A stretch of DNA of 64,000 bases. Origin: Roseomonas sp. OT10 (GTDB lineage Bacteria; Pseudomonadota; Alphaproteobacteria; Acetobacterales; Acetobacteraceae). Positions 1 through 64,000 of the stretch are shown here, piece after piece. The DNA lies in the NCBI RefSeq assembly GCF_020991085.1, contig NZ_CP087721.1:1-64000 (forward strand), in the 5' to 3' direction. The notes beneath the pieces are model-generated. The model was not told the DNA's origin and ran no database searches. It worked only from the letters and a program-made list of their open reading frames with translations. The position numbers and the translations under genes were made by a program. Each line of letters begins with the position of its first letter. The first letter of the stretch is position 1.

Positions 1-301
1 GGATACCAGGGACACCAGCTTGAGGATTATCCGGGCCATGCTGATGGGGGGTCGTCGGGTGCGGAGCAGCCGAGAAGGCAGCCATGCCGGGCGATCCCGC
101 ACCCTGGTCGATGGTCAGGCCGTTCGGCGCTCGTGCGCTGGGCGCCGTAGTGACGTAACCGGCTTGCTGAGCAGAAGCGGTGCCAGGTGCTACAATAGCC
201 GTCAGCATGAGGGCGACGGCGCCTCCGAGGGGCCAAGCGCGGACCGCGCCGCGGAGCTGGCCTATGAAGCCTGAAGACCGATGTAGTGTGTGGACAGGCA
301 T
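1..301 (-). CDS. Partial secreted small protein, function unknown
   Basis: The reading frame is open to the left edge of the window, so only the first 100 residues are visible. The ATG at 299-301 follows an AAGGAGG ribosome binding site (about 306-312), which makes the start convincing. The N-terminus is a signal peptide: a basic stretch, then a hydrophobic run ending in PGTASA before QQAGY, a typical signal peptidase I site. The mature part is rich in Ala, Pro, Gly and His (for example HPTTPHQHG). No family is recognised. It reads in the same direction as the copper genes to its right, so a periplasmic metal-related role is possible but only inferred from position. Confidence 0.6.
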   Translation of the reverse strand, partial: MPVHTLHRSSGFIGQLRGAVRAWPLGGAVALMLTAIVAPGTASAQQAGYVTTAPSARAPNGLTIDQGAGSPGMAAFSAAPHPTTPHQHGPDNPQAGVPGI

Positions 302-434
302 CTGAACCTCCTTGGTTGAGCGACAAGCGTTGCTCGCCGACGCAGCCAAGATAGAGGTCGTGCATTGCAGGAGCCTTCCTGGAAGGCGACAAGATATTTC
401 TATGTGCCGGCCATGTGCGGCGCTCGTCACTGCA

Positions 435-465
435 GCGGCGGCCCCGCGGTGAACGGGGTCGCCGC
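435..465 (-). terminator. GC-rich hairpin downstream of the Cys-rich copper protein
   Basis: GCGGCGGCCCCG (435-446) pairs with CGGGGTCGCCGC (454-465) with one mismatch and a short loop. It lies 10 bases past the stop of the gene at 475-807. No T-run follows, so it is either a weak intrinsic terminator or an mRNA-end stabilising hairpin. Confidence 0.45.
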
Positions 466-474
466 CGCATCAAC

Positions 475-807
475 TTAGGCGGCCATCGCGCGGCAGGACG
501 CAGCACACTTTCGGCACTGCTCGGCGCATGCCTCCATACCCCCCACGGCGTCGCAGCTCGCCGCGCACTCCTCGCAGATCTCTGCACACTCACGGCAGGT
601 ATGCTTATGATGGTGGGTGCCGATCAGCATCATGTTCGCCGAGGTCTGGCAAATCTCGGCGCATGCCATCATGAGCTTAAAGTGGGCCGGTTCGACATGT
701 TGGCCGCCGACCTCTAAGCAATGGTTCATGGCCATGCTCAGGCAGGTGCTGTGGCAGCGCAGGCATTCCTCGATGCAGGCCTGCATTTCGGTGGACATGT
801 GGTGCAT
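475..807 (-). CDS. Four-helix bundle copper-binding protein (Csp/DUF326 type)
   Basis: This 110-residue protein has the repeated Cys pattern of the Csp copper storage family: CIEECLRCHSTC, CAEIC, CRECAEICEECAASC and CAEQCRKCAASC. In known members a four-helix bundle points many Cys thiols inward to hold Cu(I). A His cluster (GTHHHKH) lies between helices 2 and 3. The ATG at 805-807 is chosen because GGAG precedes it and because family similarity starts at MHHMSTEMQAC; the frame continues upstream but that part is unlike the family. No signal peptide is seen, so a cytosolic Csp3-like store is likely. It reads toward the left edge, away from the CueR region. Confidence 0.85.
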   Translation of the reverse strand: MHHMSTEMQACIEECLRCHSTCLSMAMNHCLEVGGQHVEPAHFKLMMACAEICQTSANMMLIGTHHHKHTCRECAEICEECAASCDAVGGMEACAEQCRKCAASCRAMAA

Positions 808-1240
808 AGCGGTTCTCCGAGGACAATGGCGCCTCAATGAGACAGCGAAGGCGGCGTTGGTGGGTTTCGCTGTCGACGGCCGGTGCTCGGTCAGGCTGGC
901 AGCTGGCACCGGCCCGTCTCTCAATCGAGCCTTAGCGGCCAGCTCAGGGTGTGCTGCATGTCTATGACGACGCGGAACGCGGGCGACTTCCCGGCAAATG
1001 CAGTGATCCAGCGCAGGATTTCAGAACGTCCATGCAGACTCGTGAGACCCTACGAATGTTACGCCTGGGGTGTGGGCGTAATGCTCACGAAGGACATTGA
1101 ACAAGGCAACTAAGCTGAAGCCTATGGAGTGCTCGTGCATCGCTAGTGTCTCCGCCGATCCCTGCCATCGGCGCCGACCCGCCTTGACCTCGATCAAGTC
1201 GCCGTTCTCGGGCGCAGCGCGGCCTGTCCAGCCATCCTGG
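808..1240. other. Intergenic stretch without a recognisable gene
   Basis: About 430 bases separate the Csp gene from the DUF411 gene. Both strands contain short open frames, but none has a clear ribosome binding site, a family motif or convincing composition. It may carry the promoter of the Csp gene near 815-900. Confidence 0.4.
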
Positions 1241-1699
1241 TCAATGCCGGGCCCACATCCGGTCAGCTCCACCGCCGAATAGGATGACCTCGTAGGGCGT
1301 CCCCGGGATGTCCATGCCCGGTGAGGAGGGCGGCATCCCCGGCGCGGCAAGTCCCTTGGCGCGCGGGCGCTCCGCCAGCAGGCGGCGGACATCGGAGGCA
1401 GGGACGTGGCCTTCCACGACGTAGCCGCCGACCGTGGCCGTGTGGCAGGACTGGAGCTTGTCCGGCACGCCGTTGACCGCCTTCACCGCCTGCAGGTCCG
1501 CGACCTCATGGACGGTCGCCTCGAAGCCCGCCGCGCGCATGTGCCTGACCCATCCCTCGCAGCAGCCGCAGCTCGGGTCTTTCCACACTTGGAGTGCTGG
1601 GCCCTGGGCCCGAACTACGCTGACGGGCAGCGCCGCAGCAGCCAGCCCGAAACCAAGGAGGGAGCGCCGGGCGGCGCCGCCCCTGAACCCCTTGCTCAT
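1241..1699 (-). CDS. DUF411 metal-binding periplasmic protein
   Basis: The 152-residue product starts with a twin-arginine-like signal (AARRSLLGFGLAAAALPVSVVRA) and then the DUF411 signature VWKDPSCGCCEGWVRHM, followed by ESCHT-like DKLQSCHTATVGGYVVEGHVP. DUF411 proteins are CopG-like, found with copper and silver resistance genes, and the CGCC cluster is the probable Cu(I) site. The start codon overlaps the stop of the cueR-like gene by ATGA (1696-1699), so the two are translationally coupled. The last residues (ILFGGGADRMWARH) are probably normal family C-terminus. Export to the periplasm as a copper carrier is inferred. Confidence 0.85.
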   Translation of the reverse strand: MSKGFRGGAARRSLLGFGLAAAALPVSVVRAQGPALQVWKDPSCGCCEGWVRHMRAAGFEATVHEVADLQAVKAVNGVPDKLQSCHTATVGGYVVEGHVPASDVRRLLAERPRAKGLAAPGMPPSSPGMDIPGTPYEVILFGGGADRMWARH

Positions 1700-2184
1700 G
1701 ACATCGCTCCCTGGAAGCTGCTGATTGTGCTCTTGCCGTTCGCCTGTCGCAGGCTCCCGTCCTGACCGGCGTCATGGCCGCCGGCGGCGCAGTGGTCGCC
1801 TTCGGCAATCTCGTCGAGGATCGGGCACTCCGGCCGGTCGTCACCGTGGCAAGCGTCAGCCATACGCTCCAACGCCTCGCACATCCGGGTCATCTCGGCG
1901 ACTTTGGCGCGCATTTCGGCCGCATGCTCGGTGGCAATGCGCTTCACGTCGGCGCTCGCACGATCCTCGTCCTGCCAGAGGCCAATGAGCCGCTTTATGC
2001 TGTCCAGCGGCAGGCCGAGGTCCCGCGCCCTCCGAACGAAGCGGAGGGTACCAATGTCCTGCTCCGAGTACACGCGGTAGCCCGCCTCAGTCCGCCCCGC
2101 CGCGGGAAGGAGGCCCACGCTCTCGTAGTACCTCAGCATCTTCGCGGAGACGCCGGACGCCTTCGCGGCCTGTCCGATGTTCAT
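1696..2184 (-). CDS. cueR: CueR/HmrR-like MerR-family copper-responsive regulator
   Basis: The 162-residue protein begins with the MerR winged helix (MNIGQAAKASGVSAKMLRYYESVGLL), then the dimerisation helix near residues 75-110. The metal-binding loop has two Cys separated by seven residues (ACHGDDRPECPI, near residues 112-120), the pattern of CueR proteins that sense Cu(I), Ag(I) or Au(I). The C-terminal tail after the loop is longer than in E. coli CueR and has extra His and Cys (EGDHCAAGGHDAG). Its own promoter (dyad at 2236-2250) and the divergent copA promoter (dyad at 2303-2317) both carry a MerR-type operator, so it likely controls both. It is coupled to the DUF411 gene downstream. Confidence 0.9.
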   Translation of the reverse strand: MNIGQAAKASGVSAKMLRYYESVGLLPAAGRTEAGYRVYSEQDIGTLRFVRRARDLGLPLDSIKRLIGLWQDEDRASADVKRIATEHAAEMRAKVAEMTRMCEALERMADACHGDDRPECPILDEIAEGDHCAAGGHDAGQDGSLRQANGKSTISSFQGAMS

Positions 2185-2235
2185 GGGGACCTCCTTTTCA
2201 AGGCACCGCAGTCCTGATCACGGCTAAGATGGAGA

Positions 2236-2256
2236 TTCCCACTGTGGGAAGGTCAA
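2236..2256 (-). promoter_or_regulatory. CueR-type operator of the regulator operon
   Basis: On the minus strand a TTGACC -35 element (2251-2256) abuts the dyad TTCCCACAGTGGGAA (2236-2250). Overlap of a dyad with an unusually long -35/-10 spacer is the MerR-family hallmark. It points toward the regulator gene starting at 2184. Confidence 0.7.
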
Positions 2257-2296
2257 GGCATCCCCCAGAGAATCCCCGTTCGGCAGCTGATGGTCC

Positions 2297-2327
2297 TTGA
2301 CCTTCCCATCATGGGAAACACCACCTT
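2297..2327 (+). promoter_or_regulatory. CueR-type operator and promoter of copA
   Basis: TTGACC (2297-2302) is followed directly by the dyad TTCCCATCATGGGAA (2303-2317) and a weak -10 around 2322-2327, giving the stretched spacer that MerR-family activators correct. It faces the P-type ATPase gene that starts at 2383 and nearly repeats the divergent operator at 2236-2256. Confidence 0.75.
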
Positions 2328-2382
2328 CCCGGTCACCTGAGCAACGAGGGCCCGCCACGCGGCCCAAACCGGGGCGGCAAGC

Positions 2383-4782
2383 ATGAGCAGTCACCACACC
2401 AGTCACGGGCATTCGCACCAGCACGGGCCGGGCTGCGGCCACGACCATCATCACGGTCCCGGCCCGGCCGCTGACGCCGGGCTCGTCACAGATCCGGTCT
2501 GCGGGATGAAGGTCGATCCGGCCACCTCGAAGCACCGCTTGGAGCATGCCGGGACGACATTTCACTTCTGCTCAGCTGGGTGCCGGACGAAGTTCCAGGC
2601 TGACCCCGACAAATATCTGAAGCCGAAGGAGGCCGCCGCGGCCCCGCCTCCAGCTCCACGGAAGGGCACCATCTACACCTGCCCGATGCACCCCGAGATC
2701 CGGCAGGAGGGGCCCGGGAACTGCCCCATCTGCGGTATGGCGTTGGAGCCGCTGGACGTCACCGCTGAGGCCGCCCCCAACCACGAGCTGGCCGACATGA
2801 CCCGCCGGTTCTGGATCGGGCTGGCCCTCACACTCCCCGTGGTGGTGCTGGAGATGGGGGCTCACATCCCTGGCCTCGGGCTCCATCACCTGGTGCCGCC
2901 CAGGATCTCAGTCTGGATCCAATTCCTGTTGGGGACCCCCGTCGTGCTTTGGGCCGGCTGGCCGTTCTTCATGCGCGGTTGGCAGTCGGTCGTGAACCGC
3001 AGCCTCAACATGTTCACGCTGATCGCCCTCGGGACCGGCGCCGCATACCTCTACAGCTTGGTGGCGACCTTCGCCCCCGGTGTCTTTCCGGAAGGCTTCC
3101 GGGGCATGGACGGCACGGTGGCCGTCTACTTCGAGGCAGCTGCTGTCATCACCGTGCTCGTCCTTCTCGGGCAGGTGCTAGAGCTGCGCGCCCGGGAGCA
3201 GACCGGCGGTGCCATCCGCGCCCTACTCAACATGGCGCCGAAGACCGCGCGGCGCCTCAAGGAGAATGGAGAGGATGAGGAGGTTCCCCTGGCGGACGTC
3301 CAGGCTGGCGACCGGCTGCGGGTGCGTCCGGGAGAGAGCGTGCCGGTGGACGGCGAGGTATTGGAGGGCGGTGGCGCCGTGGACGAGTCCATGGTTACCG
3401 GCGAATCCCTGCCGGTGGAGAAGGCGCCCGGGTCCAAGCTCATCGGCGGCACAGTGAACGGAACCGGCGCGCTGGTGATGCGGGCCGACAAGGTCGGCTC
3501 CGACACCATGCTGTCCCGCATCGTCGCCATGGTCGCCGAGGCTCAGCGCAGCCGAGCGCCCATCCAGCGAATGGCCGACCAGGTGTCCGGCTACTTCGTC
3601 CCGGCGGTCATCGCCGTCGCGGTCCTGGCCTTCATCGCCTGGGCCGTCTGGGGCCCGTCACCGGCACTCTCCTACGGGCTGATCGCAGCCGTCTCAGTGT
3701 TGATCATCGCCTGTCCCTGCGCGCTCGGCCTGGCTACGCCCATGAGCATCATGGTGGGTGTTGGCAAGGGAGCCGGTGCGGGTGTGCTCATCAAGTCAGC
3801 TGAGGCGCTCGAGCGCATGGAGAAGGTCGACACCCTTGTCGTGGACAAGACCGGCACGCTGACTGAGGGCAAGCCCAAGGTCGTGGCCGTGGTCCCGGCA
3901 CTGGGTCTGACCGAGGCCGAGGTGCTGCCCTTGGCGGCCAGCCTGGAGAGGTCGAGCGAGCACCCGCTGGCGGCGGCCATCGTGGCCGCGGCCCGGGAGC
4001 GCGGGGTCGAAATGTGGGAACCCGCCGAGTTCGACTCTGTGACCGGCAAGGGGGTCACCGGCACTGTCGGCGGACGGCGGGTGGCCCTGGGGAATGCCCG
4101 CCTAATGCAGGATCTCGGCGTGGACCTGGGCGGGCTGGCCACCACGGCGGACGAGCTCCGGCGCGAGGGAGGGACGGCGCTTTTCCTTGCGATAGACGGC
4201 AGGCCCGGTGGCGTTATCTCCGTAGCGGACCCAGTCAAGGCGACTACGCCATCCGCCCTGGAGAGCCTGCGCGCCGCGGGCGTCCACATCGTCATGCTGA
4301 CCGGCGACAATCAAACGACGGCCGGTGCCGTTGCCCGGAAGCTCGGCATTGGCGAGTTCCAGGGCGACGTCCTCCCCGAGGACAAGCACCGCATCGTTCG
4401 CGATCTCAGGGCGCAGGGGAAGGTCGTTGCGATGGCCGGTGACGGCGTCAACGACGCCCCGGCGCTGGCCGAGGCCGACGTGGGCATCGCCATGGGCACC
4501 GGGACGGACGTCGCCATGCAGAGCGCAGGCGTGACGCTGGTGAAGGGTGACCTTGCCGGGATCGCACGGGCGCGGGCCCTGAGCCGGGCGACCATGCGCA
4601 ACATCCGGCAGAACCTGTTCCTGGCCTTCATCTACAACGTGCTCGGGGTGCCGCTCGCGGCAGGCGTCCTCTACCCGTTCCTCGGGATACTTCTCAGCCC
4701 GATCGTCGCTGCCTTGGCAATGGCGCTGAGCTCGGTTTCGGTGATCGGCAACGCCCTACGACTGCGCACAATCCGGCTGTAG
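2383..4782 (+). CDS. copA: Copper-exporting P1B-type ATPase with His-rich, YHS and HMBD N-terminus
   Basis: This 799-residue inner-membrane pump should export Cu(I) or Ag(I) using ATP. In order it has a His-rich start ([12 protein letters not shown]), a YHS domain (about 36-80), and a heavy-metal binding domain with YTCPMHPE and [11 protein letters not shown] (about 98-123). The membrane core has the CPC metal site (about residue 444, [11 protein letters not shown]), the phosphorylation motif DKTGT (about 488), TGES, HP (SSEHPLAAA) and the hinge [10 protein letters not shown]. There is no classical CxxC HMA domain, as in the YHS/HMBD subgroup of copper ATPases (CopB/SilP-like). It is preceded by a CueR-type promoter and ends just before a strong bidirectional hairpin. 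Confidence 0.95.
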
Positions 4783-4833
4783 GGCGTGAAATGAGGAACT
4801 GCCTGGCACGCGCCGAATACGGCCGACAGGTGT

Positions 4834-4861
4834 CGTGGTGGCGGCGTCAGCCGCCACCACG
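4834..4861. terminator. Bidirectional hairpin between convergent copA and lipoprotein genes
   Basis: A perfect 12-base stem, CGTGGTGGCGGC (4834-4845) with GCCGCCACCACG (4850-4861), is closed by the tetraloop GTCA. It lies between two convergent genes, 50 bases past the copA stop and 7 bases past the lipoprotein stop on the other strand, so it can serve both. Confidence 0.7.
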
Positions 4862-4868
4862 GTGCCGA

Positions 4869-5300
4869 TTACCGGGAGCGGGACCGTCCCTGGGACGAGC
4901 CGCCCATCATGTTGCAGTGCGCCATCATGGACTGCATGTCCGGCGGGATCGGCCGTCCCGCGCTGGCGTCCGCCTGCATCTGGCGACAGTGCGCCATCAT
5001 GTCTTGCATGTTCATGCCGGACATGTTGTGGCCCTGCATGCCCGACATCCCCTGCATGTTCCCGTGGTTCATCCCGGGCATGTTGGAGTGGTCCATGCCC
5101 TGCATGCCCGCGCTGTCCGGACGCTGCATCGCGGCGCCCGGCGTCGTCGTGGAACGGCCCGCGGGCTGGACCGGAAGTTCCGCGGAAGTGGGTGCGGAAG
5201 CCTGTGGCGCGGACTGCGGCGCGCAAGCCACGGCTGTGAGCGCGAGGCCCAGGCCCACGACGAGACGTGCGGCCCACCCACTGCGAGAAGCGGCGTTCAT
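4869..5300 (-). CDS. Met/His-rich copper-binding lipoprotein
   Basis: The 143-residue product has a lipoprotein signal with lipobox LTAVAC near residues 22-27, then a low-complexity linker and a Met-rich block: GMDHSNMPGMNHGNMQGM, SGMQGHNMSGMNM. The C-terminus repeats MMAHC twice (QDMMAHC and QSMMAHC). Such Met/His motifs bind Cu(I) or Ag(I) in CopA-type oxidases and PcoE/SilE-like proteins. The start at 5300 is chosen because AGGAGG stands a few bases upstream; an in-frame ATG eight codons earlier lacks a good site. Its motif block matches the insert in the multicopper oxidase at 5618-7945, pointing to shared ancestry. Membrane-anchored copper buffering is inferred. Confidence 0.8.
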   Translation of the reverse strand: MNAASRSGWAARLVVGLGLALTAVACAPQSAPQASAPTSAELPVQPAGRSTTTPGAAMQRPDSAGMQGMDHSNMPGMNHGNMQGMSGMQGHNMSGMNMQDMMAHCRQMQADASAGRPIPPDMQSMMAHCNMMGGSSQGRSRSR

Positions 5301-5617
5301 GCGTCCTCCTATTCGCCATGCCACGCCGGACCGGGCTGGCGGATGCGGATGGAATCCCGTGTCCGGCGGGGCGCTCCCGCGAGGGGCGGCAGCCAGGCGC
5401 AGCGTACAAGCTCCCTTCCGGGCCGTCGTTGCCGGAAGGCTCGCTCAATTCTTACGTTTTATTGCCAGAGCCTCAGCGCGATTGATGAAGCCGGGGCGAC
5501 CGTAGATATCCAATGCAACAGGCGGTGATGGTGCACGGCATCGCTCGCTGAGCACGCGCAACCGCAGCGCGCCGTCACTGCCACGCCTCCCGTCATTTCA
5601 CGAAGGAGCTTCCGAGC
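5301..5617. other. Divergent promoter region between lipoprotein and multicopper oxidase genes
   Basis: About 317 bases with no convincing gene. It must hold the promoters of both divergent genes. No CueR-type dyad is visible here, unlike the other copper promoters, so control by the two-component system at 8797-10946 is plausible but not shown by a recognised box. Confidence 0.4.
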
Positions 5618-7945
5618 ATGGTTGAGGTTACGCTGTCGCGGCGCAAGATGCTCGCTGCTGGCATCGCCGCCCTCTCGGCTCCGGCTCTTCCGGGATCCGC
5701 CCTGGCTCAGCCGGCCGTCGGGCGGGCGATGCCCCGCGAGTTCAATCTCGCGATCGAGCACGTGTCGTTAAACATCACCGGCCGCAGCCGCCCGGCCATC
5801 GCGGTCAACCGCTCCGTTCCGGCCCCCGTCCTCCGCTTTCGCGAGGGCGAGGAGGTAATCATCAACGTCGCCAACCGGCTCCGCGAAGAGACGTCGATTC
5901 ACTGGCACGGCCTGATCCTTCCGAGCAGTCAAGACGGCGTGCCGGGCATCAGCGATGGCTTTCAGGGCATCGCGGCAGGACAGACGCACCAGTACCGCTT
6001 CCCACTCGTGCAGTCGGGCACGTACTGGTACCACAGCCATTCCGGGACGCAGGAGCAGGCTGGCCTCTACGGTCCGCTGGTCATCGATCCGGTGCGCCCC
6101 GACCCTTACGGCTACGACCGGGACTACATCATCCAGCTCTCCGACTGGACAGACGAGAACCCGCACCGCGTCATCCAGAACCTCAAGCGCGACGCGGGCT
6201 ACTACAACTACAACAAGCGCACCGCGGCGAGCCTCGCCAACGAGCTCGCGCGCGCCCCGAACGCACAGGCGCGCGAGGCCATCATCCGCGACCGGCTGAT
6301 GTGGGGCGACATGCGGATGGACCCGACGGATATCGAAGACGTCACGGGCTACACATTCCTGGTCAACGGCCGGACGCCCGAGCAGAACTTCACTGCGGTC
6401 TACCGTCCCGGCGAGACGGTTCGCCTGCGCTTCATCAACTCCGGCGCCATGAGCCACTTCGACGTGCGCATCCCCGGGCTGGAGATGACCGTTGTCCAGG
6501 CGCACGGCAACAACGTGCAGCCGGTGGCTGTGGACGAGTTCCGCATCGCCCCAGCCGAGACCTTCGACGTGCTCGTGCGCCCCGCGGGCGGGCGCCAGTT
6601 CCAAATCCTGGCGGAGTCCATGGGCCGCCAAGGCTTCGCGAGCGCCAGCTTGGCCACCCAGAACGGTTTACCGATGATGCCGCTGCCCCCGCACCGCGAG
6701 CGGCCGCTGCTGACCATGGCCGATATGGGCGGCAACTACGGGCCCAAGGGCCTGGACCGCGGCACCCTGCGTCCCGAGACGGACCGGCCCGGCCAGATCG
6801 CCCCCATGGAATCCATGGACATGGGCGGCATGGACCACTCGGGGATGTCCGGCATGGGTTCCAGCAGTGCCCAGGGCGGCATGCAGGGCATGGATCACTC
6901 GAACATGCCCGGGATGAACCACGGAAATATGCCGGGAATGAACCAGGGCGCCCCGGCCCGGGGGACGGGCGGTGCTCGCCAAGCCCCGGCCAGGCCCCCG
7001 GCCATGGACCATTCGAACATGCCCGGCATGGATCACTCCAACATGCCGGGCATGGGCCGCTCGTCGTCCCTGGCACGGGATCCGGGCTTCCGCTTTGCCG
7101 TCGCGGACCTTCCGGTAGGTTCCGTGCCGGGCGCGGGCCTTTTCCGGTTGGCCCAGGCGAGCCAAGGCTCCATGCAGGGCATGGACCATTCGAACATGCT
7201 CGGCATGGACCACTCCAGCACGCCAGGGATGGACCACTCGAGCATGCCGGGCATGGGGCGGCCGCAGGGAGGTCAGCAGCCCCGGCCGCAGCGGCAGCAG
7301 GGGCGCCAGGGCCAGCAGCCCGCGCAGCGGCGCGACCAGCGTGGCGCCGCCCCAGCTGCGCCGGACCACTCGGCGATGGGCCACGGCGCGCCGGGCACCG
7401 GCCAAGTGGGTCAGGTCGATACTTCCGCGGCCAGCGCGCATGCGGGCCACGGGGGGATGGCGCCGCCCGACCCGTTCGCGGTGAACACCGGGGCGCCTCC
7501 GGGCACCCGTGTCCTGACATACCGCATGCTCCGGGCGCTCTCGAATCCCTACCCGGTACGCGAGCCCAACCGCATCATTGAGGTGCGCCTTACCGGCAAC
7601 ATGGATCGCTACTTTTGGGCCATTAACGGCAACCGCTTCAGCGAGGCGCAACCAATCGTGCTGAACCTCGGCGAGCGGGTCCGGATGCGGTTCATCAACG
7701 AGACCATGATGAGCCACCCGATGCACCTGCACGGCGTCTGGATGCAGCCGCAGGTGGGCAACGGCGCCCAGAACCCGCTGCTGCACACCATCAGCGTCAA
7801 GCCTGGCAGCACACTCGATGTGGATGTGGAGGCGGATGCCGAGGGCGGCTGGGCCTTCCACTGTCACATGCTCTTCCACATGGAGACCGGGATGATGCGG
7901 AAGGTCGAGATCCGACGTCAGCCGCGCGTCGCGTCTAACGGCTGA
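5618..7945 (+). CDS. Multicopper oxidase of the CopA copper-resistance family with a long Met-rich insert
   Basis: The 775-residue periplasmic oxidase starts with a twin-arginine signal (SRRKMLAAGIAALS...GSALA). Cupredoxin domain 1 carries HWHG (95-98) and WYHSHSG (137-143); the last domain carries HPMHLHG and HCHMLFHMETGM, so all four copper-ligand blocks of a three-copper cluster plus type 1 site are present. Between them, around residues 390-590, lies an unusually long Met/His/Gln-rich region with seven MDHS motifs. Family members oxidise Cu(I) and sequester copper. AAGGAG precedes the ATG. It is followed 20 bases later by copB. Usual family length is near 600; the extra length is this insert. 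Confidence 0.93.
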   Translation: MVEVTLSRRKMLAAGIAALSAPALPGSALAQPAVGRAMPREFNLAIEHVSLNITGRSRPAIAVNRSVPAPVLRFREGEEVIINVANRLREETSIHWHGLILPSSQDGVPGISDGFQGIAAGQTHQYRFPLVQSGTYWYHSHSGTQEQAGLYGPLVIDPVRPDPYGYDRDYIIQLSDWTDENPHRVIQNLKRDAGYYNYNKRTAASLANELARAPNAQAREAIIRDRLMWGDMRMDPTDIEDVTGYTFLVNGRTPEQNFTAVYRPGETVRLRFINSGAMSHFDVRIPGLEMTVVQAHGNNVQPVAVDEFRIAPAETFDVLVRPAGGRQFQILAESMGRQGFASASLATQNGLPMMPLPPHRERPLLTMADMGGNYGPKGLDRGTLRPETDRPGQIAPMESMDMGGMDHSGMSGMGSSSAQGGMQGMDHSNMPGMNHGNMPGMNQGAPARGTGGARQAPARPPAMDHSNMPGMDHSNMPGMGRSSSLARDPGFRFAVADLPVGSVPGAGLFRLAQASQGSMQGMDHSNMLGMDHSSTPGMDHSSMPGMGRPQGGQQPRPQRQQGRQGQQPAQRRDQRGAAPAAPDHSAMGHGAPGTGQVGQVDTSAASAHAGHGGMAPPDPFAVNTGAPPGTRVLTYRMLRALSNPYPVREPNRIIEVRLTGNMDRYFWAINGNRFSEAQPIVLNLGERVRMRFINETMMSHPMHLHGVWMQPQVGNGAQNPLLHTISVKPGSTLDVDVEADAEGGWAFHCHMLFHMETGMMRKVEIRRQPRVASNG

Positions 7946-7965
7946 TCACGAAGGACCGACACCCG

Positions 7966-8739
7966 ATGCGACTTACGACCAAGGCGGCCGCCCTTCTCAC
8001 GACCCTGCTCGGCTTCACCCTGGCCGGCGGGGCGTCGGCCCAGCAGGCCGCCTCCCAGAACGCGGTACACGATCCGGGCGCGCACGGCGCCTCGTCCCAC
8101 GAGGTCTACTTCGGCGCCGTCCTTTTCGAGAAGCTCGAATGGGGCGTCGGCCTCAACGGCGCACCGAATATTGCGCGCTGGGACGGTCAGGCTTGGTACG
8201 GCACCGACTACGACAAGGTCTGGATCAAGACGCAGGGCGAGCTTGAGCGCGGGCGCCGCGCCGAGAATGCCGAGATTCAGCTGCTCTACTCCCGCCTCAT
8301 CGGGTACTTCTGGGACTTCCAGGCGGGTGTCCGCTACGACCCGCGTCCGCGGCCGGACCGCACCTACGGCGTTATCGGCATTCAGGGCTTGGCCCCGGGC
8401 CTGTTCGAGGTGGACCTCCAGGGCTTCGTGAGCGAGAGGGGCGACCTCTCGGCGCGGCTTGAGCTCTCTTACGACGTCTACGTCACCCAGCGGCTTGTGC
8501 TGCAGCCGAACCTGGAGGTGAACGTCGCTGCCCAGCGCGTGCCGGAACTCGGCATTAACAGCGGGTTCAATGACATAGAGGCAGGTTTCCGCCTCAGGTA
8601 CGAGTTCACCCGCGAGGTCGCGCCCTATGTCGGCGTGAACTATACAAGGCGCTTCGGCGAGGCCGCCAAGTACGCTCGCGCTGAGGGGGGGAAGGCCGAG
8701 GGTATTGAATTCGTCACCGGCATTCGTCTGTTCTTCTGA
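7966..8739 (+). CDS. copB: Copper resistance outer-membrane protein CopB
   Basis: The 257-residue product has a cleavable signal (TLAGGASAQQ) and then the CopB/PcoB core: KLEWGVGLNG, WYGTDYDKVWIKTQGE, AEIQLLYSRLIGYFWDFQAGVRYD, and a C-terminal F residue (TGIRLFF) typical of outer-membrane barrels. The family normally carries a Met-rich N-terminal stretch; this protein lacks it, while its neighbouring oxidase has a very long one. It starts 20 bases after the oxidase stop, so they form an operon with the regulator pair behind. It likely binds copper in the outer membrane; the mechanism is not fully known for the family. Confidence 0.93.
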   Translation: MRLTTKAAALLTTLLGFTLAGGASAQQAASQNAVHDPGAHGASSHEVYFGAVLFEKLEWGVGLNGAPNIARWDGQAWYGTDYDKVWIKTQGELERGRRAENAEIQLLYSRLIGYFWDFQAGVRYDPRPRPDRTYGVIGIQGLAPGLFEVDLQGFVSERGDLSARLELSYDVYVTQRLVLQPNLEVNVAAQRVPELGINSGFNDIEAGFRLRYEFTREVAPYVGVNYTRRFGEAAKYARAEGGKAEGIEFVTGIRLFF

Positions 8740-8796
8740 ACGGGCCCGTCGAATGAATGCTTGCTGCGAGGACGAAGGTTCCGTCGGAGGGCCGCG

Positions 8797-9591
8797 TTGA
8801 CCGAGCGTCCTGGAAGCGACGGTTCCCGCGGAGTGCCCGCCCCCAACCTTCCACCTATGTCGGGAGAGGGGCGACACGTTCTCGTCGTCGAGGACGATGG
8901 GGAACTGCGCAAGCTCCTGCTCACCCTTCTGCGCCGCAGCGGGTTCCGCGCCAGCGGCGCCCGCGACGGCATCGAGATGCGACGCCTCTTGGCATCGGCC
9001 CAGGTGGACCTCGTGCTGCTCGACATCATGCTGCCGGGTAAGTCGGGGTTCGAGCTCTGCCGGGATCTCCGTGCCGAGGGACGGATCCCGGTCATCATCC
9101 TGACCGCCCTGGCCGAGGCATCGGACCGCGTTGTCGGGCTGGAGCTGGGGGCGGACGACTTCGTTGTGAAGCCAGCCGACCCCCGGGAGCTGGTCGCCCG
9201 CATCCGGGCTGTCCTCCGCAGGGCCGAGGGCCCTGAGGATAACGCGGGCGGTAAGGGCCGTGAGGTGGCGCACTTCGCCGGGTGGTCCCTGGATACCCGG
9301 CGTCGCGAGCTTCTCAGGCCGGACGGCGTCGCGGTCGAGCTGACCAGCGGCGAATATGACCTCCTCCTGGCGTTCGTGGAGCGGCCGCAGCGTATCCTGA
9401 CGCGGGACCAGCTCCTGGACATCGCCCGGAACCGCCCCTACGGCGGGCTGGACCGCTCGATGGACGTCCAGATCAGCCGGCTGCGGGCCAAGCTCGGATC
9501 CAGGCCCCACGAGGACGGGGAGCCGGGCCTCATCAAAACGGTCCGTGGCGTAGGATACCTGCTGTCGAGCCTCGTGGATTGGTCTGGGTGA
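8797..9591 (+). CDS. OmpR-family response regulator of the copper cluster
   Basis: The receiver domain (from GRHVLVVEDDGELRKL) has the acidic pair, the phospho-acceptor Asp in VDLVLLDIMLPGKSGFE, the Thr in VIILTAL and the Lys in DDFVVKPADPREL. A C-terminal winged helix follows (LTSGEYDLLLAFVE, LDRSMDVQISRLRAKLG, TVRGVGYLL). The start is uncertain: a TTG at 8797 has GGAGG seven bases upstream, while the ATG at 8857 lies nearer the receiver domain but has no clear site. It overlaps the kinase gene by GTGA. It probably activates the oxidase-copB operon, as CopR does elsewhere; that link is inferred. Confidence 0.9.
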   Translation: MTERPGSDGSRGVPAPNLPPMSGEGRHVLVVEDDGELRKLLLTLLRRSGFRASGARDGIEMRRLLASAQVDLVLLDIMLPGKSGFELCRDLRAEGRIPVIILTALAEASDRVVGLELGADDFVVKPADPRELVARIRAVLRRAEGPEDNAGGKGREVAHFAGWSLDTRRRELLRPDGVAVELTSGEYDLLLAFVERPQRILTRDQLLDIARNRPYGGLDRSMDVQISRLRAKLGSRPHEDGEPGLIKTVRGVGYLLSSLVDWSG

Positions 9592-10946
9592 GAAGGTTCC
9601 TCCCCCAGTCCCTTGCAGCACGGACCCTGGCGACCCTGACAATTGGCTTCGCGGTGCTCTTCGCCGCCATGGTCGGCATTCACGACGTGCTGCTCCGCCA
9701 TGCCGTGGAGCGGGGGACCGAGGAGCTGCTAGCCCAGCGCCTGGCGACGATCCTGGATGCTGTAGCATCGGCACCGGAGGGCGACAGGGACCGGATCGCC
9801 CATGCCCTGTCGCGGGCGGACCTGGAGGTGCACTGGCGCCGCGACGCGGCCCCCACCCCCGAGCACCCCTCTCGCGAGGAGTGGCCGACCGTCGCGGCCC
9901 GAACAGCGGCCCTGAGCGGCGTGGCGACCGAGTTGCGCGTGCGCCCCGGACGCTACGAGGCCGCGTCGGACCGGCTCGTCGGCATCGGAGCGGTGGCCCG
10001 CCTACAAGACGGCTCCTGGCTGGAGGTGGAGCTCGCCTCCTTCACCGTGTTATCGGCCGATCAGGGCGTGCTGCACTCCTACGCGGCTACCGTCGGCTTA
10101 GCCCTTCTCCTGGCTGTCGGCTTCGCGGCCCGTTCTGTCTCGGCGCCGGTCTCGGCGCTGGCGAAGGCCGTTTCCCGCCTCGACCCCGAGGGCGAGCCGC
10201 CAGCCCTCTCTGCTTCCGGCCCGCGCGAGGTCCGCCAACTCGCGGAGGCGCTGACCGACATGTCCATGCGGACCCGTGACGCTTTCCGCCAGCGGACCCT
10301 GGCGCTCGGCGCGCTCTCTCACGACCTGATGTCGCCGATCGCCCGGCTGCGTCTCCGGGCCGAGGATCTGCCGGAGGAGGTTCAGCAGCCGATACGACGC
10401 GATCTGGCCGAGATGGAGACGATGGTCTCCGACGTCCTCGCCTACCTCCGAGGCGGGCACGGCGGTGAAGCCGTCCTGCCGCTGTCGATCGCGGCGCTCG
10501 TCCGCACCGTGGCCGACGAGTTTGCCGATGCGGGGACGCCGGTCGAGGAAGGGCGCATTGACGACGCCGTTGCCCCGGGGCGCCGGGTCGCCATCAAGCG
10601 GGCAGTGACGAATCTGGTCGCGAACGCCGTTCGGCACGGGCGCGATCCATGGATCGAAGTCGAAGCGCTCCCCGACGCAGTGTTGGTGCGGGTGGGCGAC
10701 CGCGGACCCGGCATACCGCCCGAAGACCTCCCCAGGGTGACTGAGCCGTTCTTCCGGGGGGACCGCGCCCGTACCGCGGGCGGCGGCAGCGGCCTGGGCC
10801 TCTCGACCGCCCAGGCCATCGTCGAAGCCCACGGAGGGCATCTTGCCGTCGAGAGTGCGCTCGGGCGTGGGACCGTGGTCACCCTGACCCTTCCTCGCTG
10901 GCCGCAGGGCGCCGACGACGGCCAGCCAAGTAATAAAACGATGTAA
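9588..10946 (+). CDS. Sensor histidine kinase of the copper cluster
   Basis: A membrane segment near the N-terminus (TLTIGFAVLFAAMVGIH) and a second near residue 165 (YAATVGLALLLAVGFAA) bracket a periplasmic sensing region of about 125 residues. Then come a HAMP-like stretch, the H box ALSHDLMSPIARLR, the N box NLVANAVRHG, the G1 box DRGPGIPPEDLPRVTEPFFRG and the G2 box GSGLGLSTAQAIVEAHGG. It is a complete EnvZ/CusS-like kinase. The GTG at 9588 overlaps the regulator stop (9589-9591); a TTG three codons earlier is the alternative. Copper as its signal is inferred from the neighbours. Confidence 0.9.
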   Translation: MRRFLPQSLAARTLATLTIGFAVLFAAMVGIHDVLLRHAVERGTEELLAQRLATILDAVASAPEGDRDRIAHALSRADLEVHWRRDAAPTPEHPSREEWPTVAARTAALSGVATELRVRPGRYEAASDRLVGIGAVARLQDGSWLEVELASFTVLSADQGVLHSYAATVGLALLLAVGFAARSVSAPVSALAKAVSRLDPEGEPPALSASGPREVRQLAEALTDMSMRTRDAFRQRTLALGALSHDLMSPIARLRLRAEDLPEEVQQPIRRDLAEMETMVSDVLAYLRGGHGGEAVLPLSIAALVRTVADEFADAGTPVEEGRIDDAVAPGRRVAIKRAVTNLVANAVRHGRDPWIEVEALPDAVLVRVGDRGPGIPPEDLPRVTEPFFRGDRARTAGGGSGLGLSTAQAIVEAHGGHLAVESALGRGTVVTLTLPRWPQGADDGQPSNKTM

Positions 10947-11094
10947 TCCGGCGCCCGCCGGACAGCCGCTGCACGGCGTTAGGGCCAGGCGGATCGGCGC
11001 CGGTTCCGGGGCACGTGTCGCGGTACCCCGTGGCAGGAAGTTCTCCCTGAATCGCTAAACTGCGCCGCATAAACAGCGAGGAAGGACGAGCCCG

Positions 11095-11463
11095 ATGTTG
11101 ACAAGAGGTCACGCTATTCAGGCCACTGCGGCGGCCGCGGCAGCGCTCCTATGGGCTGGCGCCGCGTCGGCCCAGAGCGCCGCGGGCCAGCAAGCCGGTC
11201 ACCAGGGGGCCTCGGCGGGGTACCATGCTGCCATGGAGGCCATGAACCGCGACATGGCGGCCCAGCCTATGACCGGCAACGCCGACCATGACTTCGCCAG
11301 CATGACGGCGCGGCATCACCAGGCCGCCATCGACATGGCACGGGTCGAAGTCGAGCACGGGCGTGATCCCGAGATGAAGCGTAAGGCTCAGGAGATGATC
11401 CAGAAGCAGCAGCAGGACATCGCCGAACTGAGGACCTGGATGTCACGGCACCCGGCCCGCTAG
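11095..11463 (+). CDS. Secreted DUF305 protein
   Basis: The 122-residue product has a signal peptide ending in GAASAQS and then a DUF305 helical domain: DHDFASMTARHHQAAIDMARVEVEHGRDPEMKRKAQEMIQKQQQDIAEL. The paired His and Met residues in this ferritin-like four-helix fold bind metal in characterised relatives such as CopM of cyanobacteria. GAGGAAGGA stands before the ATG. It follows the kinase gene after about 150 bases and precedes a second, membrane-bound DUF305 gene. Periplasmic copper binding is a family-based inference. Confidence 0.85.
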   Translation: MLTRGHAIQATAAAAAALLWAGAASAQSAAGQQAGHQGASAGYHAAMEAMNRDMAAQPMTGNADHDFASMTARHHQAAIDMARVEVEHGRDPEMKRKAQEMIQKQQQDIAELRTWMSRHPAR

Positions 11464-11471
11464 GACTTTCG

Positions 11472-11520
11472 CGGCCCACGGCCCACGGCCCACGGCCCAC
11501 GGCCCACGGTCTGCGGTCTG
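11472..11520. repeat. Tandem heptamer repeat
   Basis: Five perfect copies of CGGCCCA (11472-11506) are followed by two copies of the related heptamer CGGTCTG (11507-11520). It lies in the gap between the two DUF305 genes, directly after a stop codon. No function is evident. Confidence 0.8.
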
Positions 11521-11611
11521 CGGCTCTGGGCGGTTGTCGCTGACTGGCCGGACGCCATGCCTGGGCTAACCGGCCCGCGCACGCCGCGGTCGCACCTCCA
11601 AGGAAATAGAG

Positions 11612-12121
11612 ATGAGCTACCTCCGCTTCGGCGCGATGATCCTGGTGTCCACGGTCGTCATGTTCGGGCTTATGTACCTGAACACCTACGCATTCGAGCA
11701 TGTGTTCTACAGCCAGACGCGGACGTGGATGGCCCTCATGATGGGCGGGGCGATGGCCGTCATCATGATGCTGTTCATGCTGAAGATGTATCACAGCAAG
11801 CGCGCGAACCTGGCCATTGTCGCAGGTGGGGCGGTCGTGTTCGCCGCGTCACTCTTCCTGGTTCGCAGTCAGGCGACGGTCGGTGATGTGGATTACATGA
11901 AGGCCATGATCCCGCACCACTCCATCGCCATCATGACTAGCGAGCGCGCCCATATCCGCGACCCGCGCGTGCGACGTTTGGCAGACCAGATCATCGAGGC
12001 GCAGGTCCGCGAGATTGGGGAAATGAAGCAGCTGATCGCCGACCTCGAGCGCAATCCGACCGCTCCAGGGGCGCCGGACCTGGAGCCGCGGGTGGCAAGC
12101 GCGGCTATAACAGGCCGATAA
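11612..12121 (+). CDS. Membrane-anchored DUF305 protein
   Basis: The 169-residue protein has three hydrophobic segments (about 5-25, 38-58 and 66-84) and then a DUF305 domain: DYMKAMIPHHSIAIMTSERAHIRDPRVRRLADQIIEAQVREIGEMKQLI. The MIPHHS motif is typical of this family. It resembles membrane DUF305 proteins frequently seen beside copper genes. An AAGGAAATAGAG site precedes the ATG. The C-terminal 25 residues are Pro/Ala-rich and probably unstructured. Likely topology puts the DUF305 domain in the periplasm. Confidence 0.85.
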   Translation: MSYLRFGAMILVSTVVMFGLMYLNTYAFEHVFYSQTRTWMALMMGGAMAVIMMLFMLKMYHSKRANLAIVAGGAVVFAASLFLVRSQATVGDVDYMKAMIPHHSIAIMTSERAHIRDPRVRRLADQIIEAQVREIGEMKQLIADLERNPTAPGAPDLEPRVASAAITGR

Positions 12122-12134
12122 CGTCGGAACGGGC

Positions 12135-12191
12135 GCTTCCGCTCCTCCGGACGCCCTCCCCCTCTTGCCTAGGCCGCCCCGTAGCGGAAGC
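12135..12191. terminator. Long-loop inverted repeat after the DUF305 gene
   Basis: GCTTCCGCT (12135-12143) is the exact reverse complement of AGCGGAAGC (12183-12191). It lies between the DUF305 stop and the next CueR-type promoter. The 39-base loop and lack of a T-run make it a weak terminator candidate. Confidence 0.3.
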
Positions 12192-12238
12192 CGGAGCGTG
12201 GACGCTTGCCCGGAATCTAGGCGCGCAGGTCTCTCCCC

Positions 12239-12261
12239 TTGACCTTGCCACAATGGGAAGC
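12239..12261 (+). promoter_or_regulatory. CueR-type operator upstream of the copper chaperone
   Basis: TTGACC (12239-12244) is followed by an imperfect dyad with arms CTTGCCA and TGGGAAG, closely matching the operators at 2236-2256 and 2297-2317. It lies about 40 bases before the chaperone start at 12300, so the same CueR-like regulator probably controls this gene. Confidence 0.65.
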
Positions 12262-12299
12262 CCCACCTCCCGGCGACTGTCGTGGAAAGGGGAATGCCC

Positions 12300-12503
12300 A
12301 TGCGCTTCATCGTCGAGAACATGCACTGCGAAGGCTGCGCCAAGGGCGTGACTGCCGTGGTGAAGGAAGCCGACCCTTCAGCACAGGTCGAGGTCCGGCT
12401 CGAAGACAAGTCGATTTCCATCAACGGCGGCCGCCTTGGCGGCGAGGCGCTTCGAAGCGCCCTGTACACGGCAGGCTGGAAAGCCGCCGGAATGGCTGGT
12501 TGA
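12300..12503 (+). CDS. copZ: CopZ-like copper chaperone (HMA domain)
   Basis: The 67-residue protein is a single HMA fold with the metal motif ENMHCEGCAKGV (the two Cys bind Cu(I)). Predicted beta-alpha-beta-beta-alpha-beta order fits (MRFIVENM, VTAVVKEADPSA, QVEVRLEDKSISI). The ATG at 12300 has AAAGGGG eight bases upstream; an ATG two codons earlier and a GTG at 12282 are poorer. Its promoter has a CueR-type dyad. It should carry copper to the ATPase at 2383-4782, which lacks an HMA domain of its own, or to the regulator. Confidence 0.88.
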   Translation: MRFIVENMHCEGCAKGVTAVVKEADPSAQVEVRLEDKSISINGGRLGGEALRSALYTAGWKAAGMAG

Positions 12504-12639
12504 CTGTAGGCGGGCGTCGGCCTGCAGCGGAAATAAATTGGTGCGCGATTGCCGCTGCCGCACTGCGGTGTCCCGCCTATTCATCCTGCAAGGCTTCCGC
12601 CGTCATCCCAGTCGCGGAATCGCCTCTACAGGAGAGACC

Positions 12640-13020
12640 ATGCTTTCACGATTTGCCTTCCTTCGGAACGGCGCGCTCGCTGCGGCCTTTGCCGTCCTGA
12701 TGGCTCCCGGTGCTGCGTCCGCGCATGCGATGCTGCACTCCTCCGATCCAGGCGACGGCGCAACCCTCAACTCGTCTCCGCGCGCGCTGCACCTGATGTT
12801 CACCGAGGAGTGCCGCGTGACGTCGCTGCGCCTGCTCGACGAGGCCGGGAAGGAGCGGCAGATCCGCCGTGAGGGCGGGCGGGAGGCGGCGAGCCACGCG
12901 ACCGCGACCGTTCCCTCGTCGCTCCCGCCGGGAGCCTACCGGATCGAATGGCGGGCCATGGGCGGCGACGGCCATGTCATGAGCGGCGCAGTGCGCTTTG
13001 CCGTGACATCTTCGCGGTGA
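12640..13020 (+). CDS. copC: Periplasmic copper-binding protein CopC
   Basis: After a signal peptide (residues 1-28, ending APGAASA) the mature protein begins HAMLHSSDPGDGATL, with the N-terminal His of the CopC Cu(II) site. The rest has PRALHLMFTEE and the C-terminal GDGHVMSGAVRFAV block of the CopC beta-sandwich. Length (126 residues with the signal) is normal. AGGAGAG lies just upstream of the ATG. Its TGA overlaps the GTG of copD (GTGA, 13017-13020), so CopC should pass copper to CopD. Confidence 0.93.
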   Translation: MLSRFAFLRNGALAAAFAVLMAPGAASAHAMLHSSDPGDGATLNSSPRALHLMFTEECRVTSLRLLDEAGKERQIRREGGREAASHATATVPSSLPPGAYRIEWRAMGGDGHVMSGAVRFAVTSSR

Positions 13021-13904
13021 TCTTGGAGCTGCTCGGGCCGGAGCCGGACCTTTACCGGGCGCTCTCGGCGGCGTGGCGCATCGCCTTCTACGTCACCTGC
13101 TTCGGGGCCGCTGGGCTGGGCGTCTTTGCCATCGGCTTCAGCCGCCTACAGACGCCCCAGGACGCCGCTTCGTGCCGTCGCCTGACCCGGACCATGGTGG
13201 CACTGGGCTTGGCGTCCAGCCTACTCTGGCTGGCAACGCAGGTTGCCTTGGCGTCGGACGGGGATCCGTTCGACGCTGAGGTCTGGGACATGATGGTCAC
13301 CTCCCGTCCGGGGATCTCCGTCCTGATCGCCTGGACGGGCTTGCTCGCGGTGGCGGTTGCTACCTGGATGGGGCAGCCGAGCCTCGTCGTCGGCGCCGCA
13401 GGTATCCTGACGATTGCAGCCAGCTTCACAGCCGTCGGCCATACGACGCAGCACCAGCCACGGTGGCTCCTCGCGGCAGCCCTGGTGACGCACCTCGTTG
13501 CGGTCTCCTTCTGGTCCGGCAGCCTCTGGCCGCTCGCTCTGGCCTCTAAGCGGGGCGGTCCGGAGGCGGCACGGCTGGTCGAGGGCTGGGCTAGGGCCGC
13601 CACTTGGCTCGTGGGTGGCCTGGTTCTCGCCGGGGCGCTGCTGGCGTGGCTTCTCGTGGGCAGCCTCGAGACCCTGCTAACCACGGCGTATGGCTGGGCT
13701 TTGATGACCAAGCTGGCGCTGGTGGGCGTCCTGCTCGGCTTCGCGGCATGGCACCGCTTCCGGCTGACGCCTGCCCTTGCGGCCGGCACTCCCGGAGCGG
13801 GAAGGCGTCTTGCTGTCTCCATCGGGTGGGAGATCGCGGTCATGGTCTTGGTGTTCTGGGCCGTGGCCGAGATGACGTCCACCAGCCCCCAGGGCGAGGG
13901 ATAG
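13017..13904 (+). CDS. copD: Copper resistance membrane protein CopD
   Basis: The 295-residue protein is mostly hydrophobic, with about eight membrane segments, and contains the CopD signature around VGHTTQHQPRWLLAAALVTHLVAVSFWSGSLWPL, with the conserved His residues that are thought to bind copper. A GTG start overlapping the copC stop is preferred to the ATG at 12948, which lies far inside copC. CopC-CopD pairs import copper across the inner membrane in several bacteria. Here they sit behind export and oxidation genes, so their role may be balancing uptake. Confidence 0.9.
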   Translation: MILELLGPEPDLYRALSAAWRIAFYVTCFGAAGLGVFAIGFSRLQTPQDAASCRRLTRTMVALGLASSLLWLATQVALASDGDPFDAEVWDMMVTSRPGISVLIAWTGLLAVAVATWMGQPSLVVGAAGILTIAASFTAVGHTTQHQPRWLLAAALVTHLVAVSFWSGSLWPLALASKRGGPEAARLVEGWARAATWLVGGLVLAGALLAWLLVGSLETLLTTAYGWALMTKLALVGVLLGFAAWHRFRLTPALAAGTPGAGRRLAVSIGWEIAVMVLVFWAVAEMTSTSPQGEG

Positions 13905-13910
13905 CTTCCA

Positions 13911-13971
13911 GCGGTGCCGCGCCTATTCCCTCCCGGTCCAGGCCCTGGACGTGGTGAAGGCGCGGCACCGC
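13911..13971. terminator. Nested inverted repeat after copD
   Basis: A perfect 13-base stem, GCGGTGCCGCGCC (13911-13923) with GGCGCGGCACCGC (13959-13971), encloses a second hairpin GTCCAGG/CCTGGAC (13936-13950). It starts seven bases after the copD stop. No T-run follows, so a factor-assisted terminator or a structured RNA end is likely. Confidence 0.5.
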
Positions 13972-14434
13972 GGAATCCGGCCCCACTCACTGGCAGCACG
14001 CTGCGTCGGGGAAGGTAAAGCGGCTACTATTGCTCTTCCGGGCGACGTGCCATCAGCGCCATGCGGGTATCCGCACCGGAGTTTGGTGGCAGCAAATTCA
14101 GACCCGGAGGGCGCGTCCGAGCTTGCGTCGGTTGGTAGGTCTGCCGACGTGATCGCTTACGCCAATTTCCATGTGCAGCCCCGGGGTTCCACTCCAGTAC
14201 ATGGCAGCGCCAGCCGTTGGCGGTTTACAGCGTTGTCCTATGTGAATCTGGCGGCGGCTTAAACGAAGTTCGCGCAGTTCCCTGTCCGCTCAGTCCACAG
14301 GTAGACACTACATCATTTTGTTGCACGGTGATCCGCTGTTCGACTGAGCCGTTCTCATTGGCCGGTCACTGCGGGGGCTTGGAACTGCCTACCCTGCCCG
14401 GCCGGTACATTCCTCATCGTGCAAGGAAAACGCT
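13972..14434. other. Intergenic region without a recognisable gene
   Basis: About 460 bases of somewhat lower GC separate copD from the RTX gene. One 103-codon frame crosses it on the plus strand (13951-14262) but has no ribosome binding site or family features. The promoter of the RTX gene should lie near its right end. Confidence 0.35.
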
Positions 14435-15880
14435 ATGGCACATAATCCGCAGCACTTTGGGCTGAGCAGTGGCCGCGATTTCCAGAGAGCGTTCGGTGAC
14501 TATGACTTGCGCATTGGACAGGCGCACTTCGACTTTTTCTCCGGGTCAGACGCCATGGACGTTCAGTTTGGCCGAGCCAACGCGGACATCCTCCTCGGCA
14601 ATGCTCAGAACGATGACCTGCTCGGCGGTCGCGGAAGCGATGTCCTCGTCGGCGGTGCGGGTATGGATCATATAGATGGAGGCAAAGGCAACGACCTCCT
14701 GATTGGTGGCGACGCCGCCGACGGGCTTCGGGGAGCGGACGGGCGAGACTACCTCAGCGAAGGGGTGGGCCACGGCGACCTCGAGGGCGGCGCTGGAAAC
14801 GACGTGCTCTCCGGTGGGCTGGGCGGCGATGCGTTCATCGTCGACCCTACCAGCGGCCACGACATTGTCGTCGACTTCCAGGCTGGGCCTGGCATCCTCG
14901 ATCACATCGCGTTCCGCGAGATCACGCCGGAGGAGCTGACGTTCCAGGACACGGCTGCTGGTGTGAAGATTAGCTGGGCGGATGGAGAGGGCTCGGTGCT
15001 GCTGGCGGGTATCGAGAAGGCGGATCTCGCCCAGGACGATTTTATGTTTGCGGATGACCGCTATCTTCTCCAGCCCACCAGTGCCGACGCGGACCACGTA
15101 TCCGCCGTCAGCTTCGCAAAGGATGAGGGCTTCAACGTTTTCGCGCCGGACATCACCGACAGCACGACGCCCGCCACCACCATCCACTTCGACGAGTTCA
15201 ATGTGCAGATCGGCGCTGCGCAGGCGGACGCCCTTGCGGGCACGGACGCGCGCGACTTCTACTTCGGTCTCGGGGGAGATGACCGGCTGTCAGGGGCAGC
15301 CGAGGACGACAACCTCACCGGTGATGCCGGAAACGACACTCTGGACGGCGGCATGGGCCAGGACCACCTAGTAGGCGGCGCCGGGGACGATCAGCTCTTC
15401 GGAGGTGACCAGGCCGACAACCTCATGGGCGAGGACGGGAAGGACACCCTGTACGCCGGTGCCGGTCACGACATGCTCGAGGGCGGGGGCGGCGACGATG
15501 TCCTGAACGGCGGGGACGGTGCCGACGCCTTCATCGTGTCTCCCGACAGCGGCAACGACGTGGTCACAGGTGGCTTTGATGCAGGCCCCGGCGCTTTCGA
15601 CCACATCGCCTTCCGTGACATCACGCCCGATGAGGTCACGGTGGCCGACACGACTGGTGGAGTGCTGGTCAGCTGGACCACGGATCAGGGAACCGGGTCT
15701 CTGTTGCTCGAAGGCCTTACGAAGAGCGAGATGGCTCAGGACGACTTCATGTTCAATGCAGATGCAGGTACAAGCGGAGCTTTTGTGAACGATCCCGCCA
15801 TTACGGATGAGGGCTCGTTGTACCTCTTCCGGGACGGAACCACGACCACTGATGTGCAGCAGGACTACCTGTTGGCCTAG
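14435..15880 (+). CDS. RTX-type calcium-binding repeat protein
   Basis: The 481-residue acidic protein has two blocks of glycine-rich nonapeptides (GGxGxDxUx): about residues 48-130, for example LLGGRGSDVLVGGAGMDHI, and about residues 280-370, for example LSGGLGGDAF-like repeats ending GGDGADAFIV. Each block is followed by a similar non-repeat domain (DHIAFREITPEELTF, then DHIAFRDITPDEVTV), so the protein arose by internal duplication. RTX repeats bind calcium outside the cell after type I secretion; there is no N-terminal signal peptide, which fits. No enzymatic domain is seen, and no type I secretion genes lie nearby. AAGGA precedes the ATG; a strong hairpin follows the stop. Confidence 0.88.
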   Translation: MAHNPQHFGLSSGRDFQRAFGDYDLRIGQAHFDFFSGSDAMDVQFGRANADILLGNAQNDDLLGGRGSDVLVGGAGMDHIDGGKGNDLLIGGDAADGLRGADGRDYLSEGVGHGDLEGGAGNDVLSGGLGGDAFIVDPTSGHDIVVDFQAGPGILDHIAFREITPEELTFQDTAAGVKISWADGEGSVLLAGIEKADLAQDDFMFADDRYLLQPTSADADHVSAVSFAKDEGFNVFAPDITDSTTPATTIHFDEFNVQIGAAQADALAGTDARDFYFGLGGDDRLSGAAEDDNLTGDAGNDTLDGGMGQDHLVGGAGDDQLFGGDQADNLMGEDGKDTLYAGAGHDMLEGGGGDDVLNGGDGADAFIVSPDSGNDVVTGGFDAGPGAFDHIAFRDITPDEVTVADTTGGVLVSWTTDQGTGSLLLEGLTKSEMAQDDFMFNADAGTSGAFVNDPAITDEGSLYLFRDGTTTTDVQQDYLLA

Positions 15881-15890
15881 TTCGCTTAGC

Positions 15891-15921
15891 GGCCCTGCGC
15901 CGCAGTGCGTGGCGCAGGGCC
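15891..15921 (+). terminator. Hairpin after the RTX gene
   Basis: GGCCCTGCGCC (15891-15901) pairs perfectly with GGCGCAGGGCC (15911-15921) around a nine-base loop, ten bases after the stop codon. The stem is strong but no T-run follows. Confidence 0.6.
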
Positions 15922-15964
15922 CGCGACCGGGGCACCAGGGAAGCCCGCCGGATTCCGCACCCAA

Positions 15965-16130
15965 TCACCTGGAGTTCTCTCCTCCAGGACGAGTCTGGCG
16001 TCCCTGCAAAGCGTGCTCCCGTTCCGGCCAAGTGCTCTTAATAAACGCCAGCACCGTGCGGATCTCGGCGTCGGTCAGAACGTCGCCGAAACTAGGCTTA
16101 TCGTGCGTTGGTTCCCGGCCAGAGGGGCAG
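15965..16130 (-). pseudogene. C-terminal remnant of a cytochrome c family protein
   Basis: The minus-strand frame ending at 15965 encodes PSFGDVLTDAEIRTVLAFIKSTWPEREHALQ, which matches the C-terminal helix of small c-type cytochromes found in metal-resistance clusters. Sequence upstream in the same frame is unrelated low-complexity text, and the CxxCH haem site is absent. It is therefore a deletion remnant, not a working cytochrome. The exact right boundary is an estimate. Confidence 0.6.
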
Positions 16131-16437
16131 GTTGGCCCGAACTGGCTGGGTTTTCGGATGGGCGCCGCGGAACGGGGCGGGGCCGCGCCCTCCCCGGCTG
16201 TGCCCGACGCGCGTCCGGGCGGCGGGCATGATCCTCTGGCCGGCACACCTCCCGCTAGTCAGGGCTGACGGGGTCGTCATGTCTCCCGCCCGAGCGTCCA
16301 CTGCACCCTCGTGGGCGGACATCGAAGCGGCCCGCTGGAGCTCGTCTGCTACGGCGTGGTCTGGCCGATAGCAGCATGGCCGCTCTCGAGATCTGGAAGC
16401 GGCGAAGCCGACATAACGCGCTGCCGAGATCCGGTGC
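16131..16437. other. Intergenic region without a recognisable gene
   Basis: About 300 bases between the cytochrome remnant and the arsenic operon. Open frames exist on both strands, but none shows a family motif or a convincing start. It may contain deletion debris from the cytochrome gene. Confidence 0.35.
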
Positions 16438-17646
16438 TCAGACTCCGCGGCGGGGTCGATCTGCGCCGGGATCGCGAACTCGACGTGTGAGAGCCAGCAG
16501 CGCGACCAGGGACAGCGCGGTGAGGGTGCTGGACAGCATGAGCGCCGCGTGCGGTCCGAGCGCATCCAGCACCAGCGCGAAGAGGAGGGGCGCCCCGCCC
16601 TGGAGGAGGCGCGCCGGGGCCGCGAGCAGCCCCGTGCGCAGCCCGTAGCCAGCCGGGCCGAACAGGGCGAGTGGCAGGGTGCCGCGCGCGATGGTCAGCA
16701 GCCCGTTCCCGGCACCGTGCAGCAGTACGAAGGGGATGGCGACCACCGGCCCGAGGAAGGCCAGGAGCGCCGCGCCGACCGGATGCAGGCCCGCGGCAAG
16801 CTGCGCCGTGACGAGGGGCGACGCCTTTCTGAGAAGAGCGAACTCGGCCACCCGGGCCGCCACCTGGGCCGGGCCGACCAGGGACGCCGCGAAGATCGCC
16901 GCGGTCGGTGCCGCGCCCAGGGCCTCGATGATCCGCGGCAGGTGGGTAGCAATGGCGGTGGAGACGAAGGTCGTGGCGGCGAAGACGGCCGCCAGGATGA
17001 CCATGGTCCAGGGCACCCCGCCCGGCGCCGCGTCGGCCGGGACCGCGGCCGCGGCCGGAGGCGGCGGCGGGACCTTGGCGACGAGGAAGCGGTTCAGCGG
17101 CAGGGCCACGACCAGGTGCAGCACGGCCCAGGCGAGGCAGGCACCCCGCCAGCCCAGGGCGTCGATCATGAAGGCACTGGCAGGCCATCCCACCGTGGAG
17201 GCGAAGCCCGCGAAGAGGGTGATGCCAGTGATCGCGTTGCGGGCCTCGCGCCCGTACAGGCCGGTCACCGTGGCGAAGGCCGCCTCGTAGAGGCCGAACC
17301 CCATGCCGACGCCGATCACCGCCCAGGCCAGGGCCAGGGTGACCGGCCCAAAGGCGAAGGACAGCAACGCCAGCCCGGCCGCGAAGACGAGGTTCGAGGC
17401 CGCGAGGACGTCGCGGCCGCCGTAGGTGTCGATGAGCCGCCCGGCCGTCGGACCGACGAGGCCGGAGAGCAGCAGGGCGCCGGAGAAGATCCCGAAGAAC
17501 AGGGCTCGGGACAGGCCAAGGGCCTCGCACACCGGATCCGCGAAGACGGCCGGGAGGTAGTAGGTGGACGCCCAGGCCAGGGTCTGCGTGATGCCGAGAG
17601 TGGTGGTGACAACCCCCCGGCGCCGCACGAGATCCGCGGCCTTCAT
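16438..17646 (-). CDS. MFS transporter of the arsenic operon
   Basis: The 402-residue protein has about twelve membrane segments and typical MFS features (FGIFSGALLLSGLVGPTAGRLIDTYGGRDVL between helices 2 and 3). It starts at ATG 17646, four bases into the stop of the ACR3 gene (ATGA), so it is the last gene of the arsR-arsC-ACR3-MFS operon. MFS exporters in ars operons are known for organoarsenicals and for 1-arseno-3-phosphoglycerate (ArsJ), but ArsJ needs a GAPDH partner that is not present here. The substrate is therefore open; an arsenic-linked compound is inferred from the operon alone. Confidence 0.85.
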   Translation of the reverse strand: MKAADLVRRRGVVTTTLGITQTLAWASTYYLPAVFADPVCEALGLSRALFFGIFSGALLLSGLVGPTAGRLIDTYGGRDVLAASNLVFAAGLALLSFAFGPVTLALAWAVIGVGMGFGLYEAAFATVTGLYGREARNAITGITLFAGFASTVGWPASAFMIDALGWRGACLAWAVLHLVVALPLNRFLVAKVPPPPPAAAAVPADAAPGGVPWTMVILAAVFAATTFVSTAIATHLPRIIEALGAAPTAAIFAASLVGPAQVAARVAEFALLRKASPLVTAQLAAGLHPVGAALLAFLGPVVAIPFVLLHGAGNGLLTIARGTLPLALFGPAGYGLRTGLLAAPARLLQGGAPLLFALVLDALGPHAALMLSSTLTALSLVALLALTRRVRDPGADRPRRGV

Positions 17647-18716
17647 CCCCGCTCGTACCAGCCCTTCGTCCGCATCACGATGTGGACCACCGAGAGCATG
17701 ACGGGCACCTCGACCAGCACGCCGACCACGGTCGCCAGCGCGGCCCCGCTCTCGAAGCCGAAGAGGGCAATGGCCGCCGCGACGGCCAGCTCGAAGAAGT
17801 TGGAGGCGCCGATGAGGGCGGAGGGACCGGCGACGCTGTGCGCCGAGCCGCACTGCCGGTTCAGCAGGTAGGCCAGCCCGGCGTTGAAGTAGACCTGGAT
17901 CAGGATAGGAACCGCAAGCAGCAGGATCACCAGCGGCTGCGCGAGGATCTGCTCGCCCTGGAACCCGAACAGCAGCAGCAGCGTGGTCAGCAGGGCCACC
18001 AGCGACACCGGGTTGATCGCCTTCAGCATGCGCCCGAGGGCCGCCTCGCCGCCCGATGCCAGCAGCGACCGGCGCCAGAGCTGCGCCGCGACGAGGGGCA
18101 GGACGATGTAGAGCAGGACGGAGAGGAAGAGGGTGTCCCAGGGCACCGTGATGGCGGAGAGGCCGAGGAGCAGGCCGACCACCGGCGCGAAGGCCACCAG
18201 CATGATCGCGTCGTTCAGCGCAACCTGACTCAGGGTGAAGTTAGCATCCCCGTCCGTCAGGCGGGACCACACGAAGACCATGGCGGTGCAGGGCGCCGCA
18301 GCCAGCAGGATGAGGCCCGCGATGTAGCTGTCTCCCTGTCCTGCGGGCAGCCAGGGCCGGAACAGCCAGCCGATGAACAGCCAGCCCAGCAAGGCCATGG
18401 AGAAGGGCTTCACCAGCCAGTTGATGCCCAGCGTCACGGCGATGCCGCGCCAGTGCCGGGTGACCTGCCCCATGGCGGCGAAGTCCACCCGGAGCAGCAT
18501 GGGCACGATCATCGCCCAGATCAGGACCGCGACGGGGATGTTGACCTGGGCCACCTCCATGCGGCCGAGCGCCCGGAACGGCCCGGGCAGCACGGCGCCG
18601 AGCGCGACGCCCGCCACGATGCAGAGGGCGACCCAGAGGGTGAGGTAGCGCTCGAAGGTGCCCAAGGCCGCCCGGCGGTGCTGGATGGCGGCCTCGCGGT
18701 CCACGGCCGCGCTCAT
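17643..18716 (-). CDS. Arsenite efflux transporter, ACR3 family
   Basis: The 357-residue protein has ten predicted membrane segments and the ACR3 signature APCTAMVFVWSRLTDGDANFTLSQVALND, including the conserved Cys in helix 4 needed for arsenite export. Further marks are GINWLVKPFSMALLGW and GASNFFELAVAAAIALFG. The ATG at 18716 overlaps the arsC stop (ATGA). It exports As(III) produced by the reductase encoded just upstream. The gene is often named acr3 or arsB; the family is ACR3, not ArsB. Confidence 0.94.
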   Translation of the reverse strand: MSAAVDREAAIQHRRAALGTFERYLTLWVALCIVAGVALGAVLPGPFRALGRMEVAQVNIPVAVLIWAMIVPMLLRVDFAAMGQVTRHWRGIAVTLGINWLVKPFSMALLGWLFIGWLFRPWLPAGQGDSYIAGLILLAAAPCTAMVFVWSRLTDGDANFTLSQVALNDAIMLVAFAPVVGLLLGLSAITVPWDTLFLSVLLYIVLPLVAAQLWRRSLLASGGEAALGRMLKAINPVSLVALLTTLLLLFGFQGEQILAQPLVILLLAVPILIQVYFNAGLAYLLNRQCGSAHSVAGPSALIGASNFFELAVAAAIALFGFESGAALATVVGVLVEVPVMLSVVHIVMRTKGWYERG

Positions 18717-19150
18717 GCCGTCAGGCCCTTGGCGACACGCTGACCGGCGGCATCGACCACTGGCTCGCCGTCCTCCTTCGTGAAGCCCCCAAGCTGCGGG
18801 TTCGGCAGGATATTGAGTACAGCCTCGGAGGGCCTGCACAGCTTCACCCCGAGGGGCGTCACCACGATCGGCCGGTTGATGAGGATGGGGTGGGCCATCA
18901 TCGCGTCGAGCAGCTGGTCGTCGGTCAAGGAAAGGTCGCCGAGGCCCAGCTCCGCGTAGGGCGTGCCCTTCTCGCGCAGGACGTCGCGGACCGGCACGCC
19001 CATGCGCCGGATCAGGTCGGCCAGGACGTCCCGGGTCGGCGGGGTCTTCAGGTACTCGATCACTTCCGGCTCCTCGCCGGAGTTCCGGATCAGGGCCAGG
19101 ACGTTGCGGGAGGTCCCGCAGGCCGGGTTGTGGAAGATCGTGATGGTCAT
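18713..19150 (-). CDS. arsC: Glutaredoxin-dependent arsenate reductase ArsC
   Basis: The 145-residue protein has the ArsC/Spx-type active site HNPACGTSRN with the catalytic Cys at about residue 11, and the conserved Arg residues near NRPIVV that bind arsenate. It reduces As(V) to As(III) with glutathione and glutaredoxin. It overlaps arsR upstream and ACR3 downstream by ATGA at both ends, so reduction and export are tightly coupled. Confidence 0.94.
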   Translation of the reverse strand: MTITIFHNPACGTSRNVLALIRNSGEEPEVIEYLKTPPTRDVLADLIRRMGVPVRDVLREKGTPYAELGLGDLSLTDDQLLDAMMAHPILINRPIVVTPLGVKLCRPSEAVLNILPNPQLGGFTKEDGEPVVDAAGQRVAKGLTA

Positions 19151-19503
19151 GCCGCAGGCTCCGGGGAGGGGCAGGCACAGGCCGAGAGGGCGGCGACCGC
19201 GGGGGTGCAGACCTCCGGGTGGCCCTGGCAGCAGTCCCGCATCAAGAAGGCGATGAGGCCGGATAGGGCGTCGTAGACGGCCGAGTACCGGATGGACCGG
19301 CCGTCCCGGCGCGACTGCACCAGCCCGGCCGCCTCGAGGTGGGTGAGGTGGAAGGACAGGCGCGAGGAGGTGGCGCCCATCGCCTCGCCGATGGCGCCCG
19401 CCGCCATGCCGTCCGGCCCCGCCGTCACCAGCAGACGCACGATCCGGAGGCGGGTCTCCTGCGCGAGGGCGCCGAGGGCATCGAGTGCTTGCGTTTCGTC
19501 CAT
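19147..19503 (-). CDS. arsR: ArsR-family arsenic-responsive repressor
   Basis: The 118-residue protein has the ArsR winged helix (LAQETRLRIVRLLVTAGPDG...SRLSFHLTHLEAAGLVQSRRDGRSIRYSA). The metal site is C-terminal: MRDCCQGHPEVCTP, a Cys pair plus a third Cys, as in ArsR proteins of alphaproteobacteria such as the type with C-terminal As(III) ligands. It heads the operon, overlaps arsC by ATGA and stands opposite a DUF6428 gene. It should leave DNA when arsenite binds. Confidence 0.92.
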   Translation of the reverse strand: MDETQALDALGALAQETRLRIVRLLVTAGPDGMAAGAIGEAMGATSSRLSFHLTHLEAAGLVQSRRDGRSIRYSAVYDALSGLIAFLMRDCCQGHPEVCTPAVAALSACACPSPEPAA

Positions 19504-19516
19504 GACCCCTTAATGT

Positions 19517-19532
19517 CTCAAGACACGTTGAG
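19517..19532. promoter_or_regulatory. Probable ArsR operator between arsR and the DUF6428 gene
   Basis: The 43-base gap between the divergent genes holds the inverted repeat CTCAA-n6-TTGAG (19517-19532) inside TAATGTCTCAAGACACG. Many ArsR operators are TCAA-n-TTGA dyads. It would control both directions. Confidence 0.5.
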
Positions 19533-19546
19533 GTGAAAGAGGGAAG

Positions 19547-20071
19547 ATGAACGCGCCTGCTCTGCCCCTGACCATCGGCTTCGTGGGTGACGCCTCGCTG
19601 GGCGCGGTGCTCGACGCCCTCCGGCCCCACGCGGCGCGACGGCTGGTCATCAGCTACGACGGGCGCCAGACCGAGCCCGGCTACCACGTGACCGAGGTGA
19701 AGGCGGGCTCCTTCGTCACCCTGGACTGCGGTGGGAACCCGGATGCCTGGCAGGAGACGATCCTGCAGGTGGAGGACCTGCCCGCCTCGGCCGAGAAGCC
19801 GGAGCACATGGAGGTCGGCAAGTTCCTCGCCATCCTCGAAAAGGTGGCGTCCCGGGTCAGCCTGCAGCCGGGCAGCCGCCTGACCTTCGAAGTCGGGCCG
19901 CCCGGCCGTCCCATGCAGATCTTCGACGTCGAGGCGATCCGGATCGAGGCGACCAGCGCCGTGATCGAGCTCGGGCCCCGGGCCGCCATCTGCAAGCCGC
20001 GGCACCGGGCGGAGCAGGAAGCGGCCCAGGCCGCCTCGCCCTGCTGCAAGCCGTCGAGCGGTTGTTGCTGA
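19547..20071 (+). CDS. DUF6428 family protein linked to ars operons
   Basis: The 174-residue soluble protein matches DUF6428, a family of unknown function that usually lies next to arsR. It begins MNAPALPLTIGFVGDASLGAVL, and has a conserved core around SYDGRQTEPGYHVTEVKAGSF. The C-terminus ends in a Cys cluster (SPCCKPSSGCC) suited to As(III) or another soft metal. It shares its promoter region with arsR and is likely induced by arsenite. An arsenic-binding or sensing role is inference. Confidence 0.8.
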   Translation: MNAPALPLTIGFVGDASLGAVLDALRPHAARRLVISYDGRQTEPGYHVTEVKAGSFVTLDCGGNPDAWQETILQVEDLPASAEKPEHMEVGKFLAILEKVASRVSLQPGSRLTFEVGPPGRPMQIFDVEAIRIEATSAVIELGPRAAICKPRHRAEQEAAQAASPCCKPSSGCC

Positions 20072-20189
20072 AACCAGTGCCACACGCCGGGAACATCGGC
20101 TGCGACTTCCGCTTTTGGGAGGTCGTGCGCGACCCGCTGATGGCCGGGTCGGGCGCGAAGCCGCCGATCTGGCCTCCCCTGAACATGTG

Positions 20190-21081
20190 CCGCGCGCCGG
20201 TCCTCGCGCCACTTCTCCTCCTGCGCCACGCCGGCCTGCACCAGCACGAGCCGTACCGGCGGCCCCGGCGGCTCCGGGCCGGAGAGGCGCCACGCGCCGA
20301 AGGCGGCGAGGGCCAGGGCCGCGGCCCCGCCCGCGAGCCAGGCCCGGCGGCGGTCGGGGAGGACCGGGAGGCCCGCGAGCAGGAGCGTCAGCAGGGAGAG
20401 GCCGTGCACGCCGACCACGGCCGCGCCCTGCACTGGTAGCGCCGCGAAGGCCCAGACGCCGCCCAGGGGATTCCACGGGAAGCCGGTGAACAGCACGCTG
20501 CGCAGCATCTCAGCGAAGGTCCAGGCCCCGGCGAAGCCCGCCAGGCGGCACCAGCCCGGAGGCAGGAACCAGGCGGCGAGCGCGGGTGGCACCGCGTAGA
20601 GAGCCATCACGGCGGCGAGCGCCGGCGCGGCGAGCGGCACGAGCCACCACCAGCGCGCCGGGTCTGTGAGCAGCGCCTCCGTAACCCAGTACAGGCCCCC
20701 GAGGCTGTGGCCGAAGCCCCAGGCCAGGCCGAGCCTGCCCGCCCGTCGCCACGACGTCGCGGCGCCGAGCAGCGCGAGCAGCCCCGGTACGGCGAGCAGC
20801 AGCACCAGCACCGCATGAAGCGGGGGCAGGGCGAGGGCCGAGAGCAGCCCGAGGGCGAGCGCCGCGGCGAGAGCCCGACGCGGCGGCAGTCCGGCAAGCC
20901 AGGTGAAGAGGCGGGCGACCGCGTCCGGTGGCGCGAACCCTTCCCCTCGGCCCGGCGCGGTCCCTCTCCGCCCCCCCGCGGCCTCGGGCTCGTCGCCCGT
21001 GCCGCCTCGAGAGGGCGAGGTGGAGGCGACGGCGCTCGGGATCGGGCGGCCCGCGCGCGTCCGGAGGGCGCCGCCGCTCAT
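20190..21081 (-). pseudogene. lnt: Truncated apolipoprotein N-acyltransferase (lnt), C-terminal domain missing
   Basis: From ATG 21081 the frame encodes the N-terminal membrane part of Lnt: LGLLSALALPPLHAVLVLLLAVPGLLALL, GFGHSLGGLYWVTEALL, FTGFPWNPLGGVWA and VRLVLVQAGVAQEEKWRE. That last motif opens the nitrilase-like catalytic domain, and similarity stops there. The catalytic Glu, Lys and Cys are all missing. The frame runs on across the DUF6428 gene without meaning. Overlap of its ATG with the stop of the small gene at 21078-21215 (ATGA) shows it once belonged to an operon. It is surely inactive as an acyltransferase. The left break is estimated. Confidence 0.75.
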
Positions 21082-21215
21082 CCGATCCTCGCGAGCCATG
21101 GGAAGGCCACTAGCATCCAGTCCGCGAGCGCGGTGATCTCGCCGGTGGCGATGAGCACCCACATCAGCAGGCCGGAGGCGAACTGCGCGACCCTGACGGT
21201 GCCGCAGGAGCTCAT
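21078..21215 (-). CDS. Small membrane protein of 45 residues
   Basis: The product MSSCGTVRVAQFASGLLM... ends in FPWLARIG and has one or two hydrophobic stretches (WVLIATGEITALADWMLVAF). Its start overlaps the stop of a padR remnant (ATGA, 21212-21215), and its stop overlaps the start of the lnt remnant (ATGA, 21078-21081). Such double coupling is strong evidence that it is a genuine gene and not chance. No family is recognised. Function unknown. Confidence 0.55.
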   Translation of the reverse strand: MSSCGTVRVAQFASGLLMWVLIATGEITALADWMLVAFPWLARIG

Positions 21216-21360
21216 CTGGTCAAGGTTGCTGTGGCGTCCATCCAGGCTTTCAGGCCGACCTTGAAAGCGTCCCGGCCCTTGTCCGTCAGGGTGTAGACCT
21301 TTCGCTTGCGGCCGGAGACGACCTCGGCTTCGGGGGGGCACGCGGCCGTTGGCTACCAGT
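21212..21360 (-). pseudogene. PadR-type regulator remnant, C-terminal part with a frameshift
   Basis: One frame encodes EAEVVSGRKRKVYTLTDKGR and onward to KAWMDATATLTR, stopping at 21212-21214. This is the wing and dimerisation region of a PadR-like regulator. The part just before it (LVANGRVPP) is in another frame; the shift falls in a run of seven G on the plus strand (21332-21338). The N-terminal DNA-binding half is absent, replaced by the NAD synthetase fragment. It is therefore a broken gene. Confidence 0.65.
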
Positions 21361-22348
21361 TGAAACCTGTGTCGGCCCCGGAGTGCAGTGAAACATGGCG
21401 GAAGCGGACCACCTGGGCTTTGTGGTTCATCCGACACTGCGCGAAGATGCCCGAACAGCCGCGGGCACGGGCCAAGAGGCTGACGTTGATATCCGCGACA
21501 GCTATCCGGGCTCCGGGCTTGAACCGGGAGGTCTCTGCGAGAAGGACCCCGTTCTCATAGATCGAGGTCTGACCATCCCACGCGAGGTCGGTCGTCGATT
21601 CACCCTCGCCAGACGCCGTGTACAGATAGGCCGCCGTGCATCGCGCCGACTGAGCTTGGCACAGCATTCGCCGGGTGTCGGCTTTCCCGACTGTGATGTT
21701 GCTAGCCGACAGGTTCACCAGAACAGTCGCACCAGCCAGCGCCGCGATGGCGCTCGGCTGTATCGGCACCCACATATCCTCGCAAATCTCAGCGTGGAAC
21801 ACGAGCCCTGGGCGGTCCTCGGCCACGAAGATGAGGTCGGGACCGAATGGCACGTGCTGCTCACCCAGGCGGATCATGCTGCCTTCCGTACCTTGCCCGG
21901 ACGCGAAGTAACGGCGTTCGTAGAACTCGCGGTAGTTTGGCAGGTGAACCTTCGGGACCACCCCGGCCACCCGCCCGCCATGGACCACCACTGCTGTGTT
22001 GTAGACGCGCCCCGCGTGGCGCAGGGGTGCTCCCACCACCATGACGGGCTGGATATGGACGGAAGCCTCCACAATACGCCTCAGGGCGGCCTCCGCAGCG
22101 TCCAGCACAACATCCTGAAGGAAGAGGTCGTCAATGGAGTAACCGGTCAACGCCAGCTCCGGGAAGGCGACCAGGGACACCAATCGTGCGTCGCAGGCAC
22201 GCGCGGTCGTCAGCAGGGTGTCCGCATTCACCTCCGGGTCGGCAATGCGAACAGGAGTCGTGCAGGCGGCGACCCTTACCTGGGCGTCCGGTCCGGATGG
22301 CCCGGTGCTCTGCCCCGGAGGCAGCTCTGGCTGAACGTTCTCAGTCAT
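21353..22348 (-). pseudogene. nadE: NAD synthetase glutaminase domain, truncated before the synthetase domain
   Basis: The 331-residue product matches the N-terminal nitrilase-like domain of glutamine-dependent NAD synthetase: FPELALTGYSIDDLFLQ (catalytic Glu), VPKVHLPNYREFYERR (Lys), HAEICEDMW (Cys) and LVNLSASNITVGKAD. The ATP-binding synthetase half, about 350 residues, is absent. The last 25 residues are probably read-through after the break near 21380. It overlaps the CDF gene upstream (ATG 22348 versus stop 22341). The triad is intact, so a stand-alone amidase cannot be excluded, but abutting a padR remnant suggests a deletion joint. Confidence 0.7.
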
Positions 22349-22961
22349 TGGTTGCCTCACGCAGATCCGTCCTGGCATCGCGGACGATCGACCATGCCGA
22401 TTGCAGGAAAAGCCCGGCGATGACGACGGCCACGGCGAGATCCGGCCATGCAGTTCCGGTCCACCAGACGAGACCCGCCGCGACCACCACGGCGAGGTTG
22501 CCGATGGCGTCATTGCGGCTGAATAGCCAGACAGCCCGGACATTGGCGTCACCCTCCCGGTGCGGGATGAGCACCGCCGCGGAGGCGACGTTGACCACCA
22601 GCGCGACGGTGCCGAAGAGGCCCATCAGTTCGGCCTCGGGCTGGTTCAGCACCAGCACCCGGTAGCCAGTGGTGGCGAGCACGCCCAAGCCGAGCGCCGC
22701 GAGGAACAGTCCCTGGATGAGGGCGGACCGGGCGCGCCAAGCGAGGCTCCAGCCGATGGCCAGCAGGCCGAGGAAGCTGATCAGGCCGTCGCCAAGGAAG
22801 TCGAGAGCGTCCGCCTTCAACGCCTGGCTGCCGGAGACGAAGCCGCCAACCATCTCCACGAGGCCGTAGCCGACGTTGAGTCCCACGACGATCCAGAGCG
22901 CCCGGCGGTAGGCGGGCGTGATGTGGCCAAGGTCCCGGGGCAGATCGTCGTCGTCGCTCAT
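22341..22961 (-). CDS. Cation diffusion facilitator family exporter
   Basis: The 206-residue membrane protein has six hydrophobic segments with the CDF metal site in helix 2 (KADALDFLGDGLISFLG, a DxxxD pair) and in helix 5 (RNDAIGNLAVVVAAGLV). It lacks the usual cytoplasmic C-terminal domain, so it is a short CDF. Typical substrates are Zn, Cd, Co or Fe. ATGA overlap with ccdA upstream and overlap with the nadE fragment downstream place it in one operon with lspA and the ATPase. Confidence 0.87.
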   Translation of the reverse strand: MSDDDDLPRDLGHITPAYRRALWIVVGLNVGYGLVEMVGGFVSGSQALKADALDFLGDGLISFLGLLAIGWSLAWRARSALIQGLFLAALGLGVLATTGYRVLVLNQPEAELMGLFGTVALVVNVASAAVLIPHREGDANVRAVWLFSRNDAIGNLAVVVAAGLVWWTGTAWPDLAVAVVIAGLFLQSAWSIVRDARTDLREATND

Positions 22962-23695
22962 CCTATGCGTCCGAGCCCCGGGAAGAGCTCAAGCATCAGG
23001 ATGGCGAAGTCGGTCAGGTGGCCCGTGATCATGGCCGCCCCCATCACTACCATGACGCCACCCGCTACGATCTGAAGAACACGGCCGAGGCGCCGCAGCC
23101 CGCGGAACGGGCCGCGCAGGAAGGCGTCCGCGAAGGCGGCGACCAGCAGGAAGGGCACGCCCAGCCCAGCTGCGTAGGTGGCCAGGAGCACGATGCCGAG
23201 GTGGCTGATCTCGCTGGTGGCGGTCAGCGCCAGGATGGCGCCGAGCACCGGCCCGATGCAGGGCGTCCAGCCAAAGGCGAAGGCCAGCCCGAGCACATAG
23301 GCGGAGAGCGGCGTGCCGCCGCTGAGGGTCGGCATGAAGCGGAGGTCGCGTTGCAGCGGCATCAGCCGCAGGACGCCCGCGGTCATGAGGCCGAACAGGA
23401 TGACCACCACGCCGCCCACGATCCCGGCCTCGTAGCGGTAGCGCAGCAGGGCTTGGCTCAGCGCCGAGGCGCCCGCGCCCATCGCCACGAAGACGGTCGC
23501 GAAGCCCAGAACGAAGCAGAGGCCGAGGCCGACCGTGGCGAGGCGACCGGGCGCCGCGCGTTCGGCGGCGACCGAGCGACCGGCGACGTAGGAGACGTAG
23601 CCGGGCATCAGCGGCAGCACGCAGGGCGAGAGGAACGAGACCATCCCGGCCAGGAAGGCTGTCAGGAGGCCGGACATCTGGAGGAGCGGGTTCAC
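22958..23695 (-). CDS. ccdA: CcdA-type cytochrome c biogenesis / thiol-transfer membrane protein
   Basis: The 245-residue protein has six membrane segments and the two CcdA Cys motifs: SFLSPCVLPLMPGY in helix 1 and AFGWTPCIGPVLG in helix 4. CcdA passes electrons from cytosolic thioredoxin to periplasmic thiol proteins. It starts 13 bases after lspA and overlaps the CDF gene (ATGA). Copies of ccdA are often carried by metal-resistance elements; keeping Cys-rich periplasmic metal proteins reduced is a plausible but inferred role. Confidence 0.88.
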   Translation of the reverse strand: MNPLLQMSGLLTAFLAGMVSFLSPCVLPLMPGYVSYVAGRSVAAERAAPGRLATVGLGLCFVLGFATVFVAMGAGASALSQALLRYRYEAGIVGGVVVILFGLMTAGVLRLMPLQRDLRFMPTLSGGTPLSAYVLGLAFAFGWTPCIGPVLGAILALTATSEISHLGIVLLATYAAGLGVPFLLVAAFADAFLRGPFRGLRRLGRVLQIVAGGVMVVMGAAMITGHLTDFAILMLELFPGLGRIG

Positions 23696-23708
23696 GGCGG
23701 TCCCGCCC

Positions 23709-24219
23709 TCAGGGTCGCGCCGCGGAGGTCGGCGCGCCCGCCGGGTCGCGCCTCCCGCCGACGAGGAGCAGGAGCGCGACGCCGACGAAGATCGCGGTGT
23801 CGGCGAGGTTGAAGGCGGGCCAGTGGTACCCAGCCACGTGGAAGTCCAGGAAGTCCGTCACGGCACCGTGCCGCAGCCGGTCGACGACGTTGCCCAGGGC
23901 GCCTCCGACGATGAACCCGACCGAGGCCGCCATCCCCGGCCGCCGGTCGCGCGTCGTCCAGACGACGAGGCCCACGACGACGGCGAGCGCGAGGGAGGAC
24001 AGGAGCCAGGGCGTCGCGGGGTGGTCCGCCGACAGCAGACCGAAGCTGACGCCCCGGTTCCATCCCAGCACCAGGTTGAAGAACGGGGTGATGGGGATGA
24101 CGCGGGGCGGATCCATGAGATAGGCCAGTACCCACCACTTCGTCGCTTGGTCCAGCGCGAAGGCCAGCGCGGCCGTCGCCGCGCCCCCGGTCCAGGCGAG
24201 GCGCGCCCTGGGCAGGCCC

Positions 24220-24227
<8 letters not shown>
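23709..24227 (-). CDS. lspA: Lipoprotein signal peptidase LspA
   Basis: The 172-residue protein shows the signal peptidase II signature: DQATKWWVL, NRGVSFGLL, GGALGNVVDRLRHGAVTDFLDFH and FNLADTAIFVG, with the two catalytic Asp in NVVDR and NLADT. It cleaves lipoprotein signals in the inner membrane. It overlaps the ATPase gene by eight bases. LspA copies linked to Cd/Zn ATPases are common on mobile elements. Confidence 0.92.
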
Positions 24228-26432
<2,205 letters not shown>

Positions 26433-26436
<4 letters not shown>

Positions 26437-26681
26437 GCCAGAGGCGCGACGCCGTAGCCGAGCTTGCGGATCATATCCTCGACGGCCGAGCGCGGCGTGG
26501 TCGCCTCATCCAGCCGAAACTCCAGGGTCTCGGTCTTGTAGTTGACCTGGATGTCCTCGGTGCCGCCAAGGTGCTCCACCGCGTCCTCGATCTTCAAAGC
26601 GCAGCTGGAGCAATCCATGCCGTCGACCCGGTAGCGCAGGTCCACCCGCGTCCCGGGCGCCGTAGTTTCGCTGTTGGCCAT
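26433..26681 (-). CDS. Stand-alone HMA-domain metal-binding protein
   Basis: The 82-residue protein is a single HMA domain with GMDCSSCALKIEDAV. It closely resembles the N-terminal HMA domain of the ATPase that follows: both share LRY.V.GMDC, EDI.VNY, FRLDEA.TPRSAVE and IRKLGYGVAP. It overlaps the ATPase start by GTGA. This looks like a duplicated domain kept as a separate chaperone, perhaps handing Cd or Zn to the pump. GAAGG lies before the ATG. Confidence 0.85.
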
Positions 26682-26746
26682 CGTTTGCCTTCCCTTCCAG
26701 GAATGTGCCCGCCGGTTGGCGCGCGGACAGAAGGCTCCCTACATGG

Positions 26747-26770
26747 ACCCTGTAGCCACTACAGGGTCAA
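26747..26770 (-). promoter_or_regulatory. MerR-type operator (Cd/Pb/Zn class) between the HMA-cadA operon and its regulator
   Basis: A perfect nine-base inverted repeat, ACCCTGTAG-CCA-CTACAGGGT (26747-26767), abuts TTGACC on the minus strand (26765-26770), with CATGTA as a -10 after a 19-base spacer. It resembles known PbrR/CadR/ZntR operators. It ends seven bases before the regulator's ATG, so the regulator would also control itself. Confidence 0.8.
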
Positions 26771-26774
26771 GGGA

Positions 26775-27185
26775 ATGGTTGTGGAAAAGCCCCTGAACAT
26801 CGGCGCCCTTGCTAGGGTGACCGGAACGAAGGTGGAGACCATTCGCTGGTACGAGCGGGTCGGCCTGCTCCCGGTGCCCGCCCGCAGCGCGGGGAACTAT
26901 CGAACCTACGGCGAGCCGCACCTCGGCCGCCTGAGCTTCATTCGGCGCGCCCGGGACCTTGGCTTCTCGCTGGAACAGATCCGCGCCCTGCTTGACTTGG
27001 CCGAGGACCGCGAGCGCTCCTGCGACGCGGTGGACGTCATCGCCCGCGAGCACCTGGACGAGGTGGACCGGAAGATCGCCGACCTGCAGGCGCTGCAGCG
27101 GGAACTGGCCTCCCTCATCGGGCAGTGCCGTCACGGCAACGTGGCGGAGTGCCGCATCATCGAGGCGCTTGCCCCGCCGAAGTAG
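26775..27185 (+). CDS. CadR/PbrR-like MerR-family regulator
   Basis: The 136-residue protein has the MerR DNA-binding head (LNIGALARVTGTKVETIRWYERVGLLP), a dimer helix and three Cys in the pattern of Cd/Pb/Zn sensors: ERSCDAVDVIAREHL, GQCRHGNVAECRI. This matches PbrR/CadR and differs from the copper regulator at 1696-2184, which has a tighter CxGxxxxxC loop. It is divergent to the HMA-cadA operon with the operator at 26747-26770 between them. Confidence 0.88.
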   Translation: MVVEKPLNIGALARVTGTKVETIRWYERVGLLPVPARSAGNYRTYGEPHLGRLSFIRRARDLGFSLEQIRALLDLAEDRERSCDAVDVIAREHLDEVDRKIADLQALQRELASLIGQCRHGNVAECRIIEALAPPK

Positions 27186-27304
27186 ACGTGTTGGATGCGC
27201 GTTGTTCTCGATGAATGATCAGGCGGGCCAACAGATCGCTCCGGGCAGGCTGAAGGCCAGCAGCGTCGAGGCATCCCTTCCCGGCGCAGACATGCTGACG
27301 TCCC

Positions 27305-29575
27305 TCATGCCGAGGGCTTCCAGGCGAGGAGGCGCAGGGCATTCAGCGTCACCAGCACCGTGGCGCCGGTGTCCGCGATGATGGCGGGCCACAGCCCGGT
27401 CACGCCCATCAGAGTCGTCACGAGGAAGACCGCCTTGAGCCCGACGGCGATGGCGACGTTCGCTTTCACGTTGGCCATGGTGGACCGCGACAGGCTGACG
27501 AGTTCGGAGACGCCGGTCACGCGATCCTTCAGGACCGCTGCATCCGCTGTTTCCAGGGCCACGTCAGTGCCGCCGCCCATGGCGACGCCCACCGAGGCTG
27601 CCGCCAGCGCCGGGGCGTCGTTGATGCCGTCACCCACCATGGCCACGGAGCCGGACGACCGGAGGGCTCCAATCTCGCGGAGCTTGTCGTCCGGCAGCAG
27701 CTCGGCCTTCACGTCCAGGCCCAGCCCCTTGGCGATGGCCGCCCCGGTCCGGGCGTTGTCGCCCGTCAGCATCACGGAGCGGATGCCGATCCGCGAAAGG
27801 GCGGCGATGCCCTCGGCCGCGTCGCCCCGAGGCTCGTCACGGAGCGCCAGGACGCCCGCGACGGTGCCGTCCGCCAGGATCACGACGGCCGTCTTGCCCT
27901 CGTTCTCCAAGCGGGTGACCGCCTCGGCCAGTCCGCCGAGTTGGGCGCCCGCCTCCGCGGCGTGGCGCGGGCTGCCGACGCTGACCTTGCGGCCGTCGAC
28001 CGTGGCGGTGACCCCCTTCCCGGGCACAGCAGCCTGGTCGGAAACGGGCGGCGTCGCGACGCCCCGCGCTTCCGCCGCGGCCACGACGGCCTTGGCCAGG
28101 GGGTGCGAGGACCCCTGCTCGACCCCGGCCGCCAAGGTCAGCAGGTCGGACTCGGAGGTTCCCTGCGCGGGCAGGATGTCCGTCACCTTGGGATGACCCT
28201 CGGTCAGCGTGCCGGTCTTGTCGAAGGCCACGGTCTTCGCCGCGCCGATCTCCTCCAGGGCGGCACCTCCCTTGATAAGCAGGCCGCGCCGGGCACCGGC
28301 GGACAGGCCGGAGGCCATGGCGGCTGGCACCGAGATGACCAGGGCGCAGGGGCAGGCGATCAGGAGGACGGCCAGCCCGCGGTAGACGCTGGTCCACCAG
28401 TCCCAGCCCAGCAGGAAGGGCGGGACGAGGATGACCAATGCTGAGACGAGCATCGCGCCCGGCGTCCACCAGGTGGAGAAGCGCTCGATGAAGCGCTGCG
28501 TCGGTGCACGGGAGGCGGTGGCCTCCTCCACCATGCGGATGATGCGGGCGATGGTGTTGTCGGTAGCGGCTCGGGTCACGCGCACCCGCAGGGCGCCGTC
28601 GGCGTTGATGGAGCCCGCCACGACCGCCTCGCCGGGGCCGCGGGACACGGGGATGCTCTCCCCGGTGACGGGGCTCTCGTCGAGCGCGGACCGGCCTTCC
28701 TCAATGGTGCCATCGCAGGGCACGCGGTCGCCGGGGCGGACCAGGACGAGGTCGCCGACGGAGAGCTGGTCGGAAGGCACCTCCTCGGTGGAGCCGTCCG
28801 CCCGCAGGCGCCGCGCCGTCCGAGGCATGAGGTTGGCCAGGGCCTTGATGCCCGCCCGCGCCCGCCCGGCCGCCACATTCTCCAGCAGCTCACCCAGAGC
28901 GAACAGCAGGACGACCACGGCAGCCTCCTCGGCTGCCCCAATGACGGCGGCGCCCGCCGCAGCGGTCACCATCAGGGTCTCGATGGAGAAGGGTGTCCCG
29001 GCCCGGGCCAGGGCGAAGGCGCGGCGGCCGAACGGAACCAGGGCCACGAGGGTCGCGGCCAGGAAGAGCGGGTAAGTCAGCCGGGCGGGAAGAACCAGCG
29101 ACAGGGCATAGGCGCCGAGGACCAAGGCGCCGAGCAGCCAGACCAGGCGTGCCTTGCCCGTGGCGTACCAGGGCTTCGTGGCATCGGCCGGATTCTCGTG
29201 GTCGGCATGTGAATGGCCGAAGGTATCGCCGTGGCCATGTTCGCCGTGATCGTGGTCCGCTTGGTCATGCCCGGCATGGTCACGCTCCTCCGCGGCATGG
29301 GCGTGACCGTCAGCAGGAGCCACGACATCGTTCGCCGGGAGCGGCCGAGCCGTGTAGCCGAGACCTGCCAGCGACTGCTCGATGGTGGTGGCGTCGGACG
29401 CGCCTGGCTCCAGCCGGACCGTCAGACGCTCCGCGATGAGGTTCACCGAGACGTCCTTGACGCCTGGAAGGCGGGTGACCGCCTTCTCCACCTTCGCCAC
29501 GCAGGAGGCGCAGTCCATGCCCTCCACGCGCCAGGACACGGACTGCCCCTGGCTGCCGTTCCGTGTGCCGTCCAT
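27305..29575 (-). CDS. cadA: Cd/Zn/Pb-exporting P1B-type ATPase with His-rich linker (second copy)
   Basis: The 756-residue pump has an HMA domain (GMDCASCVAKVEKAV) and then a His/Asp-rich linker (HAHAAEERDHAGHDQADHDHGEHGHG, about residues 90-125) before the membrane core. Core motifs are CPC (IACPCALVISVP), [21 protein letters not shown] and GDGINDAPAL. The His linker suggests zinc preference or storage. It is a divergent paralogue of the pump at 24220-26436, not a recent copy. It is convergent to the CadR-like regulator and has its own MerR-type operator upstream. Confidence 0.93.
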   Translation of the reverse strand: MDGTRNGSQGQSVSWRVEGMDCASCVAKVEKAVTRLPGVKDVSVNLIAERLTVRLEPGASDATTIEQSLAGLGYTARPLPANDVVAPADGHAHAAEERDHAGHDQADHDHGEHGHGDTFGHSHADHENPADATKPWYATGKARLVWLLGALVLGAYALSLVLPARLTYPLFLAATLVALVPFGRRAFALARAGTPFSIETLMVTAAAGAAVIGAAEEAAVVVLLFALGELLENVAAGRARAGIKALANLMPRTARRLRADGSTEEVPSDQLSVGDLVLVRPGDRVPCDGTIEEGRSALDESPVTGESIPVSRGPGEAVVAGSINADGALRVRVTRAATDNTIARIIRMVEEATASRAPTQRFIERFSTWWTPGAMLVSALVILVPPFLLGWDWWTSVYRGLAVLLIACPCALVISVPAAMASGLSAGARRGLLIKGGAALEEIGAAKTVAFDKTGTLTEGHPKVTDILPAQGTSESDLLTLAAGVEQGSSHPLAKAVVAAAEARGVATPPVSDQAAVPGKGVTATVDGRKVSVGSPRHAAEAGAQLGGLAEAVTRLENEGKTAVVILADGTVAGVLALRDEPRGDAAEGIAALSRIGIRSVMLTGDNARTGAAIAKGLGLDVKAELLPDDKLREIGALRSSGSVAMVGDGINDAPALAAASVGVAMGGGTDVALETADAAVLKDRVTGVSELVSLSRSTMANVKANVAIAVGLKAVFLVTTLMGVTGLWPAIIADTGATVLVTLNALRLLAWKPSA

Positions 29576-29609
29576 CTAGCGACCTCCTGCTGACGGCTTC
29601 TGAGATGGG

Positions 29610-29634
29610 ACCTCCAGTGGCTGGAGGTTCAAGA
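29610..29634 (-). promoter_or_regulatory. MerR-type operator of the second cadA gene
   Basis: ACCTCCAG-TGG-CTGGAGGT (29610-29628) is a perfect eight-base inverted repeat with a -35 TTGAAC on the minus strand (29626-29631) and CATCTC as a possible -10. The arms differ from the ACCCTGTAG operator of the first pump, so a different regulator may bind, perhaps the one at 37597. Confidence 0.65.
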
Positions 29635-29680
29635 GAGAATTTGCGGGCCGCCCTGGGGAAACGCCCGCCAGGGTCACCCG

Positions 29681-30607
29681 TCAGTGGCGGTGCCCTGCTT
29701 CCGCGGCGCCCCAGTTGTCCGTCGTGGTGCCCCCGTGGGCGCCCGCCAGCTCGGCCTGGACTGTCGCGTGGGTGATCCCGAACCTCGCGGCCAGCATGGC
29801 GCCCAGCGCATCCTCCAGGCGGTCCTCCCGGGCCAGGGAGGGCTCGACCACCACGTGGGCCGACAGGGCCACCTTGCCGCTGGTCAGGGACCAGACGTGC
29901 AGATCGTGGATGTCTCGCACCCCCGGCGTGTCCCGCATCGCGGTCTCGACGGCATCCAGATCGATGCCGCGAGGCACGCTCTCCAGCAGCACGTCGATGG
30001 CCTCGGACAGGAGGGTCCAGGTGCGTGGAAGGACCCATAGGGCGATGCCGATGCCGAGCACCGGATCCACCCAGGTCCAGCCGGTCGCCCAGATGACCGC
30101 CGCGCCGACGATGACAGCGATCGAACCCAGGAAGTCGCTCCAGACCTCCAAGTAGGCGCCCTTCACGTTGAGGCTGCTCTCGCTGCCGCCCGCGAGCAGG
30201 CGCATGGAGATCCAGTTCACCAGCAGGCCGAAGGCGGCGACGGCCAGCATGCCGACGGTGCCGACCTCGGCGGGCTCGCGGAAGCGCTGGTAGGCCTCGT
30301 AGAGGATGTAGATGGCCACCAGGAACAGCAGCGAGGCGTTGAATGCGGCTGCCAGGATCTCGAAGCGGTGGTAGCCCCAGGTCCGGCGCCTGTCCGCCGG
30401 GCGGCGGCCGATGCGGATGGCGACGAGCGCCACGGCCAGGGCTAGCGCGTCGGTCAGCATGTGGGCGGCGTCGGACAGGAGCGCGAGGCTGTTGAAGACG
30501 TAGGCGCCCGCCACCTCGGCGAGCAGAAAGGCGCCCGTCAGGGCGAGTGCCTTCGTGAGTGCCGCGGAGTTGGCGTTGCCCGCCCCGTGGTCGTGACCTT
30601 GTCCCAT
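29681..30607 (-). CDS. czcD: CzcD-type cation diffusion facilitator
   Basis: The 308-residue protein begins with a His stretch (MGQGHDHGAGN), has six membrane segments and the CDF metal sites LLSDAAHMLTDALALAVAL (HxxxD, zinc type) and VWSDFLGSIAVIVGA. A complete cytoplasmic C-terminal domain follows (HDLHVWSLTSGKVALSAHVVV). The Cys-free, His-rich ends suit Zn/Cd/Co export. It lies between the second ATPase and the czcA operon, same strand, about 95 bases after the small periplasmic gene. Confidence 0.93.
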   Translation of the reverse strand: MGQGHDHGAGNANSAALTKALALTGAFLLAEVAGAYVFNSLALLSDAAHMLTDALALAVALVAIRIGRRPADRRRTWGYHRFEILAAAFNASLLFLVAIYILYEAYQRFREPAEVGTVGMLAVAAFGLLVNWISMRLLAGGSESSLNVKGAYLEVWSDFLGSIAVIVGAAVIWATGWTWVDPVLGIGIALWVLPRTWTLLSEAIDVLLESVPRGIDLDAVETAMRDTPGVRDIHDLHVWSLTSGKVALSAHVVVEPSLAREDRLEDALGAMLAARFGITHATVQAELAGAHGGTTTDNWGAAEAGHRH

Positions 30608-30702
30608 CGGACCTCCGCGTGCATTCGGCCGCCGATCCTGTTGAGCGGCGTGGTGCCAGGCGCCTCGCCAACGTTCGGCAAGGCGCCCGGGCCAGGGAGA
30701 CC

Positions 30703-31080
30703 TCAGAACCGCGCCTGTCCGCTGCGCCCGGCCGGGTTCTTGATCTGCAGGGTGACGGAAGTCCCGCGGGCAACGGGGGTCGCCGCCGTGCCGGTCATCG
30801 TGTTCTCCGCCCCCGGGGCGAGCTGGACCACCTGACGGGACTGGCCAGAGCCGACCAGGGCCGAAGCCGTGTACCCGGCCGAGGGAACCGGCTTTCCGGC
30901 CTCGTCGTAGAGATGGACCGTCAGGGTCCGTTCGGCGGTCAGCAGCTCGGCGTGGACACCCACCACGTCCTGCATCTTCCCGCCGTGCGGGCCCTGATCG
31001 CCGTGGCTGTGGCCCTGCTGGGCCATGGCGCCGGTGGAGAGGGCGGCGACCGCGATGGCGGCGAGGATGGTCCTGCGCAT
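30703..31080 (-). CDS. Small periplasmic protein of the czc cluster
   Basis: The 125-residue product has a signal peptide (AALSTGAMAQ) followed by a His/Gly stretch (QQGHSHGDQGPHGGKMQDVVG) and a beta-rich domain that ends in LQIKNPAGRSGQARF. Similar proteins with a N-terminal GPHGG motif are common next to Czc/CusA-type efflux genes. It is probably a periplasmic metal-binding helper; no experimental role is known to me. It lies directly downstream of czcA. Confidence 0.75.
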   Translation of the reverse strand: MRRTILAAIAVAALSTGAMAQQGHSHGDQGPHGGKMQDVVGVHAELLTAERTLTVHLYDEAGKPVPSAGYTASALVGSGQSRQVVQLAPGAENTMTGTAATPVARGTSVTLQIKNPAGRSGQARF

Positions 31081-31146
31081 GTCTGGATCCTTCTGGAAGG
31101 TTGGTCAGTTTCCGGGAGCCGCCCGGGAGGACGGCTCCCGGCACGC

Positions 31147-34100
31147 TCACTCGGCCGGGGCGTGCCCGGCCCCGACGGGGACGGACTCCTCGGCCGCAGG
31201 GACCTGCACCCGCCCGAACCGCACGTAGAGGGCGGGCAGCACGAGCAGGGTGAGCAGGGTCGCAGTGATGAGGCCGCCGATGACGACGGTCGCCAGCGGC
31301 TTCTGCACCTCCGCCCCGGGGCCGGTCGCGATCGCCATGGGTACGAAACCCAGGGACGCGACGAGCGCCGTCATGGCCACGGGCCGGAGCCGGGTCATGG
31401 CGCCCTGGAACACGGCGTCCCGCAGGGACAAGTGGCCGCAGAGGATGAGGTCTTTGATGGAGGTCGCCATCACCAGTCCGTTCAGTACCGCCACGCCGGA
31501 GAGCGCGATGAAGCCGACCGCGGCGGGCACGGAGAACGGCATGCCCCGCAACCACAGCGCCAGCAGCCCGCCGGACAGGGCGAGAGGCACGCCGCTGAAC
31601 ACGACCAGCGCGTCCCGCACCGACCCGAGCGCCGCGTAGAGCAGCACCAGGATCAGCAGGAAGCAGGCCGGGACTACCACCATGAGCCGCTCGCGCGCCT
31701 TGGCCAGGTTCTCGAACTGCCCGCCCCAGGTGATGGCGTAGCCGGGCGGCAGCTGCACCTGCTCCGCGACCTTGGCCTGGGCCTCGGCGACGATGGAGCC
31801 GATATCGCGGCCCCGCGCATTTGCCTGGACGACGACCCGGCGCCGCCCCTGCTCCCGGCTGATCTGGTTCGGCCCCTCCACCACGCGAAGCGTCGCGACC
31901 TGCTGGAGCGGCACCGATGCCGCAGGACGCCCAGCCATGGGGGGCAGCGGCACGGGCAGGCTCCGCAGCGTCTCAAAGTTCCCCCGGAGGTTCTCGGGCA
32001 GGCGCACCACGATGGCGAAGCGCCGGTCGCCCTCGTAGACCATCCCGGCCTCCCGCCCGCCGATCGCCGTCGCCACCACGGCCTGCACGTCGGCGACGCT
32101 CAGGCCGCGGCGGGCCACCTCGGCCCGGTTCACCGTGATCTCGAGGAAGGGCAGGCCCGTGGCCTGCTCTACCTTCACGTCCTCGGCGCCCTCGATGCCG
32201 TTCAGGATGCTTGAGATCTGCCCGGCCACCTGGAGCATCGGGCCGTACTCGTCGCCGAAGACCTTCACGGCGAGGTCGCCGCGCACGCCCGCCAGCAGCT
32301 CGTTGAAGCGCATCTGGATGGGCTGGCTGAACTCCAGCGCGTTGCCGGGGATACCGGCCACGGCCTGCTCGATGCGCTGGACCAGCTCCGCCTTCGGGAG
32401 GGACGGGTTGGGCCACTGGTCGCGCGGCTTGAGGATGATGAAGGTATCCGAGGCGTTCGGCGGCATCGGGTCGGTGGCGACCTCCGCTGTGCCGGTCTTG
32501 GAATAGATGACCTGCACCTCCGGCAGGCGGGAGATCCGCCGTTCCAGCACGGACTGCATGGCCTGGGACTGCTGCAGGGAGGTGCTGGGGATGCGGAGCG
32601 CCTGCATGGCGAGGTTGCCCTCGTCCAGGGTCGGGATGAACTCCTGGCCCAGGCGTGAGAACAGGGTGAGCGACCCCAGGAAGAGCATCGCGCCGATCGC
32701 GATGACGGGGATGGGCGCCCGCAGCGCGCGGCCGAGGACGGGGGCGTAGGCCCGCTTCAGGCCCCGGACGATCGCGACGTCCTTCTCCTGCACCCGACCC
32801 GTGATCCAGATGGCGATGAGAGCCGGGACGAGGGTGAGGGAGAGGATGAAGGCGAAGACCAGGGCGATGATGACCGTCATCGCCATGGGGATGAACATCT
32901 TGCCCTCGACCCCCGTGAAGGTCAGGAGCGGGGCGTAGACGAGGATGATGATGGCCTGACCGTAGAGGGAGGGCCGGATCATCTCCTTGGCGCTGTCCGC
33001 CACGGTCTGAAGGCGCTCCGCGACGGTCAGCAGGCGCCCCTTCTCGTGCTGGCGCTCCGAGAGGTGCCGCAGGCTGTTCTCGGTGATGATGACGGCGCCG
33101 TCGACGATCAGGCCGAAGTCGAGCGCGCCGAGGCTCATCAGGTTGGCCGAGATGCCGCCGCGGACCATGCCGAAGGCGGTGAGCAGCATGGTCACGGGGA
33201 TGACCAAGGCGGTGATGATGGCCGCGCGGATGTTCCCGAGCATCAGGAACAGGATGACGATGACCAGCAGCGCGCCCTCGCCGAGGTTCTTGGCGACGGT
33301 GTGGATGGTGGCGTCCACCAGGATGCCTCGGTCGAGGACGGCGACTGCCTCGATGCCCCGCGGCAGGGTCCGCCGGAGATCGTCCACCTTGGCGTGCACG
33401 GCCTCAGCAACGACCCGGGAATTCTCGCCGAGGAGCATGAGGGCGGTGCCGACCACCATCTCCTGCCCGTTGCCGCTGGCGCTCCCCGTCCGCGGCGCCT
33501 GGCCGATGGAGACGCGGCCGACGTCGCGGAGCAGGATGGGCACGCCCTCCCGGGTGGCGACAACGACCTGCTCCAGCTCGGCGACGTTCGTGACCCGGCC
33601 GCCGGAGCGAACCACGAGCCCCTCGCCGCCACGCTCCACGTAGCCCGCGCCGGTCGAGACGTTGTTCCGCTCGATGGCCGTCGAGAGGTCCGAGAAGCTC
33701 AGGCCCAGGGCGATGAGGCGGGCCGGGTCGGGCTGGACCACGTACTGCTTAGTGTAGCCGCCGATGGCGTCCACGCCCGCGACGCCCGGCACGTTCCGGA
33801 TCTGTGGCCGGATGATCCAGTCCTGGACCGTGCGGAGGTAGGTCGCGCGGTCCGCCTCCGTGGCCAGGCGCTCGCGCTCCGGGGTCAGGTAGCTGCCGTC
33901 CGCCTGCCAGCCGGGCTGGCCATCCGGCACGACATCGCCCTGGCGGCGCGGCGCGAAGTTCACCGTCCACATGGTGACTTCGCCGAGGCCGGTGGACACC
34001 GGCCCCAGGCGCGGCTCCACCCCCTCGGGCATCGCCTCTCGGGCCTCGATCAGCCGCTCCAGCACCTGCTGGCGGGCGAAGTAGATGTCGGTGCTCTCGG

Positions 34101-34392
34101 TGAAGACCGCGGTGACCTGGCTGAAGCCGTTGCGGGAGATCGAGCGCGTGCTCTCCAGCCCGGGGATGCCCGCGAGCGCCGTCTCGATCGGGAAGGTGAC
34201 CTGCTTCTCAATCTCGTAGGGCGAGAGCGAGGGCGCCAGGGTGTTGATCTGGGCTTGGTTGTTGGTGATGTCGGGCGTCGCGTCGATGGGCAGGCGCGCG
34301 AGCGACCAGGCGCCCACAAGGGCCGCGATGACGGCCAGCAGCAGCACCGTCCAGCGGTTGCGGACGGAGAAGTCGAGGATGGGTCCGATCAT
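31147..34392 (-). CDS. czcA: CzcA-type heavy-metal RND efflux pump
   Basis: The 1081-residue inner-membrane protein is a full HME-RND pump. The helix 4 proton-relay signature reads LDFGLIVDGAVIITEN, which is the CzcA (Zn/Co/Cd) type; CusA copper pumps differ here. N-terminal VRNRWTVLLLAVIAALVGAWSLARLPIDATPDITNNQ and the repeat-like C-terminal half are normal. It starts 13 bases after czcB. With CzcB and CzcC it spans both membranes. Confidence 0.95.
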   Translation of the reverse strand: MIGPILDFSVRNRWTVLLLAVIAALVGAWSLARLPIDATPDITNNQAQINTLAPSLSPYEIEKQVTFPIETALAGIPGLESTRSISRNGFSQVTAVFTESTDIYFARQQVLERLIEAREAMPEGVEPRLGPVSTGLGEVTMWTVNFAPRRQGDVVPDGQPGWQADGSYLTPERERLATEADRATYLRTVQDWIIRPQIRNVPGVAGVDAIGGYTKQYVVQPDPARLIALGLSFSDLSTAIERNNVSTGAGYVERGGEGLVVRSGGRVTNVAELEQVVVATREGVPILLRDVGRVSIGQAPRTGSASGNGQEMVVGTALMLLGENSRVVAEAVHAKVDDLRRTLPRGIEAVAVLDRGILVDATIHTVAKNLGEGALLVIVILFLMLGNIRAAIITALVIPVTMLLTAFGMVRGGISANLMSLGALDFGLIVDGAVIITENSLRHLSERQHEKGRLLTVAERLQTVADSAKEMIRPSLYGQAIIILVYAPLLTFTGVEGKMFIPMAMTVIIALVFAFILSLTLVPALIAIWITGRVQEKDVAIVRGLKRAYAPVLGRALRAPIPVIAIGAMLFLGSLTLFSRLGQEFIPTLDEGNLAMQALRIPSTSLQQSQAMQSVLERRISRLPEVQVIYSKTGTAEVATDPMPPNASDTFIILKPRDQWPNPSLPKAELVQRIEQAVAGIPGNALEFSQPIQMRFNELLAGVRGDLAVKVFGDEYGPMLQVAGQISSILNGIEGAEDVKVEQATGLPFLEITVNRAEVARRGLSVADVQAVVATAIGGREAGMVYEGDRRFAIVVRLPENLRGNFETLRSLPVPLPPMAGRPAASVPLQQVATLRVVEGPNQISREQGRRRVVVQANARGRDIGSIVAEAQAKVAEQVQLPPGYAITWGGQFENLAKARERLMVVVPACFLLILVLLYAALGSVRDALVVFSGVPLALSGGLLALWLRGMPFSVPAAVGFIALSGVAVLNGLVMATSIKDLILCGHLSLRDAVFQGAMTRLRPVAMTALVASLGFVPMAIATGPGAEVQKPLATVVIGGLITATLLTLLVLPALYVRFGRVQVPAAEESVPVGAGHAPAE

Positions 34393-34405
34393 GTCCGGGC
34401 GGGCC

Positions 34406-35656
34406 TCAGTGCGCGTGCCCGGCTTCGGACTTGCTCAGCTCGGCCCGGAGCACGAAGGCATTGCCCACCGCGATCTCCGTCCCGGCATCCAGCCCGAAGA
34501 TGACCTCGTAGCCCTGCGCGTCCTCGCGCCCGGTCTCGACCTCGCGCAGCTCGAAGCCCTCATCGTTCCGCACGAAGACGACCTTCTTGCCCTCGACCTC
34601 CTGCACCGCGTCGCGCGGCACCAGGACATCGACGGCCTGCTCGGCGGTAGCGAGATGGGCGGTGGCGAAGCCGCCCGCCCGCCAGTTGCCTTCCGGGTTC
34701 GGGATCTCGGCGACGGCCCGCGCGGAGCGCGTCTCGGGATCCAGGACCGGGCTGAGGAAGATGATCTTGCCCTCGGTCCTGGCATCGCCCTCGCCGGTGA
34801 TCATCACGGTTTGTCCCTGGCGAGCCATGGGTAGGTCACGGGGAGGGATGGTCAGCTCGACCCAGAGAACGGACAGGTCGGCGACCGAGAACACCTCGGC
34901 GTCGGCAGCCACCGAGGCTCCCAGCACGGCGTTGCGGGCGGTCACCCGGCCAGCGAGTGGCGCCCGCAGCTCGAGCCTCCGTAGCGTCGTGGCGGGCTGA
35001 CGGGCCAGCGCACCGATCTCAGCGTCGGTCAGGCCCAGCGCGGCCAGCCGGGCGCGGCCCAGGTCGACCTTGATGCGGGCCTCCTCGGCCGCAGTGCGGG
35101 CCTGCAGGAACTCCTGCTCGGCCGAGATGCGCTGGCGCCAGAGGCGGGTCTCACGGGCCAGGGTGGTCTCGGCCAGGGCAGCGGACCGGGTGGCGGCGAG
35201 GAACTCGCCCTTCGCGTCGGCCACTTCCCGGCTTTCCAGCACGGCCAGCACGTCGCCCCGGGCGACCTCCTCGCCCAGGGTCTTGCGGACCTCGGCGACG
35301 ATGCCGCCGAGGCGCGCAGTCACCCGGGCCTGCCGATCCTGGCTGGCGGCCAGCACGCCGGGGACGGCGGCGCGGCTGACCAGCGTGCCGCCCCCGACCG
35401 GGGCGACCCGGATTCCTGCGGCCTCGATTCCCTCGGCGGTCATGGCGATGTGGCCCTCCTCGCCGTGGCCTTCTCCCTCGGCGTGGCCGTGGCCGTCTCC
35501 CTTCGGGGCAGCGGCAGAGGCGGCGGCACGGGCGGTCCCGGCGGGGGTGGACTGCATCCCGAGGAGGCTGCGCGCGGTGTCGGGGATGGACGGGTAGACG
35601 ACAGCCAGGGCCAGGCCGCCGATCGCGGCGCCCGCCATGAGGGTCATGCGGAGCAT
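34406..35656 (-). CDS. czcB: CzcB-type membrane-fusion protein
   Basis: The 416-residue periplasmic adaptor has an N-terminal membrane anchor (MAGAAIGGLALAVVYPS), a His-rich stretch (GDGHGHAEGEGHGEEGH), a lipoyl/hairpin part (VRKTLGEEVARGDVLAVLESREV) and a beta-barrel domain (RAPLAGRVTARNAVLGASV). The tail ends EAGHAH. The ATG at 35656 shares one base with the czcC stop (TGATG). It joins CzcA to CzcC. Confidence 0.94.
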   Translation of the reverse strand: MLRMTLMAGAAIGGLALAVVYPSIPDTARSLLGMQSTPAGTARAAASAAAPKGDGHGHAEGEGHGEEGHIAMTAEGIEAAGIRVAPVGGGTLVSRAAVPGVLAASQDRQARVTARLGGIVAEVRKTLGEEVARGDVLAVLESREVADAKGEFLAATRSAALAETTLARETRLWRQRISAEQEFLQARTAAEEARIKVDLGRARLAALGLTDAEIGALARQPATTLRRLELRAPLAGRVTARNAVLGASVAADAEVFSVADLSVLWVELTIPPRDLPMARQGQTVMITGEGDARTEGKIIFLSPVLDPETRSARAVAEIPNPEGNWRAGGFATAHLATAEQAVDVLVPRDAVQEVEGKKVVFVRNDEGFELREVETGREDAQGYEVIFGLDAGTEIAVGNAFVLRAELSKSEAGHAH

Positions 35657-36978
35657 CAACGGGCACTCCCGTTCGGGGCGTTCACGGGCTGGGGGGAGAC
35701 GGCGGGGAGATCGCCGCGGAGGCGCTGCACCTGCGCGCGGAGGGCATGGAAGGCCTGGATCGCTTCCACCAGCTGGGCACGGGTGTCGGAGAGCGCCCGC
35801 TGGGCGTCGAGCACCTCCAGGAAGCTGAAGCGGCCCTCGCCGTAGCCGAGGGTGGCGAAGCGGGCGGCCTGCTCGGCGGAGGGCAGCGCGGTCCGGCGAA
35901 GGGTCTCCACGGACCGCCACGTCAGGGCGAGGCGCTGCTCGGCGGCGACGAGGGTGGCGACCAACACGCTGCGCCCGCGCTCAGCCTCCGCCTCGGCGCG
36001 GGTCAGCTCGGCCTGGGCACGGGCGATGCCGCCCTGGTTGCGGTCGTAGAAGGGGAGCGGGATGGAGGCACCCGCCACGAAAGCCGTCTCGTTGCTGTCG
36101 CCGAAGCGGCGCACGTCTCCGGAGATGGTCACGTCAGGCACGGCGGTCGCGCGCTGGAGGGTCAGGTTCGCCCGCTGCTGGGCGATGGCCGCCTCCAGCC
36201 GGGCCAACTCGGGGCTGCCCGAGAGACGAGCCAGCGGGTCCGCCGGGGCCGGGCGGCCGGGATTGGGACCAATGTCGTCGAACCAGGGCTGCCGGGGGGC
36301 GAGCTCGACCCGCGGCACGCCGATGAAGACCGCAAGGTCGGCGAGGGCGATGTCCACCTCGCGCTGAGCGCGCTCGGCGGCGATGTCGGCCGTGGCCCGG
36401 ACCACCTCAGCCCGCTCGGCCTGGAGCAGCGGATCCCGGCCCGCCTCGACCCGGGCGCGGGCGGCCCTGAGGGTTTCGGCAGCCAAGCGTGCCCGCTCGC
36501 GCTCGACGCCGACCAGCCGCCGGGCGGCCTCGGCGGTGGCCAGGGCGGTCACCACCTCGCGGGCGATCTCCAGCCGGGCGCCGGCGAAGTCGAGCACCGC
36601 GACCTCTCCGCTCCGGGCGGCGAGATCGATCCGGGCGGAGCGCTTGCCGCCCAGCTCGATGCGCTGGGCGAGGCCAACCGTGCTCTCCAGGGCGCGGAAG
36701 CCGCGGTTCTCGTTCCGGCCGCCGAAGCCGCCAAAGTTCTCGAAGCTGCCCCTCAGTTCCGGGTTGGGCCGGAGCCGCGCCTGGAGGGCGTCCGCCTGGA
36801 CGGCCTGCCGGGCCGCCCCGGCGCCGCGGAGGGCCGGGGAAACGGTGAGCGCGGCCTCGACGGCCTGCTGGGGCGAGGTGACGGTGAGGGACGCCACGGG
36901 CGGACGGGCGTCCTGCGCGAGGGCCAGGGCCGGGACGACGGCGAGGACCGCCGCGAGCCGGGAAACGCTGAATGACAT
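35656..36978 (-). CDS. czcC: CzcC-type outer-membrane efflux protein (TolC family)
   Basis: The 440-residue protein has a signal peptide (AVVPALALAQ) and long Ala/Arg/Glu-rich helices with the two TolC-like repeats (RFGDSNETAFVAGASIPLPFYDRNQGGIARAQAELTRAEAEAERG). It is the outer-membrane channel of the CzcCBA pump. It lies first in the czcCBA unit, with the small czcI-like gene about 90 bases upstream. Confidence 0.93.
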   Translation of the reverse strand: MSFSVSRLAAVLAVVPALALAQDARPPVASLTVTSPQQAVEAALTVSPALRGAGAARQAVQADALQARLRPNPELRGSFENFGGFGGRNENRGFRALESTVGLAQRIELGGKRSARIDLAARSGEVAVLDFAGARLEIAREVVTALATAEAARRLVGVERERARLAAETLRAARARVEAGRDPLLQAERAEVVRATADIAAERAQREVDIALADLAVFIGVPRVELAPRQPWFDDIGPNPGRPAPADPLARLSGSPELARLEAAIAQQRANLTLQRATAVPDVTISGDVRRFGDSNETAFVAGASIPLPFYDRNQGGIARAQAELTRAEAEAERGRSVLVATLVAAEQRLALTWRSVETLRRTALPSAEQAARFATLGYGEGRFSFLEVLDAQRALSDTRAQLVEAIQAFHALRAQVQRLRGDLPAVSPQPVNAPNGSAR

Positions 36979-37067
36979 GAAGGCACCTGGGAAGACGGAC
37001 CACGAACGGGCCGGGCAGCGCCGCCCTCAGGGGTGGGCGGGCCGGACCAGCGGGAAAGCGTGTTCCG

Positions 37068-37433
37068 TCAGGCGCGTGGTGGTCTGGGCGGCAGTTCCGT
37101 CACGCCGGACAGCAGCACCCGGTCAGGTGCGGCGACCGGCTTGAACTCCGGATGGACGACGGCAGGGGCCGCGGCCGCAAGCACCGGCGGGAGCGGCGTC
37201 ACCTTGCCACAGAGGTGGTGGGCGGCGTGGCACGGCAAGGCATCCGGCCGCAGCGGCTCGTCGCCCGGGCTGCCGTTCGTGAGCACGATCTCGACCTGCC
37301 CTGCCAGGGCCGGAACCGTCGAGGCCCCTGCGTCCGTCGAGACCGCCACGGACAGGAGCATGAGCGCACACATCATCACCGAGAGACCTCGGCGAAGGAT
37401 CCTGGCGGCCAGCGATGTCGGCAGAACGAGCAT
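37068..37433 (-). CDS. CzcI-like small protein at the head of the czc operon
   Basis: The 121-residue protein has a hydrophobic segment (SVMMCALMLLSVAVSTDAG), a CHAAHHLCGK metal-like motif in the middle and a Pro-rich end (VTELPPRPPRA). Small proteins with a Cys-His cluster precede czcC in other bacteria (CzcI) and are thought to tune the operon. Direct homology cannot be shown by eye; the assignment rests on position and features. Confidence 0.6.
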   Translation of the reverse strand: MLVLPTSLAARILRRGLSVMMCALMLLSVAVSTDAGASTVPALAGQVEIVLTNGSPGDEPLRPDALPCHAAHHLCGKVTPLPPVLAAAAPAVVHPEFKPVAAPDRVLLSGVTELPPRPPRA

Positions 37434-37596
37434 GCTGGGCCAAGTCTAACGCCTCTGTAATCCGGTGTCATCGGGTGACGGGTGGACATCTTGTCTCACC
37501 ACTCCTGTCCGTCATGCAGGGCGAGCCAGGGGGCAGGGCGGAACATTGTCACTGAATCCCCATATCCTCCGGAATGGCCCTGATCGAGGAGACACC

Positions 37597-38049
37597 ATGG
37601 CGAGGCTGACGATCGGCAACCTGTCGCGAGAGACCGGGGTGAAGGCGACCACGATCCGCTGGTACGAGGCCGAGGGCTGGCTGCCTCCTCCCGCCCGGAC
37701 CGAGGGCGGGCACCGCTCCTATGGGGATACCCACCTCCGGCGGCTCGGCTTCATTCGCCATGCCCGCGAACTCGGCTTCTCCATGGAGGACATCCGCTCC
37801 CTGCTCGCCCTCGCCGACCGTCCCGGGGCCGACTGCTCGGCAGCACACGCCATCGCCATGGCCCACATCGCCGAGGTGGACGCCCGGATGAAGCGCCTTG
37901 AGGCGCTGCGATCGGAATTGCAGCGGATGGCCAGCCAGTGCGTGGGCGGCCACGTGGAGGAGTGCCGTATCATCGAGACACTGGCCGACTTTGGGCATGG
38001 GCACTGTACTGTCCCCATACATGGGGAGCCGGCGTCACGTCTGGGCTGA
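37597..38049 (+). CDS. MerR-family Cd/Zn/Pb-type regulator beside czc
   Basis: The 150-residue protein has the MerR head (RLTIGNLSRETGVKATTIRWYEAEGWLP) and three Cys in the CadR/PbrR pattern (GADCSAAHAIAMAHI, SQCVGGHVEECRI). The tail adds HGHC, a further possible ligand. GAGGAGA precedes the ATG at 37597. It is divergent to the czc genes and probably activates them, though no clear dyad with a 19-base spacer is visible in the 163-base gap. Confidence 0.87.
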   Translation: MARLTIGNLSRETGVKATTIRWYEAEGWLPPPARTEGGHRSYGDTHLRRLGFIRHARELGFSMEDIRSLLALADRPGADCSAAHAIAMAHIAEVDARMKRLEALRSELQRMASQCVGGHVEECRIIETLADFGHGHCTVPIHGEPASRLG

Positions 38050-38160
38050 GCGATATATCGTTACGATGTCGTGGTAGTATCGATGGATCGAGGACGGCAG
38101 GCCGGCGAAGCCGGCCGGGCGAGTGGAGCGCAACACCTGATCTTTTCAGGTTCGGCCAAA

Positions 38161-38538
38161 TTACGACTCTGTATTATCGTCCTTCACAGTGCCGCCCCGC
38201 CATCCTGGCGGCCAAGGCATCGCAGCGTGCGCTTCCGCGACGCGGCGCAGCGCCGCCGCCTCCTCGTCAGATAGGGGCCGTATGCCACGGGGATAGCGCA
38301 CCCACTCCCCCCTATCGCACCCCATCTGGTCAGAAAACTCGCGTAGCTCGGGCGACAGCGGCGCATGGACCGCTGCCAACCCCTCTAACCATCCGCCGAA
38401 GTCGTCGCGGATCTCGTGCCGCCCGTTGGCCATCTGGCGCACCGCCGCTTGCCCCACGTTCAGTCGGCGTGCGAGGCCGCGCTTGGTCCAGCCGATCGTT
38501 TCCAGGCACTCGGCGAAGCGGGATGGGGACATAGCCAT
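38161..38538 (-). CDS. Plasmid HTH protein (Cro/XRE-like)
   Basis: The 125-residue protein contains a helix-turn-helix (FAECLETIGWTKRGLARRLNVGQAAVRQMANGRHEIRDDFGGWLEGLA), followed by a Pro-rich linker and a C-terminal helix (LSDEEAAALRRVAEAHAAMPWPPGWRGG). This layout is common in alphaproteobacterial plasmids and phages. Its targets are unknown. The start is set at the first Met of the conserved part. The region just to its left (38050-38160) is a border between the metal island and the backbone. Confidence 0.65.
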   Translation of the reverse strand: MAMSPSRFAECLETIGWTKRGLARRLNVGQAAVRQMANGRHEIRDDFGGWLEGLAAVHAPLSPELREFSDQMGCDRGEWVRYPRGIRPLSDEEAAALRRVAEAHAAMPWPPGWRGGTVKDDNTES

Positions 38539-38665
38539 ACGGACGGTAATGACCCGACGACGGCACCGGCCGCAACGTAGAAGGCCGCCCGGAGGCGGCC
38601 AGCGGCGAAGCACAGAGCGGGGCAGCGAGGGCGGGCCGAAGCCTGCCCGCACCACCTTGACGCGG

Positions 38666-38938
38666 TCACGACGAGCCCCCAGCGGCGCCCGGTGTAGCAC
38701 GATAGGGCGGGATCGCCGCGGCGGCGCGCACGGCCGCGCGTTCGGTCAGCATGGCCAGCAACAGCGCCTCGCTCTCACCGTCGATCAGGTTGCAGATGAT
38801 GGCGCGGCCGGCGGCATCCTCGACCACGGCAAGGAGGTAGGCGGGATCTTCTGAACTGGTGCCGAGCGCCAGGCCGTTGCCGGCGTCGTCATTGAGTACG
38901 AGCGAAATGCCCAGGATAGGCAGAGCGTGGAAATCCAT
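38666..38938 (-). CDS. Conserved plasmid protein, function unknown
   Basis: The 90-residue protein reads MDFHALPILGISLVLNDDAGNGLALGTSSEDP and is compact, with alternating hydrophobic and polar stretches (LLAVVEDAAGRAIICNLIDGESEALLLAMLTERAAV). It lies 72 bases past the DUF932 gene on the same strand, so the two are probably co-expressed. No family is recognised with certainty. Confidence 0.55.
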   Translation of the reverse strand: MDFHALPILGISLVLNDDAGNGLALGTSSEDPAYLLAVVEDAAGRAIICNLIDGESEALLLAMLTERAAVRAAAAIPPYRATPGAAGGSS

Positions 38939-39010
38939 AGTGCGGAGCTTTCGACGGGGTGGCACGCAAGGGCGGAAGGAAGGGCGGGGATCGCTCCCCG
39001 CCCCCACTGG

Positions 39011-39886
39011 TTAGGCGGCGCTCTTGAGGGCCGCCATGCGCTCGCCCAGCATCCACAGCGCCCGGTTGAGCTTCACGTCCTGGTCGATTCCCGTAACCTC
39101 GCGCGAGGTGATGCGGCGCCGGCGGTTGTTACCGTCCCTGCCCCAAGCCTGGAGGCCGCCGCGAATGGTGTTTTCCTGCACCCGGTTAAAGGTGCTCCAC
39201 AGGTCCGCGCCCGTGTCCGCCGCCCGGCGGGCGGTGAGGAACTGTTCCGCCTGAATTGGGGAGGCGACGTTGCCCTCCTCGTCTCCGAAGCGGATCACGC
39301 GGGCGGCTTCCGCAAGGATGTTCTGTTCCTCGCGATTAAGGGCGACGCTGGCCGAGGCATCAGCGGCCTCAATGGCCTGGCGCGAGGCGCCGAGGACCTC
39401 GTAACTGCCCTCGATCACTTGGCGCACTACGTCGCCCTTGTGCGGCACCTTTACCGAGCGTTCCGGCCCGTCCGACACCACCATCCCATTGAGGCAGGCG
39501 AGGCGGAACACGCCTGCGGTGACGTGGTAGGCGCTGGTCCCATCGTGGGAGTTGATGAGCACGACTTCCGGAAAGGTCATGCCGACGCGACGCGGCTGGC
39601 TTGCCTGACCCTCGTGGCGGAAGCGGATCAGGTGCTTGGTGTGGCCGCTGCGGTCGGCGTCGCGCGGGCGGGTCTGCCGCGCCAGCACCGGCACAAAGCC
39701 TTCGCGTCGCAGACCCGCGATTACGTCCGCTGTCGGGATATAGGCGTAGCGCGCGGAGCGGGAGGAATGGGCCTCTGTCGCGAAGGCAGACGGGGCGAGC
39801 TGCATTAGCTCCCCGTCTGACAGTGGGTTAGCGCCCATCGCGGCGCGGGTGGAACCGAAGGAACGAGAAGAACGGAAGAACGTCAT
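39011..39886 (-). CDS. DUF932 family protein (phage/plasmid type)
   Basis: The 291-residue protein has DUF932 marks: ARYAYIPTADVIAGLRREGFVPV, TFPEVVLINSHDGTSAYHVTAGVFRLACLNGMVVSD and a C-terminal LNRALWMLGERMAALKSA. DUF932 proteins occur on conjugative plasmids and phages; their biochemical role is unknown. An AT-rich region (39972-39999) lies upstream and holds a 12-base match to a site before the RHH gene. Confidence 0.85.
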   Translation of the reverse strand: MTFFRSSRSFGSTRAAMGANPLSDGELMQLAPSAFATEAHSSRSARYAYIPTADVIAGLRREGFVPVLARQTRPRDADRSGHTKHLIRFRHEGQASQPRRVGMTFPEVVLINSHDGTSAYHVTAGVFRLACLNGMVVSDGPERSVKVPHKGDVVRQVIEGSYEVLGASRQAIEAADASASVALNREEQNILAEAARVIRFGDEEGNVASPIQAEQFLTARRAADTGADLWSTFNRVQENTIRGGLQAWGRDGNNRRRRITSREVTGIDQDVKLNRALWMLGERMAALKSAA

Positions 39887-39971
39887 GCGGAGCGCCTTGC
39901 TCTAACCGCCGAAGCGAAGCGCCTCGGCTGAGAGGAACATTACCCCGACCCAATCCACCGGTCAACGTTTT

Positions 39972-39983
39972 TAAATTAAAAAA
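39972..39983. repeat. AT-rich 12-base repeat, copy 1
   Basis: TAAATTAAAAAA occurs here and again at 40320-40331. This copy lies upstream of the DUF932 gene in an AT-rich patch (about 39966-40002) that stands out against the surrounding GC-rich DNA. It may be a promoter or operator. Confidence 0.55.
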
Positions 39984-40037
39984 TTCATTTATATAGTAAC
40001 GGGTCCGTGACCTTGTCTGTTGCGGCGGCGTAGGGTT

Positions 40038-40310
40038 CTACGCCGCCGGTGTGCTCTCGTTCTTGGTGGCAATGCTGGCCGCGATCATGCCTGCGATGAT
40101 GGCTTGCGGCGTGACATTGCGGCCCGTCTCCATCGAACGACGGGCGCTTTCCTCTGTGAGGGCGAGCAGGTGCGCGCGCGGAATACGGAGCGTCAGTTGC
40201 GCCATGTCACCGCCGGCCGGGCGGCCAGGGCGGCGCTTGACCGGGGTGCCAGTGGCCTTGGCGTCGGGGCTAGAGCTGTCTGACATACTGGGATCCTGGA
40301 GAACATTCAT
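40038..40310 (-). CDS. Ribbon-helix-helix-like plasmid protein
   Basis: The 90-residue protein has a flexible basic N-terminus (GTPVKRRPGRPAGGD) and then a possible RHH segment: MAQLTLRIPRAHLLALTEESARR. The strand MAQLTLRI could pair with a partner strand and bind DNA. The upstream inverted repeat at 40312-40343 is a likely operator. Start at ATG 40310; ATG 40286 is an alternative. It stands opposite the partition operon. Confidence 0.6.
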   Translation of the reverse strand: MNVLQDPSMSDSSSPDAKATGTPVKRRPGRPAGGDMAQLTLRIPRAHLLALTEESARRSMETGRNVTPQAIIAGMIAASIATKNESTPAA

Positions 40311-40311
40311 G

Positions 40312-40343
40312 GTGGTTGATAAATTAAAAAACTAAACAACCAC
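40312..40343. promoter_or_regulatory. Inverted repeat around an AT-rich core upstream of the RHH gene
   Basis: GTGGTTG (40312-40318) is the exact reverse complement of CAACCAC (40337-40343). The 18 bases between contain TAAATTAAAAAA (40320-40331), matching the repeat at 39972-39983. The dyad lies just upstream of the RHH start and is likely its operator. Confidence 0.55.
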
Positions 40344-40398
40344 GATGCCCTCGGATGGGGAAGGCCCTACTGAGATGTCCAGCGCCAAGTGTACAGAC

Positions 40399-40414
40399 GT
40401 AATACGCTTTACGC
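40399..40414. repeat. Partition-locus repeat, upstream copy
   Basis: GTAATACGC (40399-40407) runs into GCTTTACGC (40406-40414). Both nine-base words recur at the other end of the par operon: GTAATACGC at 41549-41557 and the reverse complement GCGTAAAGC at 41539-41547. This suggests centromere (parS-like) sites that flank parA and the RHH gene. Confidence 0.55.
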
Positions 40415-40490
40415 ATGGCGACGTACGTTGTAGTCAAGCCGTATTGACGCTTGCTAACTTGACGCACGGCGTCATGCGGTTGGAGCCACC

Positions 40491-41222
40491 ATGTCGATCA
40501 TCACTGTTGCCAGCTCAAAGGGTGGGCCAGGCAAGACAACGCTGTCCCAGATCATCGCGGGCACCCTCGCGGCGCGGGGGGTGAGCGTTGCCGTGCTCGA
40601 TGCCGACCCGACTGCCGGCCTGTCCCGATGGGCATCCAGGCTCTACGAGGGAGCCGCCTTTGTCTGCCACCACGAACCGGATGAGGCGAAGCTGGCCCAT
40701 TTGATCCATCGGATGGCCCAGGAGGCTGAGGTGGTAGTGGTGGACACAGCTGGCTTCGGCAACCGTGCCGCGACCGTTGCCATGACGGCGGCAGACGGGG
40801 TGCTGATCCCCATGGTGCCGGGGGAGGGCGACGTGACCGAGGCCGCCCGCACCGTTGAGCTGGTGGCCGGCGTTGCATCGGCAGCCCGCCGCGAGATACC
40901 TGCCCGTGTTGTTCTCAACCGCGTGCGGTCCTCGACGGCACTCTCCAAACACGCTGCGGCCGAGGCAGCGACCCTGCCAAAACTAGCCGCCTCCCTGTCT
41001 GACCTAGTGGCCTATGGGGAAATGGGCTTCTCAGGGCGGATGCCAGCTGGGAAGGCGGGAGCAGAGGCGGCAGCCCTGGTCGACGAGCTGCGGGAGCTAG
41101 GGTGGCTGCCGGGCAATCCCTCAGCGACTGGAAAGAAGAAGACGCCGAGCGCCAAGTTACATGGCGTAAAGGCGAAAGACGTAAAGACGAAAGCCGTAAA
41201 GACACAGGAGCCGCACCGTTGA
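40491..41222 (+). CDS. parA: ParA-family partition ATPase
   Basis: The 243-residue protein has the deviant Walker A of ParA (SSKGGPGKTTL), Walker A' (VLDADPTAGLSRWA) and Walker B (VVVVDTAGF). It lacks an N-terminal HTH, so it is the short type Ib-like class that pairs with a small RHH protein. Its C-terminus is a Lys-rich repeat (VKAKDVKTKAVKTQ) encoded by tandem 15-base repeats. The TTG of the next gene overlaps its stop. It should position the replicon at cell division. Confidence 0.9.
   Translation: MSIITVASSKGGPGKTTLSQIIAGTLAARGVSVAVLDADPTAGLSRWASRLYEGAAFVCHHEPDEAKLAHLIHRMAQEAEVVVVDTAGFGNRAATVAMTAADGVLIPMVPGEGDVTEAARTVELVAGVASAARREIPARVVLNRVRSSTALSKHAAAEAATLPKLAASLSDLVAYGEMGFSGRMPAGKAGAEAAALVDELRELGWLPGNPSATGKKKTPSAKLHGVKAKDVKTKAVKTQEPHR
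41164..41208 (+). repeat. 15-base tandem repeat inside the 3' end of parA
   Basis: Three near-copies (41164-41178, 41179-41193, 41194-41208) share CGTAAAG at the same place. The word GCGTAAAG also occurs in the flanking par repeats, so these copies may double as protein-binding sites. Confidence 0.6.
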
Positions 41223-41521
41223 AGGGCCTCAAGAGCACCAGGCCAGCGCCGCCCATTTCCCCTGACGAGATGCTACGGGCAGCCGGCGAGGCCGCACCGC
41301 AGCAGCCGCCGGCCATTGCCCAACGCCAGGGCGACGACAAGCCGGCTGTCCTGTCTGTCCGGATGACGGAAGGTACCTTGGAAGCCCTGGCCCGCTTCGC
41401 AATCGAAAAGGGCACGACGCAGCGGCGCGTGATCGCGGAAGCCCTGGCCAAGCATGGCGTGCAGGTATCCAGCCATGACTTAGAGGAACGGCCCCAGCCC
41501 AGGCGCCGTGGGCGGGGTTAG
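41219..41521 (+). CDS. Small RHH centromere-binding protein, partner of ParA
   Basis: The 100-residue protein has a likely ribbon-helix-helix domain (PAVLSVRMTEGTLEALARFAIEKGTTQRRVIAEALAKHGV). The TTG start overlaps the parA stop (TTGA), as expected for a ParB-like partner (ParG/StbB class) in short-ParA systems. It ends RPQPRRRGRG. It should bind the repeats flanking the operon. The TTG is unusual but fits coupling; a Met-led start upstream would lie within parA. Confidence 0.75.
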   Translation: MKGLKSTRPAPPISPDEMLRAAGEAAPQQPPAIAQRQGDDKPAVLSVRMTEGTLEALARFAIEKGTTQRRVIAEALAKHGVQVSSHDLEERPQPRRRGRG

Positions 41522-41534
41522 AACCGCAAAGCGG

Positions 41535-41561
41535 TCTTGCGTAAAGCAGTAATACGCAAGA
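41535..41561. repeat. Inverted repeat closing the partition operon
   Basis: TCTTGCGTA (41535-41543) is the perfect reverse complement of TACGCAAGA (41553-41561). It contains both words of the upstream par repeat (GCGTAAAGC and GTAATACGC). It could act as centromere, as terminator, or both. Confidence 0.6.
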
Positions 41562-41575
41562 CAGCTTGGCGCTTG

Positions 41576-41875
41576 TCAGTCATAGTCATTCCACATGCGG
41601 GAAATGCGCGCGCGCAGCCCAAGGCAGAGCATCCCAACAGCCCCACCACCCCAAATCATGCCAAGCGCCTCCCAGAGCGGTTGCCCCGCGTCGAGTGCGG
41701 AGCGGATGCCGAGGAGGCCCGCGAAGGCGCATACGATGCCCAGGAAGCCCATCACGGCCAGCAAAACCCTCGCTGGTCCCCGCACCAGGTAGAGCAGCGG
41801 GGCGAGCAGCAGCCAGGCAGCGGCGCGGAGTGCAGAGCCCACCCCGCGGATCGCCCGTGGGAAAGGCGCCGCCAC
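41576..41875 (-). CDS. Small membrane protein of the plasmid backbone
   Basis: The 99-residue protein has two or three hydrophobic segments (AAWLLLAPLLYLV, VLLAVMGFLGIVCAFAGLLGI and MIWGGGAVGMLCLGL). A GTG start shares one base with the stop of the upstream DUF6118 gene. No family is recognised; the gene order suggests a role in plasmid maintenance or transfer. Confidence 0.65.
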   Translation of the reverse strand: MAAPFPRAIRGVGSALRAAAWLLLAPLLYLVRGPARVLLAVMGFLGIVCAFAGLLGIRSALDAGQPLWEALGMIWGGGAVGMLCLGLRARISRMWNDYD

Positions 41876-42474
41876 TACGAGCGTGGCCCCGCCGGCGCCG
41901 CCGGCGGTGGAGCCTCATCCAGCCACAGCGGCACGGCGCAGGCCCGCCGGCCAGCGGCATCGGCCCAAACCGCCCGCCCCTCGCAGCGCGACAGGAGGCC
42001 TACAAGGTCATTGCGGCGGATGGCGTCGGCCCATGCCCGAGCCGAGGCCGAGCCGTCCGACAGCGCGGCGCGGATAATGCCCGTGGCCTCGCGCACGTCC
42101 GCCGCCTCCGTCGATCTTCCCCACAGATAGCCGCCGCCCAGCGCGCCCAGCAGCAGCACCGCCGCCCCGGCGCCCGACAGCACGGCCAAACGCCGGGACT
42201 GCGCGCCGGCCTGGCGCACGAAGTCGGCCCGGCATGCCTTCACGAGCTGGCGCGTCATCTCGGCCTGCGCTGAAGCGTCCAGCGGCTGCCGGCTAGACTC
42301 TGCGTGGTCCAGCACTTCGCCCATGGCGCCGAGGCTGGCCCCGAAGGCCTCGAGAACCGGGCCGAGCGGGTCGCCCTCCAGTTGCGCCTTCGAGGCCGCG
42401 AGGCGCAGATCGGCCCGCGCGCGGCCGATCGCTGCGCGCGGGTCCGAGGGCGCCGCCGCAGTCGTCGTGCTCAC
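41875..42474 (-). CDS. DUF6118 family plasmid protein
   Basis: The 199-residue protein has a helical N-terminal part (ARADLRLAASKAQLEGDPLGPVLEAFGASLGAMGEVLDHAE), one membrane segment (AVLSGAGAAVLLLGALGGGYLWG) and a soluble C-terminal part (RNDLVGLLSRCEGRAVWADAAGRRACAVPLWLD). This resembles DUF6118 proteins of alphaproteobacterial conjugative plasmids. GTG start overlaps the stop of the P-loop ATPase gene (GTGA). Function unknown. Confidence 0.7.
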   Translation of the reverse strand: MSTTTAAAPSDPRAAIGRARADLRLAASKAQLEGDPLGPVLEAFGASLGAMGEVLDHAESSRQPLDASAQAEMTRQLVKACRADFVRQAGAQSRRLAVLSGAGAAVLLLGALGGGYLWGRSTEAADVREATGIIRAALSDGSASARAWADAIRRNDLVGLLSRCEGRAVWADAAGRRACAVPLWLDEAPPPAAPAGPRS

Positions 42475-43339
42475 GGAATCCAGGACCGGATCGGCACTAG
42501 GGACGCGGCCATGTCCGCCATCCACTTGCGGACGCGAGAGCGGTCGAACGGGCCGAGAATGGCGCCGGGCTGGTCGGCCGGGGCCTGGCCGTCGCGCGCT
42601 TGGCCGAAGCGGAGCCGCTTGCCTTCGATCTCGGCTGCAACGCCCGCATCCAGCCGCGGCATCCAGATCGGCACCGCCCCGCGCTCCACGGCGGCCCGGA
42701 AAGCGCTGTGCCGTAGCACGCGGGCGAAGGCGTCCTCCCGCGGCATGGTGGGGTCGGCCAGGCCGGCGTTGAGGATCAGCGCCGTGGCCTTGGGCTGAAA
42801 GCCCTGCGCCTCGTAGCCGGCCAGCACGCTCAGATCATCGACGCGTGGGGATAGGGTGTAGATCGCGACTGGATGCACGCCGGCCTCTTCCAGGCTGCCG
42901 GCCAGGTCAGGCACGTCCTCCAGCAGCTTGCCCATGCTCAGATCGCCGCCGCCCATGTCGAGGAGGGCGCTCTGCTTCTCGGTCATGACGAAGCCGAGCA
43001 ATTCTTCTGCCCAGCGGGCGACACCGGTGGGATCGTTTGTATCGGGCTGCGCCACGTCGTTGACGAAGGTGGCCAGCGACCGGTTCTGCGGATCGAGCGC
43101 CGCGGCGATCGGGGCCGGCTGCCCGGAGCGGGCCTCCTCCAGGATGTAGCGCAGCAGCGTGGTCTTACCGCTGCGGCCCGGCCCCATGACGAACAGCGCC
43201 TTGGGACCGTCCCCGAGGTCTACGGCCGGCACAGTGGGCAGGGCTGCAGCGGCGCCGTCGCGAGGACGGGCCGCCGGTCCGACCGGGATCTCCCGCTCGC
43301 CCTCAATCGAGCGGGCCCGGCCGAATAGACGAGGGCTAG
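42471..43339 (-). pseudogene. P-loop ATPase gene, 3' part, separated from its start by an IS1182-family insertion
   Basis: This part has Walker A GPGRSGKTTLLRY and codes for a ParA/MinD-like or zeta-like nucleotide-binding fold (LDMGGGDLSMGKLLEDVPDLAGSLEEAGVHPVAIYTLS). The frame continues without stop to the insertion at 43340. Its first 17 residues lie at 44816-44868, beyond the element. Joining the two parts through one CTAG gives a continuous 305-residue frame. An internal GTG at 43232 might still give a shorter product that keeps the P-loop. It leads the unit with the DUF6118 and membrane genes. Confidence 0.85.
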
Positions 43340-44815
43340 GAGCCCGTCTCGGTAACCACTTTTCGGGCTGACATTGTGGAACGTTGAGCGGCGCCCGTGG
43401 TGCGCCAGCTTGCAGCGCGGGTCATCCTGTTGGTGCCTTGGCGAGCTTGGTGAGGTTGTGGGCGGTGCAGACCAACGCCCACTCGTGTTTTACCTTCTCG
43501 AGGCCGCGGAGGAGGAGTTGTCGGAACCCTCGTGCTTGCTTGATCTGTCCAAAGACGGGTTCGACGACCTGCTTGCGTAACCGGTAGCGGCTGCGCCGGC
43601 CGGCACGCCTGAGCCGCTGCCGCATGGCTGAAACCAGTGGGCCTCTGCGACGGTCCTCGCCGCCATCGGGGTGCTTGGCGCGACCGGTGGCGACGTAGCC
43701 GCGGATCTTGCGCCGGTCGAGGTCGGCCAGGTTGGCCTCCGAGCAATAGCCGCTGTCGGCGGAGACCTCGGTGGGCGTGACGCCGGTGTTGGCCGTGACC
43801 GCGTCGAGCAGCGGTCCCAAGGCGTCCTGGTCGGAGGCGTTGTTGGTCAGGTGATGCGCCACGATCACCTGTGCCGTCGCGTCCACCGCGGCCCCAGCGT
43901 TGTAGGCCTGCACGAAGCCGTCGCGACCCTTCATGATCCGGCTCTCCGGATCGGTGAAGTTGCGCTGTGCCGTGGGCCTGGGCTCGCAAGGCGGATGCTT
44001 CGGCTTGCGTCCGCGACGCCCACGCGGCGAGCCGTCGGCCTTCGTTCCCGGATCCGGCTGGGAGGCCGCAGCAGCAAGCGCCTCGGCCTCCAACTCCGCC
44101 TTCGCAGCACGGATCCGCTCCAGGCGGTGCCTCTTGTCGCGCATCCAGTCCGGCATCTCGTCGCCGCGCCGCTCGTCCCCGAGAGTGGCGTCTTCTTCGG
44201 CGTCGGCTCCCTCCGCCTGCGCCAGCCATCCCTCGACCTCGGCCGCCAGTTCGGCCTCGGCCGGGCTCATCCGGGCGTAGCTCATCGCCTTGTGCTTGGA
44301 GGCATTGGCCCGCAGCTTGGTGCCGTCCACCGCGACATGGCCAAGGCCGACCAGGCCGGCGCGTCGGCACAAGGTGAGCACCTGCACGAAGAGCGCAGCC
44401 AGTGCCGGCAGGTGACGCCGGCGGAACTCGCTGATGGTGCGGAAGTCCGGCCTGTTCAGCGCCGTTACTGCCTGGAAGTCGAGCCGTTCCTCGCAGGCGC
44501 GCGCGATCCGCCGCGACGAATAGACGCCTCGGCTGTAGGCGTAGAGCAGCAGCGCCACCATCATCGCCGGGTGGTACGGCGGATAGCCACGGGGCTCCGT
44601 GTAGGCCGAAAGAATGGCCGAGAGATCGAGTTCCTCCGCCACGATGTCGCGGACCAGATGCGCTGGATGCCCCTGGGGCACGAACTCCTGCACCGAGGGC
44701 GGCAGCAGCCAGACCTCGTCCACCTTCCAGGGCCGAAAGCTCTTCGTCATGCCGGCGAGCGAATCACCACCCAACCCACCTGTCGAGCCTATTCAGCCGT
44801 TACCGGGACACGCTC
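43340..44815 (-). mobile_element. IS1182-family insertion sequence, complete copy
   Basis: The 1476-base element is flanked by a CTAG duplication (43336-43339 and 44816-44819). Its ends are imperfect inverted repeats: GAGCCCGTCTCGGTAAC and GAGCGTGTCCCGGTAAC. It encodes one transposase. A second copy, in opposite orientation, begins at 63055. Removing it plus one CTAG restores the ATPase gene. Confidence 0.92.
43422..44750 (-). CDS. IS1182-family DDE transposase
   Basis: The 442-residue protein has the N-terminal IS1182/IS5-like domain (PWKVDEVWLLPPSVQEFVPQGHPAHLVRDI), an Ala/Glu-rich insert, and a DDE catalytic core: VAVDGTKLRANAS (first Asp), VSADSGYCSEANLAD (second Asp) and VVEPVFGQIKQARGFRQLLLRG (Glu). 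It is intact. The ATG at 44750 is chosen from the match with the second copy at 63120. Confidence 0.92.
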   Translation of the reverse strand: MTKSFRPWKVDEVWLLPPSVQEFVPQGHPAHLVRDIVAEELDLSAILSAYTEPRGYPPYHPAMMVALLLYAYSRGVYSSRRIARACEERLDFQAVTALNRPDFRTISEFRRRHLPALAALFVQVLTLCRRAGLVGLGHVAVDGTKLRANASKHKAMSYARMSPAEAELAAEVEGWLAQAEGADAEEDATLGDERRGDEMPDWMRDKRHRLERIRAAKAELEAEALAAAASQPDPGTKADGSPRGRRGRKPKHPPCEPRPTAQRNFTDPESRIMKGRDGFVQAYNAGAAVDATAQVIVAHHLTNNASDQDALGPLLDAVTANTGVTPTEVSADSGYCSEANLADLDRRKIRGYVATGRAKHPDGGEDRRRGPLVSAMRQRLRRAGRRSRYRLRKQVVEPVFGQIKQARGFRQLLLRGLEKVKHEWALVCTAHNLTKLAKAPTG

Positions 44816-44868
44816 CTAGGCGTGGGGGAGGGGTCGGGCTGGGGCGCTACGGACGGGGTGTTCTTCAT
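44816..44868 (-). pseudogene. P-loop ATPase gene, 5' part, cut off by IS1182
   Basis: ATG 44868 starts MKNTPSVAPQPDPSPTP and then the frame enters the element at the CTAG (44816-44819). The missing remainder is at 42471-43335, in frame when one CTAG is kept. It reads directly downstream of the gene at 44883-45377. Confidence 0.8.
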
Positions 44869-44882
44869 GGCTGGTACTCTGG

Positions 44883-45377
44883 TCATTTCAGGGACGCTGG
44901 CTTGAACCGCGGGGGCGGCTTCGGATCGAAGGCGCCTTCGGTCGGATCAAAGGCCGGGCGAACTGGTGGGGAAGGTGCCGCTGCGAGGGCAGGAGGCGCG
45001 ACGGGTGGAGGAGGCGTTGGGGCGGCTGTGGGAGCGGTTGCGGGCGTGCGGGAAGCTCCAGCCTTCGCCACGGCCATTTCCGCCTTGGACCGTCGCCGTC
45101 GCTGTCCCTTAGCGTTCAGGGCGCCTGTGACGCGATGGTAGGCCCGCCGCACCGCTTCCGTTTTTGGCGGCTCGCCGTTGGCATCACGGATGCCCAGGTC
45201 GGCCAGGGTGCGGGCAATGCTGTCCCAACTCGGCCGAACCGTGTTCATCCGCTCGGTGATCAGGGCATGGTGTTGGCGCATCCAGCCGAGCAGGGGAGAG
45301 CGGCCCGGAAGCTGGCCGAATGCCTCCTGCGCCATCTTGGTCGCGGGTGGGGTGGAAGAGTCCGCCAAGCCGATCAT
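44883..45377 (-). CDS. Plasmid-conserved hypothetical protein
   Basis: The 164-residue protein has a helical head with the motif GRSPLLGWMRQHHALITERMNTVRPSWDSIARTLADLGIRDANGEPPKTEAVRRAYHRVT, which suggests a HTH-like fold seen near conjugation genes of alphaproteobacteria. The C-terminal half is Pro/Ala-rich and disordered (PTPPPPVAPPALAAAPSPPVRP). The start is uncertain; a GTG at 45461 would add 28 residues but those lack typical composition. It precedes the disrupted ATPase gene. Confidence 0.6.
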   Translation of the reverse strand: MIGLADSSTPPATKMAQEAFGQLPGRSPLLGWMRQHHALITERMNTVRPSWDSIARTLADLGIRDANGEPPKTEAVRRAYHRVTGALNAKGQRRRRSKAEMAVAKAGASRTPATAPTAAPTPPPPVAPPALAAAPSPPVRPAFDPTEGAFDPKPPPRFKPASLK

Positions 45378-45461
45378 CCGTAGTTGCAACTGCTCGGAAT
45401 CCTGGCCCAAGGGAGCCCATAGGTGCAACCCCGCGTTCCCAATTAGATACGTATAAGGCAC

Positions 45462-45681
45462 CGGTTCGACACCACTAAGAGACGTTTAAGACACATAGAG
45501 GGGACGTCGAAGGCATGACGAAGGGACAAAGACAGACAGGAACAGACAGAGTTACCCGCTGAGGAGACATGAGAGGCACAAGGAAGAGATAAACAGGACA
45601 CAAGAGACGGGGGGAGGGGAGTAGAGAAGGTCACTACAGACCATTGCACCCTAGAAGGTGCTGGTCTCATCCCCGCTGAAG
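45462..45681. other. Candidate origin of transfer region upstream of the relaxase
   Basis: The 220 bases before the relaxase genes have no good gene. They are purine-rich on the plus strand, with short repeats (GACAAAGACAGACAGGAACAGACAG near 45518-45545). At the right end lies a hairpin: AGACCA (45638-45643), GCACC (45646-45650), loop CTAGAA, GGTGC (45657-45661), TGGTCT (45662-45667), with a two-base bulge. Repeats and stem-loops beside a relaxase gene are typical of oriT; the nic site is not identified. Confidence 0.4.
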
Positions 45682-46026
45682 ATGGTTAGGTGGCGCCCGA
45701 CCACCGATACCGAGGACGTTGCTTTGTCAGACGCCATCGCCGCCGAGCTGGCCCGCCTCCGGGACACCGTTGAAACGCTGACCCAGGGGCTGCGGATGAT
45801 GGTGGAGACGCAGGGCACCCACACCGAAATGCTGCAGGCGATCATGGAGGCGGCGACCGAAGAGGCCGGCGAGAGCCCGTTACCGGGGCTGCTGACGCAG
45901 ATCGTGCAGCGCTTGGACGAGCAGACCGAGGTCCTGCACCGCATCGAGGCCGCGGCCGGCGGCAGGTCGGTGGATGATAACGGGACCCCTGCCGGCCAGC
46001 GACCGGGGCCGGCGTCACAGCAGTAG
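45682..46026 (+). CDS. Coiled-coil plasmid protein preceding the relaxase
   Basis: The 114-residue product has a long helix with heptad-like spacing (LSDAIAAELARLRDTVETLTQGLRMMVETQGTHTEMLQAIMEAA), then a short acidic part and LLTQIVQRLDEQTEVLHRIEAAAGG. It ends 12 bases before the relaxase GTG. A DNA-bending or relaxase-accessory role is plausible by position. The start is uncertain: GTG 45658 would lie inside the hairpin, so ATG 45682 is preferred. Confidence 0.55.
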   Translation: MVRWRPTTDTEDVALSDAIAAELARLRDTVETLTQGLRMMVETQGTHTEMLQAIMEAATEEAGESPLPGLLTQIVQRLDEQTEVLHRIEAAAGGRSVDDNGTPAGQRPGPASQQ

Positions 46027-46038
46027 CAGGTCCGCCGG

Positions 46039-49000
46039 GTGCTGACCTTCCGCAAGGGCGCAGCCACCGTCATTCCCGGCGGCGCGCGGGCGATGGCCGA
46101 TCACCTGATGGAGGAGACGCTATCACCCGAGGCGGTGGCGATGGGCGACTACTACACCCGGAACCGGGCGGCCGAGCTGGGGGCCGGGAAGGGACCGGAC
46201 GGCGAGCCGGGACCGGAAGCGCCGCGCCGAGGCACCCGGCCGCAGCCGCGGCGGGACATGCATCCCGGCCTGGCATCGGCGCTGGGGATCGACCCGCACG
46301 GCATCCCGACCGTCGAACAGGTGAGCCAGATCCTCGCCGGCCGGCGCGCCGACGGGGACGAGCTGGTGACGAACGAGGCCGCGACCACGCGCAGCGTCAG
46401 CTACATCGACCTATGCTTCTCCGCCCCCAAGAGCGTGAGCCTGGCATGGGCCTTCGCTCCGACCGAGGCCGAGCGGGCGACCATCCTCCAGGCGCACCGA
46501 GACGCGGTCGACGCCTCGCTGCGCTACGTGTCCCGCGAAATCGGCCAGGTCCGCCGCGGCAAGGCCGGTATGGGCGGCACCGAGGCCGGGCACGTCGCCT
46601 GGATTGGCTTCGAGCACTTCACGGCCCGGGCGACCGCCGAGGTGAAGCGGCCCGACCCCAAAACCGGCGAGGTGACGACCGAGCTGCATACCCTACGGCC
46701 CGACCGTGACCCCTCCGGGGCCGGCGATCCGCAGCTCCACACCCATTGCGCGGTGCCCAACCTGGTTCTGACGGATGGCGGTCACCTGGGCGCCCTGGAC
46801 CTCAAGGCCGCGCACGGGCGCATCCACGAGTTCGGTGCCTTCTACCAGGCGCAGATCGCCGCGAACCTGCGGCGCGTCGGGGTGGCGGTGGAGCTGGAGG
46901 AGCGCACCGGGATGGCCAGGCTGCCGGCCATCCCGGAGGCGGTCTGCGAGGCGTTCAGCAAGCGCACCCGCGACGGCACCGAGGCGGCGCGGGCGGAGGC
47001 AGCCAAGCGCGGCCTCGATTGGGACGCTATGACACCGGACATGCAGGTGGACTTCCTCAAGGGCGGCACGAAGGCGGCCCGCAAGAACAAGGAGGACGAC
47101 CTCAGCGACTTCGCCGCTTGGCGCGGCCAGGCCGCGGCCGTCGGCTGGGAGCACCGCGGCGTCGTGGTGCCACGACGCCAAGGCGCCGGGGCGCCACGGG
47201 AGCAGAGCCGGGCGGCCCGCCTGGAAGCTGCCTATGAAGCGGCGTTGCCCTTCCTCGAAGCCGAGTTCTCCCGCGCCTCGGTCCTCAACGGGGCGGACCT
47301 GCGCGCCGCGGCGGCCCGCGCCCTCATCGCGGCCGGCATGACGCCGGGGGCGGACGGAGGCCGGGCGGACGTGGACGCCCTGACGCGGGCCATGCGCGAG
47401 CGCGGGGTGCGCCAGGATGGCCAGCTCACGGGGCTGGTGTGGGGGAGGGAGGGCGAGCGCGACGAGGTGCGGGTGACGACGGCGCTGCACGTCGCCCAGG
47501 AAGGCGAGGCCGTGGCCCTGGCCAAGGCCGCCGCGGCGGATCGCGGCCGTGCCCTGTCCCCCGCTGCCCTGGCTGCCGCGGTGGAGCGCAGCGGCTTGGA
47601 CTTTGGTGACGACCACGGGAAGGCGCAGCACGCGGCCATGGTGCGCCTCGGCACGGGCGGCGCCGTGGGCGTGGCGGTGGGCGTGGCCGGGGCGGGCAAG
47701 ACCGCCCTGCTGCGCCCGCTGGTGGATGCCTGGAAGGCGCAGGGCGACCACGTGGTGGGCGTGGCCATCGCCTGGCGCCAGGCCGAGCCACTGAAGGAGG
47801 CCGGGGTAGGGGATGTCGCGGCGCTCACGGGCTTCTTGCATGGGGTTCGTGCCGGTCGCCTCTCGATCGGGCCACGGACGGTGGTGGTGGTGGACGAGCT
47901 GGGGCAGGTGGGTGCCCGGCAGATGCTGGAGCTGCTGCGGCTGCGCGCGGAGCACGGGTTCCGCATCGTCGCGGTCGGCGACGACAAGCAATGCCAGGGC
48001 ATCGAGGCCGGGCCGGTGGTCAACCTGATGCGCCGGGCGCTGGGATCGGAGGCGGTGCCGGAAATCCTCACCACGCGCCGGCAGCGCACCGAGCGCGAGC
48101 GCGAGATCGCCGGGCTGTTCCGCGACGGCAAGGCGGCCGAGGCGCTGGCCATGAAGCGCGCGGACGGCACGGCCGAGGCGGTGCCGGGGGGCTACGACGA
48201 CGCCGTGCGACGGGTGGCCGAGCTGTGGCGGCAGCGGCGCGAGGCGAACGCCGGCGATGCGGGGTTCTCGATCAGCGTCACGGCGCCAACGAACGCCGAC
48301 GCCCGCGCCGTAGCCCTGGCGCTGCGCGAGGAACGCCGGGCGATGGGCGAGCTGGGGGCGGACGTGTTCAGCATTCGCGCGACCGACCAGGCCGGCGCCA
48401 CCTACAACCTGACCTTGGCACCGGGCGACCGGGTGCGGCTGTTCGACCGCCTCAACGCCCGGTTTTTCGACGGCGGCCGGGGCAACATCGGCAACAACGG
48501 CAGCGTGCTCGAAGTCCGCGATGTGAACGCGGACGGGATCGTGCTGCGGACGGCCGCGGGCCGCGACGGCGCGGTGTCGTGGGAAAGCCTGGCCGACAAG
48601 AAGAACGGCCGCACGCGGCTGGCGCCGGGCGACGTGCTGACCATCGACGCCGCCCAGGGCATCACCAGCAGCGAGCACATCAACGCCATGCCGGCGGGAT
48701 CGGCGGGGGTGCAGGGCTTTAAGGGCTACACGGCCGAGAGCCGGCATAAGGACTCCGCCTGGCTCATCACCTCGGACGGGGCCGAGCGGCGCGAGGTGAT
48801 GGTGCGCCGCGCCTTGGGGGATGCCCGGCCGGTGGGCGAGGGCGACGTGTGGGAGAACGTGGCGCGGAATCTGGCGCGACAGCCGGCGAAGGCGTCGGCG
48901 CTCGATTTCATGGACCGCGCCCGCGACGTCGGCCGCAGCGCCGCGCACGCCATGCAGGCCGGCTTCCGCCGGGCCGAGGCACGGGAGGCGGCCGGCGAAC

Positions 49001-50691
49001 CGCGGGCGACGCTGGGAGCGCAGCTCCGCGACCGGCGCGACGGCCGGGCGGTGAGCCAGGCGGTGGAGCGGCTGCGGCAGGCGTTCGATGCCCGCTGGCA
49101 GGCGGTGCGCGAGCTGGCCGACCGGCTGCGGCGGGCCGGCGGGACCGTTCTGCAGCATCGTGGGCAGGAGGACCGGCGGCGGGCCGAGGGTGAGGCGGGG
49201 GCGGTGCGCGACCGGGCGGCGGACAACCAAGCGCGCAGCCGGGCGGCGATCGAGCGGCACCGGGCGCCCCAGCCGAAGCAGGACGATCAGGCGCGGCCGG
49301 TGGACGCGGCGGCCTACTGGCAGCGCACGGCGGCGGGAAGGAACGGGTCGCTACGATTGAGCGTGCGGCGAGCAGCGCAGCGCAGGCGCGAGGAGGGCGC
49401 TGTGGCCGCGGCCACGGACCGCTTGGCGCTTGCTTTGGACGAGCGCGGCGCCGTCCTAGCGGGCATGGGGCAGGGCAGGGGTCCGAAGCCCGCCCAGGCC
49501 CAGGCGGTCCAGGGGCTGCGCCAGGGTCGCGACGGGGCACAGGCCCCCGCCAGCCTCGCGGCGCTGTCTCAGGCCATCCCCGCGCCGTCCCCGGTTATCC
49601 CCCCATCCTCCCCGCGCGCCGCCGCAGCTCCGGGACAGCGTGCGGCGCCGCGCTTCACCGAGGCTGATGCCGCGGCGGACTTCGCCGTGGCCCTGCACCG
49701 GGCCGGGCTGCGCGTCGCTGGACCGGTGGAGATGGATGGGAAGATGCACAGGGTTCCTGTGGAGGGGGACCGGAAGGGGCAGAAGTCAGGAACCTACGTC
49801 GGGCATCTGGACGGTTGGCCGGCGGGCTACATCCGCAACCATAAGACCGGCACCGAGATCCGCTGGAAGGCCGAGCGGCCGGTAGTACAGATGACGCTGG
49901 CCGAGCGGGCGGCGTCCGCGGCCGAGGCCGTGGCCAGATCCGTGGAGCGGGCGCGCGAGCGACACGACACCCAAGAGCGGGCGGCAAGGATGGCGCACCG
50001 CCTATGGGCCGCGGCAGCGCCGGCCAAAAATCACCCCTATCTCGCGGCCAAGGGCGTGAAGGCGCACGGGCTGCGGCAGGACAGGCGCGGCCGGCTGTTG
50101 GTGCCAGTGCAGGGAGTGGACGGGCGGCTTTGGGGGGTGCAGCGGGTGAACGTGGACGGGTCCAAGCTGTTCCTGAAAGGGGCCAGAACTGAGGGCGGGC
50201 ACGCGTTGATCGGTGGCCAGCCGGGGCCGGGGATGCCGCTGCTGGTGGCAGAGGGATACGCCACGGGGGCGACACTCCACGAGGCGACTGGGCTACCGGT
50301 GGCCGTGGCCTTCAACGCCGGGAACCTAGTGGCTGTGGCGAAGGCATACCGGGTGGCCGACCCAACGCGGCCCATCATCATCGCTGGGGACAACGACCAC
50401 CACTTGCCGAGGCGGGCGGTGCCGCTGCCGAACGTCGGGAAGGAGAAGGCCGAAGCTGCCGCGGCGGCAGTGGGCGGTATTGCCGCAGTGCCGTCATTTC
50501 CCGCCGGGGACCGAGGTAGTGATTGGAATGATTCGATGCGGAGGAATGGCCCTGAACACGTCAGTCACGCGATGCAGGCGGCCCTAAAGGCGTTGATTGC
50601 TTCGCAAACCCGAGAGGCAAAGGTGCACCGGCGTGACAAGCTGGTGCAGGATGCAACGCAGAATCGCGGCGTTGCTCCACGAGCGCGCTGA
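46039..50691 (+). CDS. MobF relaxase-helicase with C-terminal primase/Toprim-like domain
   Basis: The 1550-residue protein has, in order: the TrwC-type relaxase with the Tyr pair GDYYTRN (about 37-43) and the His triad region DPQLHTHCAVPN (about 230-241); a superfamily 1 helicase with Walker A GVAGAGKTALL (about 548), Walker B VVVVDELGQVG (about 614), and helicase motifs through residue 900; an Arg-rich linker; and a C-terminal domain (HPYLAAKGVKAHGL, LLVAEGYATGATLHEATGLPVAVAFNAGN, PIIIAGDNDHH) like the Toprim half of plasmid primases. It nicks oriT and unwinds the transferred strand. Start GTG 46039. The last 40 bases overlap the low-GC gene, so its normal C-terminus may be lost. Confidence 0.92.
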   Translation: MLTFRKGAATVIPGGARAMADHLMEETLSPEAVAMGDYYTRNRAAELGAGKGPDGEPGPEAPRRGTRPQPRRDMHPGLASALGIDPHGIPTVEQVSQILAGRRADGDELVTNEAATTRSVSYIDLCFSAPKSVSLAWAFAPTEAERATILQAHRDAVDASLRYVSREIGQVRRGKAGMGGTEAGHVAWIGFEHFTARATAEVKRPDPKTGEVTTELHTLRPDRDPSGAGDPQLHTHCAVPNLVLTDGGHLGALDLKAAHGRIHEFGAFYQAQIAANLRRVGVAVELEERTGMARLPAIPEAVCEAFSKRTRDGTEAARAEAAKRGLDWDAMTPDMQVDFLKGGTKAARKNKEDDLSDFAAWRGQAAAVGWEHRGVVVPRRQGAGAPREQSRAARLEAAYEAALPFLEAEFSRASVLNGADLRAAAARALIAAGMTPGADGGRADVDALTRAMRERGVRQDGQLTGLVWGREGERDEVRVTTALHVAQEGEAVALAKAAAADRGRALSPAALAAAVERSGLDFGDDHGKAQHAAMVRLGTGGAVGVAVGVAGAGKTALLRPLVDAWKAQGDHVVGVAIAWRQAEPLKEAGVGDVAALTGFLHGVRAGRLSIGPRTVVVVDELGQVGARQMLELLRLRAEHGFRIVAVGDDKQCQGIEAGPVVNLMRRALGSEAVPEILTTRRQRTEREREIAGLFRDGKAAEALAMKRADGTAEAVPGGYDDAVRRVAELWRQRREANAGDAGFSISVTAPTNADARAVALALREERRAMGELGADVFSIRATDQAGATYNLTLAPGDRVRLFDRLNARFFDGGRGNIGNNGSVLEVRDVNADGIVLRTAAGRDGAVSWESLADKKNGRTRLAPGDVLTIDAAQGITSSEHINAMPAGSAGVQGFKGYTAESRHKDSAWLITSDGAERREVMVRRALGDARPVGEGDVWENVARNLARQPAKASALDFMDRARDVGRSAAHAMQAGFRRAEAREAAGEPRATLGAQLRDRRDGRAVSQAVERLRQAFDARWQAVRELADRLRRAGGTVLQHRGQEDRRRAEGEAGAVRDRAADNQARSRAAIERHRAPQPKQDDQARPVDAAAYWQRTAAGRNGSLRLSVRRAAQRRREEGAVAAATDRLALALDERGAVLAGMGQGRGPKPAQAQAVQGLRQGRDGAQAPASLAALSQAIPAPSPVIPPSSPRAAAAPGQRAAPRFTEADAAADFAVALHRAGLRVAGPVEMDGKMHRVPVEGDRKGQKSGTYVGHLDGWPAGYIRNHKTGTEIRWKAERPVVQMTLAERAASAAEAVARSVERARERHDTQERAARMAHRLWAAAAPAKNHPYLAAKGVKAHGLRQDRRGRLLVPVQGVDGRLWGVQRVNVDGSKLFLKGARTEGGHALIGGQPGPGMPLLVAEGYATGATLHEATGLPVAVAFNAGNLVAVAKAYRVADPTRPIIIAGDNDHHLPRRAVPLPNVGKEKAEAAAAAVGGIAAVPSFPAGDRGSDWNDSMRRNGPEHVSHAMQAALKALIASQTREAKVHRRDKLVQDATQNRGVAPRAR

Positions 50692-52012
50692 TCAGCTGCA
50701 AGAAGTCAATTGGGGAGCGTTGTTGGTGGCTATAGTAGGGAAAGAGCTGGCTGAGTATGCGAGCGATATTCAAACGGGCATTGGTCCATATGAAGTAAGT
50801 GATTTCGACGAACTTAGACTGCTTGGGATGGCGGGTTCGCTAGCTGTCCAACTCAGGGGGTTGCCAGAGATAGAATATGCAGTTTTGGTTAGAGTTTCAG
50901 ACAGTTTGTTCAATATCCCGTCGCTTGCACTAAAGCCAGTCCTGCGCATTCTCAGCGAGGCAGGCATGGTGCGGCTGTATGAGAGTGGACGTAATATAAC
51001 CAAGATCGACCCACAGGTTCCTTATTTCGAGAACGTTTACGATACGATCGGCGCATACTCGGCTTCCTCTAGTCTAACTGAAACTGAACAAGCTATGGTC
51101 GCTATCATGGCGGAGTTACAAAAGAAGCCCGAAAACAAAGATAGACTTCTCAGTAAACTCGGTATGGAGAGTTCTCTGCTCGATCGCTGCCTGATGATTG
51201 GAAATCAGAGTGGGTTAATTTCGAACCATCGTGTTCGAGGGCAAACTGTACTTACAAGTCCTGTCTACTTTGCTGATAACAATCAGGGGTTAGCTGACCT
51301 GATAGCAAAAGTGGGAAGTTCCGAGTTCGCCGATGTGATGGAAGTCATACGCCTCCATCAAGGTTGGCCGCTTAGCATGATCATATCTCAACAGAAAGTT
51401 GCTGGACGTCCTCTTACACCCGTTCAAATTGATCTTATTCAAATGCTGGCCTCCGAAAACATGCTGAAGCCACCCACAATTGAGATTGGCAAGCAAAGCG
51501 AGGTTTTTTTGTTTACTCCGCGGCCTGGGGCTGCGCGCCTTTCGCCAGGCAAAAGGGACATATATGAGCGGGCAATGGCTTTGTTGGCAGCAGTCAGAAA
51601 AGGCCAGCTTCTGCCCTTCGCTCACCCCATTAGAAAACCTGCTGTTTTGTTGCAAGCTTTTTTGAGGGACGGTTACTTGGGAGCTAATACGGAGGCCAGA
51701 GCACAATACGGCAAGGTAGCAGGAACTTTCAACATCGGCTACTTTAAGGAGACAAAGCCGGGGTGGCACCAGTTTTGGTTGCGAAAGACTGAGGAGAATA
51801 TTGAGGCAGTTCAAGCCGCAATCGACTTGGCTCAAGGAGAAGAAACTAAAGTCGATATGCGAATGGATCAAGAAGCTAGAGCTCTTTTGCAGATGGATGA
51901 CAAGTATGTCAGTTCCGTTCTGGGCAGCAAAGGAATGAAGGAAAGGAAGAAAATCGCCCCTAGCGCTGCTGCGAAAGAACAGTGGGATCAACTCACTCTG
52001 AGGCTTGTGTGA
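50651..52012 (+). CDS. Unknown protein with predicted winged-helix repeats, first gene of a low-GC module
   Basis: The 453-residue protein matches no family I know. It has at least four helix-wing segments that look like winged-helix domains: LALKPVLRILSEAGMVRL, NKDRLLSKLGMESSLLDRCL, LTPVQIDLIQMLASENML and AVLLQAFLRDGYLGANTEA. It is rich in Lys, Ile and Ser and clearly lower in GC than the relaxase gene it overlaps by about 40 bases. The start at ATG 50651 is tentative; no strong site is seen. Its TGA overlaps the next ATG (TGATG), so the two genes act together. A DNA- or RNA-binding sensor role is inference. Confidence 0.75.
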   Translation: MQRRIAALLHERADQLQEVNWGALLVAIVGKELAEYASDIQTGIGPYEVSDFDELRLLGMAGSLAVQLRGLPEIEYAVLVRVSDSLFNIPSLALKPVLRILSEAGMVRLYESGRNITKIDPQVPYFENVYDTIGAYSASSSLTETEQAMVAIMAELQKKPENKDRLLSKLGMESSLLDRCLMIGNQSGLISNHRVRGQTVLTSPVYFADNNQGLADLIAKVGSSEFADVMEVIRLHQGWPLSMIISQQKVAGRPLTPVQIDLIQMLASENMLKPPTIEIGKQSEVFLFTPRPGAARLSPGKRDIYERAMALLAAVRKGQLLPFAHPIRKPAVLLQAFLRDGYLGANTEARAQYGKVAGTFNIGYFKETKPGWHQFWLRKTEENIEAVQAAIDLAQGEETKVDMRMDQEARALLQMDDKYVSSVLGSKGMKERKKIAPSAAAKEQWDQLTLRLV

Positions 52013-53121
52013 TGGCCAGAACCGACAAGGATGTAGGCGCTAAAGCACAAGCTCTCCGCTTCTGTGTGTCAGCAGGCTTTATACCGTATTTGGAGGTTGA
52101 TGTTCTAAGTGGAGTAGAACTATCCGCTTCTCCAAAGCGGCTAACCGATATCGATGTTCTTGGAGTGGGATTGCGATCTGATGGAACCGTAGGTCGAACC
52201 CTGTTCGATTGCAAAAGTGTGGGTGGGCCTGCCTTCGCAAGAGCTCTTTGGTTATCCGGACTATTAACGTTTACTGGTGGTGACGAAGGTTTTATGTTGA
52301 TGGGCAAGCCAGTTGAGCGTGCTCATCGTTTGGCCGCGCGAAAGCTTAAGGTTCGGATATTTGGAGCTGATGCTTTCGACGGTTATGCATCTGCAGCAAG
52401 CGCCGAGTATAAAATTCTGAAGTCCTATGCTGGTGATATAGAAAACTGGCATCGAGTTAGGGAGACCGCTTTAAAGAATCCCGCAATTTTGGAGATTTTT
52501 GATGGAATCAACTATGAGGTTCCGTTGTGTGCTGATGCCCCAAAAGCATTCAGGCGACTAATTGCCAGCTGCCGCAAAAATAAGGGCGAGTTAAATCCCG
52601 CAAAGCCGTTGCATATGGCTACTTTTGCCGAAATTGTGCTTGCTGTTTCTATCCTTGTGGCGGTTATGATTGGTGATTTGCGTAACATCATAGAGCTTGC
52701 GGACAATGAAAAGGAATTTTCGACTGCTTTGAGATACTATGTTTGGGGTGGTCACGAGAACATTGAACTACTAAAAAGAATGCACGACCTTATCGCTGCT
52801 AATGGTTCCCCTTTGGAACAGGAATCTTCTCTGATAGCTTGGCCTCTCTTCGTGCAGCTAGTGCGCGGCATGTTGGAATCTCCCACCCAAGTTAGGAATG
52901 CATGCTTTCCTTTGCGGGATATTAGTTTGCGTTATCTTGCGGACACGAACGAAGCTGCCGATCTGCGGGTAGGAAGGCTATTCCTCGCGCCTCGTGCTCG
53001 GCAGTTTGCCAAACGTGTGAGTTCCTACGTGGCGGCAGTTTTGAAGTTGCCAAATGAGTTTGCTGAACGTCTGGGCCAAGATATCGATGATCTTGTTATG
53101 AAAGCGGAAGCAAAGTTATAG
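52012..53121 (+). CDS. PD-(D/E)XK nuclease-like protein, second gene of a low-GC module
   Basis: The 369-residue protein begins with a short helix and then a nuclease-like pattern: GAKAQALRF (helix, with E28 in YLEVD), LTDIDVLGVG (D46/D48) and TLFDCKSVGG (D66-C-K68). D48, D66 and K68 fit the PD-(D/E)XK fold. The later part has a hydrophobic helix (AEIVLAVSILVAVMIGDL, about 215-233) and a helical C-terminal region (FVQLVRGMLESPTQVRNACF). Low GC like its partner. It ends just before a strong hairpin. It may cut DNA; no family name can be given. Confidence 0.75.
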   Translation: MARTDKDVGAKAQALRFCVSAGFIPYLEVDVLSGVELSASPKRLTDIDVLGVGLRSDGTVGRTLFDCKSVGGPAFARALWLSGLLTFTGGDEGFMLMGKPVERAHRLAARKLKVRIFGADAFDGYASAASAEYKILKSYAGDIENWHRVRETALKNPAILEIFDGINYEVPLCADAPKAFRRLIASCRKNKGELNPAKPLHMATFAEIVLAVSILVAVMIGDLRNIIELADNEKEFSTALRYYVWGGHENIELLKRMHDLIAANGSPLEQESSLIAWPLFVQLVRGMLESPTQVRNACFPLRDISLRYLADTNEAADLRVGRLFLAPRARQFAKRVSSYVAAVLKLPNEFAERLGQDIDDLVMKAEAKL

Positions 53122-53185
53122 TTTCTTAAAAAGGGTGGCTGGGAGGAGCTTTCAAAAGTTACTCTTGGTATTGGAAGCAGATAGG

Positions 53186-53205
53186 ACCGGCACGCGAGTG
53201 CCGGT
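53186..53205. terminator. Terminator closing the low-GC module
   Basis: ACCGGCAC (53186-53193) pairs perfectly with GTGCCGGT (53198-53205) around GCGA, followed by TT. It lies between convergent genes (the nuclease-like gene and the small gene at 53206-53430), so it may stop transcription from both sides. Confidence 0.75.
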
Positions 53206-53430
53206 TTAGGCGCGCATCCCACGTTGACGCCCAGGTGTGACAATCTGAGCTGGCGCCGCGGCGGCCGACTTCGCAGTTCGGCCGGCAGCGGCCACACCCT
53301 GCCAGTATTGTGTCGCGGCCGAGGCTTGCCCCTGCGCCGGCTTCGACGAGCTGGCGCCGGCCGCGGCGGACGCTTCCGCTAGGCGTGGTGCCGGGTCGTG
53401 CGCCTGGTTGGAGCTCCTGCTGTCGGACAT
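53206..53430 (-). CDS. Small Ala/Ser-rich plasmid protein
   Basis: The 74-residue product is Ala/Ser/Gln-rich (LAEASAAAGASSSKPAQGQASAATQYWQGVAAAG) and ends in GRQRGMRA. AGGAG stands before the ATG at 53430. It lies 10 bases after the virD4 stop, so it is the last gene of that operon. No family is recognised; its stop touches the terminator at 53186-53205. Confidence 0.6.
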   Translation of the reverse strand: MSDSRSSNQAHDPAPRLAEASAAAGASSSKPAQGQASAATQYWQGVAAAGRTAKSAAAAPAQIVTPGRQRGMRA

Positions 53431-53440
53431 GCCGTTTCTC

Positions 53441-55276
53441 CTATTCCGCTGCCTGTTTCTGGAAGCGGCTGGCCTCGATAACTACCCGCAGCTCGGGTCG
53501 ACGGAAGTAGATCGCCCGCCCGCAGCGCAGCGGCTTGGAACCGCGGGCAAAGACGAATGCCTCGTCGCCGCGCACGTCCTGCATCAGTTCATCCGGCCGA
53601 ATTAAGGCACGGGCTATCTCGTGCCGGTTCATGCTGGTGCCCTTGGAGTGCGAGCCGGCCTCCAGGGGCTTGCCCTGGCTGCCGTCGTTGCGGCCTTCGC
53701 TCTCGGCCATGACCGAGTGCCCACCGGCTGCGTCGGAAACCGACTTCGCTGTGTCGGTGTTCTGCACGGCGGCATACATGCGCCAGCTCACGCTATCGAA
53801 CCAGGCGTTGCGACCCTGGCGGCCCCACTGCTCCACGAGCTGGTCCTCGGCTTGGTAAAGCAGTTGCAGGGTGATGCCGTACTTGCGGCCGGCGTCGCGG
53901 GCGACCTCCAGAATTTTCATCGGCCCCAGGCGGCGGACCTCATCGAGCATAAACAGCACGCGGCCCTGCACAGCGCCGTCCGCCTCGTAGAGCGCGTTCA
54001 GCAGCGCTCCAACGAGCACGCGGCCGACCGCGGGGGTGTCGCGCAGCACCTTGAGCGGGATTTGCAGGAACACTGTCAGCTTGCCCTCCGTCAGCTCGGC
54101 GGTCCCGCAGGAGGGTTCCGCGCCCTCGGCGCCGCCCGAGACAAGATCGGCGTAGGCCGCGACGGATAGCCAAGCGGTGTCGCCCGTGGCGTTGCCGTAG
54201 ATGCCCGAGAACGTCTCGGAAACGATCTTCTTGATGGTGCCGGCAATGTCGCGCGCCATGGGGCTGTTCGACCCGGTGTGGATGCCTTCCAGCACGTCGC
54301 GCATCTGGTCCTCGGGGGTGACGATGCCGGCGCGCAGGGTCCGGAGGGTCTTGGCCGCCGCGGGCATGGTGTCGTCCCACAGCATATGGGCGAGGAGGCA
54401 GGCGACGAGCTGCTTGCCCCAGTTACGGAAGAACTTGTCGGCGTCGGAGCTGCCACCCTCGGCCTCCCCGAAGATCCAGCCCACCACGGCGTGAACGTTG
54501 GTTTCCGCGAGGGGGTGGGTCACGTCGATCCAGTCGAGGACGTTGATCCCACCCGGCATGCCGGGTTCCAGGGAGACGACCTTGTGCCCCATGCCCTCGC
54601 GGGCCGCGGCGAGCATTGGCCCCAGCTCGCGCGAGGGATCGAGCACGACGGCGGCGCCGGTCCAGTGGACGAGGGTGGAGGCGGCCGAGACGGTCTTGAA
54701 GCCGCCGGAGCCGGCGAACACCAGGCTATGCGTCGGGCCGATCTTGCAAGGGTCCACCAGCAGCGCGGCCTTACCGCCCTGGCCCCAGGTCTCGCGCTTC
54801 TCGGGGTCAAAGGCGAGCTTGGCCACCTTGTCCTGATCCACCCGGTAAGCCTCGCCCACGACCACCCCGCCGAAGTCGGGATGCGGGCCAGGGAAGCGGT
54901 CGCGGGCCTCCTTCATGCTCATCCACTCGGCGTGCCCGTGGTTGTCGGTGCTGCCCCGGACGACCTTGCCGGGGCGGGTGACGCGCCCGCCGCGTAGCTG
55001 CACAAGGCGGTAGATCACCAAGCCGAGGAACACGGTGGGCGCCCCGGCGCCGAACATCAGCCATCGGCCGACAATGGGGTGGGGCGGCGCGAACAGGGCG
55101 TAGCTCCACCACTGGCCGATCCAGGCGGTCCCCTGGAACGGGAAGTAGCGGACCAGGCCGGTGCCCCACAGGAACACGGCCGAGGCCGCGGCGGTCCAGA
55201 GCAGGGCGAGGATGGCCAGCAGCAGGCCCCAGGCCACCAAGCGGCCGGGGGAGGGGAGGCGGCGACGTTCGCTCAT
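53441..55276 (-). CDS. virD4: Type IV coupling protein VirD4/TraG
   Basis: The 611-residue protein has two N-terminal membrane segments (LVAWGLLLAILALLWTAAASAVFLW, WLMFGAGAPTVFLGLVIYRLV), a Walker A VFAGSGGFKTVS (about 190), Walker B VLFMLDEVRRLGPM (about 460) and other TraG motifs (GGHSVMAESEG). It couples the relaxase complex to the secretion channel. The A motif lacks the usual GSGKT form but Gly and Lys are present. A gap of 110 bases separates it from virB11. Confidence 0.93.
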   Translation of the reverse strand: MSERRRLPSPGRLVAWGLLLAILALLWTAAASAVFLWGTGLVRYFPFQGTAWIGQWWSYALFAPPHPIVGRWLMFGAGAPTVFLGLVIYRLVQLRGGRVTRPGKVVRGSTDNHGHAEWMSMKEARDRFPGPHPDFGGVVVGEAYRVDQDKVAKLAFDPEKRETWGQGGKAALLVDPCKIGPTHSLVFAGSGGFKTVSAASTLVHWTGAAVVLDPSRELGPMLAAAREGMGHKVVSLEPGMPGGINVLDWIDVTHPLAETNVHAVVGWIFGEAEGGSSDADKFFRNWGKQLVACLLAHMLWDDTMPAAAKTLRTLRAGIVTPEDQMRDVLEGIHTGSNSPMARDIAGTIKKIVSETFSGIYGNATGDTAWLSVAAYADLVSGGAEGAEPSCGTAELTEGKLTVFLQIPLKVLRDTPAVGRVLVGALLNALYEADGAVQGRVLFMLDEVRRLGPMKILEVARDAGRKYGITLQLLYQAEDQLVEQWGRQGRNAWFDSVSWRMYAAVQNTDTAKSVSDAAGGHSVMAESEGRNDGSQGKPLEAGSHSKGTSMNRHEIARALIRPDELMQDVRGDEAFVFARGSKPLRCGRAIYFRRPELRVVIEASRFQKQAAE

Positions 55277-55386
55277 CGCCCCGGCCTCCGGCGTCCTGAT
55301 GCTGGACGGCTAGACGAAAGACGTACAGCGTCCATCGTATATCTCTCTTCCAGCCCGATGCAGGGCCTCCCTAAGACGGTCCAGCG

Positions 55387-56427
55387 TTAGGTGGCGCGCA
55401 GCAGATCGGCGGCGACCTCGCCGCGGCGGGCGGCGTCGTCAGCGAACCAGACCTCGCGGATGGAGTAGGTGCCGGCGTCGTTGTGCAGGGGCACGATGGC
55501 ATCCACTGCGGTCCCGATCATGGCGGCCAGGGTGTCGTCACCGTAGGCGGCGCCCTGCGGGGTGCCCTTCACCAAATTGAACAGCCGGCGCATGGCCTGC
55601 GGCGCGTCGGCGCCGTGAATGGTGGTGAGGCTGCCGGGATGCCCGGTCATGACCTCGTTAAGATAGACCCAGGCCGCGTCGTCGCGCAGCTCCTGCAGCA
55701 GTACCCGGTCGGGACGCATCCGCAGGGTGGCCTGCAGCAGGGCGTCAGCGGTGACGCCGCCCATGGTCAGCCCACCCTTGGAGTAGAGCAGGCGGACGGA
55801 GTTGCCGTGAGGCACCACCAGCTCCAGCGCATCCTCAATGGTCAGGATGCGCTCGGTGCGCGGGATCTCGGAGGTGAGCGTCTTGCTCAGGGTGGTCTTG
55901 CCGCCGCCCGTGGCGCCGCAGAACAGGACGTTTCGCCGGGCGCGGACCAAACCGCGGAAGAACGCCACGGCGTCGCCCGAATCGAAAAGCTCCAAGAGGC
56001 CGGCGCTGTCGGCCTGACGTTGCTCGCGGCGGCGGTCCCAGCGGTTCCAGCGGGAGGTGTCGTAGCGTCCGGCCAGATCGGACAGGGCGGCCACGGAATC
56101 GCTCGGCCGGCGGAAGGTCAGCGACACGGTGGTAGGCGGCACAGCGGGGGGCAGCACGACCTGCAGGCGGTGGCCGCTGGGCAGGTCGGTGGAGCACAGC
56201 GGGTGCTCGGCGCCGACGTTCTGGTTCCGCAGGGCGCCTGCCAGGATCGCCACGCCTTCCAGCATGTCAAAGTCCAGCTCGGGGGCGGCGTGCCGCTCGA
56301 AGCGCCCGCCCTGGCGCAGCCAGAACTCGCCGGGGCGGTTCACGCACAGTTCCTCCGTCCTGGGATCAGCCAGGGCGCCGGCCACAGGGGCGAGGGCGAA
56401 GTCCAGTTGCGCCGCGGCGTGCATCAT
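55387..56427 (-). CDS. virB11: VirB11 traffic ATPase
   Basis: The 346-residue hexameric ATPase has the N-terminal domain (LCVNRPGEFWLRQGGRFERH), Walker A FCGATGGGKTTLSK, Asp box TERILTIEDALELV, His box and Walker B (DRVLLQELRDDAAWVYLNEVMTGHPGSLTTIHG). It powers channel assembly or substrate entry. The ATG at 56427 overlaps the stop of a 57-residue gene (56424-56597). Confidence 0.93.
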   Translation of the reverse strand: MMHAAAQLDFALAPVAGALADPRTEELCVNRPGEFWLRQGGRFERHAAPELDFDMLEGVAILAGALRNQNVGAEHPLCSTDLPSGHRLQVVLPPAVPPTTVSLTFRRPSDSVAALSDLAGRYDTSRWNRWDRRREQRQADSAGLLELFDSGDAVAFFRGLVRARRNVLFCGATGGGKTTLSKTLTSEIPRTERILTIEDALELVVPHGNSVRLLYSKGGLTMGGVTADALLQATLRMRPDRVLLQELRDDAAWVYLNEVMTGHPGSLTTIHGADAPQAMRRLFNLVKGTPQGAAYGDDTLAAMIGTAVDAIVPLHNDAGTYSIREVWFADDAARRGEVAADLLRAT

Positions 56428-56597
56428 CGGCCGGCCTCCCGCGCGAAGGCGAACCAGAGCTGCGCCGGATCGTGGATGGTGGGCGCATCCTCCGGGACCG
56501 CACTGGGCAGGCGTTTCGCCTGCCCTGCCGTATTCCCGCTCCCGACCGGCGCCGCGGCGGCCAAGCCGAGGGCGAGCTGCACCCCTGCGTCTCTCAC
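56424..56597 (-). CDS. Small gene of 57 residues between virB10 and virB11
   Basis: A GTG at 56597 overlaps the virB10 stop (GTGA), and the TGA at 56424-56426 overlaps the virB11 ATG. The product starts VRDAGVQLALGLAAAAPVGS and ends HDPAQLWFAFAREAGR: one weak hydrophobic stretch, a Pro-rich middle and an aromatic C-terminus. It is too short for usual gene calling but fits exactly between two essential genes of the operon. No family is known; a channel accessory role is inferred from position only. Confidence 0.6.
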   Translation of the reverse strand: MRDAGVQLALGLAAAAPVGSGNTAGQAKRLPSAVPEDAPTIHDPAQLWFAFAREAGR

Positions 56598-57739
56598 CGG
56601 CTGACGAGCCGGTATACGTCGGAGAAGTCAAGGTTCCTCGCGACGAACACGGTCATGGGCTCCCCCTGGTTCCGGCGCAGGGTGGAAGGGATGTTGATGT
56701 CAGCTTCCAACGCCTGGCTGGTGGCACGCTGTCCGCCCGACTGGAACTGGTTGAAGGTGACGCCGCTGCCGTTGTTCAGGGCGTTGCTGGCGACGGTGGC
56801 CGCGGCCTGCAGGCCCGTGTCGAGGAAGGCGAGCAGCATGGCGCCGCGGAACCGCTCGAAGAAGTGGCTGTCGATCTCGCCGTCCAGCCCGGCCTGCCCC
56901 ATTACGTCGGCGCCGGGGCTGTTCAGCTCCATCTGCACACCGCCGGGTGTCAGGGCCTGCGTCATCACCACGAAGAGGCGGCGGGAGCCGCGGGCCAGGC
57001 CGGAACGGACCTCGCCCACGATGCGTGTCCCACGCTCCATCAACACGACGGTCCCGGTGGATCCCCGCACGTCCACGGGGGTGATGCAGGAGAAGAAGCC
57101 GGCGACGGTGCTGTCGATCGGCATCTCGGGGATGCAGGCGATGCGCGTGCCCATCGGCACGGTCAGCTCGGGATTCCGCAGCACGGTCGCGCGCGCCGCG
57201 GCTATGCGGGAGGGCCGCAGGCGCGAGGACAGCGCGTCGTCGGGCTCGGCCGTGCCACTGGGGACTGTAGCAGGCGCCCTGGACCGAGCGGCCCGGGGCC
57301 CGGCCGGGCCGTCCGCCACGGGCTGCGCGGCCGGCGGGGCGGCGCGGTCCTCGTAGCTCATGATCGGGGTGGGGTTAGGGGCTTGGTGCCCGCCACCCCC
57401 GAAGGCCACGGCGCTGCGGGCGTTCGGCATCGGCATCCCCAGGGCGGCCGGGGTGGCCGGGAGCGGCATGGCCACGACCGCGGGGGGCGGCGTCAGGGGG
57501 ACGGCCGGCTCGGGCATCGGCCGGTAGGGCACGGAGCGACCGGCCTCGGTTATCGGCTGCTCGCGCTCGCGCTCCGGGGCCGGCTTGGACGAGGGCCACA
57601 TCGCGACCAAGCCGCAGGCTGCGAAGATGCCAACGCCGATCAGCACCTTCTCCCGACCTGTCAGCAGCCGCCGGCCGCCGGCGACAGGGGAGACGGGATC
57701 GTTGGAGGCGACGGCGCCCCCTTCCACGGCGTCGCTCAC
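56594..57739 (-). CDS. virB10: VirB10 type IV secretion channel protein
   Basis: The 381-residue protein has a cytoplasmic N-terminus, one membrane helix (KVLIGVGIFAACGLVAMW), a Pro-rich periplasmic linker and the TrbI/VirB10 core (TRIACIPEMPIDSTVAGFFSCITPVDVRG, MERGTRIVGEVRSGLARGSRRLFVV, GLDGEIDSHFFERFRGAMLLAFLDTGL). It spans both membranes and senses energy from VirB4/VirB11. GTG start overlaps virB9 stop. Confidence 0.93.
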   Translation of the reverse strand: MSDAVEGGAVASNDPVSPVAGGRRLLTGREKVLIGVGIFAACGLVAMWPSSKPAPEREREQPITEAGRSVPYRPMPEPAVPLTPPPAVVAMPLPATPAALGMPMPNARSAVAFGGGGHQAPNPTPIMSYEDRAAPPAAQPVADGPAGPRAARSRAPATVPSGTAEPDDALSSRLRPSRIAAARATVLRNPELTVPMGTRIACIPEMPIDSTVAGFFSCITPVDVRGSTGTVVLMERGTRIVGEVRSGLARGSRRLFVVMTQALTPGGVQMELNSPGADVMGQAGLDGEIDSHFFERFRGAMLLAFLDTGLQAAATVASNALNNGSGVTFNQFQSGGQRATSQALEADINIPSTLRRNQGEPMTVFVARNLDFSDVYRLVSR

Positions 57740-58773
57740 CGCCTGATCTCCCGCACCACGTCGGGGCTGGTGGTGCCGGTGCCGGGATTACGGCCGCTGG
57801 CATCGAACGCCCGGTTGAGGATGCACAGCACCAGGCCGCCATCGCGCAGCCGCAGGGCCGGGCCGGTCTGGTGGACGGTGATGAGTCCAGATGTGTTGGC
57901 TGAGTAGTTCACGGCCGCCTCGCGCCCGTCCGCGAGGACGGAGAAGATCGCGGGCATGCGGCGATTACCCGGGAAGCGCAGGAAGGTGGATTGCCCGTCG
58001 TCCCACACCTCGGCCGGCGCCAGCTCGCGGTCGCCTTGACCATCGTAGTTCCAGTTCATCACCCCGGGCGTCGTGGGGTTGGTGCTGGCGAGCACCAGGC
58101 GCTCGCGCGCCTGACGTTCCTCCCGCTCCTTGCGGCGGGCCGCAGCAGCGGCGGCGCTAGCCTGGCGCCGGACTTCGGCCGCGGCCGCCGCAGCGGCGCG
58201 CTCCTCGGCCGGGTAGGTGAAGCGCACGAGGTAGTAGGTATTCGGCGCCTCCGCGGTCAGCGGTCCCTCGCGGGTGGAGAGTTCGAAGGTATAGGCCCGC
58301 ATGACCTCGCGCCCGGTGGTCGGGTCGGTGCTGCGGCCAATGATGAAGAGCGGCTGCGGGTCGAGATCCCGCAGGGGCTTGATCATCACGAAGTTGCCGC
58401 GAACGGCGGTGAACAGGTTCCGGTCGGTGGAGGCGCCACGGCCAGCTCCGGCCCGCTCTGAGGGCGCGGGGCCTCCAGCCATGGCGAGCGGGCCGGTGCC
58501 GAGGCCGGCGGGCTCGGGCGGGTCCAGGAGCGTCTGATCCGACACCGGCAGGCCGGCCACCGTCTCGCCGGGGGCGAGCTGGATGGTGAGCGTCGCGCCG
58601 GGAACGGCGTAGAGCTTGACCACCTGCTGCGGGTCGTAGGCGATCACCCGCACGCGGGGGTCGCGCCCGGCCGGGGCTGGGGCCTCGTCCGCGGCGGCCG
58701 GGGCGCCCCAGGCCAGCGGCAGGGCGATGGTCGCGGCCAGGACCAGCCGCAGGGCGAAACGGGTGCGTTTCAT
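57736..58773 (-). CDS. virB9: VirB9 type IV secretion channel protein
   Basis: The 345-residue protein has a signal peptide (AWGAPAAADE), an N-terminal domain with RVRVIAYDPQQVVKLYAVPGATLTIQL and a C-terminal beta domain (TFLRFPGNRRMPAIFSVLADGREAAVNYSA). A long Ala/Arg/Glu helix lies between them (AAAAAAAEVRRQASAAAAAARRKEREERQARER). It forms the outer-membrane ring with VirB7 and VirB10. Confidence 0.93.
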   Translation of the reverse strand: MKRTRFALRLVLAATIALPLAWGAPAAADEAPAPAGRDPRVRVIAYDPQQVVKLYAVPGATLTIQLAPGETVAGLPVSDQTLLDPPEPAGLGTGPLAMAGGPAPSERAGAGRGASTDRNLFTAVRGNFVMIKPLRDLDPQPLFIIGRSTDPTTGREVMRAYTFELSTREGPLTAEAPNTYYLVRFTYPAEERAAAAAAAEVRRQASAAAAAARRKEREERQARERLVLASTNPTTPGVMNWNYDGQGDRELAPAEVWDDGQSTFLRFPGNRRMPAIFSVLADGREAAVNYSANTSGLITVHQTGPALRLRDGGLVLCILNRAFDASGRNPGTGTTSPDVVREIRR

Positions 58774-59570
58774 CGGGCGTCCCCCAGGGTCGGTACGCCC
58801 TCGCGCTCGGGCGGACGGTATTCGGTGACGAGCACGCCCAGCGGGTTGATCGTGGTCCCATCGGTGAGGGCGATGTTCTGGCCGGCGCGGTAGCGCAGCG
58901 TCGTGACCCAGGTGGAGACTACCGGCGGCCGACCATGGGCGCGCTCGGTGCGGCGAAAGCGGAGCTGGTAGATCTCGTCGGCCTGTGCCGTGTCATTCGG
59001 CAGCAGGGCGCCGCTCAGCTGCTCCACGGTGACGGTCGCGCGCGTGCCCCATACGGCCTGAGGACCGGGGGGAACGGTGAGGTTGAACCACTCCTGGAAG
59101 GCGCTCCGCACCTGGGGCGCCGACATGCGGCTCACTACGTCGTAGGCGTACTGCGCCTCGCCTGAGGACCAGCCTTCGCGGAGGCGGACATACTGGAACA
59201 GGGTGGCGCGCACCGCGCGCTCCTGCACCGCGGCCGGCAGGGCGTCGCCGTGGACCACGGTGGCCATGCTGCCGTCCGGCTGCGGCACGGCCACGACCGG
59301 CACCACGCGGACAAGCGGAAAGAGCTGGAGAGCGGCGAGGGCCTGCATCCCGACCACGCCTAGCAGGCCGACGATGGCCACCGTCTTGCCGGTGCTGATG
59401 CGCCTGGCGTGGTGGGCTTCGCGCGCCTGACGGGCCTGCGTCTCGGCGTAGAGGCGGTTCAATTCGCCCCGCGGGATCACCACGGCAGCGGCCATCTCGG
59501 CGTCCGAGGGACCGCCCGCTGGGGAGGCAGACGGCGGCACAGGCTGGCCGGGCGAGGAGATGGCGTTCAC
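58770..59570 (-). CDS. virB8: VirB8 type IV secretion channel protein
   Basis: The 266-residue protein has a cytoplasmic N-terminus, one membrane helix (TVAIVGLLGVVGMQALAALQLFPL) and the NTF2-like periplasmic domain (LFQYVRLREGWSSGEAQYAYDVVSRMSAPQVRSAFQEWFN). It bridges inner-membrane parts of the channel. It overlaps virB7 and virB9 by ATGA. Confidence 0.92.
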   Translation of the reverse strand: MNAISSPGQPVPPSASPAGGPSDAEMAAAVVIPRGELNRLYAETQARQAREAHHARRISTGKTVAIVGLLGVVGMQALAALQLFPLVRVVPVVAVPQPDGSMATVVHGDALPAAVQERAVRATLFQYVRLREGWSSGEAQYAYDVVSRMSAPQVRSAFQEWFNLTVPPGPQAVWGTRATVTVEQLSGALLPNDTAQADEIYQLRFRRTERAHGRPPVVSTWVTTLRYRAGQNIALTDGTTINPLGVLVTEYRPPEREGVPTLGDAR

Positions 59571-59737
59571 CGCACGACGCTCCCGGCCGGGGCGACCAAG
59601 GGCGCGGCGGCGAGGGTGGCCGGCGGTACCATGCGGGTCGGGTTGAGTTGGAATACCTCGCCGCGGCAGGCCGGGGCCGCATTGGTGCCGGCACAGGCGG
59701 CCAGCGCCAGCAGGGACAGCAGCAGGGCGGACTTCAT
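59567..59737 (-). CDS. virB7: VirB7-like lipoprotein
   Basis: The 56-residue product MKSALLLSLLALAACAGTNAAPACRGEVF has a lipobox LAAC at residues 11-14 and a second Cys that can cross-link to VirB9. The rest is short and Pro/Ala-rich. Position between virB6 and virB8 fits VirB7. The usual short length makes homology hard to prove from sequence alone. The ATG is 59737; ATGA overlap with virB8. Confidence 0.8.
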   Translation of the reverse strand: MKSALLLSLLALAACAGTNAAPACRGEVFQLNPTRMVPPATLAAAPLVAPAGSVVR

Positions 59738-59783
59738 CGGGGCTCCAAGGGAACGGAGGGAGAGGGGGGGCATGGCCACCGGA

Positions 59784-60402
59784 TCATTCCGCAGCATGGG
59801 TGTTGGAACTGCTGCGCATCCGGCGATAGCCGGCGGCGACACCCCGGCCGATGCCGCGGCCGAGCGCTTTGCCGCCCGCGCCCACGCCGGTCCCGGCGAG
59901 CGAGGCGGCTCCGTTGGTCATGCCGGCGGCGGACTGCGTTAGGGGGGCGAAGGAAGCCGCGAGACCGCCGCCGATGGAGTAGGCCACGACCGTCAGGCTG
60001 GCGATCAGGAACAGGCCACACCAGTACCAGGCACCGACTTGCAGGAAGGCGCCGATCTTCTCGTCCAGACTACCGCCAGGATTGGCCTGCGCGGCACGGA
60101 CGTAGGTATTGAAGCCGGTCATCAGCATTTGCAGCATGACGCTGACGCTCACCTGCACGAGCGTCAGCGAGACGAGCTTGCCCACCCAGCGGTCCACGTA
60201 CGGCCGCGTCGCATCGAACAGGTAGAGCCCGATCAGGAAGGGACCGAGTGCGATCACGAAGCCCATCAGCACACGGGCGACCACCCACATCAGAAAAATC
60301 ACAACCAGGGCAACGAAGGAAACGCCCATAAGGCCGCGGATGACGAGGCGCTCACCAAACTGCGTGTAGCCCGTTGCCTCTGCGAGCATGGTGGCCGCGA
60401 TG
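59784..60402 (-). pseudogene. virB6: virB6, 3' part, interrupted by an IS3-family element
   Basis: This part encodes the C-terminal half of VirB6: MLAEATGYTQFGERLVIRGLMGVSFVALVVIFLMWVVARVLMGFVIALGPFLIGLYLFDATRPYVDRWVGKL, with membrane segments, and ends with a basic tail. It is cut at 60403 by the element; its first half is at 61727-62094. Joining the two through one ATG gives a continuous 327-residue frame. VirB6 is an essential inner-membrane channel part, so transfer should be disabled. Confidence 0.9.
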
Positions 60403-60452
60403 TGAACCGCGCCGGGTTTGGCGGAGGCTCCAACCGTTGAGAGGATGGAGCG

Positions 60453-60785
60453 ATGACGGCGAAGAAGACGGCGGCGAGCTACTCGCCTGAGGTTCGGGAG
60501 CGGTCGGTGCGGCTGGTGCTGGACGGCGCCGGGGAGCATGGCTCGCAATGGGCGGCGATTGGCTCGATCGCGGCGAAGATCGGCTGCACGGCGGAGACGC
60601 TGCGTCGCTGGGTCCGGCAGGCCGAGCGTGACCGCGGCAAGCGTGCCGGGCCCACGAGCGAGGATCGGGATCGCATCAAGGCGCTGGAGCGGGAGAACCG
60701 CGAGCTGCGCCAGGCGAACGAGATCCTGCGCAAGGCATCAGCGTATTTTGCCCTGGCGGAGCTCGACCGCCGGTCGAAGCCATGA
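60453..60785 (+). CDS. IS3-family transposase OrfA
   Basis: The 110-residue protein has the IS3 helix-turn-helix ([50 protein letters not shown]) and the leucine-zipper helix ([35 protein letters not shown]). It binds the inverted repeats. Its stop overlaps the OrfB start (ATGA). No slippery A-run is obvious at the joint, so frameshift fusion is uncertain. Confidence 0.92.
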
Positions 60786-61687
60786 TCGCCTTCATCGACG
60801 ATCATCGGGGCGTGTACGGGGTCGAGTCGATCTGCCGGGTTCTGCCGATCGCCCCGTCCACCTACCACGCCCATGCCGCGCGCCGCGCCGATCCCACTCT
60901 GGGCTCGGCCAGGTCGCAGCGGGACAGCATGCTGCGGGCGGAGGTGCGGCGGGTCCACGCCGAGAACTTCGGCGTCTACGGCGTGCGGAAGGTCTGGCGC
61001 CAGCTCGGCCGCGAGGGGACGTCGGTCGCCCGCTGCACGGTGGCGCGGCTGATGCGCCAGATGGGCCTGCGCGGCGTGGTGCGTGGCAAGGAGACCAGGA
61101 CGACGGTGCCCGACAAGGGCGCGCCATGCCCGGCCGACCGGGTAAACCGGCAGTTCCTGGCGCCGCGGCCGAACCTGCTCTGGGTGTCGGACTTCACCTA
61201 CGTCGCGACCTGGCAGGGCTTCGTCTACGTCGCCTTCGTCATCGACACCTTCGCGCGGCGGATCGTCGGCTGGCGGGTGTCGCGCACCTCCCATGCTGGC
61301 TTCGTCCTGGATGCCCTGGAGCAGGCGCTGCATGACCGGCGGCCTGTCCAGGGCATGGGGCTGATCCATCACAGCGATCGCGGGGTCCAATACGTGTCTA
61401 TCCGCTACACCGAGCGCCTGGCGGAAGCGGGCATCGAGCCGTCGGTCGGCAGCGTCGGCGACAGCTACGACAACGCGCTGGCCGAGAGCGTCATCGGCCT
61501 GTTCAAGACCGAGGTCATTCGGCGCCGCGGCCCGTGGCGCAGCCTGGAGGGCGTCGAGTTCGCCACCCTCGAATGGGTGGACTGGTTCAACAACCGCCGC
61601 CTCCTCGAGCCGATCGGAAACATCCCGCCCGCCGAGGCGGAGGCGCGCTACTATGCCGCCCAGGAGGCCATAGCCCTGGCGGCCTGA
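60782..61687 (+). CDS. IS3-family transposase OrfB (DDE integrase)
   Basis: The 301-residue protein carries the integrase core: [33 protein letters not shown] (first Asp), [11 protein letters not shown] (second Asp) and [17 protein letters not shown] (Glu). The N-terminal HTH_21-like part ([23 protein letters not shown]) is complete. It is intact, so the element may still move. Confidence 0.93.
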
Positions 61688-61726
61688 CTCACGCCAAACA
61701 GCCTCCGCCAAACCCGGCGCGGTTCA

Positions 61727-62094
61727 ATGCGCTGCGTGGCACTCCAAAGCGCATCGAACTGTGCGGCTGGGGCGTAGGTGGTGCCACCCGTGAGGGCAGC
61801 GCCGACCGTGGAGGGAATATCCTGCAAGAACAGGTCGCGGACGTAGGTGTTGAACGTGCCTGCCGAGGTCAGCAAGGCGGCTACAGCCATGATGCGGAGG
61901 ACGCGCCCTGCCAGTACGTTCTTGTCCATGCGGCCTGTCAGCACGAGCCAGCCGGAAATCAGGATGAACAGCGTCGCCGCGGCGCGCACCTGTGGCCGTG
62001 CCCATGAGAGGCCACTGGCGATAACGTCATTGACGCTAGACAGCAGGTTCGTGTCGAAGACGAGCGAAATCTTCTGGAAGAAGTCACCGGCCAC
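61727..62094 (-). pseudogene. virB6: virB6, 5' part, interrupted by an IS3-family element
   Basis: GTG 62094 starts the N-terminal half (MAGDFFQKISLVFDTNLLSSVNDVIASGLSWARPQVRAAATLFILISGWLVLTG) with a periplasmic loop and membrane segments. The frame enters the element at 61727. The start overlaps the end of the EexN-like gene by 11 bases. The 3' part is at 59784-60402. Confidence 0.9.
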
Positions 62095-62515
62095 CGGATC
62101 CCCCTTCCCGGTAGCGGTCGAGCTGGTAGCAATAGGGCGTCAGCATGTCCGATCCGGGGCCACGTTCGGTGCAGGCGCGCTTGAGTGACTGATAGCCAGC
62201 CGGGTTGCTGCGGGGGTTGAAGTCGGGTTCCGGCAGGCCGCTGTTGTCGACAGGCGGTGCCGGGCGGCTCTGCCCCGTGCGCGGCAGGGTGTTGGGAAGC
62301 GGCTGACCCATACGCGAAGCACCCGCTGCCTCCGCGTTTTGGCACTCCCAAGTCGCGGCTAGGCGAGCGTCGCGCTGGCAGCGCCGCAGCGTTTCGTCGA
62401 GGATCTGCGGGTGAGCCTGGAACCAGGGCACGTCGCGGTTCTCGCGCGACCGCTGCGCGAGGACGGGGGCGGTGCCCAGGGCTACTAGGGCGAGCACGAG
62501 CACCGCGCCGCGCAT
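62084..62515 (-). CDS. EexN-like secreted protein of the virB operon
   Basis: The 143-residue protein has a signal peptide (ALGTAPVLAQ) and a motif resembling EexN entry-exclusion proteins: WFQAHPQILDETLRRCQRDARLAATWECQNAEAAG, with two Cys around the 'C.NA' word. A second Cys pair lies near the end (ACTERGPGSDMLTPYCYQLDRY). It lacks a lipobox in its signal, unlike typical EexN lipoproteins. It lies between virB5 and virB6 as in other conjugative operons. Its start overlaps the virB5 stop (TGATG). Confidence 0.65.
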   Translation of the reverse strand: MRGAVLVLALVALGTAPVLAQRSRENRDVPWFQAHPQILDETLRRCQRDARLAATWECQNAEAAGASRMGQPLPNTLPRTGQSRPAPPVDNSGLPEPDFNPRSNPAGYQSLKRACTERGPGSDMLTPYCYQLDRYREGGSGGR

Positions 62516-63054
62516 CAGTTGTCCCCCAGCGGCTGAAGGCTGTCCCGGTACCGCTCCGCGCTCTGCCGCTGGGCCTCCTCGGCCCGCAGGAGGTCGCCCT
62601 GCTGCTGGGTGGCCGCCATGAGCTGAAGCTGTGCAAGCTGTTGCTGCTGCGCCGAGAGCAGGGCGTGCTCCGCCTGGATGCGATTGTTCAGGGCGGCCGA
62701 TGCCTGAATATCCGGCTGGCCGTCGATCTCGGTCATCAGCTCGCGCAGCCCCGCGATGCGCTGCTCCGACTGCTGCATCCCCTGCATGGCCGCAGCCTGG
62801 ATGTTGCCCAGGCGCTGCGCCCGTCGCGTCATCTCGGTTGCCGAGAAGTCGGTACCCGAGGACGAGAAGAAGCGCAGGTTGGCCACCTGATCGGCGGCAC
62901 CAGCCAGGCTGCCTACGCCCGTCATGGCGCCGCCGATCTGGTTGGCTCCAAAGCCGTTGGCCACGCCGCCCAGGCGGCTGGCGTAGGTGGAAACGCTGGT
63001 GGTGTGGGCCAGCACGTTATAGGTGGCCTGGAGCTGCTGATACTGCTGCTCTAG
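62515..63054 (-). pseudogene. virB5: virB5, truncated at its 5' end by an IS1182-family insertion
   Basis: The frame is a long helical VirB5-like pilus-tip protein: NVLAHTTSVSTYASRLGG, VANLRFFSSSGTDFSATEM, then helices ending LRAEEAQRQSAERYRDSLQPLGDN. It stays open to 63054, where the CTAG and the element begin. The N-terminus with the signal peptide must lie beyond the element and the window. Without that end, VirB5 is not exported. Confidence 0.8.
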
Positions 63055-64000
63055 GAGCGTGTCCCGGTAACGGCTGAATAGGCTCGACAGGTGGGTTGGG
63101 TGGTGATTCGCTCGCCGGCATGACGAAGAGCTTTCGGCCCTGGAAGGTGGACGAGGTCTGGCTGCTGCCGCCCTCGGTGCAGGAGTTCGTGCCCCAGGGG
63201 CATCCAGCGCATCTGGTCCGCGACATCGTGGCGGAGGAACTCGATCTCTCGGCCATTCTTTCGGCCTACACGGAGCCCCGTGGCTATCCGCCGTACCACC
63301 CGGCGATGATGGTGGCGCTGCTGCTCTACGCCTACAGCCGAGGCGTCTATTCGTCGCGGCGGATCGCGCGCGCCTGCGAGGAACGGCTCGACTTCCAGGC
63401 AGTAACGGCGCTGAACAGGCCGGACTTCCGCACCATCAGCGAGTTCCGCCGGCGTCACCTGCCGGCACTGGCTGCGCTCTTCGTGCAGGTGCTCACCTTG
63501 TGCCGACGCGCCGGCCTGGTCGGCCTTGGCCATGTCGCGGTGGACGGCACCAAGCTGCGGGCCAATGCCTCCAAGCACAAGGCGATGAGCTACGCCCGGA
63601 TGAGCCCGGCCGAGGCCGAACTGGCGGCCGAGGTCGAGGGATGGCTGGCGCAGGCGGAGGGAGCCGACGCCGAAGAAGACGCCACTCTCGGGGACGAGCG
63701 GCGCGGCGACGAGATGCCGGACTGGATGCGCGACAAGAGGCACCGCCTGGAGCGGATCCGTGCTGCGAAGGCGGAGTTGGAGGCCGAGGCGCTTGCTGCT
63801 GCGGCCTCCCAGCCGGATCCGGGAACGAAGGCCGACGGCTCGCCGCGTGGGCGTCGCGGACGCAAGCCGAAGCATCCGCCTTGCGAGCCCAGGCCCACGG
63901 CACAGCGCAACTTCACCGATCCGGAGAGCCGGATCATGAAGGGTCGCGACGGCTTCGTGCAGGCCTACAACGCTGGGGCCGCGGTGGACGCGACGGCACA
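63055..64000 (+). mobile_element. IS1182-family insertion sequence, second copy (partial in window)
   Basis: It begins GAGCGTGTCCCGGTAAC right after a CTAG (63051-63054) inside virB5, and runs off the right edge. Its sequence matches the copy at 43340-44815 in reverse; translated stretches compared along it are identical. The two copies are in inverted orientation 18.2 kb apart. Confidence 0.92.
63120..64000 (+). CDS. IS1182-family transposase, partial
   Basis: The ATG at 63120 opens MTKSFRPWKVDEVWLLPPSV and the frame is identical in what is visible to the transposase at 43422-44750. It is cut by the window edge at residue 293, before the last catalytic residues. Confidence 0.92.
   Translation, partial: MTKSFRPWKVDEVWLLPPSVQEFVPQGHPAHLVRDIVAEELDLSAILSAYTEPRGYPPYHPAMMVALLLYAYSRGVYSSRRIARACEERLDFQAVTALNRPDFRTISEFRRRHLPALAALFVQVLTLCRRAGLVGLGHVAVDGTKLRANASKHKAMSYARMSPAEAELAAEVEGWLAQAEGADAEEDATLGDERRGDEMPDWMRDKRHRLERIRAAKAELEAEALAAAASQPDPGTKADGSPRGRRGRKPKHPPCEPRPTAQRNFTDPESRIMKGRDGFVQAYNAGAAVDATA

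What the first reader, a model, noticed from the sequence alone, without database searches (positions are those of the whole stretch)
50651..53121. Candidate undescribed two-gene module: winged-helix-repeat protein plus PD-(D/E)XK-like nuclease
Two genes overlap by TGATG, end at a strong hairpin, and sit as a cargo block between the relaxase and VirD4 genes. Hand counts of single 60-base lines give about 42% GC (52441-52500) against about 73% in the relaxase gene (48841-48900). The second protein has D48, D66 and K68 in the spacing of PD-(D/E)XK nucleases plus E28 in an upstream helix. The first has several winged-helix-like segments and no recognisable family. A nucleic-acid sensor paired with a nuclease is a layout found in defence and plasmid-competition systems. 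Function is inference.
Basis: partly seen in the sequence, partly recalled or inferred. Interest (0 to 1): 0.85.

Follow-up and report, generated by a model that had tools for sequence, protein, structure and literature searches.

The report
Widespread undescribed two-gene nuclease module
A plasmid carries two overlapping genes of no known family, one for a string of DNA-reading folds and one for a predicted DNA-cutting enzyme; the same pair turns up side by side in very different bacteria, often near anti-virus genes, so it is probably an undescribed defence system.

Summary
Gene A (likely start GTG 50726, stop 52012) and gene B (52012-53121) overlap by TGATG on a 73,438-bp contig that also carries relaxase-like and type IV secretion-like genes. 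The pair is 48% GC; the window is 69%.

AlphaFold gives B a confident PD-(D/E)XK core (pLDDT 93.1) plus a helical half. E28, D46, D48, D66, C67, K68, R77 and W80 are invariant in 36 aligned sequences. A is modelled as four winged helices (pLDDT 81.1). No library searched gave a significant match.

B lies directly after A at 44 of 45 loci picked by A alone, and the two co-vary (Mantel r 0.86). Loci come from nine phyla of sequenced genomes plus actinobacterial plasmids. A remote second clade keeps the layout; similar DNA occurs in 22 of 5,426 E. coli genomes. Neighbours vary but match many known defence families; one copy sits inside an apparent type I restriction operon. No third gene recurs in more than 4 of 41 loci.

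Best reading: a mobile, two-component, restriction-like anti-phage or anti-plasmid nuclease. Function is untested. Published DefensePredictor systems, whose supplements I could not read, may include a relative.

The parts
50726..52012 (+). Gene A, about 428 aa (453 aa if started at ATG 50651): protein of four winged-helix units
50798..51013 (+). Winged-helix unit 1 (residues 50-121, counted from 50651)
   Evidence: My reading of the model's secondary structure
51074..51265 (+). Winged-helix unit 2 (residues 142-205), wing with conserved R196-G197
51317..51520 (+). Winged-helix unit 3 (residues 223-290), conserved P274-P275 and F286-x-F288-x-P290
51545..51784 (+). Winged-helix unit 4 (residues 299-378), net charge +8 (family mean +6.6), conserved R302, E306, V315-R316-x-G318-Q319
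52012..53121 (+). Gene B, 369 aa: PD-(D/E)XK nuclease-like protein
   Evidence: ORF; AlphaFold model pLDDT 93.1, pTM 0.92
52033..52371 (+). B, PD-(D/E)XK core (residues 8-120): helix 8-20, strands 24-32, 43-54, 60-68, helix 74-88, strand 92-97
52093..52095 (+). E28 codon, invariant in 36 of 36 aligned sequences (Asp in two actinobacterial members outside that alignment)
52147..52155 (+). D46-I-D48 (T-D-x-D motif), both Asp invariant
52207..52215 (+). D66-C67-K68, invariant (D/E)xK motif
52372..53115 (+). B, all-helical C-terminal half (residues 121-368), fold not identified; conserved R181, H201, G246-G247
   Evidence: barely covered by the fold matches
52010..52014 (+). TGATG overlap of stop of A and start of B
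53184..53207 (+). 10-bp stem hairpin downstream of B, not a classical terminator

Best explanation
A and B are the two subunits of a mobile, restriction-like system against foreign nucleic acid (phage or competing plasmid). A, a chain of four winged helices with a strongly basic fourth unit, binds and recognises the target, most likely DNA. B docks on A, probably through its helical half, and cuts DNA with a metal-dependent PD-(D/E)XK site (D48, D66, K68, with E28 and D46). No recurrent methylase was found with the pair, so self is probably spared by what A recognises (modified, damaged or otherwise non-host DNA) or because B is silent until A meets its target. Shown here: two conserved adjacent genes, predicted folds, invariant catalytic-type residues, shared inheritance, spread across phyla and neighbours that match defence families. 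Inferred: nuclease activity, DNA as substrate, A-B contact, and defence.
Against: No activity has been shown. Three of the four winged-helix units are near neutral, so A may bind protein or RNA. One actinobacterial plasmid has A without any detectable B. Two A genes (L014, L039) are split. In this window the nearest genes are transfer genes, not defence genes. The neighbour comparison counts families, not proteins; only the first 25 families of each list were shown; and some PADLOC matches are housekeeping genes (the PbeA match at L027 is a UvrB-like protein).
Confidence: 0.6

Rival explanations
1. A toxin-antitoxin-like or abortive-infection pair: B is a nuclease that harms the cell, A keeps it silent (and may repress the operon) and releases it on infection or plasmid loss. 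It would also stabilise the plasmid.
For: Two overlapping genes, DNA-binding-type folds first, nuclease second; plasmid and integrative carriage; no protecting methylase among recurrent neighbours.
Against: A and B are both large (about 430 and 370 aa), unlike the small antitoxins of classical pairs (recalled). A occurs without B in one plasmid, and A, not B, is the gene found split (L014, L039), which an antitoxin should not be if B is toxic alone; sequencing error is possible there.
Confidence: 0.2
2. A plasmid or element maintenance function (DNA processing, repair or transfer), with defence genes as mere co-passengers of mobile islands.
For: Here it sits between relaxase-like and VirD4-like genes on a 73-kb contig; other copies lie near integrases, recombinases and relaxases.
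Against: The flanking transfer genes are not shared: L011-L014 align with the window over the pair only, apart from one 342-base stretch of L012 that matches elsewhere in the window, and no neighbour family recurs in more than 4 of 41 loci. Some copies lie on megabase contigs (L014 2.1 Mb; L027 titled chromosome).
Confidence: 0.12
3. An RNA-directed system: A reads an RNA as the winged helices of SelB do, and B cuts RNA or DNA in response.
For: Weak Foldseek matches of A to SelB winged helices and to Pol III RPC62 and TFIIIC.
Against: Those matches are weak (E 5e-3 to 0.1), and the second look gives matches of one winged helix, mostly to DNA-binding regulators. PD-(D/E)XK enzymes mostly cut DNA (recalled).
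Confidence: 0.08

Closest known systems
PD-(D/E)XK domains of CARF-type CRISPR ancillary nucleases (Can2, Card1, Cdn1) and of VC1899
   Different: Sequence identity 6-14%; the nuclease core is at the N terminus of B and the rest is helical, so no CARF domain is evident; CRISPR arrays near the pair were not searched for
Restriction enzymes with winged-helix DNA readers (FokI; winged-helix fusion type IV enzymes)
   Same: Winged helices for DNA recognition plus a nuclease. FokI's triple winged helix and REase domain are described in passages of PMC10853773; winged-helix fusion 6mA-dependent enzymes in the title and abstract start of PMC11037411
   Different: Here reader and nuclease are separate proteins, with four units; no such enzyme was found by sequence in the PDB searches
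DndG/SspB-type multi-winged-helix proteins of DNA phosphorothioate restriction
   Same: Multi-winged-helix partner in a defence operon (passages of PMC10853773)
   Different: Those systems have further ATPase or helicase subunits; here no neighbour family recurs in more than 4 of 41 loci. A was not aligned to DndG or SspB
SelB and Pol III RPC62/TFIIIC tandem winged helices
   Same: Chain of winged helices (Foldseek, E 5e-3 to 0.1)
   Different: No significant sequence match
Remote clade II pairs (L072-L082; DNA similarity also in E. coli, L086 and L087)
   Same: Profile match A-A' over 344 columns (E 2.7e-9) and B-B' over 230 columns (E 2.9e-8), same gene order, overlapping by 1-11 bases in the first three seen
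   Different: B' motif reads TDxDxW ... VDxKNK; the D-x-D and D-x-K frame is shared, the rest largely not; also unnamed in the annotations seen

Membership tests
PD-(D/E)XK nuclease superfamily (gene B) | Core alpha-beta-beta-beta-alpha-beta topology | tested here: met
   Model H8-20, E24-32, E43-54, E60-68, H74-88, E92-97 at pLDDT 93.1; top chains in the second look include Can2, Card1, EndoMS, EcoT38I, AspBHI, BamHI. Foldseek alone gave no match at E 0.001
PD-(D/E)XK nuclease superfamily (gene B) | Asp in the second strand and (D/E)xK in the third, conserved | tested here: met
   D48 and D66-x-K68 invariant in 36 of 36 sequences and in the 6-row alignment with actinobacteria
PD-(D/E)XK nuclease superfamily (gene B) | Metal-dependent cleavage | not testable with these tools
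   Needs purified protein
Winged-helix proteins (gene A) | Three helices followed by a beta-hairpin wing | tested here: met
Type II restriction-modification | Cognate methylase encoded with the nuclease | tested here: inconclusive
   No neighbour family spans more than 4 of 41 loci, but unrelated methylases at different loci would escape that test. In the window's genome the N6_Mtase family (PF02384) has one match, on C2, not on this contig; other methylase families were not searched
Type IV (modification-dependent) restriction | Cuts only modified DNA | not testable with these tools
   Lack of a recurrent methylase is compatible, no more
Type II toxin-antitoxin | Second protein toxic alone and neutralised by the first | not testable with these tools
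   A, not B, is split in L014 and L039, which argues mildly against it
Known PADLOC-DB defence systems (version 2.0.0, 2023) | HMM match of either protein | tested here: not met
   0 families at E up to 10 for both window proteins; clade II was not scanned

The most novel reading that the evidence does not exclude
The pair belongs to an unnamed, ancient superfamily of two-protein immune nucleases, with at least two deep clades and spread over ten bacterial phyla, E. coli included, in which a four-winged-helix protein recognises invading DNA by a cue other than a cognate methylation pattern and licenses a separate PD-(D/E)XK nuclease: a split restriction enzyme without methylase, ATPase or second messenger.
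Probability: 0.4. Interest if true: 0.8.

Novelty: new variant of a known kind. Interest (0 to 1): 0.64.

Why it matters
A two-gene unit this widely spread and this tightly kept together, yet without a match in the family libraries searched, is a concrete and easily testable candidate immune system. It needs only two genes, and the apparent relatives in 22 of 5,426 E. coli genomes make a test in laboratory strains direct. If it restricts foreign DNA without a methylase, how it tells self from non-self would be a new question with a simple system to answer it.

Tried and rejected
Family searches of both proteins gave nothing convincing: Pfam DUF4246_N E 0.085 for A, below its cut-off, and nothing for B; PADLOC and NCBIfam nothing; PHROGs E 0.28 and 0.038; the 34 and 36 members of the larger alignments against Pfam, best single-member E 0.01 and 0.025; solved structures by sequence, best E 0.072 for A and 0.39 for B, and for clade II 0.41 and 0.43. 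No A in 50,697 phage records and no clade II B' there. The viral-contig scan with B found nothing; with A alignments it found 2 and then 3 contigs, two of them the same; with a clade II A' nothing. No similarity of the B. glumae pair to E. coli genomes.

Fold searches: Foldseek gave no match at E 0.001 or better for either model.

Dropped from counts: the weak 54-position match in one genome of the class (E 6.7e-4, L048) was not examined for B and is in no pair count; plasmid hits H3, H5, H7 and H10 (second records of B. glumae and Priestia) and clade II hits H15-H17 and H20 were not opened; two near neighbours cut by a locus edge were left out of the PADLOC set.

Papers: accession searches found 0 papers; two found 0 (the wording of 92 may not match how the motif is printed); one found 1, 94 found 4, 96 found 19, 124 found 254 of which 12 were listed. 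None of the listed titles or abstract starts describes this pair. PMC10853773 and PMC12839542: passages only. PMC11037411: search listing with abstract start only.

Considered and dropped: a HEPN-type motif in the helical half (R181 and H201 are 20 residues apart, too far, spacing rule recalled); CARF-nuclease membership (no CARF domain evident in the model).
Full report
What is there. The window is part of contig C3 (73,438 bases; the other two contigs are 5,329,498 and 286,493) of a 5.69-Mb genome, so the pair most likely sits on a plasmid; the contig carries ORFs that I read as a relaxase and as VirD4, VirB11, VirB10, VirB9 and VirB8 (no family search of them was made). Genes A and B overlap by TGATG. 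The pair is 48.1% GC in a 68.7% GC window. A contig titled Roseomonas acroporae NAR14 (L010) matches the window at 99.9% over 44816-53404 and 40171-43340 and lacks the transposase gene between.

The pair is a unit. One pattern-based scan of 84,980 species genomes with an A alignment gave 38 loci; such a scan is not exhaustive. With 5 plasmid and 2 phage-like loci, all 45 examined hold B directly after A; L001-L003 of these were opened from B hits, the rest from A. Loci picked by A alone are also 45: L008-L047 (40), L004, L005, L069, L084 and L088; B follows A at 44. The miss is a divergent Streptomycetaceae plasmid in which no B was found within a 17-kb stretch. These are not all independent: L010 is nearly identical to the window, L035 repeats L034 over 19,254 identical bases, L044 and L047 share 3,538 identical bases, and L017/L018 and L008/L009 are close. 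In 27 host genomes (28 asked, 1 not held) every one of 28 B matches is at a pair locus. Pairwise distances of A and B correlate (r 0.863, n 34, 0 of 5000 permutations). A is split in L014 and L039. dN/dS could be measured in 5 of 16 gene comparisons and was 0.04-0.09 at high synonymous divergence; 9 were saturated and 2 identical.

Spread. The tree of A groups its genome rows in nine phyla, and plasmids add Actinomycetota. The pair is rare and patchy: 1 of 60 relatives, 2 of 289 genomes of the class (the second a weak partial match at E 6.7e-4, not pursued), 2 of 398 of the phylum, the window's own genome counted each time. Well-supported sister rows cross phyla, for example Pseudomonas putida with the cyanobacterium Nodosilinea, and a betaproteobacterial record with an armatimonad bin (bins can be contaminated). 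L011-L014 share with the window only the pair, apart from one 342-base stretch of L012.

A second clade. The B profile also found three weak partial matches in 398 genomes (E 1.7e-8 to 8.4e-6). Each is the second gene of a two-gene unit whose first gene is a relative of A. Profile comparison gives E 2.7e-9 (probability 96%) for A against A' over 344 columns and 2.9e-8 (95%) for B against B' over 230 columns; the clade II profiles rest on three sequences each. All 8 clade II loci tested hold both genes, three of them being the ones that built the profiles. DNA similarity over 38% of a clade II query, crossing the gene junction at 65-66% identity, occurs in 22 of 5,426 E. coli genomes; in the two that I opened, two adjacent hypothetical genes lie on islands with integrases and relaxases, one beside a tRNA-Pro and an annotated ABC-three component system. 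I did not run the profiles on those two.

Neighbourhood. I called genes with a simple ORF method at 41 loci and took up to the four nearest to the pair at each: 157 proteins (one locus had none; two cut by an edge were dropped). At E 1e-10 PADLOC matched 80 families among the first 83 proteins and 220 among the other 74; the 25 shown for each include LmuB, PD-Lambda-1, ShosA, SoFic, PDC-S02 and PDC-S11, and MTase_I, REase_I, AbiLi, AriA, mad2, mad3, HEC-01A and PD-Lambda-2. Not all of this is defence: PbeA, matched by 3 proteins, includes a UvrB-like protein. A sample of 148 of 307 farther genes matched 53 families, among the 25 shown pAgo, ThsB, DrmD, NsnC and REase_I. The control, 143 of 271 genes called in 19 regions elsewhere in 19 of the same genomes, some only 40-60 kb from the pair, matched 41 families, and the 25 shown are only HerA, SIR2, Aga_SIR2 and mad8. 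Families are not proteins, so this supports enrichment but does not measure it. No neighbour family recurs in more than 4 of 41 loci at blastp E 1e-6, so the pair appears complete with two genes. At L031 the pair lies on one strand between genes that read as HsdS and HsdM. Other copies lie next to integrase-like genes, beside genes annotated as ThiF and multiubiquitin, or some 3.4 kb from annotated DUF262 and DUF3696 genes with two hypothetical genes and an IS5 transposase between. One clade II locus has annotated N-6 and Eco57I-type methylases about 1 kb away on the other strand. In the window's own genome the one N6_Mtase match is on C2, not on this contig.

How it most likely works. A binds the target through its winged helices, above all the basic fourth one, and B, attached to A, cuts it. 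The helical half of B is the natural candidate for docking. As no methylase is constant, self is probably spared either because A senses modified or unusual DNA, as winged-helix type IV enzymes do (abstract start of PMC11037411), or because B is held inactive until A binds. These steps are inference. The split copies are of A with B open, which argues mildly against B being a free toxin.

Known or new. None of the libraries searched matched either window protein above a cut-off, and accession searches found no paper. The parts are known kinds; this combination as a two-protein unit without a recurrent methylase or ATPase is not described in anything I could read. DefensePredictor reports 13 further E. 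coli systems with PD-(D/E)XK domains whose identities I could not see; a clade II relative may be among them. I therefore call it a new variant of a known kind.

Noticed in passing
window 43336-44820: An insertion with a transposase ORF (43422-44774, -; 37% identical to an annotated IS1182-family transposase in L001) is absent from the otherwise 99.9% identical Roseomonas acroporae contig L010; the two matching flanks overlap by 5 bases there, which would fit a 5-base target duplication.
   Followed up: partly
L034 and L035 (Jeotgalibacillus proteolyticus, one contig, about 83 kb apart): Two copies of the pair within 19,254 identical bases: a large recent duplication or an assembly effect.
   Followed up: partly
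L031 7592-11827: The pair lies on one strand between HsdS-like and HsdM-like genes, inside an apparent type I restriction operon.
   Followed up: partly
L044 2248-5785 and L047 8015-11552: 3,538 identical bases including the pair in a Comamonadaceae record and in Castellaniella caeni: recent transfer, or contamination of one record.
   Followed up: partly
L088 7899-9173 (Streptomycetaceae NBC_01309 plasmid): A relative of gene A without a detectable gene B.
   Followed up: partly
L086 2685-7707 (E. coli XJ5.2): An annotated His-Xaa-Ser (hxsDBCA) cluster with a TIGR04141-family gene lies next to the apparent clade II pair, on the other strand, on a small island.
   Followed up: no
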